Part shown: one piece after another, positions 1-64,000 of the stretch | Layout: the number at the start of each line of letters is the position of its first letter | Numbering within the stretch: position 1 is the first letter of the stretch | Assembly: GCA_028285755.1 (NCBI GenBank) | Contig: JANQOQ010000006.1 | Coordinates: 558,001-622,000 of the forward strand | DNA length: 64,000 nt | Direction of reading: 5' to 3' | Source of the DNA: Puniceicoccaceae bacterium | Lineage (GTDB): Bacteria; Verrucomicrobiota; Verrucomicrobiia; Opitutales; JAFGAQ01 | Translations under genes and position numbers: made by a program | The notes under the pieces: generated by a model | Databases searched by the model: none | What the model saw: only the letters and a program-made list of their open reading frames with translations | Told to the model about the DNA's origin: nothing

Positions 1-330
1 GATTTCACATACATAGAAAATGTGATCCAGGCCAATATGCTGGCTGCCAATACCCAAAATCCGGTGAGTATCAATCAAGTTTATAATGTTGCCTACGGAC
101 AGCAAACCGATCTGAAAACCATGACGGAAGTACTCAAAGAGGAGCTAAGCCAGTTTCGCCCTGAGATTGCAGATATTCCGATCATTTTTGGTGAAGAGCG
201 CAAAGGTGATGTGCCCCACTCTCTGGCAGACATAAGTAAAGCACGCGAACTTCTGGGTTATGACCCGAAGTATGACTTTAAGAAAGGCATCCAAAAGTGC
301 GTTAAATGGTATTACGAAAACTACAGTTGA
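1..330 (+). CDS. UDP-N-acetylglucosamine 4-epimerase-like SDR, WbpP type (C-terminal part only)
   Basis: The frame is open from base 1, so the gene begins before the window; only the last 109 codons are visible. The reading DFTYIENVIQANMLAA is the conserved substrate-side segment of extended SDR sugar-nucleotide epimerases. The end (KGDVPHSLADISKARELLGY, then a basic helix ending WYYENYS) is typical of the WbpP/Gne subgroup that interconverts UDP-GlcNAc and UDP-GalNAc or their uronic acids. The NAD-binding Rossmann half and the catalytic YxxxK lie outside. It overlaps the next gene by 25 bases, suggesting one transcript for surface-polysaccharide synthesis. The exact substrate cannot be told from this fragment. 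Confidence 0.8.
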   Translation, partial: DFTYIENVIQANMLAANTQNPVSINQVYNVAYGQQTDLKTMTEVLKEELSQFRPEIADIPIIFGEERKGDVPHSLADISKARELLGYDPKYDFKKGIQKCVKWYYENYS

Positions 331-1466
331 TATTATTTACTGCTTTATTTGCTCTCGCTAATTTGCCAAATTTTCTAGTGGCGAGTGCCCAACTCAACTC
401 TGCGAACTTTCATACATTTGAACAAAAGCATAATGCTTATTTAAATATCTGTGGCGCAGATGAAAGCTGGCTTGAGCTCGACCGTAATAGCGAAAAAATT
501 ATACGAGTAGCCAGTGATGACGAATTACGCTCGGCCCTAGAGGAAGCTTTACCCGGCCATCATATCATCCTTGAGCCCGGGACTTACAAACCCATTCGTA
601 CTACACTCAAAGGCACTTCTAGAAGCCCAATACGTATTTCTGCAGCGCCGCATCACTCGGCAATCTTTAAAAATGGAGTCGATGGTTTGAGCCTTAGCGA
701 TAGCCAGTATGTGGTGATTCGCGGCTTAACCTGTAATCATAATGAACGCAGTGGCATCCATATCGTGGAGTCCAGCCATATTGCCATAAAAGATTGTGTC
801 ACCAGGCATAATGGGCGTTGGGGCATTTTTACCGGATTCGTCGAGCACCTGATTATTGAACGCAACCTATGCACATTCTCAGCCACTGAGCATGGTATTT
901 ATGTATCCAATAGCTCAGACTTTGTGACTATTCGGAGGAATATGGTTATGGATAACGCAGCTTCAGGCATCCAAATCAATGCAGACCGGCACATGGGGGG
1001 CGATGGGATCATCACTTACTGCATCGTTAGCAATAACGTAATCCTAAACAATGGCCTTAAAGGGGGAAGCGCCATTAATCTCGATGGCATCCAGTATACC
1101 CTGATTAGTCATAATAGTTTAATTAATAACCAGGCTGGTGGAATCGCCTTATATCAATTTGATGGAACACAAGGATCCTCCCATAATGTGGTATACAAAA
1201 ACTCCATCTACCAGGCGGTAAACGGGCGCTGGGCGATCAACATAAACAGCAATAGTATTGAAAATCAGATTATTGAAAATTATATCTACACTCAGCACGA
1301 ATGGCGTGGATCGATAAGCCTGGATGAAAGCAGTGCAGCTGGCTTTCGGTCTAGCCAGAATACCCTAAGCCCATGGTTCAGCATGGATGGTGGAGAGACA
1401 CGTATCTCTCTCAAAAAATGGAAGTCCCTGGGTTATGGTCAGGGCAGTGTAGCCCTCAACGAATAA
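306..1466 (+). CDS. Secreted right-handed parallel beta-helix protein (polysaccharide lyase/epimerase-like)
   Basis: 386 aa. The start at 306 gives a good signal peptide: basic MVLRK, a hydrophobic run, and likely cleavage after VASA (residue 28). It lies inside the end of the preceding epimerase gene, so translation is probably coupled. From about residue 75 (LPGHHIILEPGTYKP) to about 345 the chain is a series of short strands rich in Asn, Ile and Gly (for example NERSGIHIVESSHIAIKDC). This pattern is typical of pectate-lyase-like beta helices, NosD domains and alginate lyase/C5-epimerase folds. Such proteins often sit in exopolysaccharide clusters and cleave or modify the polymer in the periplasm. 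No catalytic residues could be assigned, so substrate and activity are unknown. Confidence 0.75.
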   Translation: MVLRKLQLILFTALFALANLPNFLVASAQLNSANFHTFEQKHNAYLNICGADESWLELDRNSEKIIRVASDDELRSALEEALPGHHIILEPGTYKPIRTTLKGTSRSPIRISAAPHHSAIFKNGVDGLSLSDSQYVVIRGLTCNHNERSGIHIVESSHIAIKDCVTRHNGRWGIFTGFVEHLIIERNLCTFSATEHGIYVSNSSDFVTIRRNMVMDNAASGIQINADRHMGGDGIITYCIVSNNVILNNGLKGGSAINLDGIQYTLISHNSLINNQAGGIALYQFDGTQGSSHNVVYKNSIYQAVNGRWAININSNSIENQIIENYIYTQHEWRGSISLDESSAAGFRSSQNTLSPWFSMDGGETRISLKKWKSLGYGQGSVALNE

Positions 1467-2567
1467 ATGATGGTCAAAGCAATCGATAAATGGCTCTTAC
1501 CCTACCTTAAGCGGCACCTATCGCTAAAGACGCCTAAAGGACCAAAACACCTAATCCTCACAGTTTGTGACCATTATGAGCCGTTGTCTCCAAGAGCATC
1601 TAAAACTATCCAACAGGGTGAAGATCGGGTAAACCGGTGGCTCGACGAGTGGCCTGATATATCCCAGCGGCACCAAGACAGTGATGGAAAGAGCCCCGTG
1701 CATAGCATCTTTTTCCCTGCAGAAGCGCCGGAAAGGCCCGATCATTTTATACCCATGCTTGAGCCTTTGGTAACTAAAGGGCATGCGGAAATCGAAGTGC
1801 ATCTGCATCACGATGATGATACCGTGGAATCCCTTACACCGATTTTGGAAGAGTTCCGGGACTACCTCCATGAAAGAAAACTATTGGGTATCGATGCAGA
1901 CGGAAACCCGAGATACGCCTTTATTCATGGTAACTGGACGCTCTGCAATGGCAGACCCGATGGCAAATATTGCGGGGTCAATGAGGAACTTGATGTGCTG
2001 CTGGACACCGGTTGTTATGTGGATTATACCTTTCCCTCGATCCCCGACCCCACACAACCCCGCAACTTTTGTAATCAAATCTATTTTTCAAAAACAATCC
2101 CAGGGCGACCCAGATCCTACGATAAAGGTCGCCTGGCCAAGGTCGGTTTGACGAAAGCCGAGGATGAACTCCTGCTGATGCAGGGGCCTGCGGGGCTTAA
2201 TTGGAAGTGGCGAAAATGGGGAGTAATTCCCAGGATTGAAAATGCTGACCTATGTAAAACGAATCCGCCGACCTCACTTCGGGCTCAAATGTGGATCGAT
2301 GAACAAATCCATGTTCAAGGACGTCCTGAATGGCTATTTATTAAACTGCATACGCACGGATGTCTCGAAGGCAACATGCAAGCCCTACTCGATGGCCCAT
2401 TATCAAAGACCTATGCATATTTAGAGCAGCTTTGTGAGAAGTGTGAAGATTTAAGTCTGCACTATGTATCTGCACGGGAGATGGCGAATCTTGCGTTTGC
2501 AGCCATTGATGGAAAATCAGGCAATCCTAACGAATATCGTGATTACCATATCATGCCCAATCGCTGA
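1467..2567 (+). CDS. Polysaccharide deacetylase-like protein of an exopolysaccharide cluster
   Basis: 366 aa, starting directly after the stop of the beta-helix gene (0-base gap). No signal peptide or membrane helix, so probably cytoplasmic. The order of acidic and His motifs resembles NodB-type (CE4) deacetylases: VCDHYEP near residue 33, EVHLHHDDD near 110, then FIHGNWTLCNG near 152 and WLFIKLHTHGC near 288. The canonical TFDD block is not exact, so this is either a divergent deacetylase or a related (beta/alpha)-barrel of unknown chemistry. Position after an epimerase and a beta-helix protein argues for a part in surface-glycan synthesis. It is the last gene before a strong terminator. Family placement is by pattern only. 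Confidence 0.55.
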   Translation: MMVKAIDKWLLPYLKRHLSLKTPKGPKHLILTVCDHYEPLSPRASKTIQQGEDRVNRWLDEWPDISQRHQDSDGKSPVHSIFFPAEAPERPDHFIPMLEPLVTKGHAEIEVHLHHDDDTVESLTPILEEFRDYLHERKLLGIDADGNPRYAFIHGNWTLCNGRPDGKYCGVNEELDVLLDTGCYVDYTFPSIPDPTQPRNFCNQIYFSKTIPGRPRSYDKGRLAKVGLTKAEDELLLMQGPAGLNWKWRKWGVIPRIENADLCKTNPPTSLRAQMWIDEQIHVQGRPEWLFIKLHTHGCLEGNMQALLDGPLSKTYAYLEQLCEKCEDLSLHYVSAREMANLAFAAIDGKSGNPNEYRDYHIMPNR

Positions 2568-2590
2568 ACAAGTTTTAAACGGAAATGATA

Positions 2591-2620
2591 AGCCCAAAGC
2601 AATATGACTTTGGGCTTTTT
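2591..2620 (+). terminator. Rho-independent terminator of the polysaccharide cluster
   Basis: Perfect 9-bp stem AGCCCAAAG (2591-2599) / CTTTGGGCT (2608-2616) with an 8-base loop, followed by a T-run. It sits 23 bases after the deacetylase-like gene and 7 bases from the end of the convergent minus-strand gene, so it may serve both. Confidence 0.85.
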
Positions 2621-2626
2621 ATTTGC

Positions 2627-3088
2627 TCAACTTTCAGCAGTTACTGGAGGCTCTTCTACCCAGACAATCGTCCAGCCACTGGGCTCGTCGACGTAAATCA
2701 TAGGGGTAGCCCCCTCAATATCGGTAGAAACGAAGCTTACGGTGCTCATCTCAAGTGGCTCACTCGGCGCATTGAAATAATTGACGCCGATAAAGCTAAT
2801 CGCCAGTGCTGCCGCAGCTGCTGTGATTCCCGCTACCCAGCGATAGGGAAACGCAACTACCTTACGGGAATCATCTTCAACCGGTTCAGCAATCCGCTTT
2901 TCAAAATCATTCCAGGCTGCCTCGATTGCAAAAGGAGTCGGCTCCTCTACCATGCTATCGATATGAAGCTGCTCCTGATCTTTCCAGGCTTGGTAAGTCG
3001 CAGCGAGTTCCGGATCCTGCGCGAGCAGCTTATCCATATCCTCGGGTGGATTATCCATCCACTCGCTCAACTGTTTTTCATTATCCAT
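2627..3088 (-). CDS. Small single-pass membrane protein, anti-sigma-factor-like architecture
   Basis: 153 aa. An acidic soluble N-terminus (MDNEKQLSEWMDNPPEDMDK) is followed by one hydrophobic helix at about residues 84-105 (WVAGITAAAAALAISFIGV) and an extracytoplasmic tail of about 48 residues. This cytoplasmic-helix-periplasmic layout is common in anti-sigma and regulatory membrane proteins of this group, but no ZAS Cys/His motif is visible and no sigma factor gene is next to it. The gene lies between a Tyr/Arg-rich secreted protein upstream and the shared terminator downstream. Function is not recognised; the membrane topology is the only firm statement. Confidence 0.6.
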   Translation of the reverse strand: MDNEKQLSEWMDNPPEDMDKLLAQDPELAATYQAWKDQEQLHIDSMVEEPTPFAIEAAWNDFEKRIAEPVEDDSRKVVAFPYRWVAGITAAAAALAISFIGVNYFNAPSEPLEMSTVSFVSTDIEGATPMIYVDEPSGWTIVWVEEPPVTAES

Positions 3089-3122
3089 GATAGCAATACC
3101 TTTAGTGTGTTGTTAAGAAGTG

Positions 3123-3156
3123 GCGAAAGCAACTCTGGAATGCAGAGTTGCTTCGC
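3123..3156 (-). terminator. Stem-loop between two minus-strand genes
   Basis: GCGAAAGCAACTCTG (3123-3137) can pair with CAGAGTTGCTTCGC (3143-3156), leaving one bulged A and a 5-base loop. It lies 28 bases past the end of the Tyr/Arg-rich gene and before the membrane-protein gene. Only a weak T-rich tail follows on the minus strand, so it may be an inefficient terminator or an mRNA-stabilising hairpin. Confidence 0.5.
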
Positions 3157-3183
3157 TTCGTGTTAAGTTGTTTAGATTGCTTA

Positions 3184-3645
3184 TTAATAACGGTGATATC
3201 TTGAGTAAGGCACCCAGACTTTTTGTTTGCGAAACTCATAGCGACCGGGACGCCAGATGCGAATCTTACGGCCACAGGGTTCATATCGGGTTACATAATA
3301 ACCGGGCACCCAAATTCTTGTAGTGCGATACTCCCAACGACCACTCGGTTTGTGGTGACGTTCGTAACCGCGATAGCGATCATATCCACGATGGCGATCA
3401 TAATAATCGTAACGGTGATGGCCCCGACCCCGGTAAGTATCCGGACAAGGACGACCACGATCGTAACGGCGATAACTGGTAGCATGCACGTGAATATCAT
3501 CGTCCAACAACTCTGAGAGCACCACTCCGGTGATCAGACCACCGATTGCTGCTTTGGCAGTATCTCCCCTGTGGGAGTGTTTTGCATGAGCGACATGGGA
3601 GAATCCCAGTAACACAATCAGTGCAGTCAATGTTAGTGTTTTCAT
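3184..3645 (-). CDS. Secreted Tyr/Arg/His-rich basic protein
   Basis: 153 aa with a clear signal peptide (MKTLTLTALIVLLGFSHVAHA, cleavage near residue 21). After a short glycine-containing hydrophobic segment (GGLITGVVLSELL, about 35-47, resembling the glycine-zipper-like segment of small envelope proteins) it becomes very rich in Tyr, Arg and His. It ends with related segments around RTTRIWVPGYYV, RIWRPGRYEFRK and KVWVPYSRYHRY. The high positive charge suggests binding to an anionic surface such as LPS, nucleic acid or polysaccharide, or a structural envelope role; that is inference. Not recognised as a named family. Confidence 0.65.
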   Translation of the reverse strand: MKTLTLTALIVLLGFSHVAHAKHSHRGDTAKAAIGGLITGVVLSELLDDDIHVHATSYRRYDRGRPCPDTYRGRGHHRYDYYDRHRGYDRYRGYERHHKPSGRWEYRTTRIWVPGYYVTRYEPCGRKIRIWRPGRYEFRKQKVWVPYSRYHRY

Positions 3646-3787
3646 TTAATATCCTTTGGTTAACAGGTATTTGGTTCGATGCAGGTAGGACGGCAGTTAA
3701 AGAGATTTTATTCATCGCCTTTTTGGAAAATATCATTTCAGCATTGTTTTTTTGCGAAATCGTGAAAGTGGGTTAATCGCTAATACT

Positions 3788-4735
3788 ATGCAGAAAATTG
3801 AAAACTTTGAATCCCTGGACACTCTCAAAGTGCCCATGCACCTAGCAATTGGTATGTTTGACGGGGTGCATATCGGGCATCAGGCAGTGATCGATTCTTG
3901 CATTAACCTGGCTCAAAACAGTGGTGGAGCATCCGCGGTTTTGAGTTTCTGGCCGCACCCCAGCCATCTCTTCAGACCTACGGACCCCACACCTCAGATC
4001 ATGCCATTGGCCTCCAAGGAGTGGAGCTTGAGCCAAAAGACACTCGATTATCTCATTATCCAGGATTTTAACAACACTTTTTCCCAGATCGCCGCTGAAG
4101 ATTTTATACCCTATTTGAAAACAAAGATCCCTACCCTGCAGACAATTTCGGTCGGCGAAAATTTTCGTTTTGGGAAGGGTCGATCCGGGGGAAGCGATCA
4201 ACTCAGGGAATTCGCCAATAAAGCCGGTATTCAACTGATCTCAATGGAACACAGTAAATTTAATGGTGAGATCATCAGTAGCACGCGTATCCGCAATCTG
4301 CTAATCGAAAAGGACTTCAATGCGATTCGCCCGCTGCTTGGGCATCCTTACACGGTGATCGGCACCCGACAGGGCGGTCGGGGTGTGGGCCGCACCATTG
4401 GGGTGCCCACGATCAATATCGCGTGGTCACCGGAGCTCAAACCACCTTATGGAGTCTACGCAGTAAAGGTGAAATCCATGGAGCATAACGGCCACTACAA
4501 TCTCAACGGGATCGCCAATTACGGAGTGAGGCCTACCTTCGATTTGGAAAAAGAAGGTCCCCTACTGGAGGTACATTTATTGGGTGACTACCCGGAAGAC
4601 TTGCCCGAATCACTTGCGGTTGAGCTGCATCACTTTATGCGGGATGAACGTAAATTCGCTTCCAAGGAGCTGCTTACCGAGCAGATCCGAAGTGATGTGT
4701 CAGTCGCCCGTAGAATCCTCAACATTGAATCTTAG
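3788..4735 (+). CDS. ribF: Bifunctional riboflavin kinase / FAD synthetase
   Basis: 315 aa from the ATG at 3788; a longer TTG-initiated frame from 3752 adds 12 residues unlike the family, so the ATG is preferred. The N-terminal nucleotidyltransferase domain shows GMFDGVHIGHQ (residues 22-32), the FMN adenylyltransferase signature, and STRIRNLL near 165. The C-terminal flavokinase domain shows GVGRTIGVPTINI, the metal and ATP binding PTxN motif. It makes FMN from riboflavin and then FAD in the cytoplasm. In many bacteria ribF follows truB; here truB is 55 kb away with no ribF beside it, so the usual linkage is broken. The next gene starts 3 bases later. Confidence 0.96.
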   Translation: MQKIENFESLDTLKVPMHLAIGMFDGVHIGHQAVIDSCINLAQNSGGASAVLSFWPHPSHLFRPTDPTPQIMPLASKEWSLSQKTLDYLIIQDFNNTFSQIAAEDFIPYLKTKIPTLQTISVGENFRFGKGRSGGSDQLREFANKAGIQLISMEHSKFNGEIISSTRIRNLLIEKDFNAIRPLLGHPYTVIGTRQGGRGVGRTIGVPTINIAWSPELKPPYGVYAVKVKSMEHNGHYNLNGIANYGVRPTFDLEKEGPLLEVHLLGDYPEDLPESLAVELHHFMRDERKFASKELLTEQIRSDVSVARRILNIES

Positions 4736-4738
4736 CGA

Positions 4739-5527
4739 ATGGGCAGGTTATTGATACTCGGAGCCGGATACCTTGGTAGAGAATTACTGATTCAGGCCAT
4801 TAAAAGCGGATATACCGTCGATGCTCTAAGCCGAAATCCGGAAACATGCACCACCCTAAAAGAACTCGGAGCCAAAAAAACGGTAGCCGCTATGCTGGGA
4901 AGCTCCAATTGGCATTCAGCTTTCAATCAGGCTGATTATGCCGCAGTAGTCGTGTGCGTTGGTTCCTCACAAAGAGATGCCGAAGGATATCAGGAATCTT
5001 ATGTTAAAGGTCTTCAATCAGTGCTCACATGGGGAGACAATGCTATAGATAAACTCTTCTACACGAGTAGTATTTCGGTCTACGGAGAGAGTGACGGTCA
5101 ATGGATTGATGAACAGACCAAACCCGCGCCCCAGGATTGGCGCGGCGAAATCATGCTCGAAGCGGAAGCTTTATTGGATACCGGATCAACGCCTGTAGCA
5201 GAACATATTATTTTGCGTCTGGGTGGAATCTGGGGACCTAATCGGGATCGCTTCATCGGAAATCGGGTTTCTGTAGATGAGTCGAACCCTGACGCCTACT
5301 ATCTCAATCTGATCCATGTCGCAGATGCCGCGAATGTGATTCTAAATATGGCAAAAGCCCCGACCCGTGCGGGAACTCACATCTACAACCTCACGGATAA
5401 TAAGCCTTTCTTAAAATTACCCTCGGCAGAGATGAAACGTAGCCGTCCTAATCGCCGAATCGACTCAAGCGCCATTCAGCAGACGTTTTCCTGGTATCCT
5501 CAATATCTCCCTTTTGCCAGTTCCTAA
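4739..5527 (+). CDS. Atypical extended SDR / NAD(P)-dependent epimerase-like protein
   Basis: 262 aa. The N-terminal LLILGAGYLGREL (residues 4-16) is the GxGxxG nucleotide-binding turn seen in the YeeZ-like branch of atypical SDRs. The core has YTSSISVYGESDGQWIDE near residue 108 and a terminal substrate region with YLNLIHVADAANVI. The classical YxxxK catalytic pair is not evident, as is common in this branch. Three bases after ribF, so co-transcribed with it. Likely a cytoplasmic NAD(P)-binding oxidoreductase or epimerase; substrate unknown. Confidence 0.7.
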   Translation: MGRLLILGAGYLGRELLIQAIKSGYTVDALSRNPETCTTLKELGAKKTVAAMLGSSNWHSAFNQADYAAVVVCVGSSQRDAEGYQESYVKGLQSVLTWGDNAIDKLFYTSSISVYGESDGQWIDEQTKPAPQDWRGEIMLEAEALLDTGSTPVAEHIILRLGGIWGPNRDRFIGNRVSVDESNPDAYYLNLIHVADAANVILNMAKAPTRAGTHIYNLTDNKPFLKLPSAEMKRSRPNRRIDSSAIQQTFSWYPQYLPFASS

Positions 5528-5570
5528 TTTTTGGTTTGCAGCAGATTGAGACATCTACACGTTCTTTAGG

Positions 5571-5990
5571 ATGAGCAAAGAACTCGAAGAAGGGAATATT
5601 CTATCCCTTGATTTTACCAAACTCCGAAAAGTTGCGGCTACGGAAAGCGACGTAGTGCCTGCAATCGCTCAGGATGAGGAAACTGGAGAGGTATTAATCG
5701 TCGGTTATGCCAATGAGCTCGCATTGAAAACCGCGATGCAAGAAGGGATGGCGACTTTTTGGAGCACCTCGCGCAATGAGCTTTGGATCAAAGGCAAAAC
5801 TTCCGGCGACTTTCTGGAAATCGTAGACATTCGTGTCAACTGCGAGCAAAACTCGATCCTATACAGGGTACGCTTAAAGGGTAAAGGTTCCTGCCATACC
5901 AAAAATAAGGATGGGGTTGCACGTCTCGGGTGTTACTATCGCCGTATTCAACCCGATGGTACGCTAGCGTTTGTTGAAGGCACGGAGTGA
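5571..5990 (+). CDS. hisI: Phosphoribosyl-AMP cyclohydrolase family protein with variant metal motif
   Basis: 139 aa, the usual length of single-domain HisI, which opens the ring of phosphoribosyl-AMP in histidine synthesis. LWIKGKTSGDFLEIVDI (residues 71-87) matches the family block WxKGxTSG. Zinc-type cysteines are kept at C91, C108 (SCHT) and C121. However, the acidic DCDxD magnesium loop is here NCEQN (residues 90-94), so two of three aspartates are Asn and one is Glu. No other his gene is nearby. It may be a true HisI with altered metal use or a paralogue with another substrate. ATG at 5571, preceded by a weak TTTAGG. Confidence 0.8.
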   Translation: MSKELEEGNILSLDFTKLRKVAATESDVVPAIAQDEETGEVLIVGYANELALKTAMQEGMATFWSTSRNELWIKGKTSGDFLEIVDIRVNCEQNSILYRVRLKGKGSCHTKNKDGVARLGCYYRRIQPDGTLAFVEGTE

Positions 5991-6055
5991 GTATACTTTA
6001 GACTTGCACAAATCCAAAGCGCTGGCATATTCACCTTTTTTAATTATTACGAACC

Positions 6056-6247
6056 ATGCAAAAAACACGAAAAGCGGTCACCAAAAGATTCAAAGTTACC
6101 GGTAGTGGCAAATTAATGCGACGCAAGCCCGGTCACCGTCATCTGTTGCGTAACAAAAGCAAGAAACGACGTCGATCCATGATTCAGGATCAGTCCGTAT
6201 CCAAAGGCTTTACAGAAATGTATAAGCAAGCGATGCCGAAAGCATAG
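6056..6247 (+). CDS. rpmI: Ribosomal protein bL35
   Basis: 63 aa, highly basic, with the L35 pattern [17 protein letters not shown] near the N-terminus and [15 protein letters not shown] in the middle. Part of the large ribosomal subunit. Followed 26 bases later by rplT, the standard pair, but infC, which usually precedes it, is not upstream; hisI is there instead. The upstream 65 bases contain no clear autoregulatory stem or Shine-Dalgarno sequence. Confidence 0.97.
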
Positions 6248-6273
6248 CCATTAAAAACAAGGAGAATTAAAAC

Positions 6274-6639
6274 ATGGCTAAAGTAAGAAATGCACCCTCA
6301 TCCCGCAAGCGCCGCAAAAAAGTATTGGCGAAGGCTAAAGGATATTACGGAAATAAATCACGTCTCTTCCGCTACGCTAAGGATGCGGTCGAGCGCGCAG
6401 AAAAGTATGCATACCGCGATCGTCGTAAGAAGAAGACCACAATGCGTCAACTTTGGATCGTACGAATCAACGCGATTTGCCGCGAGAATGGTTTGAATTA
6501 CAGTCGATTTATGGCTGGGTTGAAATTAGCTGAGATCGGGCTCGATCGCAAGCAGCTCTCAGAGCTTGCCATTAATGATGAGCCTGCCTTTTTAAAGCTA
6601 ATTGATACTTCAAAGAAAGCCTTGGAAAAAGCGGCGTAA
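6274..6639 (+). CDS. rplT: Ribosomal protein bL20
   Basis: 121 aa, normal length. Shows the family's basic N-terminus and the core RQLWIVRINAICRENGLNYS (about residues 53-72), ending in a helical C-terminal domain that in other bacteria also acts as translational repressor of the rpmI-rplT mRNA. It binds 23S rRNA early in 50S assembly. It has one of the few clear Shine-Dalgarno sequences of the window, AAGGAG at 6259-6264. A terminator follows directly, so rpmI-rplT may be a unit separate from pheS. Confidence 0.98.
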   Translation: MAKVRNAPSSRKRRKKVLAKAKGYYGNKSRLFRYAKDAVERAEKYAYRDRRKKKTTMRQLWIVRINAICRENGLNYSRFMAGLKLAEIGLDRKQLSELAINDEPAFLKLIDTSKKALEKAA

Positions 6640-6662
6640 TTAATCGTACAATTTGAATTTTT

Positions 6663-6692
6663 AAGGCTTCACTTTGAGTGAGGCCTTTTTTA
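6663..6692 (+). terminator. Rho-independent terminator after rplT
   Basis: An 11-bp stem with one G-U pair, AAGGCTTCACT (6663-6673) / AGTGAGGCCTT (6677-6687), three-base loop, then TTTTT. It lies 23 bases past rplT and 70 bases before pheS, so it either ends the ribosomal unit or attenuates read-through into pheST. Confidence 0.85.
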
Positions 6693-6761
6693 TTGCCTGA
6701 CACATACACCTTAATAATTCCCGTTGCATCGCAACCCCCACTCACTTTTTATTCAAATCGA

Positions 6762-7805
6762 ATGGACGAAGCACTCAAATCTATCATACAGGAAGCAGAA
6801 ACCAAAACCCGGGAGCTTACGCAAAGAGCTCAATTTGAAGCCGTAAAGGCTGAATTTGTGGGTCCCAATGGTAGTTTCACAGCTCTCCGTAAAGAAATCG
6901 GCAAGCTTCCCAAAGAGCAACGCCCTGAATACGGAAAAAAGATAAACGGGGTTAAAGAATCTTTGGAGAGCATTCTGAGTGCAACCCTGACACGCATAGA
7001 AGAGCGCGAGCTCGAGGCCAAGATCGGCCCTGCGATAGATCCTACCCTGCCCTCACCAGACATACAGATGGGTTCTGAGCACCCGTTAACTCAGGTTCTG
7101 AATCGCATTGTGGATATTTTCTCAAAGGTGGGCTTCACCGTTGCTGCCGGCACTGAAGTGGAGAGTGAGTATTTTTGCTTCGATGCGCTGAATACACCGG
7201 CTGATCACCCGGCTCGTGACATGCAGGATACCTATTACATCAATGAGGAAGCATCTTTTCAAAATATTAAACAAAAAGCGGATGAACGTTACGTGCTGCG
7301 CCCTCACACCTCGAGCGTGCAAATCCGCACAATGCTTAAGGAGAAACCACCGTTAAAAATCCTTTCACCGGGCCGCGTATTCCGCAGGGATACAGCAGAT
7401 GCAACTCATTCGGCCAACTTCCACCAAATCGAGGGTCTTTTAGTCGATAAAAATCTCAAAGTAACCGACCTGAAGGCGATCCTGGATTATTTTGCACGGG
7501 AGCTTTTAGGTAAAGATGCCAAGGTGCGTTTCCGCCCGCACTTCTTCCCTTACACGGAGCCAAGCTTTGAGGTAGACTTCCCCGCAGCGCATTTGGGGAA
7601 AGTCGGCAAGAAATGGATCGAAATCATGGGTTGCGGTATGGTTGACCCAACCGTTTTTGAGGCTGTAGGTATCGACCCCAATGAATATACTGGCTATGCA
7701 TTCGGTATGGGTATTGAGCGCATCGCCATGATCGTGTATGGGGTGGATGACATCCGCTACTTCTACCAGAACGACCAACGATTCCTCGAACAATTCAGTC
7801 GCTAA
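6762..7805 (+). CDS. pheS: Phenylalanine-tRNA ligase alpha subunit
   Basis: 347 aa from the ATG at 6762; the frame extends upstream from 6678, but those codons lie in the rplT terminator and do not resemble the family. An N-terminal coiled-coil arm (1-90) that grips tRNA is followed by the class II catalytic core: GRVFRRDTADATHSANFHQ (motif 2) and YAFGMGIERIAMIVYGVDDI (motif 3). The alpha subunit holds the active site that activates Phe and charges tRNA-Phe; it works as an alpha2-beta2 tetramer with PheT, whose gene starts 20 bases downstream. Confidence 0.97.
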   Translation: MDEALKSIIQEAETKTRELTQRAQFEAVKAEFVGPNGSFTALRKEIGKLPKEQRPEYGKKINGVKESLESILSATLTRIEERELEAKIGPAIDPTLPSPDIQMGSEHPLTQVLNRIVDIFSKVGFTVAAGTEVESEYFCFDALNTPADHPARDMQDTYYINEEASFQNIKQKADERYVLRPHTSSVQIRTMLKEKPPLKILSPGRVFRRDTADATHSANFHQIEGLLVDKNLKVTDLKAILDYFARELLGKDAKVRFRPHFFPYTEPSFEVDFPAAHLGKVGKKWIEIMGCGMVDPTVFEAVGIDPNEYTGYAFGMGIERIAMIVYGVDDIRYFYQNDQRFLEQFSR

Positions 7806-7825
7806 TTTTTAATTTTTATTAAGCC

Positions 7826-10261
7826 ATGTTAGTATCATTAGACTGGTTAAAAACCTATTTACCGGATCTCGATAAGACTCCCGAAGAGCTCGATGAAGCC
7901 CTCACGCTCATCGGCTTTGAGGTCGAAGATATCCACGAAACCGGGTTGCCTCCGCTGCAAAATGTTGTGGTGGGTGAAGTGCTGGAAAAAGCACAGCACC
8001 CGAACGCGGATCGCCTAAGCCTGTGTCAGGTGGATGTGGGCACATCTGAGAACGCATCGATCGTCTGCGGGGCGACCAATTATAAAGTGGGTGACCGGGT
8101 GCCGGTAGCTCTCCCTGGTGCAGAGCTTCCGGGTGGTTTTGTCATCAAAAAAACCGAGCTGCGCGGGGTGCCCTCAGCGGGTATGATGTGCAGTGCCAAA
8201 GAATTAGGCCTGGGAGATGATCATGCGGGATTGCTGATCTTGGAAGACCGCCCTGAAATCGGAACGCCCATTAACGATCTCTATAGCAATAATGATACGA
8301 TCATTGATGTGGAAATCACTCCCAATCGGCCGGACTGTTTCAGCCATATTGGGATCGCTCGTGAACTTGCGGCTTACTTTGGACTAAAACTAAAATATCC
8401 CGATATAAATACCGGGGGAAATAGTTTTTCAGAAGATTCGGGAAAATCGCTTTTAAAAGGAGTGACCATCGAAGCCCCCGAAACCTGTCTCTACTACAGT
8501 GGCTATAGCATTGAGGGCGTAAAGATCGCCCCGAGCCCAAGCTGGCTCAGGCAGCGGATTGAAGCCATTGGTCTGCGCCCCATCAACAACGTGGTCGATA
8601 TTACCAACTTTGTTTTGCATGAGTATGGACAACCGCTCCACGCGTTTGATGCAGGTAAAATCAAAGGACAGGAGATTATCATCCGCAATGCTACAGAAGA
8701 GGAAACCATTACCACACTGGACGAAAAGGAGCGTAAACTGCAAACCAGCGATACCTTGATCGCCGATGCGGAGCGCGGACTCGTGGTTGCGGGCGTTATG
8801 GGCAGCATCGATGCGGAGGTGGACGATAATACGACCGATATCGTACTCGAAGCCGCCTGGTTCACTCCTAAGAAGATCCGCAAAACCTCCCGCCAACTGG
8901 GACTTTCGACAGATAGCTCATACCGCTTCGAACGCGGTGTGGACCCCGTTGCAATCGATACTGCTGCGTATCGAACGATTGATTTGATCCTGGAAATCGC
9001 TGGGGGGACCCTCCACGAGCGCGCCTGGAAAGCCGGTTCGAATGCAGTAGAAACCACAGAGATCGAAATCACGCCTGATTTCATTCGCGAACGCTGCGGT
9101 TTTGGACCCGAAGATGAGGCGATCAAAGAATCCCTGACAGCCCTCGAAATCGAAGTGAATGAGGGTGATAGCTGGAAGGCAACCATCCCGTCCTATCGCG
9201 GTGATTTGACACGCCCGGTTGACCTGGTTGAGGAATTTCTGCGTATTTACGGAACGGACAAAATACCGGAAGCCGATGTGGAATCCCGAGCATTTAATCG
9301 CAACCACACCCGTGAGTGGACAGTTCGCAACGCTTACTCCCAATACATGCGTAATAAGGGCTACGCTGAAGTCTATAATTACAGCCTGATTCTTGATGAG
9401 GAAACCAGGCTCGCTCCCGAAAGTGACGAGCTCGCATTACTGGCACTGAAAAACCCCATTTCAAGTGACCAAACGCATCTCAGACCGTCGATGATTCCAG
9501 GGCTGCTCAACGTGCTCAAGCGCAACCAGCAGCATCATAGCCAGACCAGTGCCTTCTACGAATGGGGCCGTTGCTACCGCAAAAAGGGCAATGAACTGGT
9601 TGAATGCGTAGCCATGGGCTGGATCATCCAGGAAACGGAAGCCAAACAATGGCTGAATCGTGAACCCACGGATTTCTTTAAGCTCAAGGCCATGGTGATC
9701 GATATTTTGAGGCTCGCAGGAGTGAAATACTCAGAAAACCTTGTAAAAACCGACTCTCTGCCCAGTTTTGCACAAGAGGGGCAATTTGCCGTGATGGGTG
9801 ATATCGCAAAGTCAGGCACTCAGGCGGAATTTGGTCTGCTCAATCTCAAGCAGTTGAAGGAAATGGATATCGAAGGACTCGTCTATGCAGTAAATATCTG
9901 CATTACTCCCGATGTCCTTGAGCGCAAGGAAAAGCCCATAAAATATACACCCTACACGCTTTTCCCGCCCAGCTACAAGGATCTGGCGCTCGTTGCCGAT
10001 AAAAAAGAAAGTGCATCCAAAATACGTGAGGCACTGGCTAAGGCAGGAAAAGCAGTATCCAACAAGGAAATGCAAGTGGATGCTGTCGAGCTTTTCGATG
10101 TTTATGAAGGCACGGGGCTCGAGGAAAATCAAAAGTCTCTCGCATTTAACATCACCTTCCGTGGCACTTCCGGCACGCTGAAGGATGAAGTGGTCAACAA
10201 AGCTTTTGAAGAAATGCAATCTATCGTTGAAAAGAAGAGCCCTTATCGCGTAAGAAGATAG
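7826..10261 (+). CDS. pheT: Phenylalanine-tRNA ligase beta subunit
   Basis: 811 aa, full length for bacterial PheT. Domains in order: an N-terminal EMAP/OB tRNA-binding domain (VVVGEVLEKAQHPNADRLSL near residue 50), a B3/B4 editing domain in the middle, a B5 domain (ITPDFIRERCGFGP near 415), a pseudo-catalytic class II fold, and a C-terminal FDX-ACB domain (PPSYKDLALVADKKES near 715) that binds the tRNA anticodon. It provides tRNA binding and hydrolysis of mischarged Tyr. pheT runs straight into gatC with a 4-base gap, tying two tRNA-charging systems into one operon. Confidence 0.97.
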   Translation: MLVSLDWLKTYLPDLDKTPEELDEALTLIGFEVEDIHETGLPPLQNVVVGEVLEKAQHPNADRLSLCQVDVGTSENASIVCGATNYKVGDRVPVALPGAELPGGFVIKKTELRGVPSAGMMCSAKELGLGDDHAGLLILEDRPEIGTPINDLYSNNDTIIDVEITPNRPDCFSHIGIARELAAYFGLKLKYPDINTGGNSFSEDSGKSLLKGVTIEAPETCLYYSGYSIEGVKIAPSPSWLRQRIEAIGLRPINNVVDITNFVLHEYGQPLHAFDAGKIKGQEIIIRNATEEETITTLDEKERKLQTSDTLIADAERGLVVAGVMGSIDAEVDDNTTDIVLEAAWFTPKKIRKTSRQLGLSTDSSYRFERGVDPVAIDTAAYRTIDLILEIAGGTLHERAWKAGSNAVETTEIEITPDFIRERCGFGPEDEAIKESLTALEIEVNEGDSWKATIPSYRGDLTRPVDLVEEFLRIYGTDKIPEADVESRAFNRNHTREWTVRNAYSQYMRNKGYAEVYNYSLILDEETRLAPESDELALLALKNPISSDQTHLRPSMIPGLLNVLKRNQQHHSQTSAFYEWGRCYRKKGNELVECVAMGWIIQETEAKQWLNREPTDFFKLKAMVIDILRLAGVKYSENLVKTDSLPSFAQEGQFAVMGDIAKSGTQAEFGLLNLKQLKEMDIEGLVYAVNICITPDVLERKEKPIKYTPYTLFPPSYKDLALVADKKESASKIREALAKAGKAVSNKEMQVDAVELFDVYEGTGLEENQKSLAFNITFRGTSGTLKDEVVNKAFEEMQSIVEKKSPYRVRR

Positions 10262-10265
10262 CAAC

Positions 10266-10556
10266 ATGTCAGAAGAACCGACGCTCGATATTGATTATGT
10301 AGCCCAACTGGCTCGAATTTCTTTAACTGAGGAAGAGAAAGCACGCTACGCAAAACAACTCAGCAAAGTCCTGGGTTACTTTCAGGAATTAGCGGCAGTC
10401 GACACAGAAGGGGTCGAACCTACCGCACACGCAAATCCCATTTTCGACGTCATGCGGGAGGATGTCGCGGTAGACGGCTTGCCCCAAGAACGAGCACTTA
10501 TGAATGCGCCCAAACAGTTGGACGGCGAGGTAGTAGTCCCCAAAGTGATCGAGTAA
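10266..10556 (+). CDS. gatC: Asp/Glu-tRNA amidotransferase subunit C
   Basis: 96 aa. DIDYVAQLARISLTEEEK at the N-terminus and LSKVLGYFQELAAVDTEGVE are the GatC signature, with TAHANPIFDVMREDV in the C-terminal half that wraps around GatA. It stabilises the GatCAB complex, which converts misacylated Glu-tRNA-Gln and/or Asp-tRNA-Asn to the correct amide. gatC, gatA and gatB are separated by 2 bases each, a tight operon. Confidence 0.96.
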   Translation: MSEEPTLDIDYVAQLARISLTEEEKARYAKQLSKVLGYFQELAAVDTEGVEPTAHANPIFDVMREDVAVDGLPQERALMNAPKQLDGEVVVPKVIE

Positions 10557-10558
10557 CC

Positions 10559-12028
10559 ATGAGCAGCAACTTACTCAATGCGACGATTGGTGAGCTCCAG
10601 AAGCTTCTGGAGAGTGGTAAAGTGAGCTCAGTTGAGCTCAACCAGCAGTTTGTTGATCATATTGAAAAACATAACTCTGAGGTAAATGCCTTTATTTTCG
10701 TTGATAAAGATTTCATCCTGGAGCAGGCAAAGGCGAGCGATGAAAGGCGCAGCTCAAGTTCTTTGTTATCTTCCCTGGATGGCATCCCGATTGCGATTAA
10801 GAACAACATCGCCATTGAAGACCAGCGGCTGACCTGCGGCAGCCATATTCTTGAGAATTTTGTATCTCCCTACGATGCCACGGTAACAACGAGACTCAAG
10901 CAACAGGGCATGGTGCTTTATAGCGGGCTGAATATGGATGAATTTGCCATGGGGTCGACGACCGAGAGTTCCTATTTCGGAGCCACCTCGAATCCCTGGA
11001 ATACCGAACGTTCCCCCGGAGGCAGCAGTGGCGGTAGCTCCGCTTCGGTGGCGGCTCGCTTTGTGCCTGTCTCACTGGGCAGTGATACCGGAGGCTCAAT
11101 ACGCCAGCCGGGTGCATTTTGTGGAGTCTATGGGCTCAAACCTACATACGGACAAGTCTCCCGCTATGGTCTCGTGGCATTTGCATCGAGTCTGGACCAA
11201 ATAGGCCCGTTGAGCCACTCCGTCGAGGACTGTGCGAAAGTCCTGGATATCATTGCAGGGCATGATGAACGCGATTCCTCATCCTACCCTACTCTGGATA
11301 TTAACTACTTGCAGGAAATCCAAAATCTGGAGGATTACCGACCACGCATCGGTATCCCCAAAGAGTATTTTGCGCACGACATCGATCCGGAAGCTGCCAA
11401 GGCAATTGATGCTGTCATCGACTTCTACAAAACCAAGGGCTGTGAAGTGAAAGACATTACGCTCCCGAATACCGATCTCGCGCTCTCCACCTATTATATC
11501 ATCGCAACTGCTGAGGCATCGTCCAATCTCGCCCGTTTTGATGGTATTCGCTACACCCATCGCTCCGGGGAAGCCAAGAATATCATGGACACCTACTTCA
11601 TGAGTCGGGGCGAGGGCTTTGGCGAGGAAGTCACCCGCCGCGTGATCCTGGGAACTTTTGCGCTCAGCAGCGGCTACCACGACGCCTATTACTCCAAAGC
11701 TCAGAAAGTACGTACGCTTATCCGCAGAGATTTCGAAACTGCATTTGAGGATATTGACCTCGTCTTGACGCCCACAGCGCCCACACCCGCTTTTAAGAAA
11801 GGTGAAAACGCGGACGATCCTCTCATGGTCTACCTCAATGATATTTTCACGATTCCGGTGAATCTCGCGGGTTTACCCGGGCTATCCGTTCCCTGCGGGT
11901 TTACTCAAACGGGTTTGCCCCTTTCCTACCAGCTCATCGCTCCCTATTTTAAGGAAGAACATCTGCTCAAAACCGCGAAGCTTTTTGAGGATGCCCATGA
12001 CTATCACAACCAACACCCGCAGTTCTAA
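10559..12028 (+). CDS. gatA: Asp/Glu-tRNA amidotransferase subunit A (amidase)
   Basis: 489 aa, usual size. Amidase-signature enzyme: catalytic Lys in GIPIAIKNNI (near residue 80), the Ser/cis-Ser pair in GGSSGGSSASVAA and GSDTGGSIRQPGAFCG (about 155-190). It releases ammonia from glutamine and passes it to GatB for tRNA amidation. The presence of gatCAB shows that this organism forms Gln-tRNA and/or Asn-tRNA indirectly. Starts 2 bases after gatC. Confidence 0.97.
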   Translation: MSSNLLNATIGELQKLLESGKVSSVELNQQFVDHIEKHNSEVNAFIFVDKDFILEQAKASDERRSSSSLLSSLDGIPIAIKNNIAIEDQRLTCGSHILENFVSPYDATVTTRLKQQGMVLYSGLNMDEFAMGSTTESSYFGATSNPWNTERSPGGSSGGSSASVAARFVPVSLGSDTGGSIRQPGAFCGVYGLKPTYGQVSRYGLVAFASSLDQIGPLSHSVEDCAKVLDIIAGHDERDSSSYPTLDINYLQEIQNLEDYRPRIGIPKEYFAHDIDPEAAKAIDAVIDFYKTKGCEVKDITLPNTDLALSTYYIIATAEASSNLARFDGIRYTHRSGEAKNIMDTYFMSRGEGFGEEVTRRVILGTFALSSGYHDAYYSKAQKVRTLIRRDFETAFEDIDLVLTPTAPTPAFKKGENADDPLMVYLNDIFTIPVNLAGLPGLSVPCGFTQTGLPLSYQLIAPYFKEEHLLKTAKLFEDAHDYHNQHPQF

Positions 12029-12030
12029 TC

Positions 12031-13491
12031 ATGAATAAATTTGAACCTGTTATCGGTCTGGAAGTGCATGTGCAACTTAGCACGGAGAGCAAGATGTTTA
12101 CAAACGCTCCGTATTACTTTGGGGCAGAGCCCAATACGCTGACCAACGCCGTGGTCATGGGTATGCCGGGCACACTACCGGTGCTCAATAAGCGCGCCAT
12201 CGAAAAGACCATCCAGGTGGGGCTATTGCTGGATTGCGAAATTCCCCGCCAATCCAAATGGGATCGCAAGCACTATTTTTACCCCGATATGCCGAAGAAT
12301 TATCAGATCTCCCAATATGATCAGCCCCTCTGTGTAGGTGGTGAGGTAGAGATTGAGCTGGAGGGGGAATCCCGCAATGTCATGGGACCGCATCGATATG
12401 TGAAGCTAACACGTATCCATTTAGAAGAAGATGTGGGTAAGCTAACGCATTTGGGTGATATCAGCGTGGTGGACTACAATCGCGCGGGAGCACCGCTCAT
12501 CGAAATTGTCACGGAGCCCGATATCTACAGCCCTGAAGAAGCCTACGCGTTCCTGACTTCGCTGCGCAGCACCTTACAGGCTGCAGGAATCTCCGACTGC
12601 GATATGGAAAAAGGGCAACTTCGTTGCGATGCAAACATCAGCGTGAAGCCCGTGGGATCAGCCAAGCTCGGTACCAAGGTTGAGCTCAAGAATTTGAACA
12701 GTATCACCGGGGTGCGCAACGGGATTGCCTACGAGATTGACCGTCAGACGCGTGATATCCTGGCAGGAGGCACGATCACCCAGGAAACCAGACGTTGGGA
12801 TGCAGACGCTGAAATGACCTACGTGATGCGAACCAAGGAAGAAGCGCATGACTATCGTTACATGCCCGATCCGGACTTGATGCCGGTGATCATCACCGAT
12901 GAGTGGAAGGCAGAGCTTGCGAAGGGATTAGCAGAAAAACCCTTTGATCGGCAGCGCCGATACATGGATACGCTCGATCTGCCCTATACGATCACATCAG
13001 TACTTTGTCAGGAGCCAGAACTCTGTACTTTCTTCGAAGAGACCCTGACCATCCATAAGAATGCCAAAGCAATCGCGAATTTCCTGGTGAATGACATCCA
13101 GCGCGAAATCGCGGAGGCCAGCCACGATGAAGACCAAAAAGTGCTCGCAGATTTTGCGATTACCCCTGGGATTCTGGCAGAGCTTGTAGCGCTGGTCGAT
13201 AAGGGCACGATTTCCAACCAGATCGCCAAGGAAATCCTACCTGAGATCATCAAGAACGGAAAGAGTCCGGCAACCTTGGTCAAAGAAAAAGGTCTGGAGC
13301 AATCCTCCGATTCAGGCGAGCTTGAACTGATCTGTCAGGATGCTATTGATAATAATCCAAAACCGGTAGCAGAGTTCAAAGCAGGCAAAGAACCTGCGAT
13401 CAATGCACTCAAGGGGCAAGTTATGAAAGCAACGCGTGGCAAGGCAAACCCCAAGATGGTCGACGATATTTTGCGTAAACTCCTCAGTTAA
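12031..13491 (+). CDS. gatB: Asp/Glu-tRNA amidotransferase subunit B
   Basis: 486 aa. [20 protein letters not shown] (residues 9-28) is the hallmark start of Gat[21 protein letters not shown] and [19 protein letters not shown] follow, and the last 150 residues form the helical YqeY-like tRNA-binding tail. It phosphorylates the misacylated tRNA side chain and adds ammonia delivered from GatA. A sugar-nucleotide gene (fcl) starts 8 bases after the stop, so translation and glycan genes may share the transcript here. Confidence 0.97.
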
Positions 13492-13499
13492 TCCTCACA

Positions 13500-14447
13500 A
13501 TGCAGTTTAAGAAAATATATATTACAGGCCACCGGGGCATGGTGGGCTCTGCAATCAAGCGTACGATTGAAGCTCAATTTCCCAGCATTGAAGTCATCAC
13601 CCGTACCCGCAGTGAAGTCAACCTGACCAATCAGCAAGAGACGGATGCTTTTTTGGCCAATGAAAAGCCGGACTGTATTATCAATGCAGCCGCCAAAGTC
13701 GGTGGTATCCACGCCAATAGCACTTACCCGGCTGAATTTTTGCAGGAGAACCTTGCGATTAACTTAAACCTTGTTCACTCAGCCTACGCTCATGGAGTTA
13801 CCCGTTTCCTTAATTTAGGCAGCTCCTGTATTTACCCTAAGATGGCCGAGCAACCCATTCGCGAGGATTCTCTTCTGACCGGGCCACTTGAGATTACCAA
13901 TGAAGCCTATGCGCTCGCTAAAATTGCAGGCCTGAAGCTTTGCCAATACTATCGTAAGCAATATGGAGTGCTTTACCACTCAGCGATGCCCTCCAATCTT
14001 TATGGACCCGGAGACAATTACCATAAGGAAAACTCGCACGTACTACCGGCCCTGATCCGTCGATTTCATGAAGCGAAAGAAAATGGAAATCCCACGGTTA
14101 CCATCTGGGGCACCGGAAAGCCGAGGCGTGAATTCCTGCATGTAGATGACCTCGCAGATGGCGTTATCCACCTTCTGAATCTCGAGAATCCGCCGGAATG
14201 GGTCAATCTGGGCTCCGGCAGTGATATAACAATACTCGAGCTTGCGCTCATGGTAAAGGAAACGATCGGATTCGCTGGAGAGCTCGTTCATGACACTTCA
14301 AAACCCGACGGCACGCCCCGTAAGCTCATGGATAACTCCATCATACAAGGCACAGGCTGGAGCGCGAAAATTGATTTAAAGACTGGCATCGAGTCCGCAT
14401 ATCAGGACTTCCTGAATCGTCTGGCAGACGGTAGTGTGCGTTTGTAG
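13500..14447 (+). CDS. fcl: GDP-L-fucose synthase
   Basis: 315 aa SDR, typical length. NADP-binding [10 protein letters not shown] near residue 11, [14 protein letters not shown] near 107, and catalytic [15 protein letters not shown] (Y and K of YxxxK) near 137. It epimerises and reduces GDP-4-keto-6-deoxymannose to GDP-L-fucose for surface glycans. The partner GDP-mannose dehydratase (gmd) is not in this window. Downstream, after a 71-base gap, is pseB, so this is the start of a sugar-nucleotide block. The alternative, a related GDP-sugar reductase-epimerase, cannot be excluded from sequence alone. Confidence 0.9.
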
Positions 14448-14518
14448 AGCTAGTTTCAAACTTGCTTTGCAGTTATAAACCACTTACTACTAGGCAATTA
14501 AGTAAATCCCCATAACGC

Positions 14519-15508
14519 ATGTTAGATAACAAAGTGGTATTAGTAACGGGCGGCACAGGCTCGTTTGGGCAAAATATGGTGAATACCATTTTGCACCAAT
14601 ACAAGCCTCGTAAATTAATCGTATTTAGTCGGGACGAACTTAAGCAGTATGAAATGCGGCAAACATTTAGCCCGGAGGTGTATCCCTGCATGCGATACTT
14701 TATTGGCGATGTCCGGGACCGGGATCGATTACAAAGGGCTTTTTATGGGGTTGATGTCATCATCCACGCGGCCGCGCTAAAACAGGTAGATACCTCCGAG
14801 TACAATCCGTTTGAGGTTATTAAGACAAATATCCTTGGTGCTTCGAACATCATTGATGCGGCGATCGATGCCGGCGTAGACAAGGTGATCGCGCTCTCCA
14901 GCGACAAAGCAGCCAACCCCATCAATCTCTACGGAGCCACCAAACTGTGTGCGGACAAACTATTTATTGCGGCCAATACCTACTCCGCCAAGAAGCGGAC
15001 ACGCTTTAGTATCGTACGCTATGGCAATGTGATCGGTAGCCGCGGCAGCGTCGTTCCCCTCTTTATTAAACAAAAAGAAACGGGCACACTGACCATCACC
15101 CACCCGGATATGACACGATTCTGGATCACCCTGGATCAGGCAGTAGCCTTTGTATTGCAGTGTTTGGGGCATTCCAAGGGTGGAGAAGTCTTTATTCCAA
15201 AGTTACCCAGTATGAAAATCCTGGATCTCGCCACTGCAATTGCGCCTGAGAGCGAAATTAAGACGATTGGTGTGCGTCCCGGCGAAAAGATGCATGAAGT
15301 GATGATCCCCTCGGATGAAGCGCTTCAGGCGCGTGAGTATTCAGATCGGTACACCATCTATCCAGCGTTTCAGTATTGGGGCCATAACGAGAATGGCGGC
15401 ACCCAAACCGGAAAGCCCCTGCCGGAAAATTTCCAGTACAGCAGCGATAATAATGATAATTGGTTAACGGTAGGAGATCTCGGCAAGCTTATTGCTGATA
15501 TACGCTAA
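14519..15508 (+). CDS. pseB: UDP-N-acetylglucosamine 4,6-dehydratase (inverting), pseudaminic acid pathway
   Basis: 329 aa. TGGTGSFG (residues 10-17) binds NADP; SSDKAANPINLYGATK carries the D-K pair and the catalytic Tyr/Lys characteristic of PseB/FlaA1. Family knowledge: it removes water from UDP-GlcNAc and inverts C5, giving the 4-keto-6-deoxy-L-arabino sugar, the first step to pseudaminic acid. pseI follows 2.2 kb downstream behind two unrelated genes, and pseC and pseG are 36 kb further on. Shorter than the membrane-bound nucleoside-diphosphate epimerase/dehydratases of the CapD type, and without their membrane helices. Confidence 0.93.
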   Translation: MLDNKVVLVTGGTGSFGQNMVNTILHQYKPRKLIVFSRDELKQYEMRQTFSPEVYPCMRYFIGDVRDRDRLQRAFYGVDVIIHAAALKQVDTSEYNPFEVIKTNILGASNIIDAAIDAGVDKVIALSSDKAANPINLYGATKLCADKLFIAANTYSAKKRTRFSIVRYGNVIGSRGSVVPLFIKQKETGTLTITHPDMTRFWITLDQAVAFVLQCLGHSKGGEVFIPKLPSMKILDLATAIAPESEIKTIGVRPGEKMHEVMIPSDEALQAREYSDRYTIYPAFQYWGHNENGGTQTGKPLPENFQYSSDNNDNWLTVGDLGKLIADIR

Positions 15509-15579
15509 CTATTAACTTGCGGTAGGTCTGTGTAGCTGTATTAGTGCAAACACAACCTATCTAAAACACTTCCTCAACC

Positions 15580-16674
15580 ATGGATAATCAATCATTCATT
15601 GATGCAGAGCCCGCACCTCAAAAAACAACGCATGAAATGCGGTTTCATGGCTCCGGTTCTGAATACTTCCGCATATGGATCGTTAACACAGCGCTGACCA
15701 TTGTCACCATCGGCCTCTACTGGCCCTGGGCCATGGTACGCATGCGCAAGTATTTCTACGCAAATACTGAAGTTGCGGGAGATCGATTCCAATATGATGG
15801 ACCTGCGAAAATCATCTTTCGAGGTTATATCCTAGTGATGCTGGCCTTCCTCTGTTATTCGTTGGCTAACATATTTGCCCCATTAATCTTATTTATCATT
15901 ATACTATTATTTTTCATCGCGTGGCCCTGGGTGTTTTACAAGGCAGTCAGATTCCGCGCGCGCTATTCTGCGTATCGGGGAGTGCGGTTTAAGTTCGATG
16001 GCACTCTTGGAAAAAGTTACACCATTAATATGGGGTATACCGCCCTCACCTTCTTTCTGGGTATCTTTTTCCTACCCTATGTCGAATATCGCAAAAAGGA
16101 TTATGTGTGGAACAACCTGAATTTGGGCTCACGTAAATTCGAGTTCAAAGGACAGGCGGGAGAATTTTTCATTGCTTACTTTAAAGCCGTTGGTCTGGTG
16201 CTTTTAGGTGTGATCCCCCTGGTTATCGGGATTGCAATAGCACTGGCAGGGGGAGTGCAAATGGAGCAATCCGGATCAGAGGATCCTAATATTGCAATGC
16301 TTGCCGGATTCGCGATTCTCATTCCGGCATATATTGGCATTTTGGTTTTAAGTGCCATTGCACAGCAGCTCATCTTTTGCCGCATCACCAATTATACACT
16401 CAACAATACAACACTCCCCGGAATCCAATTACACAGTAATATCAATTTCTGGAAGCTTGTGGGGATCCACCTGAGCAACCTGTTTTTAATCATCATCACA
16501 CTGGGGTTATTTACACCCTGGGCACAGGTCAGACGCTCTAAATACATATTGGAACAGCTGAGCGTTACCACTGAAGGGGATGCCTTGGATACCATCCTGA
16601 GCACCGAAAAAACAGATGAAGATGCAATCGGAGATGCTGCCGGGGAAATCTTCGATTTTGAAATCGGATTTTGA
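15580..16674 (+). CDS. DUF898/YjgN family multi-pass inner membrane protein
   Basis: 364 aa with about six hydrophobic helices. The family pattern is repeated: TIGLYWPWAMVRMRKYFYAN near residue 45 and LGLFTPWAQVRRSKYILEQL near 310. Members are predicted inner membrane proteins of unknown biochemical role. The gene overlaps the following M48 peptidase (ATTGA: the TTG start overlaps the TGA stop), and DUF898-M48 pairs recur in other bacteria, so the two probably act together, perhaps in envelope quality control. Its place between pseB and pseI may be coincidental. Confidence 0.85.
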   Translation: MDNQSFIDAEPAPQKTTHEMRFHGSGSEYFRIWIVNTALTIVTIGLYWPWAMVRMRKYFYANTEVAGDRFQYDGPAKIIFRGYILVMLAFLCYSLANIFAPLILFIIILLFFIAWPWVFYKAVRFRARYSAYRGVRFKFDGTLGKSYTINMGYTALTFFLGIFFLPYVEYRKKDYVWNNLNLGSRKFEFKGQAGEFFIAYFKAVGLVLLGVIPLVIGIAIALAGGVQMEQSGSEDPNIAMLAGFAILIPAYIGILVLSAIAQQLIFCRITNYTLNNTTLPGIQLHSNINFWKLVGIHLSNLFLIIITLGLFTPWAQVRRSKYILEQLSVTTEGDALDTILSTEKTDEDAIGDAAGEIFDFEIGF

Positions 16675-17711
16675 ATACGCACATCCTCAAATATTATGAT
16701 GGCAAAACTTCATCTCCCAGTGAAGCCAAGGTGATATTTGATGATTTCTCAGATCAAATTATTGTTTATTCACTTGGACGTTCACAGTCATTCGCCATCA
16801 AAGAATGCAGGATGGATATACCCACCGGAAGCGCCCCCGGAGGTATTTACTTTCCCGATGATTCCCATGTAGTCCTGCCTCCCGGTTTTGACTATAATGA
16901 AATCCCAGACTTGGGAAAAGAGAACCGTATGTTGCTTCTCGTTCGTTGGATTGAGCAGTATTGGAAGTACACTGCGCTTGCTGTGGTTATTATTTTATTT
17001 TCGGTATTGGCATTTTACCTTTATGGCATTCCGGCCATGGCTAAATCCATCGCATATAAACTCCCCGATAGTGTTGGCAATGGGATCAGTGATCATGTGA
17101 TCGATGAACTCGAAGATCGATTATTCTTCCCAAGCGAACTGGATGAAGAGCAGCAGGCGGTCTTACGCGATGGCTTTGCAGGCATCCTTGAGGCCAATGG
17201 TTTCAATGCCTACCGTTATGACCTCAGGTTCCGCAGATCAGAGGCTATTGGAGCCAATGCGTTTGCCTTGCCTTCCGGCACTATCTACATGCTCGATGGA
17301 CTAGTGGAATTAGAGGGAATGGATACAGATGGAGTGGTTGCCATCCTGGCCCACGAAATTGCCCATGTGGAGCTGCGCCATGGGCTACAATCTGTGATAC
17401 GACAGGCAGGCATTGGCGTATTCGCTACCCTCATGATCGGGGATGTAAGCGTCGGAATATCCTTAGCCACCGCACTGCCGAAAATTCTCCTCGAGACCGG
17501 CTACTCCCGATCACTCGAAACAGAGGCAGATCTCTATGCTGTAGAGTATCTCGCAAAAACAAGTTATCCCCCGGAAGCGCTCGCGGAAGCCTTAAAAACG
17601 CTCATTGGAGATGAAGACGAAGATGCCCTCATCAACTGGATCAGCACCCACCCGGCCGGAAATAAGCGCTACGAAGCCATCCGTCAAAAAATTGAAGAAC
17701 TCGGGTTATGA
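16671..17711 (+). CDS. Membrane-anchored M48 family metallopeptidase (partner of the DUF898 protein)
   Basis: 346 aa. The TTG start at 16671 is chosen because it overlaps the previous stop and because HILKYYDGKTSSP at the N-terminus belongs to the known N-domain of this peptidase subgroup; the next in-frame ATG would remove that domain. One membrane helix at about 101-119, then the peptidase domain with the zinc motif HEIAH (228-232) and the third ligand in SLETEADLYAVEYL. Related to Oma1/BepA-type envelope proteases. The catalytic domain should face the periplasm if the N-domain is cytoplasmic. Confidence 0.88.
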   Translation: MNTHILKYYDGKTSSPSEAKVIFDDFSDQIIVYSLGRSQSFAIKECRMDIPTGSAPGGIYFPDDSHVVLPPGFDYNEIPDLGKENRMLLLVRWIEQYWKYTALAVVIILFSVLAFYLYGIPAMAKSIAYKLPDSVGNGISDHVIDELEDRLFFPSELDEEQQAVLRDGFAGILEANGFNAYRYDLRFRRSEAIGANAFALPSGTIYMLDGLVELEGMDTDGVVAILAHEIAHVELRHGLQSVIRQAGIGVFATLMIGDVSVGISLATALPKILLETGYSRSLETEADLYAVEYLAKTSYPPEALAEALKTLIGDEDEDALINWISTHPAGNKRYEAIRQKIEELGL

Positions 17712-17745
17712 TTGAAACCTTCTCGAGGTTCAATAACGTAACTCC

Positions 17746-18753
17746 ATGATCATTGCAGAATTATCCGCAAATCATGGACAAAACAAGGATCAGGCGATCG
17801 CCCTTATTGAGGCGGCCCATCATGCGGGCGCAGATGCGGTCAAAGTGCAAACCTACACTGCGGATACACTGACACTCGATAGCGATGCGGATGATTTTCA
17901 GATCAAAGATCAGGCTCTGTGGAAGGGGCAAACCTTGTATCAACTGTATGAAAAGGCCTATACTCCCTGGGAGTGGCAACCTGAGCTCAAAGATCTGGCG
18001 GAGTCATTGGGTATGCAATTTATTGCATCGGTTTTCGATGATAGCTCTGTGGATTTCTGGGAAACCAATGAGCTTAAGATTTACAAGATAGCATCCGCGG
18101 AAATCGTACATATCACGCTACTGCAAAAGATTGCAAAGACCGGTAAGCGTGTGATCGTTTCCACAGGGATGGCGACGCTTGGAGAAATTGATGAGGCCGT
18201 TGATACCTTAAAAACAACAAACCCGGATATCGACCTTACCCTGCTAAAATGCTCCAGTGCCTACCCTGCCCCACCTGAGAGCCTCAACCTCAAAGGGATT
18301 CAAACGCTTGCGGATCGCTTTCAATGCCCGGTCGGCCTCTCGGATCACACATTGAACCCTGAAACCGCTATTTGTTCAGTAGGACTCGGTGCCACTGTTT
18401 TTGAAAAGCACCTCAAATTGGATAATACGGAAACCCTGGATGACGCTTTTTCGTTGACCCCCGATGAATTTAAAAGCTGGGCAGAGTCCATACACATTGC
18501 TCAAAAAACGCTCGGAAGCCCAGAGCTCAAACCCAGCTCACACGAGGCCTCCACACTCCCCTTTCGCCGTTCACTCTATGTCGTGAAGCCTATTAATAAG
18601 GGAGAAACTTTCACCCGGGAAAATGTACGCTCCATTCGCCCCGCTTATGGCCTACATCCCCGCGAATTGGATAAACTCATTGGGAAAAAAGCGAAAATAT
18701 CGCTTGAAACCGGAACTCCCATGAAAAGCGAATATATTGAGGAAAGTCAATAA
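17746..18753 (+). CDS. pseI: Pseudaminic acid synthase
   Basis: 335 aa. The opening IAELSANHGQNKDQA and the segment LYQLYEKAYTPWEWQPEL are the features that separate PseI from sialic acid synthase NeuB and legionaminic synthase. TIM-barrel residues include VKVQTYTADT and SGLSDHT-like PVGLSDHTLNP; a C-terminal SAF domain spans about 275-335 (FRRSLYVVKPINKGE). It condenses 2,4-diacetamido-2,4,6-trideoxy-L-altrose with phosphoenolpyruvate to give pseudaminic acid. Last gene of this block; its end overlaps the convergent M20 gene by 7 bases. Confidence 0.93.
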   Translation: MIIAELSANHGQNKDQAIALIEAAHHAGADAVKVQTYTADTLTLDSDADDFQIKDQALWKGQTLYQLYEKAYTPWEWQPELKDLAESLGMQFIASVFDDSSVDFWETNELKIYKIASAEIVHITLLQKIAKTGKRVIVSTGMATLGEIDEAVDTLKTTNPDIDLTLLKCSSAYPAPPESLNLKGIQTLADRFQCPVGLSDHTLNPETAICSVGLGATVFEKHLKLDNTETLDDAFSLTPDEFKSWAESIHIAQKTLGSPELKPSSHEASTLPFRRSLYVVKPINKGETFTRENVRSIRPAYGLHPRELDKLIGKKAKISLETGTPMKSEYIEESQ

Positions 18754-19931
18754 GCACGCTGCTGATAATGCAGGGCAACCGCACAATGGCTGGCAATCCC
18801 CTGGGCAAGGGCTTTTTCGTTAAAATCAAAGTTGGACTGATGCACTTTGGGATGGCTGCCGACAGGTCCTTCATTCAGACCAACGAGCCAAAAATTAGAG
18901 GGAACCACCTGTCCAAAGAATGCAAAATCCTCACCCCCCATTGTAGGCTTTACGGTTTCGATGACTTCTTCCCCTAGATACTCCGCAAATGCCTCACGGG
19001 TAAACACATCTTCAGCATCGTCATTAATACCGACGGGGTATCCATTTTCCCCGTAGCGCACCTCAGCTTTGGCACCCAAAGCTTCTGCCATGGATTCACA
19101 GAGGCGCTTTATTTCCACAAACATCTGCTGTCGCAAATCTTCATCCAGTGTACGGAATGTGCCAATCATCTTCACCTTGTCGGGGATAACATTGAAGGTG
19201 CTACCCCCTTCAATCTGACAAAGGGATATCACTAAAGGATTCAGAGGGTCTCGGTAGCGTGAGACGCGTGTTTGCAATGCGATTGTAATCTGGGCTGCAA
19301 CCACCCAGGGGTCTACCCCCTGATGCGGATAAGCTGCATGCGAACCTTTCCCCGTAATTTCGATCTCCAGATAATCCGAACTTGCCCAAATCGCACCGGG
19401 CCTCAAACCCAATTTACCCAGCTGCAAGGTAGGCATACCGTGAAGCGCATACATATTGCTCACTACAGGATTTTCGAGTGCCCCTTCCTCGATCATTCTT
19501 TTAGCGCCGGCCCCACCCTCTTCTGCCGGCTGGAAAATAAATTTCACGGGACCCTTAAGCTGCTCCTGCTGACCATGCAATACCCGCAAAGCGCCGGCAA
19601 GCATACTGGTATGCGCGTCGTGCCCACAAGCATGCATATATCCGGGTATTTGCGAGGAGTACTCCGCTCCTGTAGTTTCCTCAATCGGCAGACAATCCAT
19701 ATCCGCGCGCAAGCCGAGGCACTTCCCAGGCTTATCCTTACCCAGAGTGATCACCAAGCCCGTTTCGGCGACTGCTTGGCGTATATGCAATCCATCCAAG
19801 TCCTTAATATAGTCCAGAACTTTAGCCGCCGTTTTGTATTCCTGATATCCGGGCTCCGGCTCGCGGTGTATACTGCGCCTTAGCTCAATCACCGAGGGCA
19901 AGACCTGTTTTACTGCTTCTTGCAAATTCAT
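18747..19931 (-). CDS. M20 family amidohydrolase (hippurate hydrolase / N-acyl amino acid deacylase type)
   Basis: 394 aa from the ATG at 19931 (MNLQEAVKQVLPSVIELRRS); the frame continues 36 codons upstream without family resemblance. Metal-ligand motifs: GLRADMDCLPIEE, HACGHDAHTSM, PAEEGGAGAKRMIEEGA, and C-terminal GGEDFAFF with a final His in GSHPKVHQ. These define the IAA-amino-acid hydrolase/HipO/AbgB-like group of dinuclear zinc peptidases that remove acyl groups from amino acids. No signal peptide, so cytoplasmic. Substrate cannot be assigned; single-gene unit facing pseI. Confidence 0.9.
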   Translation of the reverse strand: MNLQEAVKQVLPSVIELRRSIHREPEPGYQEYKTAAKVLDYIKDLDGLHIRQAVAETGLVITLGKDKPGKCLGLRADMDCLPIEETTGAEYSSQIPGYMHACGHDAHTSMLAGALRVLHGQQEQLKGPVKFIFQPAEEGGAGAKRMIEEGALENPVVSNMYALHGMPTLQLGKLGLRPGAIWASSDYLEIEITGKGSHAAYPHQGVDPWVVAAQITIALQTRVSRYRDPLNPLVISLCQIEGGSTFNVIPDKVKMIGTFRTLDEDLRQQMFVEIKRLCESMAEALGAKAEVRYGENGYPVGINDDAEDVFTREAFAEYLGEEVIETVKPTMGGEDFAFFGQVVPSNFWLVGLNEGPVGSHPKVHQSNFDFNEKALAQGIASHCAVALHYQQRAY

Positions 19932-20000
19932 TTCGTGGAGCAAATTAGGCTTCAATTTTGTGAATAATGCAACCTTGCAACACTGAGTGACGTCTATGAA

Positions 20001-20006
20001 TATAAT
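20001..20006 (+). promoter_or_regulatory. Perfect -10 hexamer before the AsmA-like gene
   Basis: TATAAT at 20001-20006, 20 bases before the chosen ATG at 20026. The best -35 candidate, TTGCAA (19975-19980), is 20 bases away, longer than ideal. The 94-base divergent gap also serves the minus-strand M20 gene. Confidence 0.4.
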
Positions 20007-20025
20007 AACCATATCCAATTGCATT

Positions 20026-20805
20026 ATGAAACTCATCAAAATCCTGCTTATATTTGCCGTGCTGATCGTTATCGCACTGACAGTCGTCTACTTCTCACTG
20101 GGTGGTATTGTAAAAAAATCAGTCGAGACTGCGGGTCCGGAACTACTCGGAGTACCTGTGACCACAGAAGCAGTGCAAATCGATCCGGCGAGCACTGCCT
20201 TCAAGCTAAATGATCTCCTCATAGGTAATCCGGAAAAATACACTCAGGAACATGCTTTTAAGATGGACACCTTTGCCCTGGACGTAGAACCCATGTCCCT
20301 GTTATCGGACACCGTGCATGTGGAAGCATTAGTGATCGACGGGGCCAGTCTCGTGATCGAAGGTCTGCAGGCAGATAATCACCGGGATATTATCAAAAAT
20401 ATCCAGGAACGTCTCGGCGGCAGCGGAAAATCCTCTGAAGGTGGAGAATCTTCCGGCGGCGAAGATGAACCTGCGGAAGCGAAAAAGGTAATCGTGGACC
20501 TGTTCGCATTTACGAATAGCGAGCTGGTATTACTCGTGGATGGAACCGAGATTGCCCGTGTCGATTTTCCGGAAATCAAACTTGAGCAAATCGGCTCTAA
20601 AGGCTCAGGAGTAACGATAGCTGAGGCTGCCATGCAAATTTACAGTGCAATCATGACAGAAACTGCCGGTGTCCTCACAGCTGACCCGGAGATCTTAAAA
20701 AAGCTGGGAGATGCGAAACTCAATAACCTCGGGCTCCCATCGATAGAATCACTCAAGGAGATGGGTGAAGATACGCTCAACGCAATCGGTGACCTCTTTA
20801 AATAG
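20026..20805 (+). CDS. AsmA-like membrane-anchored periplasmic protein
   Basis: 259 aa from ATG 20026; 13 earlier codons from 19987 are rejected because the promoter-like TATAAT lies among them. An N-terminal anchor (residues 4-25) precedes a beta-rich segment with GGIVKKSVETAGPELLGVPV and FALDVEPMSLLSDTVHVEAL, the layout of the AsmA/TamB N-terminal domain. A Gly/Ser/Glu-rich linker follows (about 130-155), then a helical tail. AsmA-like proteins act in envelope lipid homeostasis. This one is short, so it may be a truncated relative. Its end overlaps the convergent rsmD by 8 bases. Confidence 0.65.
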   Translation: MKLIKILLIFAVLIVIALTVVYFSLGGIVKKSVETAGPELLGVPVTTEAVQIDPASTAFKLNDLLIGNPEKYTQEHAFKMDTFALDVEPMSLLSDTVHVEALVIDGASLVIEGLQADNHRDIIKNIQERLGGSGKSSEGGESSGGEDEPAEAKKVIVDLFAFTNSELVLLVDGTEIARVDFPEIKLEQIGSKGSGVTIAEAAMQIYSAIMTETAGVLTADPEILKKLGDAKLNNLGLPSIESLKEMGEDTLNAIGDLFK

Positions 20806-21367
20806 ATGAATACATGAGGATGACCACCCGTGCGTCCTCCCGGCCTTTGCCAAGCGATTTTAGCAAGGTCCAACCCCTTGGCAGAAATTCCGGCAACTCC
20901 GGCATTTCAAAGATAACTCGTGTATGCCCGGGGCTGACAAACCCGCTGGATAGCTGCTGAAGCAGTGAATCCCGAACAACCGGAATTTGCTCGTACGGGG
21001 GGTCTATAAAAATCAAATCATAGGCTCTCGCAGGCGGTAATTTAAGGAATCGCTCGACGGATTGGGCAATGATTTTGCCCAGGCTGGTTGTTTGCAGGCT
21101 TTTTTCCACTTTCTGCAGATTGCTCTGCAAACTGCGTAACGCCTGCCGATTTTGCTCAACGAATGTTGCACTCAGTGCCCCCCGGCTCAAAGCTTCAAGT
21201 CCGTAGCTGCCAACCCCTGCAAATAGATCCAAAACCCGTGAATCCTTCACACTCGCACCCAGTGAAGAAAAAACAGACTCCCGGATGCGATCCATCGCCG
21301 GCCTCACCACTGAGGATTTAGGACAATCCAGTTGGATGCTGCGTGCCCTGCCCCCCGTTATTCGCAT
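20798..21367 (-). CDS. rsmD: 16S rRNA (guanine966-N2)-methyltransferase
   Basis: 189 aa, the usual length. MRITGGRARSIQL at the N-terminus, RPAMDRIRESVFSSL, the SAM-binding motif VLDLFAGVGSYGLEALSRGA and catalytic IDPPYEQ together define RsmD. It methylates G966 of 16S rRNA during 30S assembly. Transcribed after the YbjN-like gene with a 9-base gap. coaD, a frequent neighbour, is absent. Confidence 0.93.
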   Translation of the reverse strand: MRITGGRARSIQLDCPKSSVVRPAMDRIRESVFSSLGASVKDSRVLDLFAGVGSYGLEALSRGALSATFVEQNRQALRSLQSNLQKVEKSLQTTSLGKIIAQSVERFLKLPPARAYDLIFIDPPYEQIPVVRDSLLQQLSSGFVSPGHTRVIFEMPELPEFLPRGWTLLKSLGKGREDARVVILMYSSI

Positions 21368-21376
21368 AGCCCGTGC

Positions 21377-21859
21377 TTAAATGGACTGGAGCTCCTCAGA
21401 ATCCTCATCCCCAAATTGGAGCAGGCCACTACTGTATTCCCCGCCAAAGGTCATATTCAGACTCACAACCTGATAGATAGCCACGATGACATCTTCGGGT
21501 TTTAAATTACTGAGCGGATGCACATATGCGGAATAGAGTACATCATCACTCACGCAATAACGTGCATCCAATGCACTGTGAAAATTGGAAATCAACATTT
21601 CATCTTTTTGAGCCTCGCTGACGTCTGCATAATCTATGATCGGCGAAATGATACGCATCCGGTCGTTGGACTCATCATAGATACAAAGCAGAAATACACC
21701 CTTCATATTAAAGTGGATCATCGGTCCATTCGCTTCGACGTTCTCACCCGCTATCCCCTCTATAATTTGCCGCAGGTCATCACCCGTCATGCTTTCTTCC
21801 TGAGCCGACAAAGATGAGAATAAACTAATAAAAAAGGGGATGGAGAGTAAGTATTTCAT
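21377..21859 (-). CDS. Secreted YbjN-like protein
   Basis: 160 aa with an N-terminal signal peptide (MKYLLSIPFFISLFSSLSAQ, cleavage near 20). The mature part has the alternating pattern of the YbjN / type III secretion chaperone-like fold: FLLCIYDESNDRMRIISPII, then a helix with hits such as NFHSALDARYCVSDDVLYSA. Role unknown; the fold assignment is tentative. Lies upstream of rsmD in the same direction and divergent from the Mla operon, with a 126-base shared control region. Confidence 0.6.
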   Translation of the reverse strand: MKYLLSIPFFISLFSSLSAQEESMTGDDLRQIIEGIAGENVEANGPMIHFNMKGVFLLCIYDESNDRMRIISPIIDYADVSEAQKDEMLISNFHSALDARYCVSDDVLYSAYVHPLSNLKPEDVIVAIYQVVSLNMTFGGEYSSGLLQFGDEDSEELQSI

Positions 21860-21933
21860 AGATTATTCGAAAGGTATCTAGAGCGAAATAGCAACTCAAA
21901 GTCGCAGCTGCCGTGAATCGTAAATATAAATGT

Positions 21934-21961
21934 TTGCGCTTCTCTTCGTGAATAATAATCT
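21934..21961 (+). promoter_or_regulatory. Possible sigma-70 promoter of the Mla operon
   Basis: TTGCGC (21934-21939) and TAATCT (21956-21961) with 16-base spacing, 25 bases before the GTG of the repeat protein. Matches are moderate; the surrounding DNA is AT-rich, as expected of a promoter region. Confidence 0.35.
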
Positions 21962-21985
21962 AATGTATTTTATAGAATCCTCACT

Positions 21986-23467
21986 GTGAAATTTTACCGG
22001 CATTACCTATTCTTTATGGCATCGTTTGTGTGTTGTATGCAAGTGTACGCTATTCCCGATATGGATGAAAACATCTGGCCGGTTCGTGTGGATTGGGAGG
22101 AAAATAGTGAGGTGCAACGTACGCGCATCGCCGGCCCGTTCTATGAGCGAAACATCCAGGAAGATGAAACGTTTATTGCCCTCCGGCCCTTTACCCTCAG
22201 ACGTGAATATCACAGCGACCCAACAACCCAATACAGCGAGTCGTTTCTGTATCCTTTATACAAATACACTCAATATGAGGGCCATTCGTTTCGCACAATT
22301 TTTCAGCTAATCCGGTGGAAATCCATAGACAATGATACCTCTGAAACGATCGGTACTAATGAAGCAGAATCTTACCTGCGCGCCTTCGAGGTATTCCCCT
22401 TCTATTTCGATTATGAATACGCGAATCCGGATTATTCCTACCAGGGGCTTTTCCCTATCTACGGGACCGTGCGTAATCGCCTTTTTGTGGACCAGATCGA
22501 CTGGCGGTTATTCCCGCTATACGCAAAAGTGCAGGATGATGATGAAACCGCCAAATACTACATCTGGCCCTTTTTCAAGGATCTTGAAGGGCCAAAATCA
22601 AAGGGTTTTGGCATTTGGCCCCTTTACGGTAATTTTAGCCGGGAGAATGATTATCATCACCAGTATCTCTTGTGGCCTTTCATTTACCACAACCAGAACC
22701 ACTTAGACCGGGATATCCCGCAAACCAAAATTGGCATACTCCCGCTGTATCACGAAGAAACCCGTGAAGGCTACAAACAAAAGGATATTCTGTGGCCGTT
22801 CTTTGGCTATACATACAGCAACAACCCCTCCTACGATGAAAGCCGATTTCTTTGGCCATTTATCATACAACGTCGCGGACAGGATCGCTACCTCAATCAG
22901 TATGCACCCTTTTACAGCCATTCGATTAAGAATGGCACTGAATCCTACTGGTATTTATGGCCGATCTACAATTCCCGGGAATACGAGACTGAAGGGGTTC
23001 TTGTAAAACGCTGGAAGCTGCTCTACTTCCTCTACTGGCATATGAACCAGTACGAAGCCGCCCAACCGGATAATAAGATCGCCCAGAAAAGCCACTTTTG
23101 GCCGCTATACAGCTATCGCTCCGAGACGGATAAGGTGACCCAATTCCAACTACTCAGCCCACTGGAGCCACTTTTCCAGAACAATGAGGAGATCCGCAAG
23201 CTCTACTCACCGCTGCTTGCACTCTATCGTTATCAACACATCCATGAAGAGTCCAAGGACGTGGAATTCCTTTTCTCCCTGATCAACTACGAACGGCGCA
23301 CGAGCCATAAACGCTTTAACATTGGGCCATTGTTTGATTACAAATCGGGAGACGCCGTCAAAAAAGTAGATTTCCTGAAAGGATTATTCAGATACGAACG
23401 TTTTAATGATCGAAAAGAAACCACGTTTTTGTGGATTCGATTTACAAAAGACGAAAAAGAGGATTAA
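21986..23467 (+). CDS. Secreted WPF/FPLY tandem-repeat protein heading the Mla operon
   Basis: 493 aa from a GTG giving a signal peptide (MKFYRHYLFFMASFVCCMQVYA). The mature protein repeats an aromatic turn of pattern hydrophobic-W/F-P-hydrophobic-Y/F: VFPFYF, LFPIYG, LFPLYA, IWPFFK, IWPLYG, LWPFIY, ILPLYH, LWPFFG, LWPFII, YAPFYS, LWPIYN. The prolines fall at about residues 138, 157, 177, 195, 212, 231, 253, 271, 291, 308 and 326, so the period is 17-22 residues; further copies occur near 90 and 373. This predicts a regular beta structure, possibly a barrel or solenoid at the outer membrane. It lies 21 bases before mlaE, so it is probably part of the lipid-transport system. No named family recognised. 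Confidence 0.75.
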   Translation: MKFYRHYLFFMASFVCCMQVYAIPDMDENIWPVRVDWEENSEVQRTRIAGPFYERNIQEDETFIALRPFTLRREYHSDPTTQYSESFLYPLYKYTQYEGHSFRTIFQLIRWKSIDNDTSETIGTNEAESYLRAFEVFPFYFDYEYANPDYSYQGLFPIYGTVRNRLFVDQIDWRLFPLYAKVQDDDETAKYYIWPFFKDLEGPKSKGFGIWPLYGNFSRENDYHHQYLLWPFIYHNQNHLDRDIPQTKIGILPLYHEETREGYKQKDILWPFFGYTYSNNPSYDESRFLWPFIIQRRGQDRYLNQYAPFYSHSIKNGTESYWYLWPIYNSREYETEGVLVKRWKLLYFLYWHMNQYEAAQPDNKIAQKSHFWPLYSYRSETDKVTQFQLLSPLEPLFQNNEEIRKLYSPLLALYRYQHIHEESKDVEFLFSLINYERRTSHKRFNIGPLFDYKSGDAVKKVDFLKGLFRYERFNDRKETTFLWIRFTKDEKED

Positions 23468-23488
23468 ACTCAGTTATAAACCACCTCA

Positions 23489-24256
23489 ATGAATCTATTG
23501 CTCAACAATCCAATCGCTAATTTCTTCGATAAGGTCGGTCAGCACTTATTGCTTCTTTGGAATTCGCTCGGGTATGCTCACGTTATTTTCACGCAGCCCC
23601 CGCGGGTCATTGAGCAATGTTACATCATGGGTTATCGCAGCCTGCCGATCATCTCCATTTTGAGCTTTTTCATAGGTGCGGTTTTAGCGCTGCAAGCGGG
23701 TTTTGTACTCTCGCAATTAAGTGTTCTCGAGTATATCGGGAGTTTTGTAGGGCTTTCCAGTGCACGTGAGCTAGCACCCGTTATGGTCGCTTTTCTGCTC
23801 GCAGGACGTGTGGGCTCAGCGATTACTGCGGAGCTCGCATCCATGAAGGTTTACAGCGAAATCGATGCATTGCACATCATGAATGTATCTCCCGAGAAGA
23901 TACTGGTCATGCCCAGGCTCTGGGCCGCTATCGTTCTGATGCCGTTCTTATCGATCATTGCGATACTAGTGTGTTGGCTGGGAGGCGCGATCATAGCTGA
24001 GTTTATCGGGTTTATACAACTCTCACCTCAAATCTACTGGCGTAACCTACAGGACTTCATCGTATGGAAGGATGTTGCTGACGGTATGGTCAAGGCCTGG
24101 GTATTCGGGTTTGCGGTGGTATTGATCGCCTGTAATCAGGGGCTAACAACTACTGGGGGCCCCCGGGAAATCGGAAATTCGGTAACCAAGTCAGTGGTTA
24201 ATTCGATGATCTTCATTCTTTTCACCAACTTTTTCATCACCCGCGCTCAAATGTAA
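23489..24256 (+). CDS. mlaE: MlaE-type ABC transporter permease
   Basis: 255 aa, five to six hydrophobic helices. Family segments: LPIISILSFFIGAVLALQAG, ARELAPVMVAFLLAGRVGSA (the conserved coupling helix region) and IYWRNLQDFIVWKDVADGMV. It forms the inner membrane channel of the MCE lipid transporter that moves phospholipid between inner and outer membrane. Followed 5 bases later by the ATPase gene and then the MCE protein gene, the classic E-F-D order. mlaB and mlaC are not present. Confidence 0.94.
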   Translation: MNLLLNNPIANFFDKVGQHLLLLWNSLGYAHVIFTQPPRVIEQCYIMGYRSLPIISILSFFIGAVLALQAGFVLSQLSVLEYIGSFVGLSSARELAPVMVAFLLAGRVGSAITAELASMKVYSEIDALHIMNVSPEKILVMPRLWAAIVLMPFLSIIAILVCWLGGAIIAEFIGFIQLSPQIYWRNLQDFIVWKDVADGMVKAWVFGFAVVLIACNQGLTTTGGPREIGNSVTKSVVNSMIFILFTNFFITRAQM

Positions 24257-24261
24257 CGACT

Positions 24262-25074
24262 ATGGGAGAAAGCAAACAGGCCAGACTAAGAAGGAATATT
24301 CTCCATAGAGATACCGATGTCCGGATCGACATTGAGAGTGTTTCTGTGAGTTTCGGTGAGCAATCCGTAGTGCGTGATATCAATATAGCCATCGAGCCCG
24401 GCGAGATCTTCGTGATCATGGGAGCCAGCGGCGCCGGAAAGTCTGTATTGCTTAAGTGTATTGCCGGGCTATTAAAGCCCAATCTCGGCATCGTTAAGAT
24501 TAACGGGATGGATGCCTCTGAGCGCGAGACCCACCATGAGATAAACTCAACACTCGTTTTTCAGGCGGGGGCTCTCTTCAACAGCCTGACGGTCTTTGAC
24601 AACCTGGCTTTCTTCCCGCGAGAGCATAAGCTTTATAAGGAGTCAGAGATCAAGGAAAAGGTCCTTGAGACCCTGCGGATACTATCCCTGGATCATGCTG
24701 CCTACAAGATCCCAGCTGAGCTGAGCGGGGGCATGCGCAAGCGCGTGGCAATCGCCCGTGCACTCATGTGCGAGGCGGATATGATCATGTATGATGAGCC
24801 GACCTCCGAGCTAGACCCGATTATGGCATCAACAATCAGCGAGATCATAGCCAATGTGCGCAACCAGTTTGGGCTTACCAGCGTGGTCGTTTCGCATGAC
24901 CGAGACCTCGCCTATGGCATCGCTGACCGCGTAGCCATCATCCATAAAGGCGAACTCCTCGCAGTAGACAGTCCCGAAAACATCCAAAAAGACCCGAATC
25001 CTTTAGTTCAGGATTTCCTGAACCCTACCATCAATATTGATGATCCCAGATTTAAAAAACTAGAAACCACATGA
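24262..25074 (+). CDS. mlaF: MlaF-type ABC transporter ATPase
   Basis: 270 aa. Walker A GASGAGKSVLL, Q-loop LVFQAGALFNSLTVFDN (the Mla-type Q loop), signature LSGGMRKRVAIARAL, Walker B MIMYDEPTSELDP and switch His VVVSHD are all intact. It powers the MlaE permease from the cytoplasmic side. A 25-residue basic N-terminal extension (MGESKQARLRRNILHR) precedes the usual start of the family. Its stop overlaps the mlaD start (ATGA). Confidence 0.95.
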   Translation: MGESKQARLRRNILHRDTDVRIDIESVSVSFGEQSVVRDINIAIEPGEIFVIMGASGAGKSVLLKCIAGLLKPNLGIVKINGMDASERETHHEINSTLVFQAGALFNSLTVFDNLAFFPREHKLYKESEIKEKVLETLRILSLDHAAYKIPAELSGGMRKRVAIARALMCEADMIMYDEPTSELDPIMASTISEIIANVRNQFGLTSVVVSHDRDLAYGIADRVAIIHKGELLAVDSPENIQKDPNPLVQDFLNPTINIDDPRFKKLETT

Positions 25075-26063
25075 ATAAGACACAGACTATCAGCATCGGA
25101 CTTTTCTTTATCGTTGGGGCATTCCTGATATGGATTGTTTTCAACGCACTCAGCGAAGAATCGGTTAGCCAGACGGATGGATACGAAGTAACTGCCGTTT
25201 TTGATACCTTGCTCCAACTACGAGTCGGTGATGACGTGCGCATGGCCGGAGTGCGTGTAGGGAGTGTGCAGAGTGTCGCCCTGGTCGATCGACAGCCCAC
25301 CGCAATCTTCAAAATCTTTGAGGAATTTCAAATCCCTGCGGACTCTTCAGCAACGATAGCAATGGCTGGACTATTGGGGAACAATTTGGTATCCATCAAT
25401 ATGGGTAACTCGAATACTTATCTGAGTGATGGTGACTTAATCCGTACGGAAGCCGGCTTTAACATAAGTGCGGTTGTTAATGAGATCGGTAACCTCAGTC
25501 AAAACGCAGGTATCGCATTTGAAAATATCAGTGAGTTTCTCGGCTCAGATGCGGACGGTGAAGCCAGCCTATTTGATAATTTCAATGCCATCCTTATCGA
25601 AAACAAGGATCCTCTCGGGCAAACCATTTCAAACCTCGAATCCATCACCGCACAGATGCAATCCGGCGAGGGCACACTCGGGCGTTTGCTCATGGATGAC
25701 AGTATTTACAACAAGTTGGAAGTGGCTACGACTGAAATACAAAACACCCTGGCAGAGGCCGAGGCTCTCTTCAGTGAAACCCGCGAGATCGTCGCCCAAG
25801 TCCAATCGGGTGAAGGAACGCTCGGTGGTCTCATTTACGGAGAGTCGGATATTGCAGCAGAAGTGGAGCTGCTCATCGCCAATTTACAGGAATTTTCAGC
25901 GAATTTAAATAATCCCGATTCGACGATCGGTAGGTTGCTCAATGATGATCAGCTCTATGATGAAGTGCAGGGCCTGATGCGTAAAGCCAACCAAACGCTC
26001 GACGGTCTCGGTGAAAGCGCCCCCATCAGTGCAGTGGGTGCTGCAGCAAACGGGCTATTTTAG
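25071..26063 (+). CDS. mlaD: MCE-domain lipid-binding protein (MlaD type) with C-terminal repeats
   Basis: 330 aa. Signal-anchor helix at about 7-27, then one MCE domain (about 37-125; VGDDVRMAGVRVGSVQSVAL and MAGLLGNNLVSINMG). The tail is helical and longer than in E. coli MlaD. It carries three related segments: SGEGTLGRLLMDDSIY (198-213), SGEGTLGGLIYGESDI (246-261) and NPDSTIGRLLNDDQLY (281-296). Such tails can form a tube crossing the periplasm. It should bind lipid and link MlaE to an outer membrane partner. It ends 4 bases into the convergent phoD gene. Confidence 0.93.
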   Translation: MNKTQTISIGLFFIVGAFLIWIVFNALSEESVSQTDGYEVTAVFDTLLQLRVGDDVRMAGVRVGSVQSVALVDRQPTAIFKIFEEFQIPADSSATIAMAGLLGNNLVSINMGNSNTYLSDGDLIRTEAGFNISAVVNEIGNLSQNAGIAFENISEFLGSDADGEASLFDNFNAILIENKDPLGQTISNLESITAQMQSGEGTLGRLLMDDSIYNKLEVATTEIQNTLAEAEALFSETREIVAQVQSGEGTLGGLIYGESDIAAEVELLIANLQEFSANLNNPDSTIGRLLNDDQLYDEVQGLMRKANQTLDGLGESAPISAVGAAANGLF

Positions 26064-27577
26064 GGAGTCAGCTGGCTGCGTGTCAGGTGGATTTTTTCCA
26101 TTATGTTGCCCGCTTCTCCGATTAAGCGGAACGTGACTTCCGGATCGCCTTTGGATGTATCAAAGGTAAATTCCCCAAAGGCTATGATCTCCGCACCCGT
26201 GTAACCGAATAGCTGGTTACTGGTATCTTCAGCCATCGCCTTGGGTCCGGGAACACCGCCGAGGCTACCCACTTCAAACTCATAAAATTCGTGACCGGAT
26301 TCACGCGGTATTGTGAAAGCACGCGCGCCATGGCGGTCGCCACAAATAAGCAATACTCCGGCTATTCCTTCGTCTTCAATCAGCGAGAAGATTTCCTCAC
26401 GTGCTTCTATATCCCAGGAGCCCCAGGTATCCTTGGCATTGCTCATGTAATCGCTCCACATGGTCCCGCTTGAGATTATGATGAAGTCTGCAGTGGACTT
26501 ACGAAGTGTTTCCAGCAGCCACTGCTGCTGCTCCATGCCTAAAAAGGAACCGTATTCATTGCGGCGTTCGTTTTCACGCAATGACCGGGTATCGAGCATG
26601 ATGATCTCTACAGGCCCAATGCGCGTGCTGTGGTTGATCCCCACCCGCCCATCGTTCGCGAGCGGGTTCACCCAATTCTCCTGCCAGACTGCGCGCACAT
26701 TAATGACATCCTGCGCAGTAAATCCGGGCGGGATACCGTTTAAATCGTTGTTAAAGTAGTCGTGGTCATCCCACCCTGTGTAGACGGGTATATTTGCAGC
26801 AAAGTCTCTCCAGGATTTTGCAACATCGCGCAGTTGATAATCAGCGCGATGCATATTAACCAGCTCCTCACGGTCGTCGACAGCAGAGTCCCCATACATG
26901 AGCATCACGTGAGCATCCCGCGCAACAATCTCGCGCATGAGGTTTGGGTTATGTACACCGACCTTGTGAAAGTCTGCCCCAAAGGCGATGCGGAATTCCC
27001 CATCGAAGTAGTATGCGGGCGCCGTTGTAAAATGTCCGCTACGTGTCGACTCCCCATCAATCAGGATGCTGTAATCGTAATGGGTATTCGCTTTAAGACC
27101 TTCGATGACAATCCGCTGCTCTTCTCCGGCAACAAATGTGCCGGCATTATATAAAAGTGACTTTTGAGTCTTAGGATCGATCACTTTGACCTTCACTACA
27201 GCATCTTTCGCCGTTCTCAGCCAGATGGTCACCCCGTCGCTCTTTAAATCACCCAGCATCGGTCCACCCATAATTAAGATATCATGTTTCTTGGCAGCTG
27301 CAATGATCTTGGGGTCGGTAAAGTCTGCCTGTAAATCAGCCTCGAAAACTGCACGGGCATCAAGATAAAAACTGCGAATATTATCCGGCAGACGCCCGTA
27401 GCTGTCGAGTAGCTTTGTATCAATTTCGAGGTCTCCGATATGAGCCTCATCCAGCGTGACCTTATAAATGGGCTCAACTACTTTTGCCGTTAATGCAAAT
27501 GGGCTCAGTATGAGTAATGCCAGAGTAACAGGGAGAATTTTGTTTTGTGATATTTTTGAAGGGTTATACATGATCAT
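26060..27577 (-). CDS. PhoD-like metallophosphatase (alkaline phosphatase D family), exported
   Basis: 505 aa. The N-terminus MYNPSKISQNKILPVTLALL is a signal peptide ending near AKVV. A fibronectin-like PhoD N-domain (about 95-195, GVTIWLRTAKDAVVKVKV) precedes the catalytic part: FGADFHKVG, MLMYGDSAVDDR, GWDDHDYFNNDLNG, and ICGDRHGARAF, which supply Asp/Asn/His ligands of the PhoD metal site. It probably hydrolyses phosphodiesters or phosphomonoesters in the periplasm. It starts directly at the argS stop (0-base gap); a second Met two codons in is equally possible as start. Confidence 0.88.
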   Translation of the reverse strand: MIMYNPSKISQNKILPVTLALLILSPFALTAKVVEPIYKVTLDEAHIGDLEIDTKLLDSYGRLPDNIRSFYLDARAVFEADLQADFTDPKIIAAAKKHDILIMGGPMLGDLKSDGVTIWLRTAKDAVVKVKVIDPKTQKSLLYNAGTFVAGEEQRIVIEGLKANTHYDYSILIDGESTRSGHFTTAPAYYFDGEFRIAFGADFHKVGVHNPNLMREIVARDAHVMLMYGDSAVDDREELVNMHRADYQLRDVAKSWRDFAANIPVYTGWDDHDYFNNDLNGIPPGFTAQDVINVRAVWQENWVNPLANDGRVGINHSTRIGPVEIIMLDTRSLRENERRNEYGSFLGMEQQQWLLETLRKSTADFIIISSGTMWSDYMSNAKDTWGSWDIEAREEIFSLIEDEGIAGVLLICGDRHGARAFTIPRESGHEFYEFEVGSLGGVPGPKAMAEDTSNQLFGYTGAEIIAFGEFTFDTSKGDPEVTFRLIGEAGNIMEKIHLTRSQLTP

Positions 27578-29341
27578 CTACATTTTATCTAATGCCTGAA
27601 TGCCCAACAAATCAAGACCGGTGGTCAGTATTTGGCGTGTACAAGCACAAAGCGTAAGGCGCAGTTGGCGCCGGTCGGCATCGTCAGTCAAAACGGTGTT
27701 ACTGTGGTAGAATGTATTGTAATCCCCACAGAGATCATAGAGGTAAGCACTGATCTGGTGCGGGCGCAGATCATCCAGCGCAAGCTTCAAATTAACCGGA
27801 AACAAAGCCAGCCTTTTCGCGAGCTGCCGCTCTTCATCTGTAGTAAAGGCGATACTCGAAATATCCGCAGGTGCAAAGGGCTTCGGCAGCTTTCTGAAAA
27901 TACCGTTAATACGGGCAACCACATAAAGCAAATAGGGAGCCGTGTTGCCCTCGAAGGCCAGCATCTTATCCCAGTCAAACTGGTAGTCACTGGAACGGTT
28001 CTGGCTCAGATCTGCATACTTGACAGCTGCGATGCCCACGGTTTGGGCGACTTTGTCGAGCTCAGAACCCACTAAATCCGGGTTTTTCTCACGGGTAATA
28101 TCCTTGGCCCGGGCAACTGCTTCTTCCAGCAGCTCCTTGAGCTTCACACTCTCGCCGCTACGGGTTTTGATCGCCTTGCCGTCTTTACCGAGGATTGTAC
28201 CAAAGGTTATATGAATGAGCTCGGGCATCTGCCTTTCTGTCTTCTCGAACCACTTACAGACGGTTAGATCCAGCTGCTCAAAATGGTCCTTCTGGCGGGA
28301 GTCTGTTACATAGACCATCTTATCCGCCTTGAGCTCTTCAGCCCGATAGAGGGCTGTGGCAAGATCGGTTGTCGCGTAATTACTTGCGCCATCGGATTTA
28401 CGGATGATAAAGGGCTGCTTCGCATAACGGGAATGCTCGGGGTGTAGGACAATGAGGGCCCCTTCACTGATTTCTGAGATGCCTGCTTTCTCCAATTCTT
28501 CGTAAATCTGATCAACCTTATCCCGGTAGTAGCTTTCACCGAGAACAAGATCGAACTGCACACCGAGCATTTTGTATATCTTCTCAAACTCCTCATAGCT
28601 GACTTCAACGATCTGCTCCCAGAGCTTTGTATTTTCCGCGTCTCCATTCTGGAGTTTCACAAGCTCATTGCGTGCTTCATCCAGAGCTGTGGGATCGTCC
28701 TCCGTAAGTTGATTCCCCTGTCGGTAAAGGTTTTCCAGTGCCTGGATTTTATCGCCTTCCAGCTTTGTAAGATCCACATCCTGACGCTTGATCGCCATGA
28801 TAATGATACCAAACTGGGTGCCCCAGTCCCCGATGTGATTATCCCGGGTGACTTTTGCCCCACAATATGCTAAAAGCCGACTAATCGTATCGCCGATTAC
28901 TGTCGAGCGAATGTGACCTACGTGCATTTGCTTCGCGGTATTGGGCGAGCTAAAATCAACGATATAATGCTGGCCTTTGAGAGTTTCAGAGATGGATCGC
29001 TCAAGCTTCTGAGAATCCACGTATTCAGAAACCCAGCCACTGAGGACTTCATCGGAAAATTTAAAGTTAATGAACCCGGGCCCGGCGATTTCCAGTGTCT
29101 CCCAGGGCACCTCATCTACCGGGTATGCCTTAAGCTCATTCAGCAGCTGCTCTGCAAGCTGCCGGGGGTTCTGGCGGTTCCGTTTTGCCCAGGGTAAAAC
29201 CCCGTTTGCCTGGAGGTCACCATGGCGTGGATCTGCCAGCCTTACATCCGGCTCAAAGCCATCTCCGAAGCCTTCCAATTTCGCAGCGGCTGCTTCGATG
29301 AGTTCTGCAGTACGTTGTTGTAAATCCAAGATTATCTTCAT
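27578..29341 (-). CDS. argS: Arginine-tRNA ligase
   Basis: 587 aa. SSPNTAKQMHVGHIRSTVIG holds the class I HIGH motif (HVGH), GDWGTQFG follows, and DGKAIKTRSGESVKL is in the place of KMSK, as is usual for ArgRS. N-terminal Add-1 domain at 1-110 and C-terminal DALR anticodon-binding domain at about 465-587, ending LLGIQALDKM. Charges tRNA-Arg. It is the first gene of a minus-strand pair with phoD and is divergent from the pyrimidine phosphorylase gene. Confidence 0.97.
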   Translation of the reverse strand: MKIILDLQQRTAELIEAAAAKLEGFGDGFEPDVRLADPRHGDLQANGVLPWAKRNRQNPRQLAEQLLNELKAYPVDEVPWETLEIAGPGFINFKFSDEVLSGWVSEYVDSQKLERSISETLKGQHYIVDFSSPNTAKQMHVGHIRSTVIGDTISRLLAYCGAKVTRDNHIGDWGTQFGIIIMAIKRQDVDLTKLEGDKIQALENLYRQGNQLTEDDPTALDEARNELVKLQNGDAENTKLWEQIVEVSYEEFEKIYKMLGVQFDLVLGESYYRDKVDQIYEELEKAGISEISEGALIVLHPEHSRYAKQPFIIRKSDGASNYATTDLATALYRAEELKADKMVYVTDSRQKDHFEQLDLTVCKWFEKTERQMPELIHITFGTILGKDGKAIKTRSGESVKLKELLEEAVARAKDITREKNPDLVGSELDKVAQTVGIAAVKYADLSQNRSSDYQFDWDKMLAFEGNTAPYLLYVVARINGIFRKLPKPFAPADISSIAFTTDEERQLAKRLALFPVNLKLALDDLRPHQISAYLYDLCGDYNTFYHSNTVLTDDADRRQLRLTLCACTRQILTTGLDLLGIQALDKM

Positions 29342-29463
29342 GTTAGGAAACGCGCAAGGGTTGAGCTATGATAAAATAAGCTCGACATCTCAACTAAAAA
29401 CCTCCATTATGGAACATTTTACGCCTAGTTAGGTTGGATTATTTGATAGTCTTACGATAGATA

Positions 29464-30798
29464 ATGAGAAAGAAAATCATTACACCGAGGAAATTTGTAA
29501 AGCCTTCATATTCATTTATGATCGAAAAGAAGCGTGATGGGGGCGAATTTAATGAGGACGAGATACGCTACCTGGTCGATTCGATTCTGGATGAAGAGAT
29601 TCCGGATTTCCAGCTCGCGGCCCTCATTATGGCTACTTATTTCTCGGGAATGTCAGCCCAGGAAACTTCCATTTTTGCTGAGGAGATGATGCTCTCCGGC
29701 GAAGTGATTGATTTAACGAGCATTTCCCGGCCGAAAATTGATAAATACTCGACTGGTGGAGTTGGGGATAAAAGCACCATGGTGCTTTGCCCACTTGCAG
29801 CTGCCTGTGGAGTGGTCATGCCTACAATGAACGGGCAGGATGAGGAATTTATTATCAGTACCCTCGATAAACTGGGGGCAATTCCCAAAATCAAGCTGGA
29901 GAAAGATATTGATAGCTTTGTCGGTCAATTGAAGGCGGTCGGCTGCGGCATTATCAAGCAGGACGAAGATATTGCCCCGGTAGATGCGAAGCTTTACGAC
30001 CTGCGCCAGAAGACCGCGACTATCCCCAGCATACCGCTCATTACCGGCAGCGTACTCAGCCGAAAGATGGCTGCAGGTGCAGAGAGCCTCGTAGTGGATG
30101 TCAAATGGGGTAACGGCTCATTTATTAAAGACCCGGAGCAGGCAAAGATACTCGCACGCTCCGTAACGCGCGTAGGTCGTTCCATGAAGCGCAGATGCGT
30201 TGCCTTGGTTACAGATATGAACCAACCCCTCGGCAACACCGTGGGTACGGCGCTGGAAGTGGCAGAAGCCATTGAGCTGCTCAAGGGAGAAGGTCCGGAA
30301 GATTTGAAGGAGCTTGTGCTCAAGCTCGGTATGGAGATCGTACGCCTCTCCGGCGTTGCAGGCTCTACCCTCTCTGCGAAGCAAACGGTAGAGCGACATC
30401 TGCAGGATGGCTCAGCCTTGCAGAAATTCAAGGAAATGATTCAGGCACAGGGAGGAGATGCAAGCTTTGTAGATAATCCGGACTTACTGCCGAAGGCTAA
30501 GCATGTGCGCAAGCTTCCGGCGCCTAAGCGCGGGTATGTACATACGATCAATGCAGGCATGATTGCACGCGGGGTACATACACTTGCGACAGATGCCAAG
30601 GGTAACATCGATCCCGCGGTCGGAATTTCTGAGATCAAGAAAGTGGGAACTCAAATGAAACAGGGTGAACCACTGATCATGATCCATTATAATAATGAAC
30701 AGAGTTTGGAGCCTGCTCTTGAGTATCTCAAGGGTGCGTTCAGGCTTGCTCCCAAGCGGCCTAACCCTCCTGAGCTTATTATTGAGCGGGTTGCCTAG
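29464..30798 (+). CDS. Pyrimidine-nucleoside/thymidine phosphorylase family protein with variant phosphate loop
   Basis: 444 aa. Overall match to DeoA/Pdp: IEKKRDGGEFNEDEI near the N-terminus, KYSTGGVGDKST (94-105), YDLRQKTATIPSIPLITGSV with base-binding Arg and Ser, LSRKMAAGAESLVVDVKWGN, and ALVTDMNQPLGNTVGTALEV. However, the highly conserved SGRGLGHTGGTLDKL is replaced by NGQDEEFIISTLDKL (about 123-137), and the family His in DKxSTGG is Tyr. Either a variant phosphorolysis enzyme for salvage of pyrimidine nucleosides or a relative with changed chemistry. ATG 29464 is used; MIEKKRDGG at 29518 is a possible later start. Confidence 0.8.
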   Translation: MRKKIITPRKFVKPSYSFMIEKKRDGGEFNEDEIRYLVDSILDEEIPDFQLAALIMATYFSGMSAQETSIFAEEMMLSGEVIDLTSISRPKIDKYSTGGVGDKSTMVLCPLAAACGVVMPTMNGQDEEFIISTLDKLGAIPKIKLEKDIDSFVGQLKAVGCGIIKQDEDIAPVDAKLYDLRQKTATIPSIPLITGSVLSRKMAAGAESLVVDVKWGNGSFIKDPEQAKILARSVTRVGRSMKRRCVALVTDMNQPLGNTVGTALEVAEAIELLKGEGPEDLKELVLKLGMEIVRLSGVAGSTLSAKQTVERHLQDGSALQKFKEMIQAQGGDASFVDNPDLLPKAKHVRKLPAPKRGYVHTINAGMIARGVHTLATDAKGNIDPAVGISEIKKVGTQMKQGEPLIMIHYNNEQSLEPALEYLKGAFRLAPKRPNPPELIIERVA

Positions 30799-30816
30799 AG
30801 GAAAGTATGATTAAAG

Positions 30817-30855
30817 CCTCTCTCAGGATCTGACTTAAACAGGTTTTGAGAGAGG
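30817..30855 (+). terminator. Stem-loop after the pyrimidine phosphorylase gene
   Basis: CCTCTCTCA (30817-30825) pairs perfectly with TGAGAGAGG (30847-30855) around a 21-base loop, and is followed by TTGTTATTAT. Likely a terminator, though its loop is long. Confidence 0.6.
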
Positions 30856-30888
30856 TTGTTATTATCTAAAAATCGTTACTACAAATTA

Positions 30889-30908
30889 ATTATAGTTATA
30901 ACTATAAT
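30889..30908. promoter_or_regulatory. 20-bp perfect palindrome, candidate operator
   Basis: Half site ATTATAGTTA followed directly by its exact reverse complement TAACTATAAT. It lies 108 bases before the outer-membrane-protein start and about 47 bases before a candidate -35 box. The size and symmetry suit a homodimeric regulator, but AT-rich DNA makes chance palindromes easier. Confidence 0.4.
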
Positions 30909-30954
30909 CATTAGGCTTAATTAAAGGAGTTGTTAAAAAGGTTAGGCTTCTCAT

Positions 30955-30983
30955 TTGAGGCAAATAGTTAATAGAAATAAATT
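30955..30983 (+). promoter_or_regulatory. Candidate sigma-70 promoter of the outer membrane protein gene
   Basis: TTGAGG (30955-30960), a 17-base spacer, TAAATT (30978-30983), then 33 bases to the ATG at 31017. Both hexamers match 4 of 6 consensus positions at ideal spacing. Confidence 0.5.
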
Positions 30984-31016
30984 TTCTTTAAACTATCAAC
31001 CTCAATAAAATAGCAG

Positions 31017-31586
31017 ATGTCTAAAAAAATATTGTATACTCTTCTAGCCGTTCTTTGCCTCAAGCTAGGAGCATTTAGTCAGGAAAACACAAACTCGCAA
31101 GGTCTCGAATATTCGCTTGGGTTAAATTATTTAAGTGGGTACAGTGACCTGATTGATGCCTATGAACGCGTTGGATATGAGTTCGATTTCGAATCGCCTC
31201 TGGGATTAAACTTTGCCATTTCAAGCGAATACAACTCAGGATTAGGCTGGGAAGCAAATTTAGGTCCTGCCATTGCTATTTTTGGAGATTTGAGTGCTTT
31301 CATTATGCCCATTGATCTTCTAGCTACATATGAATTTGCTAAAGATGCAAATATATCTCCCTTTGTTAAATTAGGAGGTAGTTATATACTTGCTAATGGT
31401 GACTTTCTGGGAGCAACTACACCCGGAGTAAAAGGAGCCGTGGGGATCGCTTTCAACAAAAACCAAAAGACAGAGTATGGAGTCCAACTGTCTCTAAACA
31501 CAGCGTACGTTGATTTCGAATATTACCGATTTATCGATGAGATTAAGCCTTACGAATTTGTCTTAGGTGTATTCGCTAAATTCTAG
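31017..31586 (+). CDS. Small outer membrane beta-barrel protein
   Basis: 189 aa with a signal peptide (MSKKILYTLLAVLCLKLGAFS, cleavage before QEN). The mature chain alternates short amphipathic strands, such as LEYSLGLNYLSGYSD and EYGVQLSLNTAYVDF, and ends in Phe (LGVFAKF), the C-terminal aromatic recognised by the BAM machinery. That fits an eight-stranded OmpA/OmpX-like barrel of unknown function. The gene and its upstream region are visibly more AT-rich than the neighbours, suggesting transfer or relaxed codon choice. It has its own promoter and terminator. Confidence 0.75.
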   Translation: MSKKILYTLLAVLCLKLGAFSQENTNSQGLEYSLGLNYLSGYSDLIDAYERVGYEFDFESPLGLNFAISSEYNSGLGWEANLGPAIAIFGDLSAFIMPIDLLATYEFAKDANISPFVKLGGSYILANGDFLGATTPGVKGAVGIAFNKNQKTEYGVQLSLNTAYVDFEYYRFIDEIKPYEFVLGVFAKF

Positions 31587-31612
31587 GTAAAAATCCACAA
31601 GAGATTTCTTTC

Positions 31613-31641
31613 GGGCAACTCCTAGTAGTTGCCCTATTTTT
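31613..31641 (+). terminator. Rho-independent terminator after the outer membrane protein gene
   Basis: GGGCAACT (31613-31620) / AGTTGCCC (31627-31634), a perfect 8-bp stem with 6-base loop, then TATTTTTT. It lies between two convergent genes, 13 bases from the end of efp. Confidence 0.85.
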
Positions 31642-31653
31642 TATATACAGGCA

Positions 31654-32214
31654 CTAAGCACGCCCTGAATAGTCGCCGCTGTCGGTATTGATTCGGATGA
31701 CCTCGCCCTGCTTAATAAAGAGAGGCACTTGAACGACCAGGCCCGTTTCAGTAGTCACAGCCTTTGTAGCGCCTGTCGCCGTATCTCCCTTGATGGCATC
31801 GGGAGCTTCAGTAACAGTCATTTCTACAGATGAAGGGAGTTGTACCTGGATTGCCTGGCCATCTACAAAGAGAATGTCGTAAGACTGGTTTTCCACCATA
31901 AACTTTATGGAATCCTCGACGTATTTGGGGTCGAGCACCGTATCCTCATAGGTATCTGTATCCATGAAGTGATAGCCCTCATTATCTACGTAGCTAAATT
32001 CCAGACGCTGAGTATCGGTGTGCAGAATATCCACGCGATCCGTGGATCGAAATTTAGTGGTGGTACTGGAGCCAGTGTCCAGATTGCGCAGAGTAGTCTG
32101 CACAAAACCAGCCTGCCTGCCCTGGGTACGGTGGAGCATTTCAAGAACCAGATGCGGGGTGTTCTGGTAGAGGATTACTTTGCCTTTACGGATTTCTGTA
32201 GGTGGTACTGCCAT
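31654..32214 (-). CDS. efp: Elongation factor P, arginine-tip type
   Basis: 186 aa, three beta-barrel domains as in EF-P, which relieves ribosome stalling at proline stretches. The modification loop reads HRTQGRQAGFVQTTLRNLDT; the tip residue is Arg33 where E. coli has the lysine modified by EpmA. The loop resembles the Arg type (SGRNAAVVK) that EarP rhamnosylates in Pseudomonas and Neisseria. An earP gene is not beside it. C-terminus ends SGDYSGRA, with the conserved GEVIRINTDSGDY. Downstream of a Nudix gene by 45 bases, same strand. Confidence 0.94.
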   Translation of the reverse strand: MAVPPTEIRKGKVILYQNTPHLVLEMLHRTQGRQAGFVQTTLRNLDTGSSTTTKFRSTDRVDILHTDTQRLEFSYVDNEGYHFMDTDTYEDTVLDPKYVEDSIKFMVENQSYDILFVDGQAIQVQLPSSVEMTVTEAPDAIKGDTATGATKAVTTETGLVVQVPLFIKQGEVIRINTDSGDYSGRA

Positions 32215-32259
32215 AATAAAGTCTCAAAAGGTTTGGGGTAGATTCTCGCAAAGGAGGGG

Positions 32260-32748
32260 TCAAGTTATTTGTTTGGTAGTCAATACACCCAATAACCGCT
32301 CAACAAAGGGTTTCTGCTCTTCTTTCATCACTTCCCGGGCCTCGCTGACAGTCATCATACGCGCATCATCAATCTCCGGGATGGTAATGTATTTGCCGGA
32401 GTGGAAAGGCCACTGGAACTCAAAGGTATTGCTATCTGGCTTTCTGCCCTCTTCCCACTCGCCTTCAAACGCCCAGGCATGCACAATCTTACCCCCCTTT
32501 TGCTTTATTGTGCCTAATGGGATATACTCAAGCGCCGGGTCGGGAGCATAGCCGGTCTCCTCTTCAAATTCACGTATGGCCGTCTCAAGGATGGTTTCTT
32601 CAGGTTCGAATTCACCTTTGGGGATCGACCAATAGCCTACATATTTATTCTTGAATAAAGGCCCCCCGGGATGTGCGAGCAATACCCTAAGACCCAGGGT
32701 ATCGTTTTTATACATGAGTAGACCTGCACTTTGCTTTTTGCTCGCCAT
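32260..32748 (-). CDS. Nudix hydrolase (diadenosine/bis-phosphate type)
   Basis: 162 aa. Complete Nudix box from G45: GEFEPEETILETAIREFEEE followed by TGY, fitting GX5EX7REUXEEXGU. WSIPKGEFEPEE and a Trp-rich C-terminal half (HAWAFEGEWEEGRKPDSNTF) resemble small Nudix proteins of the predicted NTP pyrophosphohydrolase/Ap4A group. Catalytic residues for Mg-dependent hydrolysis of nucleoside diphosphate derivatives are intact; the substrate is unknown. Upstream of efp and divergent from fmt. Confidence 0.88.
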   Translation of the reverse strand: MASKKQSAGLLMYKNDTLGLRVLLAHPGGPLFKNKYVGYWSIPKGEFEPEETILETAIREFEEETGYAPDPALEYIPLGTIKQKGGKIVHAWAFEGEWEEGRKPDSNTFEFQWPFHSGKYITIPEIDDARMMTVSEAREVMKEEQKPFVERLLGVLTTKQIT

Positions 32749-32817
32749 TAGATTGCAGAGTTAACCTAAATAGCCTTGAGAATCAATCCAAGCGAAACTT
32801 TTCAAAATTACCTGTTA

Positions 32818-33831
32818 ATGGCAAAGAAACCGATCAGCTGTGTATTTATGGGATCCGACCCGATTGCCTATAATGTGCTGCAATTCCTCCATGAGGGAAA
32901 TCAAAAGGAAAAGCCCGACTTTAAACTAGATGCCGTTTTCACTCAACCGGATCGACGCACCGGCCGGGGAAAAAAGCTTACCGCAAATGCGATTAAGGAA
33001 TGGGCTCTGGATGCTAAGATCCCAGTTTTCCAGCCGGAGAGGATTGATGAAAATGTCATCGCTCAATTTCGGGAAAAGCAATACCAGCTTTGCATTGTCA
33101 TGGCCTATGGGCATATCATCCCTAAAGGGCTACTCGGGATATCCGAATTCGGCTTTTTTAATTTGCACGCTTCTTTACTTCCAGAATTAAGAGGCGCAAG
33201 CCCCATCGAGACAGCGATCGTTTGTGGGCACAAGGAAACCGGAGTAACTCTAATGAAAATGACTGCCGGGCTAGACTCCGGTCCCATCATCGATCAGGAA
33301 AAAGTTTTGATCCCCGACATCATAAATGCCCTGGAACTGCGTCAAAAAATAGCCCAAGCCTGCTACCCACTCCTGGCGCGTAACCTTGACCAGTTGACCA
33401 CACCACCCATGCTAAAACCTCAGGAAAACGAACGAGCCACCTATTGCCGTATCATTGATAAAAAGGACGGTTATCTCGACTTTTCGCTGACCACTCAGGA
33501 AATATTGGATCATATACGCGGCTTTTATCCCTGGCCGGGAGCGATACTGGACATCGAGGGAATTGCACTGAAAATTTATGCAGCAAAACGAGATCTATCA
33601 AACAATTTGCCTAAAGAAGCCGTTCCCGGGAGCTATCAAATCGAAGATAAACGCTGGTATGTTAAAGCACAGGATGGATGGATTGAGCTGCTGCAAATTC
33701 AGAAGCCCGGTGGTAAGATTCTGAATACCCAGTCGTTTTTAAACGGTGCTCAAATCCCCAGCCAGGGAATTATCCAATTTCCCGAACGCTATCCACTCAT
33801 ACAGGCAAAATACTTCAAAAAGCCTGCCTAA
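32818..33831 (+). CDS. fmt: Methionyl-tRNA formyltransferase
   Basis: 337 aa from ATG 32818; an upstream TTG at 32776 adds 14 residues without family match. CVFMGSDPIAYNVLQ at the N-terminus is the Rossmann start, AYGHIIPKGLL near residue 103, and NLHASLLPELRGASPIETAI carries the catalytic Asn-His region; GLDSGPII supplies the conserved Asp. The C-terminal OB-like domain contacts initiator tRNA (HIRGFYPWPGAILDI). Formylates Met-tRNA for translation initiation. The usual partner def (peptide deformylase) is not adjacent. Confidence 0.95.
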   Translation: MAKKPISCVFMGSDPIAYNVLQFLHEGNQKEKPDFKLDAVFTQPDRRTGRGKKLTANAIKEWALDAKIPVFQPERIDENVIAQFREKQYQLCIVMAYGHIIPKGLLGISEFGFFNLHASLLPELRGASPIETAIVCGHKETGVTLMKMTAGLDSGPIIDQEKVLIPDIINALELRQKIAQACYPLLARNLDQLTTPPMLKPQENERATYCRIIDKKDGYLDFSLTTQEILDHIRGFYPWPGAILDIEGIALKIYAAKRDLSNNLPKEAVPGSYQIEDKRWYVKAQDGWIELLQIQKPGGKILNTQSFLNGAQIPSQGIIQFPERYPLIQAKYFKKPA

Positions 33832-33838
33832 TATTATC

Positions 33839-33876
33839 TATACGATTGCAAAATAATGCTTTGCATAGTCGGTATA
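33839..33876. repeat. Imperfect 38-base inverted repeat between fmt and the LysM gene
   Basis: TATACGA (33839-33845) faces TCGGTATA (33869-33876) with one extra G, and inside it TGCAAA (33847-33852) faces TTTGCA (33860-33865). It can fold into a hairpin in RNA or act as a two-part operator. No T-run follows, so it is not a good terminator. Confidence 0.4.
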
Positions 33877-33952
33877 AATGCTTAATATTTCACTTGTGAA
33901 AAAGATGATAGTTCTCGCTCTTATTAAAAACCATTTAACCAAGGATTATGCT

Positions 33953-34555
33953 ATGAAACAATATGCAAACAGAATACCGCTCTCATTCTGCACAGTCCTT
34001 ATCATTCTTATTGTTAGCTCTCTGGATGTGGCTGCCCAGGGAAGCGTTCAAAATCAGGTTGCAGCCTTAAACCAGCGTTTTCAGGCACTTGAGCGTAAAT
34101 ATGGGCTCCTGGAATTGGAGATTGAAAACCTCAAAGCCGAAAATCAACGTTTGCGAAAAACCATCGCTACCCTAAAGCAGGATGATCCTGCAGCAGGTAT
34201 CGACGAGAAAATTGACCAGGCCGTTGATGAAAAGCTGACTGCGGTTGAAGGGAATATCCAAAAGCAGTATGAAAAGCTACAGGTCACCATCATGCGCAAG
34301 CTGGATACGGTGAATACCGCTTCCACACGAGTATCCACACCGTCAACGCCCACTCAAACCAGGCCGACAATTCAACGCACGGATAATTTTCCGAAGACCG
34401 GCATCCCGTATGTTGTAAAAAGTGGAGATACCCTGAGTGGCATCGCTGCCAAGCATGGTTCTACCATACAATATATCATAAGTGCCAATAAAGAGATTGC
34501 AGACCCGAATAATGTGCGTGTAGGACAAAAACTGTTTATCCCCATAAGGCAGTAG
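33953..34555 (+). CDS. Exported coiled-coil protein with C-terminal LysM domain
   Basis: 200 aa from ATG 33953, chosen over an in-frame ATG at 33878 because it gives a clean signal peptide (MKQYANRIPLSFCTVLIILI, cleavage after VAA) and has AAGGA at 33940-33944. Residues 30-70 form a heptad coiled coil (LNQRFQALERKYGLLELEI). A Ser/Thr/Pro-rich linker leads to a LysM domain (YVVKSGDTLSGIAAKHGSTI to VGQKLFIPIRQ), which binds peptidoglycan. Probably a periplasmic cell-wall protein, perhaps in division or wall turnover. parB follows 10 bases later. Confidence 0.85.
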   Translation: MKQYANRIPLSFCTVLIILIVSSLDVAAQGSVQNQVAALNQRFQALERKYGLLELEIENLKAENQRLRKTIATLKQDDPAAGIDEKIDQAVDEKLTAVEGNIQKQYEKLQVTIMRKLDTVNTASTRVSTPSTPTQTRPTIQRTDNFPKTGIPYVVKSGDTLSGIAAKHGSTIQYIISANKEIADPNNVRVGQKLFIPIRQ

Positions 34556-34565
34556 CAATCGATAT

Positions 34566-35531
34566 ATGGCAAAATCCAAACAAAGGCTCGGACGCGGTCT
34601 GGGTAATCTTATTTCACAGGGTAAGAGTGCTGAAGGAGCTGGAATCAATACCGTAGAGGCGGCTTCCAAGCTTCAGGCACTGGCTATTCAAAAGCCGGAG
34701 CCTGCGGAGACTGGTTCTGATGCACTCGGCAACTACCAGGAAATTGCGACCGGTAAGATTACAGAAAATCCTTACCAACCCCGCAAGGAGATCGACGCAG
34801 AGGCGCTCGAAGGCCTTGCGAAGAGTATTCGTGAGGAGGGCCTTTTGCAGCCCATTGTGGTGCGCGAAATCGCAGATGGTTTTGAGTTGATTGCCGGGGA
34901 ACGCCGATTGCAGGCATTCCGCAAGCTGGGAATCAAAAAGATACCCTCACGGGTAATCCAGGTATCCGATGCTTCATCTGCAACCCTTGCGCTCATCGAG
35001 AACTTACAGCGCGAAGGCTTAAATCCCATCGAAGAGGCTCTGGGTTATGCCAGCCTGATTCGCGATTTTGATCTAACTCAGGAAAAAGCCGCCGAGCGAC
35101 TCGGTAAAAGTCGCGCCAGCGTCGCCAACACCTTGCGTCTGCTTAAATTGAGTACCGATGTACAAGCCTATCTAGCGAAAGGGATTTTGAGCACCGGGCA
35201 TGCTAAGGTAATCCTGGGGCTCGAGGATCTTGAAGAGCAAGTCGCATTCAGCCGACGTGTCATTGAAGCGGGCTGGAGCGTGCGTGAGGCTGAGAAGCAA
35301 ATCAAGCGCTACAAACAGCCTGCCAAAGACAACTTTGAAACGAAAACCGTTACCCTTAAGAATAAATCTGAAGACAGTGCCATCATGGATCTTGAGAAAA
35401 GGATTGCCACTCACTTAAGCGCTGAGGCCAAGCTCAGCCATAAAGGCAAAAAGGGTCAACTCATCATCCCTTATCAAAACCTGGATGATTTACAGCGTAT
35501 CTTAGAGAAAATTGGAGTGGATGGTGTCTAA
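34566..35531 (+). CDS. parB: Chromosome-partitioning protein ParB (CTP-dependent DNA clamp)
   Basis: 321 aa. N-terminal LGRGLGNLI motif, ParB/Srx domain with ENPYQPRKEI, GERRLQAFRKLG (CTP-binding GERR box), ENLQREGLNPIEEALGYASL, and a helix-turn-helix region (LTQEKAAERLGKSRASVAN). The C-terminal part provides the dimer interface. It loads at parS sites and spreads to organise the origin. parA, normally just upstream, is absent; a LysM protein gene takes its place. This could still be the main ParB with a separated parA. Confidence 0.94.
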   Translation: MAKSKQRLGRGLGNLISQGKSAEGAGINTVEAASKLQALAIQKPEPAETGSDALGNYQEIATGKITENPYQPRKEIDAEALEGLAKSIREEGLLQPIVVREIADGFELIAGERRLQAFRKLGIKKIPSRVIQVSDASSATLALIENLQREGLNPIEEALGYASLIRDFDLTQEKAAERLGKSRASVANTLRLLKLSTDVQAYLAKGILSTGHAKVILGLEDLEEQVAFSRRVIEAGWSVREAEKQIKRYKQPAKDNFETKTVTLKNKSEDSAIMDLEKRIATHLSAEAKLSHKGKKGQLIIPYQNLDDLQRILEKIGVDGV

Positions 35532-35537
35532 AGCTAT

Positions 35538-37352
35538 ATGAAGTTCACGTTTGGTTGTTTCTCATTTGCATTCGTACTTAACTTTTCAATTCTTGCTACT
35601 GAAGACTTTGAGAGCAGTTTTGACCTGTTTCTGCTTGCCGGGCAGTCCAATATGGCTGGTCGAGGATATGTAGAGGCGATCGACCAAGAAGTGCATCCCC
35701 GCGTTTTTTCACTGAATAAGGAAATGCAATGGGTGCCCGCGATTGAGCCGCTTCACTGGGATAAACCCAGGGTTGTAGGTGTAGGACCGGGTAGGACTTT
35801 TGGAATCACAATAGCAGAGCAAACTCCGGGTGCGCAGATAGGACTGATCCCCACTGCACATGGGGGCTCACCCATTGAAAGCTGGGAGCCTGGGGGTTAC
35901 CATAATCAAACCAAGGGGTACCCCTATGATGAAGCAATCGCACGCACGAGATATGCAATGCAAAAAGGTACTCTCAAAGCAATTCTCTGGAACCAGGGGG
36001 GCTCAGACGCACGACCAGAAAGAGCGCCGCTCTACAAGGAGCGACTCATTGCGCTTATCGAACGTTTCCGCAAAGACCTTAACTCCCCGGATATTCCCTT
36101 TTTTATTGGACAACTGCCCCAAAGCCCTGAAAGACCCTGGGATGAATGGCGGACCATGATAGACCAAATACACCGCGAAGTAGCCGCAGAGGTAAAATAT
36201 ACCTACTTCATACAATCTGATGGCCTGACAACTCTCGATGATAATATCCACTTTGATGCAAAATCTGCTCGTGAGCTCGGAGAGCGTTATGCAGAAAGTT
36301 ATATAAGTAAAAGTGAACTCACTCAAAGAGTTGAAGCACTCGATAACCTCTTTCAGGGCGCAGGATCTTTTATTGCATCCTTATATGATCCTGTGAGTGG
36401 AGGCTTTTGGGAAACTCAGGAGGATAAGGCAAAGGCTGCAGGAAAACCAAGACTCGAGAGTACCGGCAGAGTCATGAGGCAGATTCAAAAAATCGGTGCC
36501 TGGGATGAGATGCCTCAAGAAGTAAAACTACGCCTCATCGAATATTATCAGAGTTTTCAGCGAGAGGATGGTTGGTTTGATGATCCGCAGGAGAAGCGAC
36601 TTGAGAAGAATCGACTGGGTCGGGCCATGAACTACGCTACACGTTCACTCGCATTGCTGGGGGCTAAACCTAAATATCCTCTACCCGGGGAAAGCGGGCT
36701 CGATGCATCCGGACAGTTGGATCATTTTAAGAGCAGCGCTCAGGTCGAAAAATGGGTCAACACCCTCGCGGAAGATGAGAAAGCATGGGCAGTGGGAAGC
36801 TCTATCAGTGCTCAGCGTAACGTTATTTACAATATACCTGGGGCAGATCAGAAACTCATATTAGACCGTATATTTTCCTATCTAGAAGATTATCAGGCTG
36901 AAGACGGGTTCTGGTGGAACGGCACACCCTATAATCGCCTCTCAGGGGCCTTTAAAGTAGGTATGGTTTATGGGGATCTCAATGAGCCGATACCTAACGC
37001 TAAAGTGGTATTGGAAACTTTGCTTGAAACAGTAGAAAACGAAGATGCCTGGCATGTATGCTTTGTCAGAAACCCTCTCTCGCTCCTGGAAGTATTGACA
37101 ATAAATGATTCAACACTCCTCACCGACGCCTCCCTAATGAGTATTTTAGACAAGAGCATTCAAAACCTGGAAGCATTTGCCGCTTCCAATGGTGGTTTTT
37201 ATAAAACCACGAATCGTAGGGCCAGTGCTACTGATGGTTTATCTCAAGCAATGACAGCCCGTGATCTCATTCGCAAATTTGCCGGATTACCTCCTAAGGA
37301 ATTCCCTGGAAGCGATGATTTTAATAGAATAATGGCAACCTATTTCGAATGA
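35538..37352 (+). CDS. Exported SASA-type carbohydrate acetylesterase fused to a helical-repeat domain
   Basis: 604 aa with signal peptide MKFTFGCFSFAFVLNFSILA. The N-terminal half is a SASA/CE6-like SGNH esterase: LLAGQSNMAGRG holds the catalytic Ser, HGGSPIESW follows, and DDNIHFDAKSARELGERYAE holds the Asp/His. The block usually written WxQGESD reads WNQGGSDARPE here, with Gly for Glu. The C-terminal half (about 265-604) is helical with motifs such as YDPVSGGFWE, FQREDGWFDD and AEDGFWWNGT, suggesting an alpha/alpha-toroid like those of glycan-processing enzymes. It probably removes acetyl groups from polysaccharide outside the inner membrane. It starts 6 bases after parB. Confidence 0.75.
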   Translation: MKFTFGCFSFAFVLNFSILATEDFESSFDLFLLAGQSNMAGRGYVEAIDQEVHPRVFSLNKEMQWVPAIEPLHWDKPRVVGVGPGRTFGITIAEQTPGAQIGLIPTAHGGSPIESWEPGGYHNQTKGYPYDEAIARTRYAMQKGTLKAILWNQGGSDARPERAPLYKERLIALIERFRKDLNSPDIPFFIGQLPQSPERPWDEWRTMIDQIHREVAAEVKYTYFIQSDGLTTLDDNIHFDAKSARELGERYAESYISKSELTQRVEALDNLFQGAGSFIASLYDPVSGGFWETQEDKAKAAGKPRLESTGRVMRQIQKIGAWDEMPQEVKLRLIEYYQSFQREDGWFDDPQEKRLEKNRLGRAMNYATRSLALLGAKPKYPLPGESGLDASGQLDHFKSSAQVEKWVNTLAEDEKAWAVGSSISAQRNVIYNIPGADQKLILDRIFSYLEDYQAEDGFWWNGTPYNRLSGAFKVGMVYGDLNEPIPNAKVVLETLLETVENEDAWHVCFVRNPLSLLEVLTINDSTLLTDASLMSILDKSIQNLEAFAASNGGFYKTTNRRASATDGLSQAMTARDLIRKFAGLPPKEFPGSDDFNRIMATYFE

Positions 37353-37402
37353 ACACTACGCAAAAATCGACTTATTCGGGCATCTTTTGCGGGATATTCA
37401 GT

Positions 37403-37446
37403 AAATTTTCATCAAATTTCGAACAAAGTGATGAAAATTTCGAACA
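37403..37446. repeat. Nested inverted and direct repeats before the Pro-Thr-linker gene
   Basis: A perfect 12-bp inverted repeat, AAATTTTCATCA (37403-37414) / TGATGAAAATTT (37429-37440), with a 14-base centre. Interleaved with it is a direct repeat AAATTTCGAACA at 37414-37425 and 37435-37446, a 21-base period (two helical turns). No T-run follows, so a regulator site is likelier than a terminator. Confidence 0.55.
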
Positions 37447-37465
37447 TTGAGGCCGTTAGTATAGT
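37438..37465 (+). promoter_or_regulatory. Candidate promoter overlapping the repeat element
   Basis: TATAGT (37460-37465) matches 5 of 6 -10 positions. A weak -35, TTTCGA (37438-37443), lies at 16-base spacing inside the second direct-repeat copy. Transcription would start about 90 bases before the ATG at 37564. Confidence 0.35.
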
Positions 37466-37563
37466 CTCAACCAACGGAAACGTAGTCACTGAAAAGTGGC
37501 TTAAATATTGCTGAGTATGCCAATGATGGTTTAGTCGGCAAAAAATGGAAACGAGGAAATAAC

Positions 37564-39036
37564 ATGCATAAAACTATCTTGTGCATGCTGTCACTATGGG
37601 CAGTGTGTACCTTATCAGCGCAAAGTACGTTTGACGCACTGCCGGAGGGTTTTCCGACCGCAGATGTGACATACGACCCGGCAACGGGCAAATTCAGTTC
37701 TCCAAGTTTTGGGGATTTTGTACTCGATAACGATACATCCGTAAAAAATCGTGTCATTCATGACGTATTGGGTGGATTCGTTTGGTCCTATAATAATGAT
37801 ACGCGAGAGGTAACCCTAAATACCGACTGGTATGGGCCTCTCACCTCTTACCTGCCTGGAGAAGAACCTCCCGGAGTTCCTGCGTGGCCCTATATCACCA
37901 GTGTGTACCAAGGTAGCATTTATTTGGTGGATCTAACCGGTACTGCCCCCGGAAAATTTTATAACCACGCACAAAGCACAGATGCTAATGGTAACCCGGT
38001 ATTTGATGCAAACGGCAACCCAGTGCCAGTTGGCTGGCAGGCGGCAATTGGTATACCTGAGGACGATGCGGCCAATCACTATAACATGGCTGAGCATTTC
38101 TTCATCCGTATGCAGCAACTCTCTAATGAGATTGCCCGCACCCGCGATACGCTCGCAGCAACTGCAATAACCGTGGAGGCGAACTACGACGCAATTTTCG
38201 AAGCGATCAACATTAATAACGGATTATTTATCGAATCCTATAATTTCTTTGTATTTCACTACCAAATTTCTGCCGGGGCGGAAGGGGTTCTCACCAGCCG
38301 GGGCGCCAGTATTGATGCAATCCAAAATGCGCGCAACTGGCACCCACACCTCGAGTCACTATTAGGCAGAGTGTTAGAGCTGCATGTGAATACGCAAAAT
38401 ATCGTAAATCAGGCAGCGGGCATTCTGGAGACCAAAAAAGCTCAGCAGCAGGCACTCATCGAACAGTTGAACACACCTGCTCCTGCACCCGCACCAACTC
38501 CGACTCCCACGCCGACACCGACACCGACTCCCACACCCACGCCTACACCGACACCCATTCCCGTAAACCCGGGTGTTGATTCCATCGATCCCAATTTGAT
38601 TGATATTCCCGGGGTATGGAACCAAGGGCTCCTCGGATGGCCGGTCACCGCAAATCTGGATGAAGTGCGTTTTGGCGGTGGAAGCATGGGCGTATTTGGA
38701 ACCGGTATTGAAAACTGGCCTTATTCCCAATACAGCTTCTGGCAGCCTCCCCCTGACGCAGGTGTAAATGGTGTGCTCTGGGTAGTATTTCCGAAGGGCG
38801 ACGGCCGTTACTGGTGTAGCGTAGTCGAGTGGTATGCCTCCTGGCACAGCCCCTGGTATGGCGATGCAAACATGTATTACGTGCGCGATAAATCGGGCAT
38901 CAGCTTCACGCCCGTGGATGGTCAGCAGTATGGCTTCTTTATGACTCATGCATCTGCAAATCTTCCCGGTGCAGTCTCTAATGGCGTATTTGCTCAAGTT
39001 CGAACCAACATCATCATTTCTACCTTCCGTAGATAA
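37564..39036 (+). CDS. Secreted protein with Pro-Thr repeat linker and unknown N- and C-terminal domains
   Basis: 490 aa with signal peptide MHKTILCMLSLWAVCTLSA and a good Shine-Dalgarno (GAGGA, 37551-37555). N-terminal part (20-160) is beta-rich and includes a doubled DANGNPVFDANGNPVP. Residues about 175-300 are helical (MQQLSNEIARTRDTLAATA). Residues about 303-334 are a Pro-Ala then Pro-Thr repeat, an extended linker. The C-terminal domain (about 340-490) is Trp-rich (NWPYSQYSFWQPPPD, WYASWHSPWYG). It is likely exported and perhaps surface-exposed; no family recognised. It has a dedicated control region and a strong terminator. Confidence 0.7.
   Translation: MHKTILCMLSLWAVCTLSAQSTFDALPEGFPTADVTYDPATGKFSSPSFGDFVLDNDTSVKNRVIHDVLGGFVWSYNNDTREVTLNTDWYGPLTSYLPGEEPPGVPAWPYITSVYQGSIYLVDLTGTAPGKFYNHAQSTDANGNPVFDANGNPVPVGWQAAIGIPEDDAANHYNMAEHFFIRMQQLSNEIARTRDTLAATAITVEANYDAIFEAININNGLFIESYNFFVFHYQISAGAEGVLTSRGASIDAIQNARNWHPHLESLLGRVLELHVNTQNIVNQAAGILETKKAQQQALIEQLNTPAPAPAPTPTPTPTPTPTPTPTPTPTPIPVNPGVDSIDPNLIDIPGVWNQGLLGWPVTANLDEVRFGGGSMGVFGTGIENWPYSQYSFWQPPPDAGVNGVLWVVFPKGDGRYWCSVVEWYASWHSPWYGDANMYYVRDKSGISFTPVDGQQYGFFMTHASANLPGAVSNGVFAQVRTNIIISTFRR
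38473..38562 (+). repeat. Low-complexity ccgac/ccac-type repeat coding the Pro-Thr linker
   Basis: A run of near-identical hexamers (CCGACT, CCCACG, CCGACA, CCCACA) that encode Pro-Thr pairs. The codons vary at third positions, so selection appears to be on the protein. It can still be prone to slippage and length change between strains. Confidence 0.7.
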
Positions 39037-39064
39037 TTGGATACAAAATTTAATTCTAACCGAA

Positions 39065-39094
39065 AAGGTGTCTTCCCAGGAAGGCACCTTTTTT
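39065..39094 (+). terminator. Rho-independent terminator after the Pro-Thr-linker gene
   Basis: A 12-bp stem with one G-U pair, AAGGTGTCTTCC (39065-39076) / GGAAGGCACCTT (39079-39090), then TTTT. The innermost pair probably opens to make a 4-base loop. Confidence 0.88.
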
Positions 39095-39140
39095 ATTGAT
39101 AAAGGATTAGGCCAGATTAAGCCATATAACATAACATCAG

Positions 39141-39725
39141 ATGCATACGGAATTTCAGAATCTTATTAAGCAGGTAAAATCATGTAAGATTTGTAAAAAT
39201 TCACTTCCTCGCGGAATACGCCCCGTATTTCAAGTGCATTCTGAATCCAGAATTCTGATTGCAGGACAAGCTCCGGGCCGAAAAGTCCATGATAGCGGCA
39301 TCCCCTTTGACGACGCCAGCGGTGAGCGCTTACGAGATTGGATGGCGATCTCCAAAGATACCTTCTACGATGCTATGAGTATAGCTGTACTACCCATAGG
39401 TATGTGCTACCCAGGTGCAGGTAAGTCAGGGGACCTACCGCCTCGCAAGGAATGTGCGCCTGCCTGGAGAAAATTGCTGCTTTCTCAAATCAAGAATTTG
39501 CAGTTAACCCTGGTGATTGGGCAGTATGCAATGGCATATCATCTGCCTAACACTAAAGGCTCGCTAACCAGTATCGTGAAATCCTGGAAAACGTTTATGC
39601 CCGATATTATTCCATTGCCCCATCCCAGTCCCAGAAACAATATCTGGCTGAAAAAGAACCCTTGGTTCCAGGAGGAGCTTATTCCTGCCTTACGATTACG
39701 AATAAAGGAATCTTTGAAAGAATGA
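39141..39725 (+). CDS. Uracil-DNA glycosylase family protein with Fe-S cysteine pattern
   Basis: 194 aa. Motif A GQAPGRKVHDSGIPFDD (near residue 43) and motif B HPSPRNN (near 167) identify the UDG superfamily. Four cysteines, C15, C18, C89 and C105 (CxxC ... CYPG ... ECAP), match the 4Fe-4S ligand layout of family 4/5 enzymes. The catalytic block is GQAPG rather than GEAPG of family 4, so a variant family is possible. It would excise uracil or related bases from DNA. The stop overlaps the start of the next gene (ATGA). Confidence 0.85.
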   Translation: MHTEFQNLIKQVKSCKICKNSLPRGIRPVFQVHSESRILIAGQAPGRKVHDSGIPFDDASGERLRDWMAISKDTFYDAMSIAVLPIGMCYPGAGKSGDLPPRKECAPAWRKLLLSQIKNLQLTLVIGQYAMAYHLPNTKGSLTSIVKSWKTFMPDIIPLPHPSPRNNIWLKKNPWFQEELIPALRLRIKESLKE

Positions 39726-40426
39726 CTCACATGCGGGCTCACTATTTACAACACGTTCCCTTTGAGGGGCTCGGTAGCATTGAAGCCTGGCTAGAATCCC
39801 ATGCATATAGAACCACCGTAACCAGGCTCTTTAAAGGAGAGGCACTTCCATCGTTAGACGAGATCGATCTGCTCATTATCCTTGGTGGTCCCATGAGCGT
39901 TAACGATGAGGAAGCGCATAGCTGGCTCAACCCGGAAAAACAGTTTATCCGCAATACAATTGAACGCAAAATCCCAACACTCGGTATATGCCTCGGTAGT
40001 CAATTAATTGCTTCCGCCCTGGGGATGAGCATATATCCAAATCCCGAAAAGGAGATTGGTTGGTTTCCCATACAGGGTATGGATGAGCATACCGCAAGCT
40101 GCTTTAAATTTCCCCAAAGCCAAACCGTTTTTCATTGGCATGGCGAAACATACGACCTACCTGAGAAAGCAAAGCTTCTTGCGAGCTCAACGGCATGCAA
40201 AAACCAGGCGTTCCAAATAGGTGGCAACGTTATCGGGCTCCAGTTCCATTTGGAAACTACGCCCGGCAGTACAAGGCTCATGGTTGAAAACTGTGCAGGC
40301 GAAATCAATGAGGGCTTACCCTATATTCAAAGTGCTGCGGAGATCATTGAGCAAGGGCCTCAATACTACGCTGAAATCAATCATCAAATGAATGCGGTAC
40401 TCCAGTATCTCACGCGGAAAAGTTGA
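39722..40426 (+). CDS. Class-I glutamine amidotransferase-like protein (GMP synthase-like domain)
   Basis: 234 aa from ATG 39722, which overlaps the UDG stop; a longer frame from 39662 is rejected. Catalytic Cys in LGICLGSQLIA, His and Glu in LQFHLETT complete the triad. LIILGGPMSVNDEE and EIGWFPIQG are typical of stand-alone GuaA-like amidotransferases (YfeJ type) that lack the synthetase domain. It probably hydrolyses a gamma-glutamyl substrate; acceptor unknown. Coupling to a DNA-repair gene suggests a shared transcript rather than a shared role. Confidence 0.87.
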   Translation: MTHMRAHYLQHVPFEGLGSIEAWLESHAYRTTVTRLFKGEALPSLDEIDLLIILGGPMSVNDEEAHSWLNPEKQFIRNTIERKIPTLGICLGSQLIASALGMSIYPNPEKEIGWFPIQGMDEHTASCFKFPQSQTVFHWHGETYDLPEKAKLLASSTACKNQAFQIGGNVIGLQFHLETTPGSTRLMVENCAGEINEGLPYIQSAAEIIEQGPQYYAEINHQMNAVLQYLTRKS

Positions 40427-40497
40427 TCACTTTGTTTCATTGACACAGGCTTTAAAGCGATTACTTCTATAGGGTTTTAACCATTAAATAATCCTAA

Positions 40498-40932
40498 ATG
40501 GAAATATTCATAGCAATTTTTACCGTAGTTTTGGCACTTCTCAGCATTTTTGTTGTATTGGTTATTTTAATGCAAAAACCAAGTGCAAACGCCAACATGG
40601 GTTCCGCTTTGGGCGGTGGAGCTGCTGAGCAGGCATTCGGGGGTGAAACTGTTAACATCCTGACCAAGACCACCATTTATTCCATTATTATATTTTTTAT
40701 TATCGGCTTTCTGCTCTATTTAGGAAATCTTGCCAATGCGGATAGAACTGCATTTGCCGGTGACGGTACAGAGCTCAGAAATATCGCCAGCGACCTGGTA
40801 GAAGATGCACCTGCTGAAGAAGAAACTCCGGCGGAAGATGGTTTTCAGGTCACTCCATTGGATGAAGGTGAAGTACGTTCACTGGATGATATCCTTGACG
40901 GAAGTGCGGAAACCACAGAATCGACCAAATAA
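40498..40932 (+). CDS. secG: Protein translocase subunit SecG
   Basis: 144 aa. Two membrane helices (about 3-22 and 57-77) around the conserved cytoplasmic loop ILMQKPSANANMGSALGGGA, which is the SecG signature, with FGGETVNILTKTT after it. The acidic C-terminal tail (EEETPAEDGFQVTPLDEGEV) of about 60 residues is longer than in E. coli. SecG supports SecYE and SecA during preprotein export. tpiA, its frequent neighbour, is not adjacent. Confidence 0.93.
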   Translation: MEIFIAIFTVVLALLSIFVVLVILMQKPSANANMGSALGGGAAEQAFGGETVNILTKTTIYSIIIFFIIGFLLYLGNLANADRTAFAGDGTELRNIASDLVEDAPAEEETPAEDGFQVTPLDEGEVRSLDDILDGSAETTESTK

Positions 40933-40972
40933 AGTTTCGAATTTTTTGGATTTCCCGAACGTCTAAGCTTGC

Positions 40973-41860
40973 ATGACATCGTTTTTTAAGCAGTCGGCAG
41001 TTTGGGGCCTACTACTTCTCTTAATACTTCAGCTGAGCCCGTCTTTGATTGCTCAGCCCAGGATACAGCACCGCCTGCCCGAAGCCGACCGGCTTGATAC
41101 GGATGAGGCCGCAGAAGTACTCGCACGTTTCCGCAGCTATACTTACGATACGGATCATTTACTGCGCTTCCGGCTAAAGCATCTACCCTTCCGTGCAAGG
41201 GGCAATACCTACCACGGCTTCCTCATGGGTTCGTTTGATCCGAATACCCTTACCCACCTCCAGCGAATCACCATTGAAACTCCGCGCAGTGCATTTCGGG
41301 AAGATCCCGCTTCTCCGATCAAGGAGATATTGATCATCCGCGGATTCGAATACGCGGTCTATACGAAAGTGGGCGAAGAAGTCACCCTACTCGATGAATC
41401 CGAATACCTCACACCGATTCTTGAAGATCTGGAAATCACTTACTTTGATCTGCTCATCCCGTTTTTATACTGGAACTATGAATACAGTGGCCCAAGCCAG
41501 TTGAAAGCCCGGCCGATTCAGACCTTTACCATGTTCCCACCCAAAGGCCAATATTCGGCTTCCGGACTGGATAGATTAATTATATCTCTCGATGATGAAG
41601 CAAGCGGCCTGTTACGCTATCAGGCTTATGATGCGGAGGAGACACTCATTCGCACGATGGAGCTGCTATCCATTCAGCAAAGTGACGGCCTGGCGATCCC
41701 GAGACGCATCGACTACAAAAATCAACTTACGCGTGACAAAACGCGCATCGAAATCATCGCTGCTTCCATGGATGAAAATTTCAGTAAAGACGCCTTCCAA
41801 CCGGATACCTTTGCTGCCAGCACACCTGACATCACCAGCTCAATCCTGGATGTATTCTAA
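40973..41860 (+). CDS. Exported LolA-like (outer membrane lipoprotein-sorting fold) protein
   Basis: 295 aa with a signal peptide (MTSFFKQSAVWGLLLLLILQ, cleavage near SLIAQ). The mature chain shows strands typical of the LolA/LolB half-barrel fold: HLPFRARGNTYHGFLMGSF, TIETPRSAF, LKARPIQTFTMFPPK, GLDRLIISLDDEA, and IPRRIDYKNQL. Related proteins are annotated as outer membrane lipoprotein-sorting proteins. This is fold-level inference; a role in lipoprotein or lipid handling is plausible. It ends 4 bases from the convergent dapA. Confidence 0.65.
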   Translation: MTSFFKQSAVWGLLLLLILQLSPSLIAQPRIQHRLPEADRLDTDEAAEVLARFRSYTYDTDHLLRFRLKHLPFRARGNTYHGFLMGSFDPNTLTHLQRITIETPRSAFREDPASPIKEILIIRGFEYAVYTKVGEEVTLLDESEYLTPILEDLEITYFDLLIPFLYWNYEYSGPSQLKARPIQTFTMFPPKGQYSASGLDRLIISLDDEASGLLRYQAYDAEETLIRTMELLSIQQSDGLAIPRRIDYKNQLTRDKTRIEIIAASMDENFSKDAFQPDTFAASTPDITSSILDVF

Positions 41861-41864
41861 CGGG

Positions 41865-42767
41865 CTATTTTTTGCCGATTAGCCCTAAGGCGCTGAGAGT
41901 CTTATCCAATTTCTTCTGATTTTCAGCACTGGCTTCGCACAAGGGTAAGCGCACTTTTGCAGACTCGATCACCTTCATTCGTTGCAATGCATACTTTGCA
42001 GGAACCGGATTCGGCTCAATAAACAGATCACGAAACAAGGGATAATATTGCTGATGCAATTTGGTTGCCGCAGCAAAATCATTGTTCAAGGCAAGCGTTA
42101 CCATTTTTACGATATCCTGTACGACCACATTCGAACTGGTGCAAATCACACCCTTCGCACCAACTGACATATAGGGCAGGATTAGATTATCCTCACCACT
42201 GACGACTACAAAATCACGCCCCAGTTTGCTGGCGATTTCACTCACACGGTCGCACGATGCTCCCGATTCCTTTATACCACAGATGTGTGGATACTTTTCG
42301 TATAAGCGGGCAATCGTATCGAGCTCAATCTCGATCACACAACGCCCCGGTATTGAATACAATATAATGGGCTTTTCCGTACATTCAGCCACTGCAGAAA
42401 AGTGCTGAAACAAACCTTCCTGGCTCGGCTTATTGTAATAAGGCGTAACCTGCAAAAACGCATCTGCCCCCGCATCATCCGCCGCTTCCGTGAGCTCAAT
42501 AGCCTCCGTGGTCGAGTTTGCACCGGTTCCCGCAGTGACCGGGATACTACCTGCAACCAGCTCAACCGTGCGTCTTACAACCGCAATATGCTCATCTGTG
42601 CTAAGCGTTGGAGACTCTCCGGTAGTGCCTACCGATACAATACCGTCCACACCTCCCTCGATCTGTCGCTTCACTAATTGCTCCAAAGCACTAAAGTCAA
42701 CGGCTCCATTGTCCGAAAAAGGAGTTATCAATGCGGTGTGCACCCCATAAAATTGTTTTGAATCCAT
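41865..42767 (-). CDS. dapA: 4-hydroxy-tetrahydrodipicolinate synthase
   Basis: 300 aa, normal length. GTTGESPTLSTDEH (near residue 47), TPYYNKPSQEG with the catalytic Tyr, Schiff-base Lys in ICGIKESGAS (near 163), and GAKGVICTSSNV are all present. Condenses pyruvate with aspartate semialdehyde in the lysine and diaminopimelate pathway. Its upstream pathway enzyme aspartokinase (lysC) is 18 kb away on the other strand. Single-gene unit, divergent from pilT with 64 bases between. Confidence 0.96.
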   Translation of the reverse strand: MDSKQFYGVHTALITPFSDNGAVDFSALEQLVKRQIEGGVDGIVSVGTTGESPTLSTDEHIAVVRRTVELVAGSIPVTAGTGANSTTEAIELTEAADDAGADAFLQVTPYYNKPSQEGLFQHFSAVAECTEKPIILYSIPGRCVIEIELDTIARLYEKYPHICGIKESGASCDRVSEIASKLGRDFVVVSGEDNLILPYMSVGAKGVICTSSNVVVQDIVKMVTLALNNDFAAATKLHQQYYPLFRDLFIEPNPVPAKYALQRMKVIESAKVRLPLCEASAENQKKLDKTLSALGLIGKK

Positions 42768-42783
42768 ATCTGTTGATCGTTAC

Positions 42784-42811
42784 TTGTGTGGTTGCAAATA
42801 ATCAGTATAAA
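42784..42811 (+). promoter_or_regulatory. Candidate sigma-70 promoter of pilT
   Basis: TTGTGT (42784-42789), 16-base spacer, TATAAA (42806-42811), then 20 bases to the ATG. The -10 matches 5 of 6; the -35 is weaker. Confidence 0.45.
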
Positions 42812-42831
42812 ATCGTAACTCAATAAATCTC

Positions 42832-43929
42832 ATGACGTCGATTGAAAAATTTAACTCCCTCCTCTCACTGGCTGCCAAACATAAGGCCAGCGACATCCAT
42901 TTAAAAACACTCAAGCGGCCGATTTTCCGTATCAATGGCAGACTCACCGAAGTGGAAACCAGCCCCTTTACCAGTGAAGATCTGAGTGCTGTCATCGAGA
43001 CGATTGTTCCGCCTCAGTTTAAGCATGCGTGGTCGCGCGATATGCAGGCAGACTTTTCATATCTATTGGAGGGCACGGGGCGCTTCCGGGTAAATGCCTT
43101 CTTTCAACGGGGCAATCCTGGCATCGTAATGCGACACGTGAAGGATGAAATCCCCACGTTTGAGCAAATCAATCATGACGCCGCCAGCTTCACGAACCTG
43201 TGTAATCTTAAAAACGGCATTGTCTTGATCTGCGGGGCTACGGGCTCGGGTAAAAGCACCACTCTTGCAGCTATGCTCAACTATATAAATGCCAACCAGG
43301 ACATGCATATAGTGACTCTGGAGGATCCCATCGAGTTTTCATACACAGATAAAAAATCCATCATCAACCAACGCGAAGTCGGTATCGATACACCATCCTT
43401 TGATTTGGGCATGAAGGCCGCTATGCGGCAGGATCCCGATATCATACTCGTGGGTGAGATGCGGGATGCAGACACTTTCTCAACTGCATTGCGCGCCGCT
43501 GAAACCGGTCACCTCGTATTCGGCACCCTGCACGCCTCCTCAGCGCAACAAGCCGTTCAGCGCCTCTTCGAGTTTTTCCCCTCGGAGGTGCGCGAAATCA
43601 TGCAACCGCAGATAGCCGCAGGCCTCAAGGCCACCGTCACTCAGAAATTATTACCGGCCGTAGATGGCGGGCGCGTGCCGATTGTTGAGATGTTCGTAGT
43701 AGATCCCCTTTCGCGCCAAATCATTGAAGATGGAGAATTTGAGAAGATTAGCCGCGCGATCGAATCCTCTGAGAACTCCCATTGCAAATCTTTTAACAAG
43801 GACCTAGTGTTGCATGTGCAGGATGGCTCCATCACTAAATCAGACGCCATGGCCGTTTCGCCCAATCCCAAACAGCTGGAAATGAACCTTAAGGGCATCT
43901 TCCTGAGCGGCGGCGGGATCGTTGATTAA
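42832..43929 (+). CDS. pilT: Type IV pilus retraction / twitching motility ATPase PilT
   Basis: 365 aa. KASDIHLKTLKRPIFRINGR at the N-terminus, Walker A GATGSGKSTTLAA, Asp box TLEDPIEFSY, Walker B DPDIILVGEMRD, His box HLVFGTLHASSAQQAVQRLF. The hexameric ATPase powers pilus retraction at the inner membrane. No other pil gene is near, which is common for pilT. It could also be a PilU-like paralogue, but the length and GEMRD motif favour PilT. Confidence 0.93.
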   Translation: MTSIEKFNSLLSLAAKHKASDIHLKTLKRPIFRINGRLTEVETSPFTSEDLSAVIETIVPPQFKHAWSRDMQADFSYLLEGTGRFRVNAFFQRGNPGIVMRHVKDEIPTFEQINHDAASFTNLCNLKNGIVLICGATGSGKSTTLAAMLNYINANQDMHIVTLEDPIEFSYTDKKSIINQREVGIDTPSFDLGMKAAMRQDPDIILVGEMRDADTFSTALRAAETGHLVFGTLHASSAQQAVQRLFEFFPSEVREIMQPQIAAGLKATVTQKLLPAVDGGRVPIVEMFVVDPLSRQIIEDGEFEKISRAIESSENSHCKSFNKDLVLHVQDGSITKSDAMAVSPNPKQLEMNLKGIFLSGGGIVD

Positions 43930-43952
43930 CCCGCTTCCTCAATAGAACTTGA

Positions 43953-43979
43953 CAAGCGCGCTTGCGATTTATGCGCTTG
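43953..43979 (+). terminator. Weak stem-loop between pilT and fabD
   Basis: CAAGCGC (43953-43959) / GCGCTTG (43973-43979) around a 13-base loop, followed by CCAGTTTATCAATTGTT. No long T-run, so termination would be inefficient. Confidence 0.35.
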
Positions 43980-44003
43980 CCAGTTTATCAATTGTTATAA
44001 GCT

Positions 44004-44918
44004 ATGAGCATTGGATTGTTTTTTTCCGGGCAAGGGGCACAAACAGTAGGCATGGGCAAATCGCTGTATGAGCACTCTGAAATCGCCCAATCCCTTTACG
44101 ACCAGGCAAACGAAATTTTGGGGTGGGACCTCAAAGAAATCTCATTTGAAGGGCCGGACGAAGCCCTCACTGAGACTAAGGTGTGCCAACCGGCACTCTA
44201 TGTGCATGGCTATGCAGTATTTAGCATTCTTAAGGATCAGGGCAAACTTCCCAATATCGTAGCAGCAACCGGCCTCAGCCTGGGTGAACTCACTGCCCTG
44301 GCATCGGCTGAGGTATTTGATTTTGCAACCGGTTTACAGCTCGTAGCCAAGCGTGGAGAGCTTATGCAACTCGCCTGCGAAAATACAACAGGCTCCATGG
44401 CGAGCCTCATCGGCGGCAGTAAGGAAGCTGCGGAGTTGCTTTGCAAAGAGCATGACCTCGATATGGCCAACCTGAATTGCCCGGGGCAAATCGTTGTATC
44501 CGGCTCTATCGAAGGCGTTGAGAAAGTGGTGGCAGCCGCAAAACCCGCCGGCTTCAAACTCGCCAAGCAGCTCAACGTTGCCGGTGCATACCACAGCCGG
44601 TTAATGCAGTCTGCTGCAGATGAATATGAGCACTTCCTGGAAGATTTTGAATTCAAGCGCCCAAGTTTCGCAGTTTACACAAACACGACCGGCAAATCAA
44701 TCAGTGACCCGGATGCCATCAAGGCCGCACTGGTCAAACAAATCACCTCATCGGTACTTTTTGAAGACTGTATCCGCAATTCCCATGATGAGCAGGGTGT
44801 CACGCAATTTGTCGAATGCGGAGTAGCCAAAGTGATCGCAGGACTTGTCCGCAGGACGAATAAGGAGTGGCCGGTCATCTCTATACAGGAGTTCGAGGAG
44901 ATCCCGGAATCCCTTTAA
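44004..44918 (+). CDS. fabD: Malonyl CoA-acyl carrier protein transacylase
   Basis: 304 aa. FSGQGAQTVGMG near the N-terminus, catalytic Ser in GLSLGELTAL (near residue 92), Arg in KRGELMQLA and His in VAGAYHSRLM (near 200) make the standard FabD active site. Loads malonate on ACP for fatty-acid synthesis. The usual neighbours fabH, fabG and acpP are not here. The stop overlaps the lepA start by one base (TAATG), so the two are coupled. Confidence 0.95.
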   Translation: MSIGLFFSGQGAQTVGMGKSLYEHSEIAQSLYDQANEILGWDLKEISFEGPDEALTETKVCQPALYVHGYAVFSILKDQGKLPNIVAATGLSLGELTALASAEVFDFATGLQLVAKRGELMQLACENTTGSMASLIGGSKEAAELLCKEHDLDMANLNCPGQIVVSGSIEGVEKVVAAAKPAGFKLAKQLNVAGAYHSRLMQSAADEYEHFLEDFEFKRPSFAVYTNTTGKSISDPDAIKAALVKQITSSVLFEDCIRNSHDEQGVTQFVECGVAKVIAGLVRRTNKEWPVISIQEFEEIPESL

Positions 44919-46723
44919 TGGAATCGACCGCACACATCCGCAATTTTTCGATCATTGCACACGTAGATCACGGAAAAACCACGCTCTCCGATCGCCTGCT
45001 TGAGCATACCCAGACGGTTACGCAGCGCGCGATGCAGGATCAGCTGCTGGATTCCATGGATCTTGAGCGTGAGCGCGGGATAACCATCAAAAGCCACCCG
45101 GTGACCATGATTCACCGCGATAATGGTAGCGAGTATCTCTTTAATCTCATCGATACCCCAGGCCACGTAGATTTCTCCTACGAAGTCTCACGCAGCCTTT
45201 CTGCCTGTGAAGGCGCATTATTGTTAATCGATGCGGCCCAGGGCATCGAGGCACAGACCGTAGCCAACGCACACCTTGCAGTATCGCAGGAGCTGGAGAT
45301 CATCCCCGTAATTAATAAGATCGATCTGCCCAGTGCCGATGTCGATGGAGTCTTACAGCAGCTTGAAGATATTCTTGCAATCCCGCGAGAGGACGCAGTG
45401 CTAGCAAGTGCTAAGAATGGTATAGGTATTGATGAGATCATGGAATCCGTCGTCAAGCGCATCCCCCAACCCCGTTGGGTGGAATACGACGGCATCCGTA
45501 TCCTGATTTTTGATTCCGTTTATGATCCTTATAAAGGTGTGATCTGCTATGTGCGTGTATTTTCCGGCAGTGTAAAATCGGGCGACAGTGCAACACTCAT
45601 GAGTGACGGCACGAAGATCCAGATCAAGGAAGTCGGCCGTTTCACACCCAAGATGACACAGCGGGATACCCTCTCAGAGGGTCAGGTCGGCTATATTGTA
45701 ACGAATATTAAGAGCGTCTCGGATGTAAAAATCGGCGATACCATCACCGGTACTCAAAAGCCTGCCAAGGAAATGCTGCCCGGATTCAAGGAAGTCCGCC
45801 CCATGGTCTTTAGTGGCATTTATCCCCTCGATACTTCCGATTACCAGAAGCTCACCGCTTCCATGGGTAAATTGCGACTCAACGACGCTGCCCTCTCCTA
45901 TCAGACAGAAAGCTCCGCCGCACTCGGTTTCGGCTTTCGCTGCGGGTTCCTGGGGTTGTTGCATATGGAAATTGTTCAGGAGCGCCTACGTCGGGAATAC
46001 GATCTCGATATTATTTCCACTTACCCAAGTGTCGTTTATCGGGTGACCAATACCCAGGGCGATGTGCTTCATATCGATAATCCCCTTAACTTCCCCGATC
46101 CCTCTGAAATCGAAAAAATCGAAGAGCCGATCATCAAAGCCAATATCCACACGCCCAACGATTCGATCGGTGACCTGCTGGCTCTGATCGCGGAAAAACG
46201 GGGCTATTGCGACCATACCGAGACGCTCGACAGCACGCGCATCATGATCGTCTGCGTGTTGCCGCTCAATGAGATCCTCATCGATTTTAACGACCGCCTC
46301 AAGAGCATCACTCACGGGTATGGCAGTATGGACTACGAGATGAACGGCTACCAGGTCAGTAAGCTCGTGCGTATGGATCTCCTCGTAAATGCCGAGGTTG
46401 TCGACGCATTTTCACTCATTGTGCACCAGGATAAGGCAGAATCCCGAGGGCGTGCACTCTGCGAAAAGCTCAAGGAAATCCTGCCACGCCAACTCTTTAA
46501 AATCGCCATCCAGGCCGCCATTGGCAGCCGCATTGTGGCGCGCGAAACCATTAGCGCACTGCGTAAAGATGTAACCGCCAAATGTTACGGCGGCGATATC
46601 ACCCGTAAGCGCAAGCTCCTTGAAAAACAAAAAGAGGGCAAAAAACGAATGAAACAGGTAGGTAGCGTGTCTATTCCTCAGGAAGCTTTTATTGACGTGC
46701 TCAAAAATAACAGCAGCAATTAA
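44918..46723 (+). CDS. lepA: Elongation factor 4 (LepA)
   Basis: 601 aa from the ATG at 44918, overlapping the fabD stop; the frame also runs upstream but without family match. G1 [16 protein letters not shown]3 DTPGHVDF and G4 NKIDLP of a translational GTPase, and the LepA-specific C-terminal domain (GSRIVARETISALRKDVTAK, then CYGGDITRKRKLLEKQKEGK). It assists ribosome function under stress. Followed 21 bases later by lepB, the conserved lepA-lepB pair. Confidence 0.97.
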   Translation: MESTAHIRNFSIIAHVDHGKTTLSDRLLEHTQTVTQRAMQDQLLDSMDLERERGITIKSHPVTMIHRDNGSEYLFNLIDTPGHVDFSYEVSRSLSACEGALLLIDAAQGIEAQTVANAHLAVSQELEIIPVINKIDLPSADVDGVLQQLEDILAIPREDAVLASAKNGIGIDEIMESVVKRIPQPRWVEYDGIRILIFDSVYDPYKGVICYVRVFSGSVKSGDSATLMSDGTKIQIKEVGRFTPKMTQRDTLSEGQVGYIVTNIKSVSDVKIGDTITGTQKPAKEMLPGFKEVRPMVFSGIYPLDTSDYQKLTASMGKLRLNDAALSYQTESSAALGFGFRCGFLGLLHMEIVQERLRREYDLDIISTYPSVVYRVTNTQGDVLHIDNPLNFPDPSEIEKIEEPIIKANIHTPNDSIGDLLALIAEKRGYCDHTETLDSTRIMIVCVLPLNEILIDFNDRLKSITHGYGSMDYEMNGYQVSKLVRMDLLVNAEVVDAFSLIVHQDKAESRGRALCEKLKEILPRQLFKIAIQAAIGSRIVARETISALRKDVTAKCYGGDITRKRKLLEKQKEGKKRMKQVGSVSIPQEAFIDVLKNNSSN

Positions 46724-46744
46724 CCCCCTTATCTATTTAGCCGA

Positions 46745-47977
46745 ATGCCCACTACGAATATCAGCAAACTCCGCAAGCAAGCCGTGGATCTCATTCGCAC
46801 GGGCGAAAAAGTTTACCACTATCGCAAGGACATCCTCGAACCGGAAGACCTCGAAGTCCTGAAAACGAACACGCGCGAGCTGGAAACCCTCTACAAGGAC
46901 AAAGATGCAGACCCTGCAACCGTTGTCAGCCGCATCGAGGCTCAGGATGCTATCCTTAAGAAAACGGGCGGTACGTTCTACCCCAATCGCTTCATCAGCG
47001 AAAACGTAGAGACAATCATGGTCGTAGCGATTGTGATCATTGCCTTTCGGATCTTTTTCTTTCAACCCTTTGTCATCCCCACCAGCTCCATGTATCCCAC
47101 TTACTACGGGATGACGCCCAAAGCCTACACCGAGGGTGAAAGTAGCCCCAATCCGCTGTCCAGGCTTTTTGCAAAAGTCTTTCGGGGGGCAAGCCATTAT
47201 TCGGTGCTGGCGGAAAACAATGGTGAAATTTCCATCCCATTAAGCAACACCGGACGCCTGATCAGACGTCAGGTCCCCGCACGTAAATGGTTTGGCCTGT
47301 TGCCAACCGTTAATAATGAGTATCTTTTCTATGTCGGCAATACGCCACACACTCTACGGGTTCCCGCAGAATTCGATCTCAGCGAAACCATCGTCAAAGT
47401 ATTCTTCGCAGGGAATGAAAATGCCCGGAGAACAGCCAATATTGGTAATCAGCGGGTTGTGCAAACCGGTGTGCGCATTCGCCAGGATGAGCCGATACTC
47501 CAGTTTGATATCCTTATGGGTGATGCCCTGTTTGTAAACCGCATGTGGTATCATTTCTTCAAACCTAAATCGGGTGACCCCTTTGTTTTCCGCACCGAAA
47601 CCTTCGCCGAAAGAGACGGATACCCCTTCAACGTCGGTGAGGATAAGTTCTACATCAAACGACTGGTAGGCGAGCCGGGCCAAACCCTCCAGATTGAGGG
47701 TACTACCCTGCTACAGGACGGTCAGCCTGCAACCGGTGCAGCGGCATTTGATCGCAACGCAACTATGGTAGACGACTATCCGGGCTACCAGCAGCAGTAT
47801 TTACTCGGCGACGGAGAATCCTACACCATACCTGAAGGTCACTATTTTGCCATGGGCGATAACTCGGCAAATAGTCAGGATAGCCGCTATTTTGGCCCGG
47901 TTCCGGAAAAAACCATCATTGGAAGCGCATTTTTCATCTATTATCCGTTTACAAAACGCTGGGGACCTGCAGAATAA
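46745..47977 (+). CDS. lepB: Signal peptidase I, enlarged form
   Basis: 410 aa. One membrane helix at about 89-107 preceded by an 88-residue charged, coiled-coil-like cytoplasmic region. Catalytic Ser115 in PTSSMYPT and Lys305 in FYIKRLVGEPG, with GDALFVNRM (259-267) and GDNSANSQDSRYFGPVP (371-387) as the remaining signature boxes. Ser and Lys are 190 residues apart against about 55 in E. coli, so about 130 residues (roughly 122-255) are inserted. It removes signal peptides at the outer face of the inner membrane. Confidence 0.92.
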   Translation: MPTTNISKLRKQAVDLIRTGEKVYHYRKDILEPEDLEVLKTNTRELETLYKDKDADPATVVSRIEAQDAILKKTGGTFYPNRFISENVETIMVVAIVIIAFRIFFFQPFVIPTSSMYPTYYGMTPKAYTEGESSPNPLSRLFAKVFRGASHYSVLAENNGEISIPLSNTGRLIRRQVPARKWFGLLPTVNNEYLFYVGNTPHTLRVPAEFDLSETIVKVFFAGNENARRTANIGNQRVVQTGVRIRQDEPILQFDILMGDALFVNRMWYHFFKPKSGDPFVFRTETFAERDGYPFNVGEDKFYIKRLVGEPGQTLQIEGTTLLQDGQPATGAAAFDRNATMVDDYPGYQQQYLLGDGESYTIPEGHYFAMGDNSANSQDSRYFGPVPEKTIIGSAFFIYYPFTKRWGPAE

Positions 47978-47986
47978 TAGGGAACT

Positions 47987-48217
47987 GTGGAAAGAAAAAA
48001 ACAGATGTCAGCCGCCATGCTCTGGGCGTTCTCAGGCTTGTTCCTCATTATGGGAATCCGCTCTGCGAGCCTGTTCTTTTTGATCATTTCTTTTATACTG
48101 GGTGCAGTCGGCTATGAGCGCTTCCGCAAAAATTACATCCAAAAGAAAAAGATACTTCGACGGGAAACACGTCGCTCCGAAGCGATTGATGTCGATACCG
48201 AGGAACTGAAGGAGTAA
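47987..48217 (+). CDS. Small two-helix membrane protein
   Basis: 76 aa from GTG 47987 (an ATG at 48005, six codons later, is equally possible). One or two hydrophobic helices (MLWAFSGLFLIMGIRS and LFFLIISFILGAVGY) are followed by a highly basic and then acidic cytoplasmic tail (RKNYIQKKKILRRETRRSEA). It sits between lepB and hflX with gaps of 9 and 6 bases, so is surely translated in the operon. No family recognised. Confidence 0.65.
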   Translation: MERKKQMSAAMLWAFSGLFLIMGIRSASLFFLIISFILGAVGYERFRKNYIQKKKILRRETRRSEAIDVDTEELKE

Positions 48218-48223
48218 ACATCC

Positions 48224-49552
48224 ATGTTTGATGTGCGCGAAGATCCCGCAATGGTGCAGCGGGCACTCCTGGTGGGAGTGGAATACGGTAAGGTCATTTC
48301 CGACGAAACCATTTCACTCGTCGAAGAGCTGGAAGAGCTCGTTAACAATATCGGCGTTGAGGTCATCGAGAAAACCGTTATCCGCGTACGCAAGAGCAAT
48401 CCCAAATACCTGATCGGGGCAGGTCAGGCAGAGGAGGTTATGCAACTGGCGAGGGCTCATCGCTGTGATGTGATCGTGTTTGACGATGAGCTGAGCCCGG
48501 CCCAGCAACGCAACTGGGAGCGCGACATCCGAAAGACCCTTGTGATCGATCGTCAGGAGATCATTATCGATATCTTTGCACAACGCGCTCAGACCAAGGA
48601 GGCCAAGCTCCAGGTAGACCTCGCACGCATGGAATACTCGCTGCCGCGCCTGAGAAGAGCATGGACACACCTCGGCCGACAACGCGGCGGGGGCGGTGTC
48701 ACCCAACGGGGTGAAGGGGAAACCCAGCTCGAAATCGACCAGCGCCTCGTACGCAATCGCATCGCAAAGCTTAAACGTGAGCTGGAAGTTGTCATCAAGC
48801 AACGCAAGGTGCAACGCCACAAACGCACCCGCATCCCTTTGCCGACCGCAGCCCTTATTGGCTACACCAATGCCGGAAAATCATCACTGCTCAACCACCT
48901 GACCGATTCACACGTAATCGAAGAGGATAAGGTATTCGCCACGCTCGACCCGACCTCACGACGCCTTGAGCTGCCCAATGGGCAGGTTATGATTCTGACG
49001 GATACCGTAGGATTTGTGCGCAAGCTCCCTCACCGCCTGGTGGATGCCTTTAAGGCGACGCTCGAAGAAGCAGTTGTATCTGATTTGCTGATCCACGTGG
49101 TCGATATTTCGCAGCATGATCTGGAGCCTTACATCGAAACCACATTAAGCGTAATCGAAGAACTCCAGGCTACGGATGTTAAACGTCTACTGGTATTTAA
49201 TAAAGTCGACCTGGTGGATACTGAAAGTGACCGCATTCGCGCCATCAGGCAAAACTACCCGGAAGCGCTCTTTACCAGCACACAAACCGGTGAGGGATTA
49301 TTCGAGCTCCAGCAAGTACTCGAAGAAATAGTCTCGGCGCAATCTTCCCCCCGCGAGTTACTACTCCCGCACAACCGCTACGACATATTGAATCAATTGC
49401 ACAAAGTGGGTGCAGTCACCCGGGAGCAGGCCATCGCAGAAGGTATTTACGTAAGTGGCAACATCCCCGCGCGTTTGATGGATCAAGTAAGCCCGTTTGA
49501 GCTCAATGGCAAAACGAAGGCGATCCGCAACCAGCTCAACGAATTCGTATGA
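48224..49552 (+). CDS. hflX: GTPase HflX (ribosome-associated)
   Basis: 442 aa, with AAGGAG at 48209-48214 as ribosome site. N-terminal HflX domain (RALLVGVEYGK, KYLIGAGQAEEVMQLA, VFDDELSPAQQRNWE), a glycine-rich linker (HLGRQRGGGGVTQRGEGETQ), then the G domain with G1 GYTNAGKSSLLN, G3 DTVGFVRKLP and G4 NKVDLV. It splits or rescues stalled ribosomes. Ends by an ATGA overlap with the menA-like gene. Confidence 0.96.
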   Translation: MFDVREDPAMVQRALLVGVEYGKVISDETISLVEELEELVNNIGVEVIEKTVIRVRKSNPKYLIGAGQAEEVMQLARAHRCDVIVFDDELSPAQQRNWERDIRKTLVIDRQEIIIDIFAQRAQTKEAKLQVDLARMEYSLPRLRRAWTHLGRQRGGGGVTQRGEGETQLEIDQRLVRNRIAKLKRELEVVIKQRKVQRHKRTRIPLPTAALIGYTNAGKSSLLNHLTDSHVIEEDKVFATLDPTSRRLELPNGQVMILTDTVGFVRKLPHRLVDAFKATLEEAVVSDLLIHVVDISQHDLEPYIETTLSVIEELQATDVKRLLVFNKVDLVDTESDRIRAIRQNYPEALFTSTQTGEGLFELQQVLEEIVSAQSSPRELLLPHNRYDILNQLHKVGAVTREQAIAEGIYVSGNIPARLMDQVSPFELNGKTKAIRNQLNEFV

Positions 49553-50424
49553 GCTTGAAGCCCTGGATACTCGCTGCAAGGCCGAAAACACTGCCCGCAG
49601 CCGCGTCCCCGGTATTGGTAGGATGCGCACTCGCATATCACAAAGGGTTATTTTCCATAGTCCCGGCCTTACTGTGCCTGGGCTTCGCACTGCTCATCCA
49701 AATCGCAACCAACTACGCCAACGATTATTTCGACTTTAAGAAGGGGGCAGATAACTCGGAGCGTAAGGGCCCGGCCCGTGCGGTCGCCAGCGGCCTGGTG
49801 AGCCCGCGCAATATGCTGATTGCGACCGTCCTCGTGCTGATCCTCGCCTTTTTAGTCGGTATCAATCTGGTAACCTACGGAGGTCTCAGCCTCTTGATCG
49901 TCGGATTGCTCTCACTGGCCTTCGCGGTACTCTATACCGGAGGTCCCTACCCGCTCGCCTATTTAGGGCTCGGCGATGTGTTTGTGCTTATATTCTTTGG
50001 TTGGGTCGCCGTGATGTTTACATACATGGTTCAGGCAGGGGTCCACTCATTTGATGCCTTTCTACTCGGTACGACGGTGGGACTGCTGAGCGTCAATCTA
50101 CTTGTCATTAACAATTACCGGGACTATGACAGCGACCGCAAAGCGCGAAAATGGACAACCATCGCCCGGTTTGGCCTGACTTACGGCCGCTGGCAGTACC
50201 GCATAGCAGCCATCACCGCAACCCTCGCTACCGCAATCGTCGCTTACCGATTGGAATCCATCGCTCTCTTTATCTGCAGCCTGATATCCCTGATCGCTCT
50301 TAAGATTGCTCAAAGCCTAAAAACCACCGAAAATGTTGACGAATTTAACCGGGCACTAAAGCGTACAGTGGGTGTATTATTGGCTCAATCAATCAGTATT
50401 TCGGTCGTTTTAATAATCCTGTAA
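49549..50424 (+). CDS. menA: 1,4-dihydroxy-2-naphthoate polyprenyltransferase (MenA-like, UbiA superfamily)
   Basis: 291 aa, eight to nine hydrophobic helices. First Asp-rich motif NYANDYFDFKKGAD (near residue 58) and second NNYRDYDSDRKA (near 187), with GPARAVASGLVSP between, are typical of MenA. It adds an isoprenoid chain to 1,4-dihydroxy-2-naphthoate in menaquinone synthesis, in the inner membrane. No other men gene is near. A different UbiA prenyltransferase is less likely given the GPARAVASG segment. Confidence 0.87.
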   Translation: MSLKPWILAARPKTLPAAASPVLVGCALAYHKGLFSIVPALLCLGFALLIQIATNYANDYFDFKKGADNSERKGPARAVASGLVSPRNMLIATVLVLILAFLVGINLVTYGGLSLLIVGLLSLAFAVLYTGGPYPLAYLGLGDVFVLIFFGWVAVMFTYMVQAGVHSFDAFLLGTTVGLLSVNLLVINNYRDYDSDRKARKWTTIARFGLTYGRWQYRIAAITATLATAIVAYRLESIALFICSLISLIALKIAQSLKTTENVDEFNRALKRTVGVLLAQSISISVVLIIL

Positions 50425-50494
50425 AAATAGCAAGAGGCACGAAGTGCGTTTCAAATCGGCAAGCATTCTGCTATGTATACGCTAAATACAGATT

Positions 50495-51196
50495 ATGGAC
50501 ACTTTTTGCAGGCTGACAGTATGGATACGTCAATCCGCTCATCTAGGATTGATCGCTGCCCTAAGCGGAATCTTCGCGGGCTGCTCCACAACCGTTGATT
50601 TTGTGAAAACAGCAGTACTCCCGGAACCCCCTACCCCCGCAACTCAACCCACGAATTTTTACATCGAACCCTCCGAAGTAGACACCATCCGCCGCATTGC
50701 CCTGATGCCCGTCTATTCACCCAATACCAACCATCAAACCCAGGCGGTGCTGGATCAGGCTTTCTTAAACAAACTTTCGGAAACTCAGCTTTTTGAGGTA
50801 GTGATGATCACGCGTGAAGACCTCGCAAGGCGCTTCAGTGCTCGTGCCTTTAACTCTGCTTCGCCTATCCCGGACACTCTTTTTAACTACGTCGAAGAGG
50901 CAACCTATGCCGACGCGGTTGTATTTTTTGACGTTACCAGCTATAGCCCCTATAAACCGGTAAAGCTGGGTATTCGCTCCAAAATGATGCGCATGGAAGA
51001 TCGCAAAATCATCTGGGCAATCGATCAGAGTTTTGACACGGGAGACCAGCGCGTGGCAGAGGAAGCAATTGATTATCAATCCGATATTCGGGCCAACCCG
51101 ACACCCACCCGTCAACCCGATAGAATACTCATTAGCCCCTCGGTTTTTATCTATTTTGCAGCCGAAAGAAGTGTACAAACTTTAAAAACCGGCTAA
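50495..51196 (+). CDS. Lipoprotein of a CsgG/LpoB-like fold
   Basis: 233 aa. Signal sequence with lipobox ending FAGC, lipidated Cys30, preceded by the hydrophobic run LGLIAALSGIFAG. After a Pro/Thr-rich spacer the core starts IRRIALMPVYSPNTNHQTQA, LSETQLFEVVMITREDL and ADAVVFFDVTSYSPYKPVKL, the alternating pattern seen in CsgG/LpoB/TolB-N-like lipoproteins. That group includes flagellar assembly and envelope factors. It lies upstream of the FlgM-like gene, so a flagellar link is possible but unproved. Confidence 0.65.
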   Translation: MDTFCRLTVWIRQSAHLGLIAALSGIFAGCSTTVDFVKTAVLPEPPTPATQPTNFYIEPSEVDTIRRIALMPVYSPNTNHQTQAVLDQAFLNKLSETQLFEVVMITREDLARRFSARAFNSASPIPDTLFNYVEEATYADAVVFFDVTSYSPYKPVKLGIRSKMMRMEDRKIIWAIDQSFDTGDQRVAEEAIDYQSDIRANPTPTRQPDRILISPSVFIYFAAERSVQTLKTG

Positions 51197-51231
51197 AATT
51201 TTAAATTTTCAAAAAAATGTTAAAAAAGTAC

Positions 51232-51259
51232 TTAAGTTCCCCCAAGCATCGACCGATAA
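51232..51259 (+). promoter_or_regulatory. Sigma-28 (FliA)-type promoter of the FlgM-like gene
   Basis: TTAAGTTC (51232-51239) followed by ACCGATAA (51252-51259). The -10 matches 7 of 8 bases of the FliA consensus GCCGATAA, and the -35 resembles TAAAGTTT. Measured from TAAG at 51233 the gap is 15 bases, the usual value. It lies 60 bases before the flgM-like ATG. Confidence 0.6.
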
Positions 51260-51318
51260 CAAGGCATACACTGATTTTACCTGCCACATATAATTAGCCA
51301 AATTACTCTTTTTTGATT

Positions 51319-51600
51319 ATGAACATAGATGGAATTGATCCTTCACAAATAACCGGCCTTCAATCGCCTATAAGCGATGCGAAGTCCACACCACCGATTA
51401 AGCCTCAAACCGAGGATTCTGCAAAGGTCGAGACAGAAACGCTCGAGAAACTCGTACAGAATGTAAAGGATTTACCCGAAAACCGTCCCGATGTTGTCGC
51501 CCGTGGAAAGGAACTCCTAAACGATCCCAATTACCCATCGGCAAACGTTGAAGATCAAGTAGCCAAGATTCTGCTGGGTCTGGAAGAAGAAGCTTTCTAA
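51319..51600 (+). CDS. flgM: FlgM-like anti-sigma-28 factor
   Basis: 93 aa from the ATG at 51319; a TTG two codons earlier is possible. N-terminus is low in structure (NIDGIDPSQITGLQSPISD), as in FlgM. The C-terminal half has KLVQNVKDLPENRPDVVARG and LLNDPNYPSANVEDQVAKIL, the two short helices flanking a -x-NYPS- turn that bind sigma-28 in FlgM. It would hold FliA inactive until the flagellar hook is complete. The sigma-28-type promoter just upstream supports this call. No flagellar genes are otherwise visible. Confidence 0.68.
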   Translation: MNIDGIDPSQITGLQSPISDAKSTPPIKPQTEDSAKVETETLEKLVQNVKDLPENRPDVVARGKELLNDPNYPSANVEDQVAKILLGLEEEAF

Positions 51601-51627
51601 GAATACTTTTAAATTAATCTTTCAGGG

Positions 51628-51664
51628 AAACCGGGTTTGCAAACGCACACCCGGTTTTCTTTTT
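51628..51664 (+). terminator. Rho-independent terminator after the FlgM-like gene
   Basis: Perfect 9-bp stem AAACCGGGT (51628-51636) / ACCCGGTTT (51649-51657), 12-base loop, then TCTTTTTTTT. It should insulate pseC from the sigma-28 promoter unless read through. Confidence 0.87.
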
Positions 51665-51700
51665 ATAGACGCGTCGCATTTGATAGTATTATAAAAAACC

Positions 51701-52882
51701 ATGCGCCCGATTCCCTACAGCCGCCAAAATATTACCGAATCCGACATTGCGGCGGTGAATGAAGCCTTACGCAGTGATATCATAACCCGCGGAGAGAAGG
51801 TAACAGAGTTTGAAACGGAAGTCGCGCAATACTGTGAGGCAAAATACGCGATTGCAGTAAGCAATGGCACGGCAGCGCTTCATTTGGCGGCACTTGCAAT
51901 GGAAATGAATGAGAGCTCCCAAGGATATACCTCAGCCATATCCTTCGTGGCCTCGGCCAACGCATTTCGTTATTGCGGCAGTCCAGTTCAGTTCTGTGAT
52001 GTGGATTCACACTCAGCCCTGATCGACAAGGCTTCATTAAAGGACTCGCTGGAATCCGCTCGAGCAGGTGATGCTTTGATAACCGTATCATTTGCCGGTG
52101 ACGCACAAAGTCAGGTAGAGTATCATGAAATTGCGGCAACCAAAGGCGTCAAGATCATCGAGGATGCTGCCCATAGCCTGGGTGCAACTTATGAAGCGAA
52201 TGGCAAAACCTACAAAAGTGCCTCCTGCACGCACTCCGATCTGGCCGCCCTCAGCTTCCACCCCGTTAAGCATATATGCTCGGGTGAAGGCGGAATGGTA
52301 ACGACCCATGATTCCGACTTGGCAGATCGCCTTCGGACTTTACGCAACCACGGTATCCGCCGCGCTCAGGATCAGCTTAGTATTGAAGATCATTTGAAAG
52401 GCCCATGGCTCTATCAGCAAGAAACGCTGGGCCTGAATTATTGGATGACTGATTTTCAGGCAGCACTCGGACTAATGCAGCTTAAGCGTATCGATTCTAT
52501 CTTAGCCCAGCGCAGAAAAATCGCACATAATTACTGCTCACAGCTCTCAGGGCAACCATTTGCCGATCACTTCGATATTACACCCTACTCGCCTCATCAC
52601 GCCTATCATCTATACATAATCCATTGGAGAAACCCCGAAAACCGCTCTGCAGCATACACTTTCCTTAAGGAACATGGCATCCACACTCAGGTGCATTATT
52701 TACCCATCTATCATCAACCCTATTATCAAGACCTGGCAACCACGGCTCCTCTACAAGGGGCGGAGCAATATTATGCCGGTTGCCTGTCACTCCCCATTTA
52801 CCCGGGCCTGGAGGAATCCCAGCAAGCCTATGTAGTCGATACGCTCAGGACCTTCTGCACTCAAGTGGCAAGATCTGATTGA
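51701..52882 (+). CDS. pseC: UDP-4-amino-4,6-dideoxy-N-acetyl-beta-L-altrosamine transaminase
   Basis: 393 aa DegT-family PLP enzyme. MRPIPYSRQNITESDIAAVN at the start is the PseC pattern; SNGTAALHLA binds the PLP phosphate, EDAAHSLGATY holds the PLP-ring Asp, and Lys190 in SFHPVKHICSGEGGM forms the Schiff base. It transfers an amino group from glutamate to the keto sugar made by PseB, the second step of pseudaminic acid synthesis. pseG starts 1 base after its stop. Distant from pseB and pseI (33-36 kb). Confidence 0.92.
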   Translation: MRPIPYSRQNITESDIAAVNEALRSDIITRGEKVTEFETEVAQYCEAKYAIAVSNGTAALHLAALAMEMNESSQGYTSAISFVASANAFRYCGSPVQFCDVDSHSALIDKASLKDSLESARAGDALITVSFAGDAQSQVEYHEIAATKGVKIIEDAAHSLGATYEANGKTYKSASCTHSDLAALSFHPVKHICSGEGGMVTTHDSDLADRLRTLRNHGIRRAQDQLSIEDHLKGPWLYQQETLGLNYWMTDFQAALGLMQLKRIDSILAQRRKIAHNYCSQLSGQPFADHFDITPYSPHHAYHLYIIHWRNPENRSAAYTFLKEHGIHTQVHYLPIYHQPYYQDLATTAPLQGAEQYYAGCLSLPIYPGLEESQQAYVVDTLRTFCTQVARSD

Positions 52883-52883
52883 T

Positions 52884-53849
52884 ATGTCCGGGCACTCGAC
52901 CATTTGTTTTTGTCTGGATGCCGGGGCAAGCCTTGGCTGGGGGCACGCGATGCGCTGCCATACGCTTGCACAGGAGTTTCAGAAGGCGGGTATACGCACC
53001 GAGCTCATAACCACCTCTCAGGATTTCGAATGGTCGACCCATTTTCCATTGTTCGAAAATCCAAGCATTATCAATGATTGGGGCCAAAGCAGCCTTCAGC
53101 CAAATCGCATAGGCATCCTCGATCATAAAGAACTAGTAGCGGATTATAGATTCCTGGAACGCTGGTTAACCTGTTTCGAAAAAGCCATCGTTATCGATGA
53201 CGAAATCAACCCCATACCTGAAAGTCTCGATCTGGTCATCAACCCGAACGTATATGCAAAGGAAGGAAACTACCCCGCCAACGCTTCTCTGACCGGGCCA
53301 GAATACACGATACTGCGGGCAGGATTTTCAACTCCCCAAACCATTCCGGAACTAGCAGGAATACCCGCTCCTTACTTACCCATCATTCTCGGAGGAAATG
53401 ATGCCCATAATCTGCAGGATACACTCATTGAATATTTAGCACCTCATACCCGGGAGCTCCCCCCAGTTATTATTGTAAATGCGAAAAAGGAATCATCTAT
53501 CCCCTCAATTCACGGCATCTGTCGCAGTCTCGATGCATCGGAGCTGGCATATCTATTTAAGCATTCCGCATTTGCAATTACATCACTCGGCGGCACTGCT
53601 AATGAGCTCGCTTATTGTGAAACCCCATTCATCGGAATTTGCCTAAACCAAAACCAACGCAATCTCTCGGATTTTGCAGCTGAATATTGGCAGATGCCTG
53701 CGATTGATATTCAGGACCTCAATGAAACTTCTCTGATAAATGCTACCCGGACTATATCCGATTCGGCATATCCCAAAGCCCCTCAATCTATGCCTCATTT
53801 GGGCGGAAAAACGAACATCGTACGGCAAATACAAAAGATTCTAAAATAG
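52884..53849 (+). CDS. pseG: UDP-2,4-diacetamido-2,4,6-trideoxy-beta-L-altropyranose hydrolase
   Basis: 321 aa, GT-B fold like MurG. GWGHAMRCHTLA near residue 19 contains the catalytic His of the GxGHxxR box; VIDDEINP, LVINPNVYAK, GPEYTILRAGF and FAITSLGGTANELAYCETPF follow. It removes UDP to give the free sugar used by PseI. pseH, which N-acetylates between PseC and PseG, is not present here. Ends 125 bases before nusA. Confidence 0.9.
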   Translation: MSGHSTICFCLDAGASLGWGHAMRCHTLAQEFQKAGIRTELITTSQDFEWSTHFPLFENPSIINDWGQSSLQPNRIGILDHKELVADYRFLERWLTCFEKAIVIDDEINPIPESLDLVINPNVYAKEGNYPANASLTGPEYTILRAGFSTPQTIPELAGIPAPYLPIILGGNDAHNLQDTLIEYLAPHTRELPPVIIVNAKKESSIPSIHGICRSLDASELAYLFKHSAFAITSLGGTANELAYCETPFIGICLNQNQRNLSDFAAEYWQMPAIDIQDLNETSLINATRTISDSAYPKAPQSMPHLGGKTNIVRQIQKILK

Positions 53850-53873
53850 CGACTTATCGATTCCATTCATGGC

Positions 53874-53902
53874 TTGACTTTAATTGGGGCCAGAGCTAAC
53901 TT
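53874..53902 (+). promoter_or_regulatory. Candidate sigma-70 promoter of the nusA operon
   Basis: TTGACT (53874-53879), 17-base spacer, TAACTT (53897-53902). Start would be near 53909, giving a leader of about 65 bases that contains the hairpin at 53934. Confidence 0.55.
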
Positions 53903-53933
53903 AGTATTTTACAAATCTTTCTAAACCTTTGGA

Positions 53934-53960
53934 AAGTGGGTCTCACACCCGCTTTTTTTT
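53934..53960 (+). terminator. Leader terminator or attenuator before nusA
   Basis: AAGTGGGT (53934-53941) / ACCCGCTT (53947-53954), an 8-bp stem with one G-U pair, 5-base loop, then a run of eight T. It is 15 bases before the nusA ATG and after the candidate promoter. A rival pairing, CTTTC (53917-53921) with GAAAG (53932-53936), would break its left arm. It could equally end pseG transcripts. Confidence 0.7.
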
Positions 53961-53974
53961 ATTCCCATACATAA

Positions 53975-55225
53975 ATGAGCAGCGAAATACTATCCGTTCT
54001 GGAATACATGGAAAAGGAAAAAGGTATCGACCGACATGATATGATTTCGGCGATTACCACAGCCATTAAAAATGCCGCCCAGAAGGGGGTGCACGCAGGT
54101 CAGGAACTCAAGATTGATATCAATCCCCGCACCGGAGCCCTTCACGCATGGTCACTGCTCAATGTGGTAGATTCCGTGAGTAATCACGAGACAGAAATCC
54201 ATCTCCAGAAAGCCCGTGAGATCAATCCGGAAGCCCAGCTCAACGATATTCTGGAAAAGGAGTTGGACCCTGCATATTTGGGCCGTATTGCTGCACAAAC
54301 TGCCCGACAGGCTATTATGCAGCGCATTCGTCAGTTTGAGAAAGAGCGCATTTTTGATGACTATAAAGACCAGGTAGGCGATATTGTTTCGGGCACGGTT
54401 CGCCGTAAGGACCGGGATAATCTAATGATCGACCTGGGTAAGGCGGAGGCCATTATGCCGTATCGCGAACGCATCCCCGGTGAGGAATATGCACCCGGTG
54501 AGCGTATCCGCTGCCTGCTGTTGCGCATTGAGAATTCCAATCGGGGCCCGGAACTTATTCTGAGCCGCGCTTCCCTTAAATTTGTCAGAAGACTCCTGGA
54601 TCTTGAAGTCACCGAGATTGCAGATGGCACCGTTACCATCGAAGGTATGGCACGCGAACCTGGTTACCGCACAAAAATCACTGTAAATAGCACCGATCCG
54701 AAAGTGGATCCAGTGGGCGCTTGTGTAGGTGCGCGGGGAGCACGTGTAAAGAGTGTCGTGCGTGAACTCGGGGGCGAGAAAATCGACATCATCCGATACT
54801 ATCCGGATAACCAAAAAATGCTCGAAGAGGCCCTTAAGCCTGCAATCCCACGCAATATACAAATCGATGAGCAAAAGCGCCGTATCTACTTCGAAGTCAG
54901 TGACGACGATCTATCCGTAACTATCGGACGTAAGGGCCTGAATGCGAAGCTGACCTCCCGGCTGCTCGGCTGGAAGCTGGATATTGCCAAGGAAGAAAAG
55001 AAAGACCTTAATTTTGACGAACTTAAACAAAAGGCAGTCTCCGGAATTTACCAAATCCCGGGCATTGAAGAGAGTCTCGCGAAACGTCTCGTGGATATCG
55101 GTATTAATAGTCCTGCAGCATTTGAGGGGGTTACCGCCGGTGACCTCGTAGATGAGGGCTTCACCGAGGACGAAGCAAATCTGATTATCAACGAAGCGCA
55201 GAAATTTGCGAGTAGTAGCAATTAA
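53975..55225 (+). CDS. nusA: Transcription termination/antitermination protein NusA
   Basis: 416 aa. N-terminal RNA-polymerase-binding domain (1-125), S1 domain ([20 protein letters not shown] near 130), then two KH domains ([20 protein letters not shown] and [20 protein letters not shown]). A single C-terminal helix-hairpin repeat ends it ([20 protein letters not shown]). It modulates pausing and termination. The order nusA-infB-rbfA is conserved, but the usual upstream rimP is missing; the 5' neighbour is pseG. Confidence 0.96.
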
Positions 55226-55267
55226 AACCATTCACTTCTCTATATAAGTAGTAGTTAACATTTCATA

Positions 55268-57670
55268 ATGAGTATTCGAGTTCACGAGCTTGCTAAAAAA
55301 ATAGGCAAAGATAACAAACAGACCGTCGAAATTTTGCTTAAATATAAGATTGAGGCAAAATCACCTTCGAGTACGGTCGATAATATCACTGCCGAAGCTA
55401 TTATTCAGGAGTATGCAAGCCCTGAACCCGCTGCCGAAGCCGAGCCAGCCGAGGCCGTTGAAAACACTGAACCAAAGGCAGCTCCCAAGCCCGGGCTCCC
55501 ACCAGGTGTATTTGTAAAAAGCGCACAACAGGTAAAGGAAGAACACGCGCAGCGCGAAGCCGCTAAAAAGCAAGCTGCATCTGCACCCAAGGCGAAAGTG
55601 GTAGCACCCCCGCCCAAAGCTCCGCCCGCACCCGCTCAGCCAGCTGCCCGCCCGGCTCAACCGAAAGTTTCAGCACCCCCACCCGCAAAGGCTGCACCGC
55701 CACCGGTTGCAAAAACTCCGCCGCCTGTTAAAGCAGCCAGTCCGGCTGCGCCCAAGGCTGCACCGATTCCTGCTCCGGCACCATCCCCCGCACCTGCACC
55801 CAAGCCAGCTGCCGCTGCACCTGCTGCACCATCAACACCCCCCAAGCCTGCTGTAGAAGCGCCCAAAGAGGATGTCGCTCCGGGTGAGCTCAGAAAGCTG
55901 CAGATTAAGCCACCTATTGTGGTAAGGGATTTTGCGACTCGCATGGATATGAAGCCATTTAAGCTGATATCCGAGCTCATGGAGATGGGTATCTTCGCCT
56001 CCATGAACCAAACCATCGATGAAGAGACCGCCAGTAAGATCGCTGAGGTTCATGGTTTTGAATTGGAAATCCGTCACCGCGGGGAAGGCACCGTCACCAA
56101 AGACAGTCAAAAGAAGGCTAAACGTGCAAAAAATGTCGATGAAGATCCTTCCCAACTGGAAGAGCGCCCCCCGGTTGTTTGTATTTTAGGTCACGTAGAC
56201 CATGGTAAAACCACGCTGCTGGACACGATCCGCAAGGCCAATGTTGCTTCTGGAGAGTTTGGTGGGATTACCCAACATGTTGGCGCTTACCAAGTCACTC
56301 ACTCCGATAAGAAAATCACATTCATTGATACACCGGGTCACGCCGCCTTTTCTGCCATGCGGGAACGGGGGGCAGATATTACCGATGTTGCGATCCTGGT
56401 TGTCGCTGCGGACGATGGATTTAAGCCACAGTCCGATGAGGCTCTCAAATTTGCGAAACGCTCCCAGTCTGCCATCATGGTCGCGATCAATAAGATCGAT
56501 ACCAAAGGCGCCGATATCGACAATGTTAAGAAGCAGATGCAGGACAAAGGCATTCCCGCTGAAGACTGGGGAGGTGAAACCATTGCAGTGCCCATCTCAG
56601 CATTGAAGGGTGAAAATATCGATCAATTGCTCGACATGGTGCTCCTGCAGGCTGAAATCATGGAGCTCAAGGCAAATCCCAAGGCATCCCCGGAAGGTGT
56701 TATCGTTGAGTCTCAAATGGAACAGGGACGTGGACCTACCGCGACTGCGATTATTGAAAAAGGCACCCTCAAGGTCGGTGACGCGCTCATTACAGGCTCC
56801 ATCTCCTGTAAAGTGCGAGCGATGCTCGACGATCAGGGTAAAAATTTAAAAAGTGCCCCGCCTGCCACTCCCGTTAAGATCGTGGGATGGTCGGATGTTC
56901 CTATTTCGGGTAGCCGCTTCGAAAAAGTGAAAAACGATAAGGAAGCTAAGAAACTTGCCGAAGAAAATCGTGTCGAAGAGCTCAAGGAACAACAGCAGAC
57001 TCAATCTACTGCTAAATCCGGGTTGGATGCTCTTTTCTCAGCCATCGAGAGTACTCAAAAACCAAACATCAACTGTATCATCAAGGCAGATGTCCATGGT
57101 TCACTCGAGGCGATCAAGAATGCTCTGGGCGAGATCAATACCGATAAGGTTGATCTCAATATCATCGCAGACGGTGTGGGCCCGGTTAGCAAAAAGGATA
57201 TCACACGTGCCAGCACATCCAACGCATGTATCATTAGTTTCAACAGTGGCCTGGAAACCGGTGCAATGGGCGTCGCCAAACATGAAGGCGTTAAGATTTA
57301 CCCGAGCACCATCATTTACGAACTCATTGATACCGTAAGGGATCTCATGGCCGATCAGCTTGAGCCTGAGCTTCGCGAAACCCACTTGGGTAATGCGGAG
57401 GTCAAAGCCACCTTTGCGGTCAGCAAGGGCGTGGTTGCCGGTTGTATGGTGACTGAGGGCAAAATCGTCAGGGAAAAATCAGCCCGTCTGCTCCGCAATG
57501 GTGAAATCATTGCTGACTCAAAGGTCAATACGCTGAAACGCTTTAAGGATGATGTGAACGAGGTTAAAACCGGATTCGAGTGTGGTATCCGCCTGCTTGA
57601 TTTCAACGATTATCAGGAAGGTGATATTATCGAGTGCTACGACATCGAGAAGATCAAACCCAGCCTGTAA
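55268..57670 (+). CDS. infB: Translation initiation factor IF-2
   Basis: 800 aa. N-terminal IF2-N ([20 protein letters not shown]), then a very Ala/Pro/Lys-rich flexible region (about 55-210), a second IF2-N-like segment near 220-265, and the G domain: [27 protein letters not shown]. Domains II to IV follow, ending in the fMet-tRNA binding C2 barrel ([13 protein letters not shown]-like [13 protein letters not shown]). It brings initiator tRNA to the ribosome. Confidence 0.97.
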
Positions 57671-57703
57671 TTTGAGCCTAACTTTCAATCATAGGGGATT
57701 ATT

Positions 57704-58066
57704 ATGAGCAATCGGATGGTTCGTGTGAACGAGCTGGTCATGCGCGAGATCAGCGAAATCATACATACCGCGTATCAGGCAGAATCTGTAGCCATAACCA
57801 TTGTCGAAGTTGATGTAGCCCCGGATCTTCGCAGGGGGGATGTCTACTATTCGGTCTTCGGCGATAGCCTGGCAATCCGTAATGCCGAACGCTTCTTTAG
57901 AAAGTTTCAGGGGCGTATCCGCTATATGCTTGGCCAGCGAATCACGCTTAAATACATGCCTGAGTTCCACTATCACTATGATCCATCGATGGAGCGTGGT
58001 GCAAACCTGATCAACCTGATGGATGAGCTCGAAGAAGAGTCTCCGGAGAAAAACCGTGATGCCTAA
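57704..58066 (+). CDS. rbfA: Ribosome-binding factor A
   Basis: 120 aa, KH-type fold: RVNELVMREISEIIH near the start, VDVAPDLRRGDVYYSVFGD in the middle (the AxG kink region), and KYMPEFHYHYDPSMERG near the end, matching FxxDxSxExG-like family ending. It aids 16S 5'-end maturation of the 30S subunit. Preceded by AGGGGA as ribosome site. Overlaps nrnA by 8 bases. Confidence 0.93.
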   Translation: MSNRMVRVNELVMREISEIIHTAYQAESVAITIVEVDVAPDLRRGDVYYSVFGDSLAIRNAERFFRKFQGRIRYMLGQRITLKYMPEFHYHYDPSMERGANLINLMDELEEESPEKNRDA

Positions 58067-59063
58067 GCCCTATTTTCCAGAATTTTCCAACGGCTGGCCA
58101 GCATTGGTCGAAGCCTTGAAATCGAAAAAAGTAGCCGTTATTGGACATATACGACCCGATGGTGACTGCATGGGCTCACAGGTAGGGCTTACCCGTATCC
58201 TTAATCAGCTCAGCATAGAAACAACCGCCGTCAACCGCGACCCCTACCCGCGCGAAATTACCGAGTTCGTAGGAGATACACCGGTTGCGCTGGGCGAAGC
58301 TGCGCTGAACCGTTCGTTTGATGTGGCCATCACTGTAGATTGCTCGGCCATGGATCGTATCGGCGAAGAATTGGCAACAAAGGTAAATACGGTTTACGCC
58401 TGCATTGATCACCACATCACCAATCCCCTCTTTGCTGAGGTAAACTGGGTGCCTAAGGATGCAGCAGCAACGGCTGAAGTCATTGCCGGAATCGCCTTTG
58501 ACAATGGTATCTCCATTGACCCTATTACAGCCCAGGCACTCTATGTCGGCATAGCCACAGACACCGGGCAATTCCGCTATGCGGCAACGACGCAGCGAGT
58601 TTTTGATATTTGCGGACAGCTCATGGAACACGGAGCAAATCCCAATACGGCTGCACAATCCCTTTATGAACGCCAGAAGAAAGGGCGAGTTGAACTCCTT
58701 AAGGCATATCTGAACACGCTTCAGTTCTATATGGATGATCAACTCTGCATCGGGCAGCTGACTCCGGCGATGTTTGAAGCCGCCGGTTCTGAAAGGACCG
58801 ATGCGGAAGGATTTGTAGACTATGCCCGCAATGTCGAAACCGTAAAAATTGCATGTATCCTGGAGGAACAGCCGGATGGCAGCACCAAAGGCAGCCTGCG
58901 AGCTAAAGAGTCGCGCTATCGTGTGGATCAGCTCGCAGGATATTTCGGCGGGGGCGGCCATACCTGTGCAGCAGGTTTTGGGCACCCGGACAGTCCCGAA
59001 TCTTTTCTTCCAATTTTCATTGAAAAAACACGCGAGCACCTCCAATTAGTGGAGCAATCCTAA
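58059..59063 (+). CDS. nrnA: DHH/DHHA1 bifunctional oligoribonuclease / PAP phosphatase
   Basis: 334 aa from ATG 58059 (GGAG at 58044-58047), preferred over an upstream in-frame start at 58023. DHH motifs: [27 protein letters not shown] and CIDHHITN, with the C-terminal DHHA1 signature [11 protein letters not shown]. It degrades short RNA (nanoRNA) and converts pAp to AMP. Placement between rbfA and truB is typical for NrnA-family proteins. Overlaps truB by 3 bases. Confidence 0.93.
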
Positions 59064-59794
59064 TGCAACAACCCGGAGAACATCGCTACAACGGCATTTT
59101 ACTCATCGATAAACCTGCCGGCATCACTTCGCATGATGTGGTCGCACGTGTGCGTAAAATCCTGAAGATGAAAAAAGTAGGCCACGCGGGCACTTTAGAC
59201 CCCAATGCCACCGGTCTGATGATCATTCTTTTGGGTAAAGGCACAAAAGCATCTCAATACCTCATGAGCAAGGACAAGGTCTACACGGGCACATTTCGGC
59301 TGGGATTAGAGACCGACAGTTACGATATTGATGGCGAAGTTATTTCTGAGATCACACCCCCAGCCATCGATGAGAGTGCACTAAAGGAAAAAATGCAGAC
59401 TTTCATTGGGGACCAATATCAGACACCCCCTATGTTTTCGGCTAAGAAAGTTGATGGTGTGCCGCTCTACAAGCACGCTCGCAAAGGGAAGGAAGTCGAG
59501 CGTGAAGATCGACTCATCCACATTTCATCCTTCCAGTTATTGGATAACCGCTTTCCCGATATTGACTTCGAGCTCGCTGTTAGTAAAGGCACCTACGTGC
59601 GCTCTGTGGTGCATGATTTAGGCAAACTGCTGGAAACCGGCGCCTGCCTGACTGCACTGCGGCGGACAGCCATTAGTGATTTTTCCATTGAAAAGAGCGT
59701 CAATTTAGAAGAACTAGAAGCATTGAGTAGTAATCACTTGCAGGCACGTATCATACCTGTCCACATGGCAGTGCCTTCGCACGTATTACCTTAA
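59063..59794 (+). CDS. truB: tRNA pseudouridine55 synthase
   Basis: 243 aa. [20 protein letters not shown] near the start and [20 protein letters not shown] contain the catalytic Asp of pseudouridine synthases; [13 protein letters not shown] and [13 protein letters not shown] follow. It makes pseudouridine 55 in the T loop of tRNA. Shorter than E. coli TruB (314 aa), lacking the C-terminal PUA domain. Starts by overlap with the nrnA stop. Confidence 0.95.
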
Positions 59795-59814
59795 TATCTT
59801 ATTACGAACAACTT

Positions 59815-61026
59815 ATGCCACTCATTGTACAGAAATACGGAGGCACCTCGGTCGCCGATGTGAATTGCATCAAGAATGTCGCACAACGTGTCAAAGCCAC
59901 GCGTGACCAGGGCAATTCGGTCATCGTGGTCGTTTCTGCACGCTCCGGAGTGACCAATGAGCTGATTAACCGCGCGAAGTCGCTCAATGCAAAACCCGAT
60001 GATCGTGAGATGGATATGCTCATGTCAGTGGGAGAGCAAGAAACCATCGCACTGCTCAGTATTGCGCTGCATTCCCTGGGAGTTCCGGCAGTGTCCCGTA
60101 CAGGTGCACAGGCAGGCATATTGACTGATAACACCCATACACGCGCACGTATTATTTCCATATCCGGCGGAGATATTAAAGAACAACTGAAAGCGGGAAA
60201 TGTGGTCATCGTAGCAGGCTTCCAGGGTTCGTCCGGTGATGGGCATATCACCACTTTTGGTCGTGGGGGCTCCGACCTGACCGCCATCGCACTCGCCGGA
60301 GCACTGAATGCAGACTCCTGTCAGATTTTAACCGACGTGGATGGGGTCTACACCGCCGATCCAAGGGTAGTCTCAAGCGCACGCAAAATTCCAGAAATCA
60401 ATTATGAGGAAATGCTGGAGCTGGCGAGCTCCGGCTTTAAGGTCATGCAATCCCGCGCAGTCGAATTTGCCCAAAAATACAGCATCCCCTTTGAAGTCAG
60501 ATCCAGTTTTAACCAACAACCAGGCACTATTGTGAAAGAAGAAGTCACCATGTTAGAGGGGCTGATGGTCACCGGAGCAGCGCTCGACCGCAATCAGTCC
60601 CGCATTACCGTATCCGACATACCGGATCAACCCGGAACCGCCGCAAAAGTTTTTAAAGCTCTTTCCGATAAAGATATCATTGTCGATATGATCGTCCAAA
60701 ATATCGGACGAGCGGGAATTGCCAATATTTCTTTTACCGTATCCCGGGATGATGCAGAGCGCGCTGAATTGGCAGTACGGCAGTGTATGACCGAGAAGGG
60801 ATCGGATGACTTTATCTCAATAACCAATATAGCGAAAATCTCTGTCGTGGGTGTAGGTATGCGTTCACAACCGGGGGCCGCTGCACGCATGTTTGAGGCG
60901 CTTGCTCAACAATCGATCAATATCATTATGATCAGCACCTCAGAGATTAAAATTTCAGTAGCGATTGAGCCTGAAAAAGCGGATGAGGCACTACGCACTG
61001 TGCACACCGCCTTTAACCTCGGTTAA
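59815..61026 (+). CDS. lysC: Aspartate kinase
   Basis: 403 aa. VQKYGGTSVADVNCIKNVAQ at the start, GRGGSDLTAIALAGALNADS and ILTDVDGVYTADPR are the kinase signatures. The C-terminal third carries two ACT domains (about 270-403; ISVVGVGMRSQPGAAARMFE), which bind Lys and/or Thr for feedback control. First step of the Asp family: Lys, Met, Thr. Followed after 1 base by thrC. Confidence 0.97.
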   Translation: MPLIVQKYGGTSVADVNCIKNVAQRVKATRDQGNSVIVVVSARSGVTNELINRAKSLNAKPDDREMDMLMSVGEQETIALLSIALHSLGVPAVSRTGAQAGILTDNTHTRARIISISGGDIKEQLKAGNVVIVAGFQGSSGDGHITTFGRGGSDLTAIALAGALNADSCQILTDVDGVYTADPRVVSSARKIPEINYEEMLELASSGFKVMQSRAVEFAQKYSIPFEVRSSFNQQPGTIVKEEVTMLEGLMVTGAALDRNQSRITVSDIPDQPGTAAKVFKALSDKDIIVDMIVQNIGRAGIANISFTVSRDDAERAELAVRQCMTEKGSDDFISITNIAKISVVGVGMRSQPGAAARMFEALAQQSINIIMISTSEIKISVAIEPEKADEALRTVHTAFNLG

Positions 61027-61027
61027 A

Positions 61028-62395
61028 ATGCAATATAAGAGCACCCGCCACGATTCGGAAAAAATCCCCTTCACCGAGGCCGTAGCCCGGGGCCTCGCGC
61101 CGGATGGGGGCCTCTATTTACCGGATTCATTGCCTGATCTTTCAGGATATTTACCAGAGTGGGAGTCATTGGATTATGAGGAGCTGTGCATAGAATTCTT
61201 TAAACACTTCGCTACTGACATCCCAACCGAAAAACTTGCCGAACTCGTTCACAAAGCGTATGCCGGGTTCGATCATGAGGATCGGGCGCCCCTGGTGCAA
61301 CTGGCTCAAGATATCTGGGTATGCGAACTATTTCATGGCCCTACCCTTGCCTTTAAGGACTTTGCGCTCCAGCTGCTGGGCCAGCTCTACGGCTATCAGA
61401 TCGAGCGCACCGGCAAACCCATTAACGTATTGGGTGCCACCTCTGGAGATACTGGCGCTGCTGCCATCTACGGGCTCATGGACCTGCCGGGAATCAACCT
61501 GTTTATACTTTACCCCAATAACCGCGTCAGCCCCCTCCAGGAACGGCAGATGACTTGCACCGGTCGGGCAAATGTCTACCCGCTGGCCATTGAAGGCTCA
61601 TTCGACGATGCCCAGCGATGGATCAAGCAGCTGTTCTCTGACTTAGAGTTTAAGGCACAGTATAATCTCTCGGCGATCAACTCGATCAACCTCGCCCGGG
61701 TTCTGGCGCAATGTGTATACTACATTTATGCCTATTTTCGGATTCCTGAAGGGCACCGCGAAAATATCCAGTTCGTGGTACCAACCGGCAACTTCGGCAA
61801 TATCCTTGCGGGTTGGATGACCTCCAAAATGGGTTTACCTGTAAAACACTTTAAAATCGCCACCAATCAGAACGACATACTCTGGCGGCTATTCAATACC
61901 GGCGAATACAAGCTGGATCGCGTTAGCCCCAGCCTGGCACCATCCATGGATATTCAGGTCGCTTCGAACTTCGAGCGCTTTCTCTACTACCTCGTTGGTG
62001 AGGACAGCGCTAAGGTGCGTGAAATCATGAAGACTTTTCTGCAAAGCGGAGAGTATTCCTTCGAATCGTTCGACCGCGATGCCTTCTCCGCCTCACGTTC
62101 TGATGACGAAATCATCCTCAATAACATAAAGCACATAAAGTCTCAATACGGCTACACCGTGGACCCACACACTGCGACTGCATTTACTGAAGATGACCCC
62201 ACAAAGACACGCGTCATTATGGCAACTGCACACCCTGCTAAGTTCCTACAGGCCATGGAGGCAAGTATCGGAGAAGCCACCACCCACCCGGTTCTTGAAG
62301 CGCTTAAAAGTCGCGATCCGGTCAAGTATGAGCTGACTTCGGACGCAGAGCTTATCCGCCACTTCATTGTAGATCACTCAGGAATTGCCTCATAA
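61028..62395 (+). CDS. thrC: Threonine synthase
   Basis: 455 aa from ATG 61028; the open frame also covers the lysC end, but that is out of family. MQYKSTRHDSEKIPFTEAVA is the usual N-terminus; PLP Lys in PTLAFKDFALQLLG (near residue 112), GATSGDTGAAAIYGL for phosphate contact, and PTGNFGNILAGW further on. It belongs to the longer class of threonine synthase (E. coli ThrC type). It converts O-phosphohomoserine to Thr. Paired with lysC in one operon. Confidence 0.96.
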   Translation: MQYKSTRHDSEKIPFTEAVARGLAPDGGLYLPDSLPDLSGYLPEWESLDYEELCIEFFKHFATDIPTEKLAELVHKAYAGFDHEDRAPLVQLAQDIWVCELFHGPTLAFKDFALQLLGQLYGYQIERTGKPINVLGATSGDTGAAAIYGLMDLPGINLFILYPNNRVSPLQERQMTCTGRANVYPLAIEGSFDDAQRWIKQLFSDLEFKAQYNLSAINSINLARVLAQCVYYIYAYFRIPEGHRENIQFVVPTGNFGNILAGWMTSKMGLPVKHFKIATNQNDILWRLFNTGEYKLDRVSPSLAPSMDIQVASNFERFLYYLVGEDSAKVREIMKTFLQSGEYSFESFDRDAFSASRSDDEIILNNIKHIKSQYGYTVDPHTATAFTEDDPTKTRVIMATAHPAKFLQAMEASIGEATTHPVLEALKSRDPVKYELTSDAELIRHFIVDHSGIAS

Positions 62396-62397
62396 GC

Positions 62398-62790
62398 ATG
62401 CCACCGAAGCTCGCTAAAGTCACCTATGTTGTGCGGGATTACGATGAAGCGATCCATTTCTTTACTCAAGCACTGGGCTTTGAGTTAATCGAAGACACCC
62501 AACTCAGTGAAGAAAAGCGCTGGGTGGTAGTCGGCAACAAAGCGGAAGGAGCCTCCCATTTTTTGCTCGCAAAAGCGAAAAATCCAAAGGAGCTGGATGC
62601 ACTAGGAAATCAAGCTGGTGGGCGCGTCGCTTTTTTTCTGGAGACTCAGGACTTTGAGTCGGACTACAATCGCATGGGTGAGAACGGCGTTCGGTTTATC
62701 GAAGCTCCACGTCAGGAACCCTATGGCAAGGTTGTCGTATTTGAAGATCTATACGGCAACAAATGGGATCTTATCGAGCCTGCTACCTAG
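62398..62790 (+). CDS. Glyoxalase/VOC superfamily protein
   Basis: 130 aa. VTYVVRDYDEAIHFFTQALG at the N-terminus and VFEDLYGNKWDLIEPAT at the end are the two halves of a VOC fold. The first-strand metal His of glyoxalase I is Thr here (KVTYVV), while the terminal Glu is kept, so metal binding may be altered. Starts 2 bases after thrC, so co-transcribed with the Asp-family genes. Substrate unknown; not evidently glyoxalase I. Confidence 0.83.
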   Translation: MPPKLAKVTYVVRDYDEAIHFFTQALGFELIEDTQLSEEKRWVVVGNKAEGASHFLLAKAKNPKELDALGNQAGGRVAFFLETQDFESDYNRMGENGVRFIEAPRQEPYGKVVVFEDLYGNKWDLIEPAT

Positions 62791-62792
62791 TT

Positions 62793-63260
62793 CTACTCTT
62801 CTGGAGAGCCATGCCCGTGATGTTCGCGCATAGGGTGCGGGCGCCCCTCTTCCCGACTATGCTTAATGCGTATTACCCGGCGCTCACGCTTCTGTAAATA
62901 CTCCTGATACTTGATTTTTTGCTCATCATTCAGATGACTGCTAACGGCTTCATTCGCCTCAGCAATGACATCGCGCATCTGATCAGATACAGACCCATGG
63001 ATACGTGAAAATGCCTCAGAGGCTTGCTTCATCTCTTCAAAAATAAGCTGCTTTTGTTCCTCGGTGAGATCCAGCTCCATCGACAACCGTCTAACGACAA
63101 ACTCCGCCTTGCGGGGCCCGCCGCTGAGCATGCGGGGCTCCATCGGGTGATGAATGGGGGTATTCTTCTTGATAGCTAATAAAGTTCCACCAACCCCAAC
63201 CGATAAGCCAAAAAGCCAAACTCCCACTAATATCAGGCCTGCAAACCACTTTTTCTTCAT
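62793..63260 (-). CDS. Spy/CpxP-like periplasmic stress protein, membrane-anchored or exported
   Basis: 155 aa from ATG 63260, which overlaps the upstream gene's stop (ATGA); an ATG two codons earlier is possible. A hydrophobic N-terminus (WFAGLILVGVWLFGLSVGVG) is followed by a long amphipathic helical region with the pattern LDLTEEQKQLIFEEMKQASE and LNDEQKIKYQEYLQKRERR. These LTxxQ-like repeats are typical of Spy/CpxP/heavy-metal-resistance proteins. The His-rich end (HPMREHHGHGSPEE) could bind metal. It is the last gene of the sigma-factor operon. Confidence 0.72.
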   Translation of the reverse strand: MKKKWFAGLILVGVWLFGLSVGVGGTLLAIKKNTPIHHPMEPRMLSGGPRKAEFVVRRLSMELDLTEEQKQLIFEEMKQASEAFSRIHGSVSDQMRDVIAEANEAVSSHLNDEQKIKYQEYLQKRERRVIRIKHSREEGRPHPMREHHGHGSPEE

Positions 63261-63583
63261 AACCATTCACTCCAATCACCACTTTCGATAAAAGCGGTCA
63301 CATCATCAACTTCTGCTTCATCAAAATCTTCACTGGGAGACAGGGCATAAATACCGGTCACCAAAAGAAATGTTCCTACCAAACCACTCAAAGCCAGGCC
63401 ACGGAAACCGGAAAACCAATTCACGATGAGGTCCAGTGCGGATGCTTCCGAGCGTATTTGCCCCTTGGAGACAATGGCAGCTCTGACCCGGGCACGCACG
63501 TTGACTTCGGGTGCTTCTTCGCTCTTCACCTTGTCCAGAATACTATCCCAATGAGGGTGAATATTGTAGTTCGAATCTTTCAT
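63257..63583 (-). CDS. Small single-pass membrane protein, probable regulator of the adjacent sigma factor
   Basis: 108 aa from ATG 63583, which overlaps the sigma factor end by 41 bases. A soluble N-terminus (about 1-62) is followed by one membrane helix (LALSGLVGTFLLVTGIYAL) and a short acidic tail ending SGDWSEWL. The layout fits an anti-sigma factor or linked membrane regulator; no ZAS zinc motif is visible, and this is inferred from position. A TTG at 63592 would add three residues. Confidence 0.6.
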   Translation of the reverse strand: MKDSNYNIHPHWDSILDKVKSEEAPEVNVRARVRAAIVSKGQIRSEASALDLIVNWFSGFRGLALSGLVGTFLLVTGIYALSPSEDFDEAEVDDVTAFIESGDWSEWL

Positions 63584-64000
63584 GTTTCTCAAACAGTGTT
63601 TTCAGTTTGTTACGGGATCGAAATGCTTTGACTTTCACCTTGGACAATCCCCATCCCAGCGAATCCGCGATATCCTGCAAGCTCATTTGTTCGATATATT
63701 GCATGGTAATGATCATCGCTTCCTCAGCACTCAATTGTTTCAATAACCAGCTTACTAGATCCTTATCAGAAATCTCCTGATCGGTCTCTACCCGTTCATC
63801 TTTGTAGTCTGGCTGTGTGTCATCCATCTCGTTAATCGGCTCCTTGGTTTGGCTCAATGGGTTCCGCGAGCGTTTACGTAGATAATCATAGCCTGTGTTA
63901 TAAGCGATGCGCTTCAGCCAGTGAATAAACTCCCCGGATGGTTTCCAGAGATGAAGTTTTTGATAGGCCCGTACAAACGCATCCTGCACCATATCCTCAA
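63543..64000 (-). CDS. ECF-type RNA polymerase sigma factor (5' part outside the window)
   Basis: At least 152 codons, open to the window end. The first readable residues EDMVQDAFVRAYQKLHLW and FIHWLKRIAYNTGYDYLRKR are sigma region 2; then a Pro/Asp-rich linker; then region 4, LSAEEAMIITMQYIEQMSLQ followed by IADSLGWGLSKVKVKAFRSR with the helix-turn-helix for -35 contact. It probably directs an envelope-stress or signal-triggered regulon, and overlaps the next gene, implying tight co-translation. The true start lies beyond base 64000. Confidence 0.9.
   Translation of the reverse strand, partial: EDMVQDAFVRAYQKLHLWKPSGEFIHWLKRIAYNTGYDYLRKRSRNPLSQTKEPINEMDDTQPDYKDERVETDQEISDKDLVSWLLKQLSAEEAMIITMQYIEQMSLQDIADSLGWGLSKVKVKAFRSRNKLKTLFEKHERFELQYSPSLG

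What the first reader, a model, noticed from the sequence alone, without database searches (positions are those of the whole stretch)
21986..26063. A WPF/FPLY-repeat secreted protein co-encoded with an MlaEFD lipid transporter
Eleven aromatic-Pro-hydrophobic-aromatic turns recur every 17-22 residues (prolines at about 138, 157, 177, 195, 212, 231, 253, 271, 291, 308, 326) in a signal-peptide-bearing protein placed 21 bases before mlaE. Known Mla systems use MlaA or OmpC at the outer membrane and MlaC in the periplasm; neither is encoded here. The repeat protein is a candidate for the missing outer membrane partner, which would make this a distinct lipid-transport assembly.
Basis: partly seen in the sequence, partly recalled or inferred. 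Interest (0 to 1): 0.62.

Follow-up and report, generated by a model that had tools for sequence, protein, structure and literature searches.

The report
Unnamed rod protein replacing MlaA/MlaC
A previously unnamed secreted protein built from about 22 short repeats is encoded right before a bacterial lipid pump (MlaEFD) across the phylum Verrucomicrobiota, mostly where the pump's usual outer-membrane half (MlaA and MlaC) is missing, so it is a strong candidate for a second way of connecting that pump to the outer membrane.

Summary
A signal-peptide-bearing 493-aa protein ("WPF protein", 21986-23467) lies 21 bp before mlaE-mlaF-mlaD. Its x-Pro-hydrophobic-aromatic turns run along the whole protein (13 strict motifs; shuffles average 1.0). 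It has no Pfam or PDB relative. The gene precedes mlaE in 29/30 and 79/80 Opitutales loci (overlapping sets) and in 33/39 loci from elsewhere in the phylum; six of seven genomes with an unlinked copy still carry a WPF-type mlaE operon. Opitutales without it encode mlaE-mlaF-short mlaD (~149 aa)-mlaC-mlaA, whereas WPF-linked MlaD is ~328 aa. WPF and MlaA rarely share a genome (both 24, WPF only 158, MlaA only 128, neither 77). The window's genome lacks MlaA and MlaC. The MlaE tree separates the two kinds. AlphaFold2 (pLDDT 92) gives a free-standing antiparallel beta-hairpin sheet resembling MORN, CPAP and OspA, not an outer-membrane barrel; by MORN dimensions it would be ~20 nm long (inferred). 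Best reading: a dedicated exported, sometimes lipid-anchored, partner of long-MlaD MlaEFD transporters that stands in for MlaC/MlaA. Linkage and inverse distribution are shown; localisation, lipid contact and direction of transport are inferred.

The parts
21986..23467 (+). WPF protein gene (493 aa), first gene of the apparent operon
   Evidence: ORF and translation; family in 182 of 387 genomes of the phylum
21986..22051 (+). signal-peptide-like start, residues 1-22 (...FFMASFVCCMQVYA)
   Evidence: read by eye from the translation; helix 5-17 in the model; no signal-peptide program was available
22373..22993 (+). most regular part of the repeat, residues 130-336, with eleven x-Pro-hydrophobic-aromatic turns
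   Evidence: motif count; central piece folded alone at pLDDT 95.6
23489..24256 (+). mlaE, MlaE-family permease (255 aa)
   Evidence: PF02405 5.5e-71
24262..25074 (+). mlaF, ABC ATPase (270 aa)
   Evidence: PF00005 1.9e-33; MlaF equivalog model 168.5 bits, below its cut-off
25071..26063 (+). mlaD, single MCE domain with long C-terminal extension (330 aa)
   Evidence: PF02470 3.1e-15, residues 36-112; lengths compared

Best explanation
The WPF protein is a dedicated envelope component of a distinct Mla-type transporter, WPF-MlaEFD with long MlaD. It is exported (in some lineages lipid-anchored) and folds into a free-standing antiparallel beta-hairpin sheet (MORN-like) of about 22 hairpins. It does the job that MlaC and MlaA do in the canonical system: it links MlaD, with its long extension, to the outer membrane and takes part in handing phospholipid between them. 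The continuous edge of Leu-Trp-Pro-(Leu/Phe)-(Phe/Tyr) turns is the likely lipid- or membrane-contacting surface. Shown: gene linkage across the phylum, rarity of overlap with MlaA/MlaC, correlation with long MlaD within the order. Predicted: the fold, export. Inferred: ~20 nm length, outer-membrane end, lipid contact, direction of transport.
For: Gene order WPF-mlaE-mlaF-mlaD in 29/30, 79/80 and 33/39 loci. Mlae operons of the WPF type kept in six of seven genomes where the copy is unlinked. Inverse distribution with MlaA and, more weakly, MlaC. Opitutales without WPF carry short MlaD plus mlaC and mlaA. A genome with both systems (G360) has short MlaD with MlaC/MlaA and long MlaD with WPF, in different MlaE clades. 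No MlaA/MlaC in the own genome. Confident model, hydrophobic turn edge. PVC MlaD reported to lack the bridging barrel (PMC10665443).
Against: No localisation, lipid-binding or interaction data. Long MlaD also occurs without WPF in other Verrucomicrobiota, so WPF is not the only solution. 77 of 387 genomes have neither WPF nor MlaA by these profiles. 24 genomes have both. MORN repeats resemble the fold but MORN1 was concluded to be a protein-interaction module that did not bind vesicles (PMC7725318). Fisher values ignore relatedness.
Confidence: 0.55

Rival explanations
1. Scaffold or spacer: a stiff periplasmic rod that holds or sheathes the long MlaD extension, or anchors it to outer membrane or peptidoglycan, without handling lipid itself.
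For: MORN-like architecture, and MORN1 was concluded to be a protein-protein interaction module (PMC7725318); strand bodies are polar.
Against: A long hydrophobic aromatic edge conserved at nearly every repeat is more than a pure spacer needs, although it may simply pack the sheet.
Confidence: 0.22
2. Bridge: the rod spans the periplasm and lipids slide along its hydrophobic edge or groove, as proposed for other bridge-like proteins.
For: Estimated length ~20 nm from 45 strands and MORN dimensions (PMC7725318); hydrophobic turn edge; weak architectural match to the ApoB beta-belt.
Against: No coordinates to show a continuous groove; no AsmA-type profile match; the long MlaD itself may form the conduit.
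Confidence: 0.14
3. Integral outer-membrane beta-barrel serving as the OmpC or Veillonella-barrel counterpart.
For: All-beta, exported, aromatic-rich; weak structural matches to porins and LptD in the list.
Against: Strands have a median of 6 residues and polar, charged bodies; hydrophobicity sits at the turns; best matches are open sheets.
Confidence: 0.03
4. A neighbour without functional tie to the transporter.
For: Six of 39 distant copies and one Opitutales locus are not next to mlaE.
Against: Linkage kept at 30-35% identity across the phylum and the inverse distribution with MlaA.
Confidence: 0.04

Closest known systems
Canonical Mla pathway (E. coli MlaFEDB, MlaC, MlaA-OmpC)
   Same: MlaE permease, ABC ATPase, MCE-domain MlaD in one operon
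   Different: No MlaA or MlaC in the genome; MlaD is 330 aa rather than short; an extra exported repeat protein comes first in the operon
Three-component transenvelope Mla system of Veillonella parvula (PMC10665443)
   Same: MlaEFD with long MlaD and no MlaA/MlaC
   Different: There the outer-membrane element is a C-terminal barrel on MlaD and tolC/tamB follow; that paper reports no barrel on PVC MlaD; here a separate protein accompanies MlaEFD
MORN repeat proteins (MORN1, junctophilin)
   Same: Tandem beta-hairpins with 6-residue strands forming an open sheet; VIA-align Z about 8-10 for the central piece
   Different: Repeat of about 19 rather than 23 residues, Trp-Pro turn instead of GxG and YEGEW motifs, no Pfam match; exported
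CPAP G-box (TCP10 domain) and Borrelia OspA single-layer sheets
   Same: Free-standing antiparallel sheet; Z 10.9 and about 8
   Different: No sequence relation; high rmsd, so an architecture only
NCBIfam LA_1737 family (NF047486, named after a Leptospira locus tag)
   Same: 4 of 73 homologues match, best E 7e-5
   Different: Two members rescanned score 13-14 bits against a cut-off of 60, over about 35 residues; the window protein does not match; a lead only

Membership tests
MlaEFD / MCE lipid ABC transporter | MlaE permease | tested here: met
   PF02405 5.5e-71; TIGR00056 213.3 bits over cut-off 212.2
MlaEFD / MCE lipid ABC transporter | MCE domain protein (MlaD) | tested here: met
   PF02470 3.1e-15 over cut-off
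MlaEFD / MCE lipid ABC transporter | ABC ATPase in the same operon | tested here: met
   PF00005 1.9e-33, 5 bp after mlaE
Canonical six-component Mla pathway | MlaA outer-membrane lipoprotein | tested here: not met
   no PF04333 match in the genome; E. coli and Caulobacter controls ring
Canonical six-component Mla pathway | MlaC periplasmic chaperone | tested here: not met
   no PF05494 match in the genome; controls ring
Veillonella-type transenvelope Mla | C-terminal beta-barrel on MlaD | not tested
   MlaD was not folded here; PMC10665443 reports none in PVC MlaD
MORN repeat family | match to the MORN sequence profile | tested here: not met
   no MORN match in any of 73 members at E <= 0.1
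MORN repeat family | 23-residue repeat with GxG and YEGEW motifs | tested here: not met
   spacing 17-22 and L-W-P-[LF]-[FY] consensus; definition from PMC7725318
MORN repeat family | tandem hairpins in an open single sheet | tested here: inconclusive
   Z about 10 to MORN1 but rmsd about 10 and below the tool's level for repeats
Outer-membrane beta-barrel | membrane-spanning strands of about 9 or more residues with alternating hydrophobic side chains | tested here: not met
   45 strands, median 6 residues, charged strand bodies; rests on a predicted model
AsmA-like bridges (AsmA, YhdP, TamB) | match to AsmA-clan sequence profiles | tested here: not met
   no Pfam family for the window protein at E <= 1; none of this kind in 73 members

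The most novel reading that the evidence does not exclude
The WPF protein is a new class of bridge-like lipid-transport protein: a periplasm-spanning single-layer beta-hairpin rod whose aromatic edge carries phospholipid between a long-MlaD MlaEFD and the outer membrane, replacing MlaC and MlaA across much of Verrucomicrobiota.
Probability: 0.15. Interest if true: 0.9.

Novelty: new variant of a known kind. Interest (0 to 1): 0.7.

Why it matters
A published survey found MlaEFD in most diderm bacteria but MlaA/MlaC mainly in Proteobacteria, reported no bridging barrel on PVC MlaD, and raised the possibility of unidentified proteins (PMC10665443). Here is a concrete, conserved candidate with an inverse distribution to MlaA. 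If right, it defines another solution to moving phospholipids across the envelope, and it makes that open question testable with one gene deletion and one pull-down.

Tried and rejected
Plasmid collection by tblastn: no match. PDB by sequence: nothing with the single protein (best E 0.38) or the profile. LA_1737 lead: weak on rescanning, no paper found. Viral structure library: top hit a MORN repeat protein with low TM-score. Outer-membrane barrel: rejected on strand length and composition. A divergent WPF gene upstream of mlaE in genomes without a hit: looked for in 20 loci, none seen. The paper searches run found no description of this protein, in an open-access library only. The family was not sought in genomes outside the phylum beyond the genome-contig scan, whose best 80 hits were all kept.

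Full report
WHAT IS THERE. Permease, ATPase and MCE protein are confirmed by Pfam. The WPF protein has no Pfam or NCBIfam match, and its homologues have no Pfam match above noise. It begins with a signal-peptide-like stretch ending ...MQVYA. The motif is far above chance (13 against 1.0 in shuffles) and continues along the whole protein: conserved prolines at 32, 51, 68, 90, 138 ... 326, 373, 392, 409, 448 in 73 homologues, the other 72 at 30-49% identity to the window protein.

THE PAIRING WITH MLAE. In the first 30 homologous loci, 29 have mlaE directly downstream on the same strand. In 80 named loci from a scan of bacterial genomes, 79 have mlaE downstream, mostly with mlaF and mlaD in reach of the fetched stretch; these two sets overlap, because they draw on some of the same genomes. 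A profile then found the family in 182 of 387 genomes of the phylum. I took 39 of the more distant hits for context, picked down the score list rather than at random: 33 have WPF-mlaE-mlaF-mlaD in that order. For seven genomes with an unlinked copy I fetched the mlaE loci; six of them carry an mlaE operon that falls inside the WPF-linked clades of the MlaE tree, while G510 has only contig-end fragments and a different mlaE type.

WHAT REPLACES WHAT. The window's genome has no MlaA and no MlaC, with positive controls ringing. Across the same 387 genomes WPF and MlaA rarely coincide: both 24, WPF only 158, MlaA only 128, neither 77; among genomes of the order with mlaE: 1, 36, 19, 6. The Fisher values (2e-24 and 7e-10) ignore relatedness, but both states occur within single families (f13, f21), so this is not one deep split. 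MlaC shows the same trend more weakly (9 of 47 MlaC genomes have WPF). Opitutales without WPF have mlaE-mlaF-mlaD-mlaC-mlaA in a row (read in L185; MlaC and MlaA hits close to mlaE in others), with MlaD of about 147-150 aa, against a median of 328 aa for WPF-linked MlaD. One genome (G360) has both systems: the copy beside MlaC and MlaA has short MlaD, the WPF copy long MlaD, and the two mlaE genes sit in different clades. In the tree the MlaC/A-linked genes form one clade of 7; WPF-linked genes form two strong clades (15 and 37 rows, counting unlinked ones) whose joining is unresolved. A caution: long MlaD also occurs without WPF in other Verrucomicrobiota.

FOLD. AlphaFold2 on 73 homologues gives mean pLDDT 92 and pTM 0.81: 45 short strands, median 6 residues, with all 19 conserved prolines outside strands. 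A 210-residue central piece folds the same way at pLDDT 95.6. Its best structural matches are free-standing antiparallel sheets: CPAP G-box (Z 10.9), MORN1 (Z about 10), junctophilin, OspA; the full model matches OspA and the ApoB beta-belt. High rmsd and the tool's own warning for repeats make this a type of architecture, not homology. Hydrophobic residues concentrate in L-W-P-[LF]-[FY] at the turn while strand bodies are polar: a hydrophobic edge on an otherwise soluble sheet. TbMORN1(2-15) dimers measure about 25 nm (PMC7725318), which gives roughly 0.9 nm a repeat, so about 22 hairpins would reach some 20 nm. That length is an inference.

LOCATION. Most homologues show a cleavable-type signal; at least five distant ones have a lipobox (L146, L152, L167, L168, L180) with a +2 residue other than Asp, compatible with outer-membrane lipoproteins by the E. 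coli rule (own knowledge). This was read by eye and by a simple pattern.

HOW IT MOST LIKELY WORKS. Shown: linkage, inverse distribution with MlaA/MlaC, correlation with long MlaD within the order. Predicted: fold and export. Inferred: the long MlaD projects into the periplasm and the WPF protein completes the route to the outer membrane, its aromatic edge contacting lipid or membrane. Whether it is a hand-off partner, a bridge or a scaffold is open: 0.55, 0.14 and 0.22.

COMPARISON WITH THE KNOWN. PMC10665443 reports MlaEFD as the widespread core, MlaABC as a later addition and no barrel on PVC MlaD, and raises the possibility of unidentified proteins. The paper searches run here found no description of the WPF protein. 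It is filed as a new variant of a known kind: a known transporter core with an unnamed partner family.

Noticed in passing
L205:3050-5263 (+); similar long frames (600-880 aa) in many genomes: MlaA domain (residues 114-300) in a 737-aa protein whose C-terminal half carries a GYSLGG motif, as in alpha/beta-hydrolases, but has no Pfam match: a possible MlaA-lipase-like fusion in other classes of the phylum.
   Followed up: partly
own genome G000, contig 15, 467720-468766 (outside the window): One open frame of about 550 aa with three MCE matches, PqiB-like, so the genome has a second MCE system.
   Followed up: no
window 19987-20805 (+): Short (272 aa) AsmA/DUF748-like protein (5.8e-13, just under Pfam's cut-off) 1.2 kb upstream of the operon, in a family linked to phospholipid transport.
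   Followed up: no
L168:4783-6573 (+): Unlinked WPF homologue with a lipobox (LTGC), next to a phosphoglucosamine-mutase-like gene rather than mlaE.
   Followed up: partly
L191, L192, L193: mlaE-mlaF-mlaD operons with neither WPF upstream nor a MlaA hit in the genome: what completes these systems is unknown.
   Followed up: no

Follow-up and report, generated by a model that had tools for sequence, protein, structure and literature searches.

A 64-kb stretch of bacterial DNA, hereafter the window (G000:C15:558001-622000), carries the anti-sigma-28 factor gene flgM directly followed by two genes of the pseudaminic acid pathway, pseC and pseG. We consider it probable that this is a rearranged late-flagellar locus, in which pseC and pseG, together with pseB and pseI, supply a sugar for flagellin and flgM is isolated by a terminator. 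The link between flgM and the pse genes is real and most likely inherited. Gene identities (PseC and PseG below their cut-offs), promoter position, terminator, recurring neighbourhood and the PseC and PseG clades were computed directly. The window genome (4.25 Mb, 97% complete) has Opitutales MAGs as its closest named relatives; MAG contigs may be chimeric. All coordinates of a preliminary description of the locus were confirmed on re-reading the sequence and its open reading frames (ORFs).

Identity of FlgM and its promoter

The gene at 51319-51600 (+ strand) encodes a protein of 93 residues. Searched against Pfam and NCBIfam at E<=10, it gave zero matches, including PF04316 and TIGR03824, and as a single sequence it fails the PF04316 gathering score. 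The preliminary description had called the protein FlgM-like and had named the lack of a PF04316 match as a reason to give up the call; the protein's own match is indeed absent, but its identity holds through its relatives. Homologues occur in all five genomes of its family, with 53-63% identity outside its own genome. A profile built from these five sequences found matches in 69 of the 384 genomes of the class Verrucomicrobiia at E<=0.01. Among 38 aligned FlgM-like relatives, 12 have PF04316 matches at E<=1 (best 3.2e-5) and eight have TIGR03824 matches (best 0.0022). An independent PF04316 search of the same 384 genomes matched 17 at E<=0.01, seven of them over the cut-off; the ORF was the one found by the window-family profile in 13 of the 17 and in six of the seven. 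The FlgM family described by the new profile is mostly missed by PF04316 as it now stands (17 vs 69 of 384 genomes at this E-value).

Aligned by hhalign, 13 Opitutales-type members and eight PF04316-matched ones agree at 96.5% (E 9.2e-10), and in the PDB the FlgM-like profile has its top match, at E 0.021, in a negative regulator of flagellin synthesis. Through its relatives, the protein is homologous to accepted FlgM. Because they match PF04316 at the same ORFs and the profile-profile comparison agrees, we read the miss of the window protein as a limit of sensitivity. FlgM has a disordered N-terminal half and a helical C-terminal half; the AlphaFold2 (AF2) model, of low confidence (pLDDT 68.9, pTM 0.32), suggests a disordered N-half and then helices at 39-50, 57-67 and 75-85. 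Judged by sequence comparison, the protein is a divergent FlgM.

The genome around it is flagellar, as had been proposed for checking. It encodes FHIPEP/FlhA (850 bits), two flagellins, an FlgL-like protein and FliA (C15:504789, 241 bits, over the cut-off of 189.6), the last about 104 kb from flgM on the same contig; ORFs around flhA include fliP, fliQ, fliR, flhB, flhF, motA and motB, named by eye. Across the class, the FlgM-like gene tracks FlhA (scored as present at about 695 bits or more), found in 60 of the 69 carriers against 87 of all 384 genomes (Fisher p 5.7e-39, uncorrected for kinship). That the protein is instead some other small regulator or export substrate of the flagellum would accord with the absence of a match to PF04316 or TIGR03824 for the protein itself and with its low-confidence model, but we hold it very improbable: the same ORFs of its relatives independently match PF04316, the hhalign agreement is high, and the layout and the position of the sigma-28 promoter are common to the window and the relatives.

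Sigma-28 promoters have boxes of the type TAAA-N15-GCCGATAA. Upstream of flgM, at 51232-51259 (+ strand), lie TTAAGTTC (51232-51239) and ACCGATAA (51252-51259); read as TAAG-N15-ACCGATAA, the promoter spans 51233-51259. On its own the string is weak evidence: allowing up to one mismatch, the two-box pattern has four matches in the window against 1.1 expected, and five of 100 shuffles reach four. Its conserved position across genomes strengthens the call and supports the original promoter claim. A -35-like TAAG or TAAA with ACCGATAA or GCCGATAA precedes flgM in all five family genomes, and among 38 flgM upstream regions of the class a match at p<=0.05 was obtained in 22 (at p<=0.01 in 16), mostly 45-80 nt 5' of the start codon across Verrucomicrobiia. 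A sigma-28-like match at 63180-63206 of the window is perfect, better than that of flgM, and falls within an opposite-strand ORF; it is probably chance or antisense. A genome-wide scan counted 807 places with CCGATAA and 574 with the pattern reversed; it was set aside as evidence.

We also used a weight matrix of 14 rows, hand-picked from the 38 upstream regions and made up of flgM promoters of other families. It has 28 sites scoring at least 12 in 156 kb of the genome's own sequence, some within genes, and claims for single sites were therefore dropped. A search for the same promoter at the flagellin genes had been proposed: the first has a matrix site (none of 300 shuffles was as good), subject to that reservation, while the second lacks a clear one. 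No clear matrix site precedes pseC, pseB or pseI either.

Directly 5' of flgM, at 50495-51196 (+ strand), lies a lipoprotein gene, which occupies this place on the same strand in 47 of the 51 flgM loci examined (with L036 and L069 apparently one and the same contig). Its AF2 model (pLDDT 88) has a PelC/GNA1162/FlgT-type fold by Foldseek and VIA-align (VIA Z of 13.1 to PelC and 11.1 to FlgT), making the lipoprotein a candidate part of a flagellar outer-membrane ring.

Pse genes, their clades and their neighbours

About 100 nt beyond flgM, on the same strand, follow pseC (51701-52882, 393 aa), an aminotransferase, and pseG (52884-53849, 321 aa), a UDP-sugar hydrolase. Their identities, proposed at the outset, hold with both below the NCBIfam cut-offs: PseC scores 414.4 bits with TIGR03588, narrowly under 423.5 and by far its best-scoring family, and PseG 107.4 bits with TIGR03590, well under 153.55 and the only family matched. 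The pseudaminic acid pathway comprises six genes, pseB, C, H, G, I and F. We searched the window genome for pseB, pseC, pseG and pseI, and all four were found: pseB (14519-15508, + strand; TIGR03589, 506.1 bits, cut-off 407.75) and pseI (17746-18753, + strand; TIGR03586, 410.4 bits, cut-off 340.25) lie 33-37 kb from pseC. A GDP-L-fucose synthase gene (13500-14447; 466.4 bits, just below the cut-off of 500) adjoins pseB.

The rows of the trees were taken from the collected loci for their similarity to the proteins of the window, a limited sampling, and flagellum-linked labels were set by hand. In the PseC tree (14 rows), a 100/99 branch sets the six flagellum-linked sequences, that of the window included, apart from the rest; in the PseG tree (17 rows), the eight labelled as such are set apart likewise, also at 100/99. 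These labels include L143 and L144, the PseG of G001 and G002, on short contigs with no recognised flagellar gene, and L147, whose flgM lies on another contig; conversely, L031, the pseB of G001, is flagellum-linked and stands unlabelled. A 98/96 branch of the PseB tree unites the rows of the window and G001 with three linked ones, and in the PseI tree the branch joining the window to flagellum-linked sequences has only 88/85 and is not decisive. By phylogeny, then, the window PseC and PseG belong, at full support, with flagellum-linked sequences of other Opitutales.

The order of the genes recurs as well. Four of the 51 loci other than the window (L033, L038, L039 and L071, MAGs of other genera) have flgM followed by pseC and pseG on the same strand, with pseI and pseB adjacent beyond pseG on the other strand. 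Pfam identifies fliD and FliS among the flanking genes of L033, and FliS in L071; the small gene before pseC has a weak FlgN or FliT match, below cut-off. At this place L034 and L037 hold no more than short pseB or pseI frames, whereas the genes of relatives are complete, which suggests decay. Other Pse cassettes accompany the flagellar locus elsewhere. G270 has TPR-GT41, PseB, PseC, PseF, a PseG fusion and PseI, all over cut-off, some 10-22 kb 5' of flgM, with two flagellins, fliD and the lipoprotein in between and FliS after flgM; in G250, PseF, PseC, PseB and TPR-GT41 lie 5' of fliD-lipoprotein-flgM. Most of the 51 neighbourhoods have no pse gene near flgM. In the class, PseG occurs with the FlgM-like gene to a modest degree (17/41 vs 69/384, Fisher p 1.6e-4), and the two lie within 20 kb in four of the 17 genomes with both, the window's included (p 1.8e-5, under uniform placement).

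Within the window family, G001 and G002 have flgM followed by fliP-fliQ-fliR-flhB-flhA, with pseB divergent upstream in G001, and G003 has lipoprotein-flgM-nusA with no pseC or pseG between. The latter order, the separate pseB-pseC-pseG cassettes that hold pseG away from flgM in G003 and G004, and the terminator that isolates flgM would all suit an accidental adjacency, with pseC and pseG serving a surface polysaccharide and merely lying between flgM and nusA. We regard this as unlikely: the window PseC belongs with the flagellum-linked copies and in a separate group from those of G003 and G004 (37% identity), the gene order recurs in the four MAGs of other genera, and G250 and G270 have different Pse cassettes close to this flagellar locus. 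The suggested link to flagellin glycosylation is upheld by this recurrence, by the clades and by those cassettes, and the sugar probably decorates the flagellum.

A gene for a predicted TPR-GT41 protein (L022:8826-10217, counted from the first ATG, though an upstream GTG would lengthen it; PF13844, 142 bits) is followed by a flagellin gene, giving the genome a candidate flagellin glycosyltransferase close to its presumed target. It stands in a row of glycosyltransferase-type genes, followed by the flagellin and a DegT aminotransferase (L022:6132-12614, or G000:C15:1006131-1012613).

A terminator between flgM and pseC

The strong terminator described earlier between flgM and pseC proved real. 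The hairpin at about 51624-51661 (+ strand) folds at -23.6 kcal/mol (z -6.95), and none of 200 shuffles was as good; a simple terminator scan did not have it among its matches. Over 20 loci, a hairpin of -17 kcal/mol or lower followed by T stands 3' of flgM in all five window-family genomes and in none of the 15 others. With this strong terminator after flgM throughout the family, simple co-transcription of pseC and pseG with flgM would no longer hold.

An FlgM-controlled switch on the two genes had been envisaged. Such control could come from sigma-28 transcripts reading through into pseC and pseG, so that FlgM would hold them off until the hook is complete. The shared strand and the short gap between flgM and pseC are compatible with this, as are loci of the L033 type, which pack flgM-fliS-fliT-pseC-pseG tightly and in which we found no strong terminator. 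We nevertheless judge it quite unlikely in view of the terminator with its equivalents across the family, and of the 101 nt before pseC, where no sigma-28-like site was found (p 0.81). With the flgM-nusA order of G003, which lacks pseC and pseG, the same two results leave sigma-28/FlgM switching of pseC in the window genome not supported.

FliS was not found at E<=0.001 in any of the five window-family genomes, and an intact ancestral operon in the family was ruled out for that reason. Flagellar export genes are nevertheless present in G000, G001 and G002, and FlhA in G004.

Proposed pathway and known systems

In the rearranged late-flagellar locus that we favour, FliA (sigma-28) would transcribe flgM from the promoter at 51232-51259, and FlgM would keep FliA bound until completion of the hook-basal body; its presumed export would then release FliA, and flagellin would be made. 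PseC and PseG, with PseB and PseI, would produce pseudaminic acid or a close relative, which the TPR-GT41 enzyme, of FlmG-like layout, may attach to flagellin in the cytoplasm. The adjacency of flgM and pseCG would descend from an Opitutales operon fliD-lipoprotein-flgM-fliS-fliT-pseC-pseG, rearrangement having presumably run in that direction, and in the window family flgM would have gained or retained its strong terminator.

A broader reading is possible but tentative: a late-flagellar lipoprotein-flgM unit of Verrucomicrobiia, with a sigma-28 promoter at flgM and the lipoprotein as part of an outer-membrane ring, where a sigma-28 operon of Opitutales would carry flagellin-specific Pse genes and hook completion would trigger the synthesis of both flagellin and sugar.

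Parallels exist in other bacteria, as far as the portions of the reports consulted go. Flagellin glycosylation islands of Geobacillus likewise hold pse genes within a late-flagellar locus with flgM, fliD, fliS and fliT (PMC5109656). That island, in a Gram-positive, is flanked by flaA2 and flaG, whereas in the window pseC and pseG come directly after flgM, a terminator separates flgM from pseC, and pseB and pseI are tens of kb away. In Caulobacter, FlmG, a TPR + GT-B enzyme, puts pseudaminic acid on flagellins (PMC7591256), and the window genome similarly combines a TPR + GT-B glycosyltransferase with PseB- and PseC-type enzymes; its TPR-GT41 beside flagellin resembles FlmG in layout, and the parts of that report consulted contain no link to FlgM or sigma-28. 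Shewanella oneidensis resembles the window in having a sigma-28 site at flgM and pse genes in flagellin glycosylation: pseB-pseC is predicted to be co-transcribed and PseB is required for the modification, with pseudaminic acid doubted as the actual sugar (PMC3120886). It differs in phylum and in its FlgM, which is part of flgNM.

Our literature search, covering sources in part, found no report of pseudaminic-acid flagellin glycosylation for Verrucomicrobiota. On our best reading, this is a flagellin-glycosylation locus of a known kind, for whose occurrence in Verrucomicrobiota we found no earlier report. The order of its genes is evidence that flagellin is glycosylated with pseudaminic acid in this phylum, and the operon of some genomes and the terminator of others provide contrasting natural arrangements for testing whether the glycan supply is timed with flagellin.
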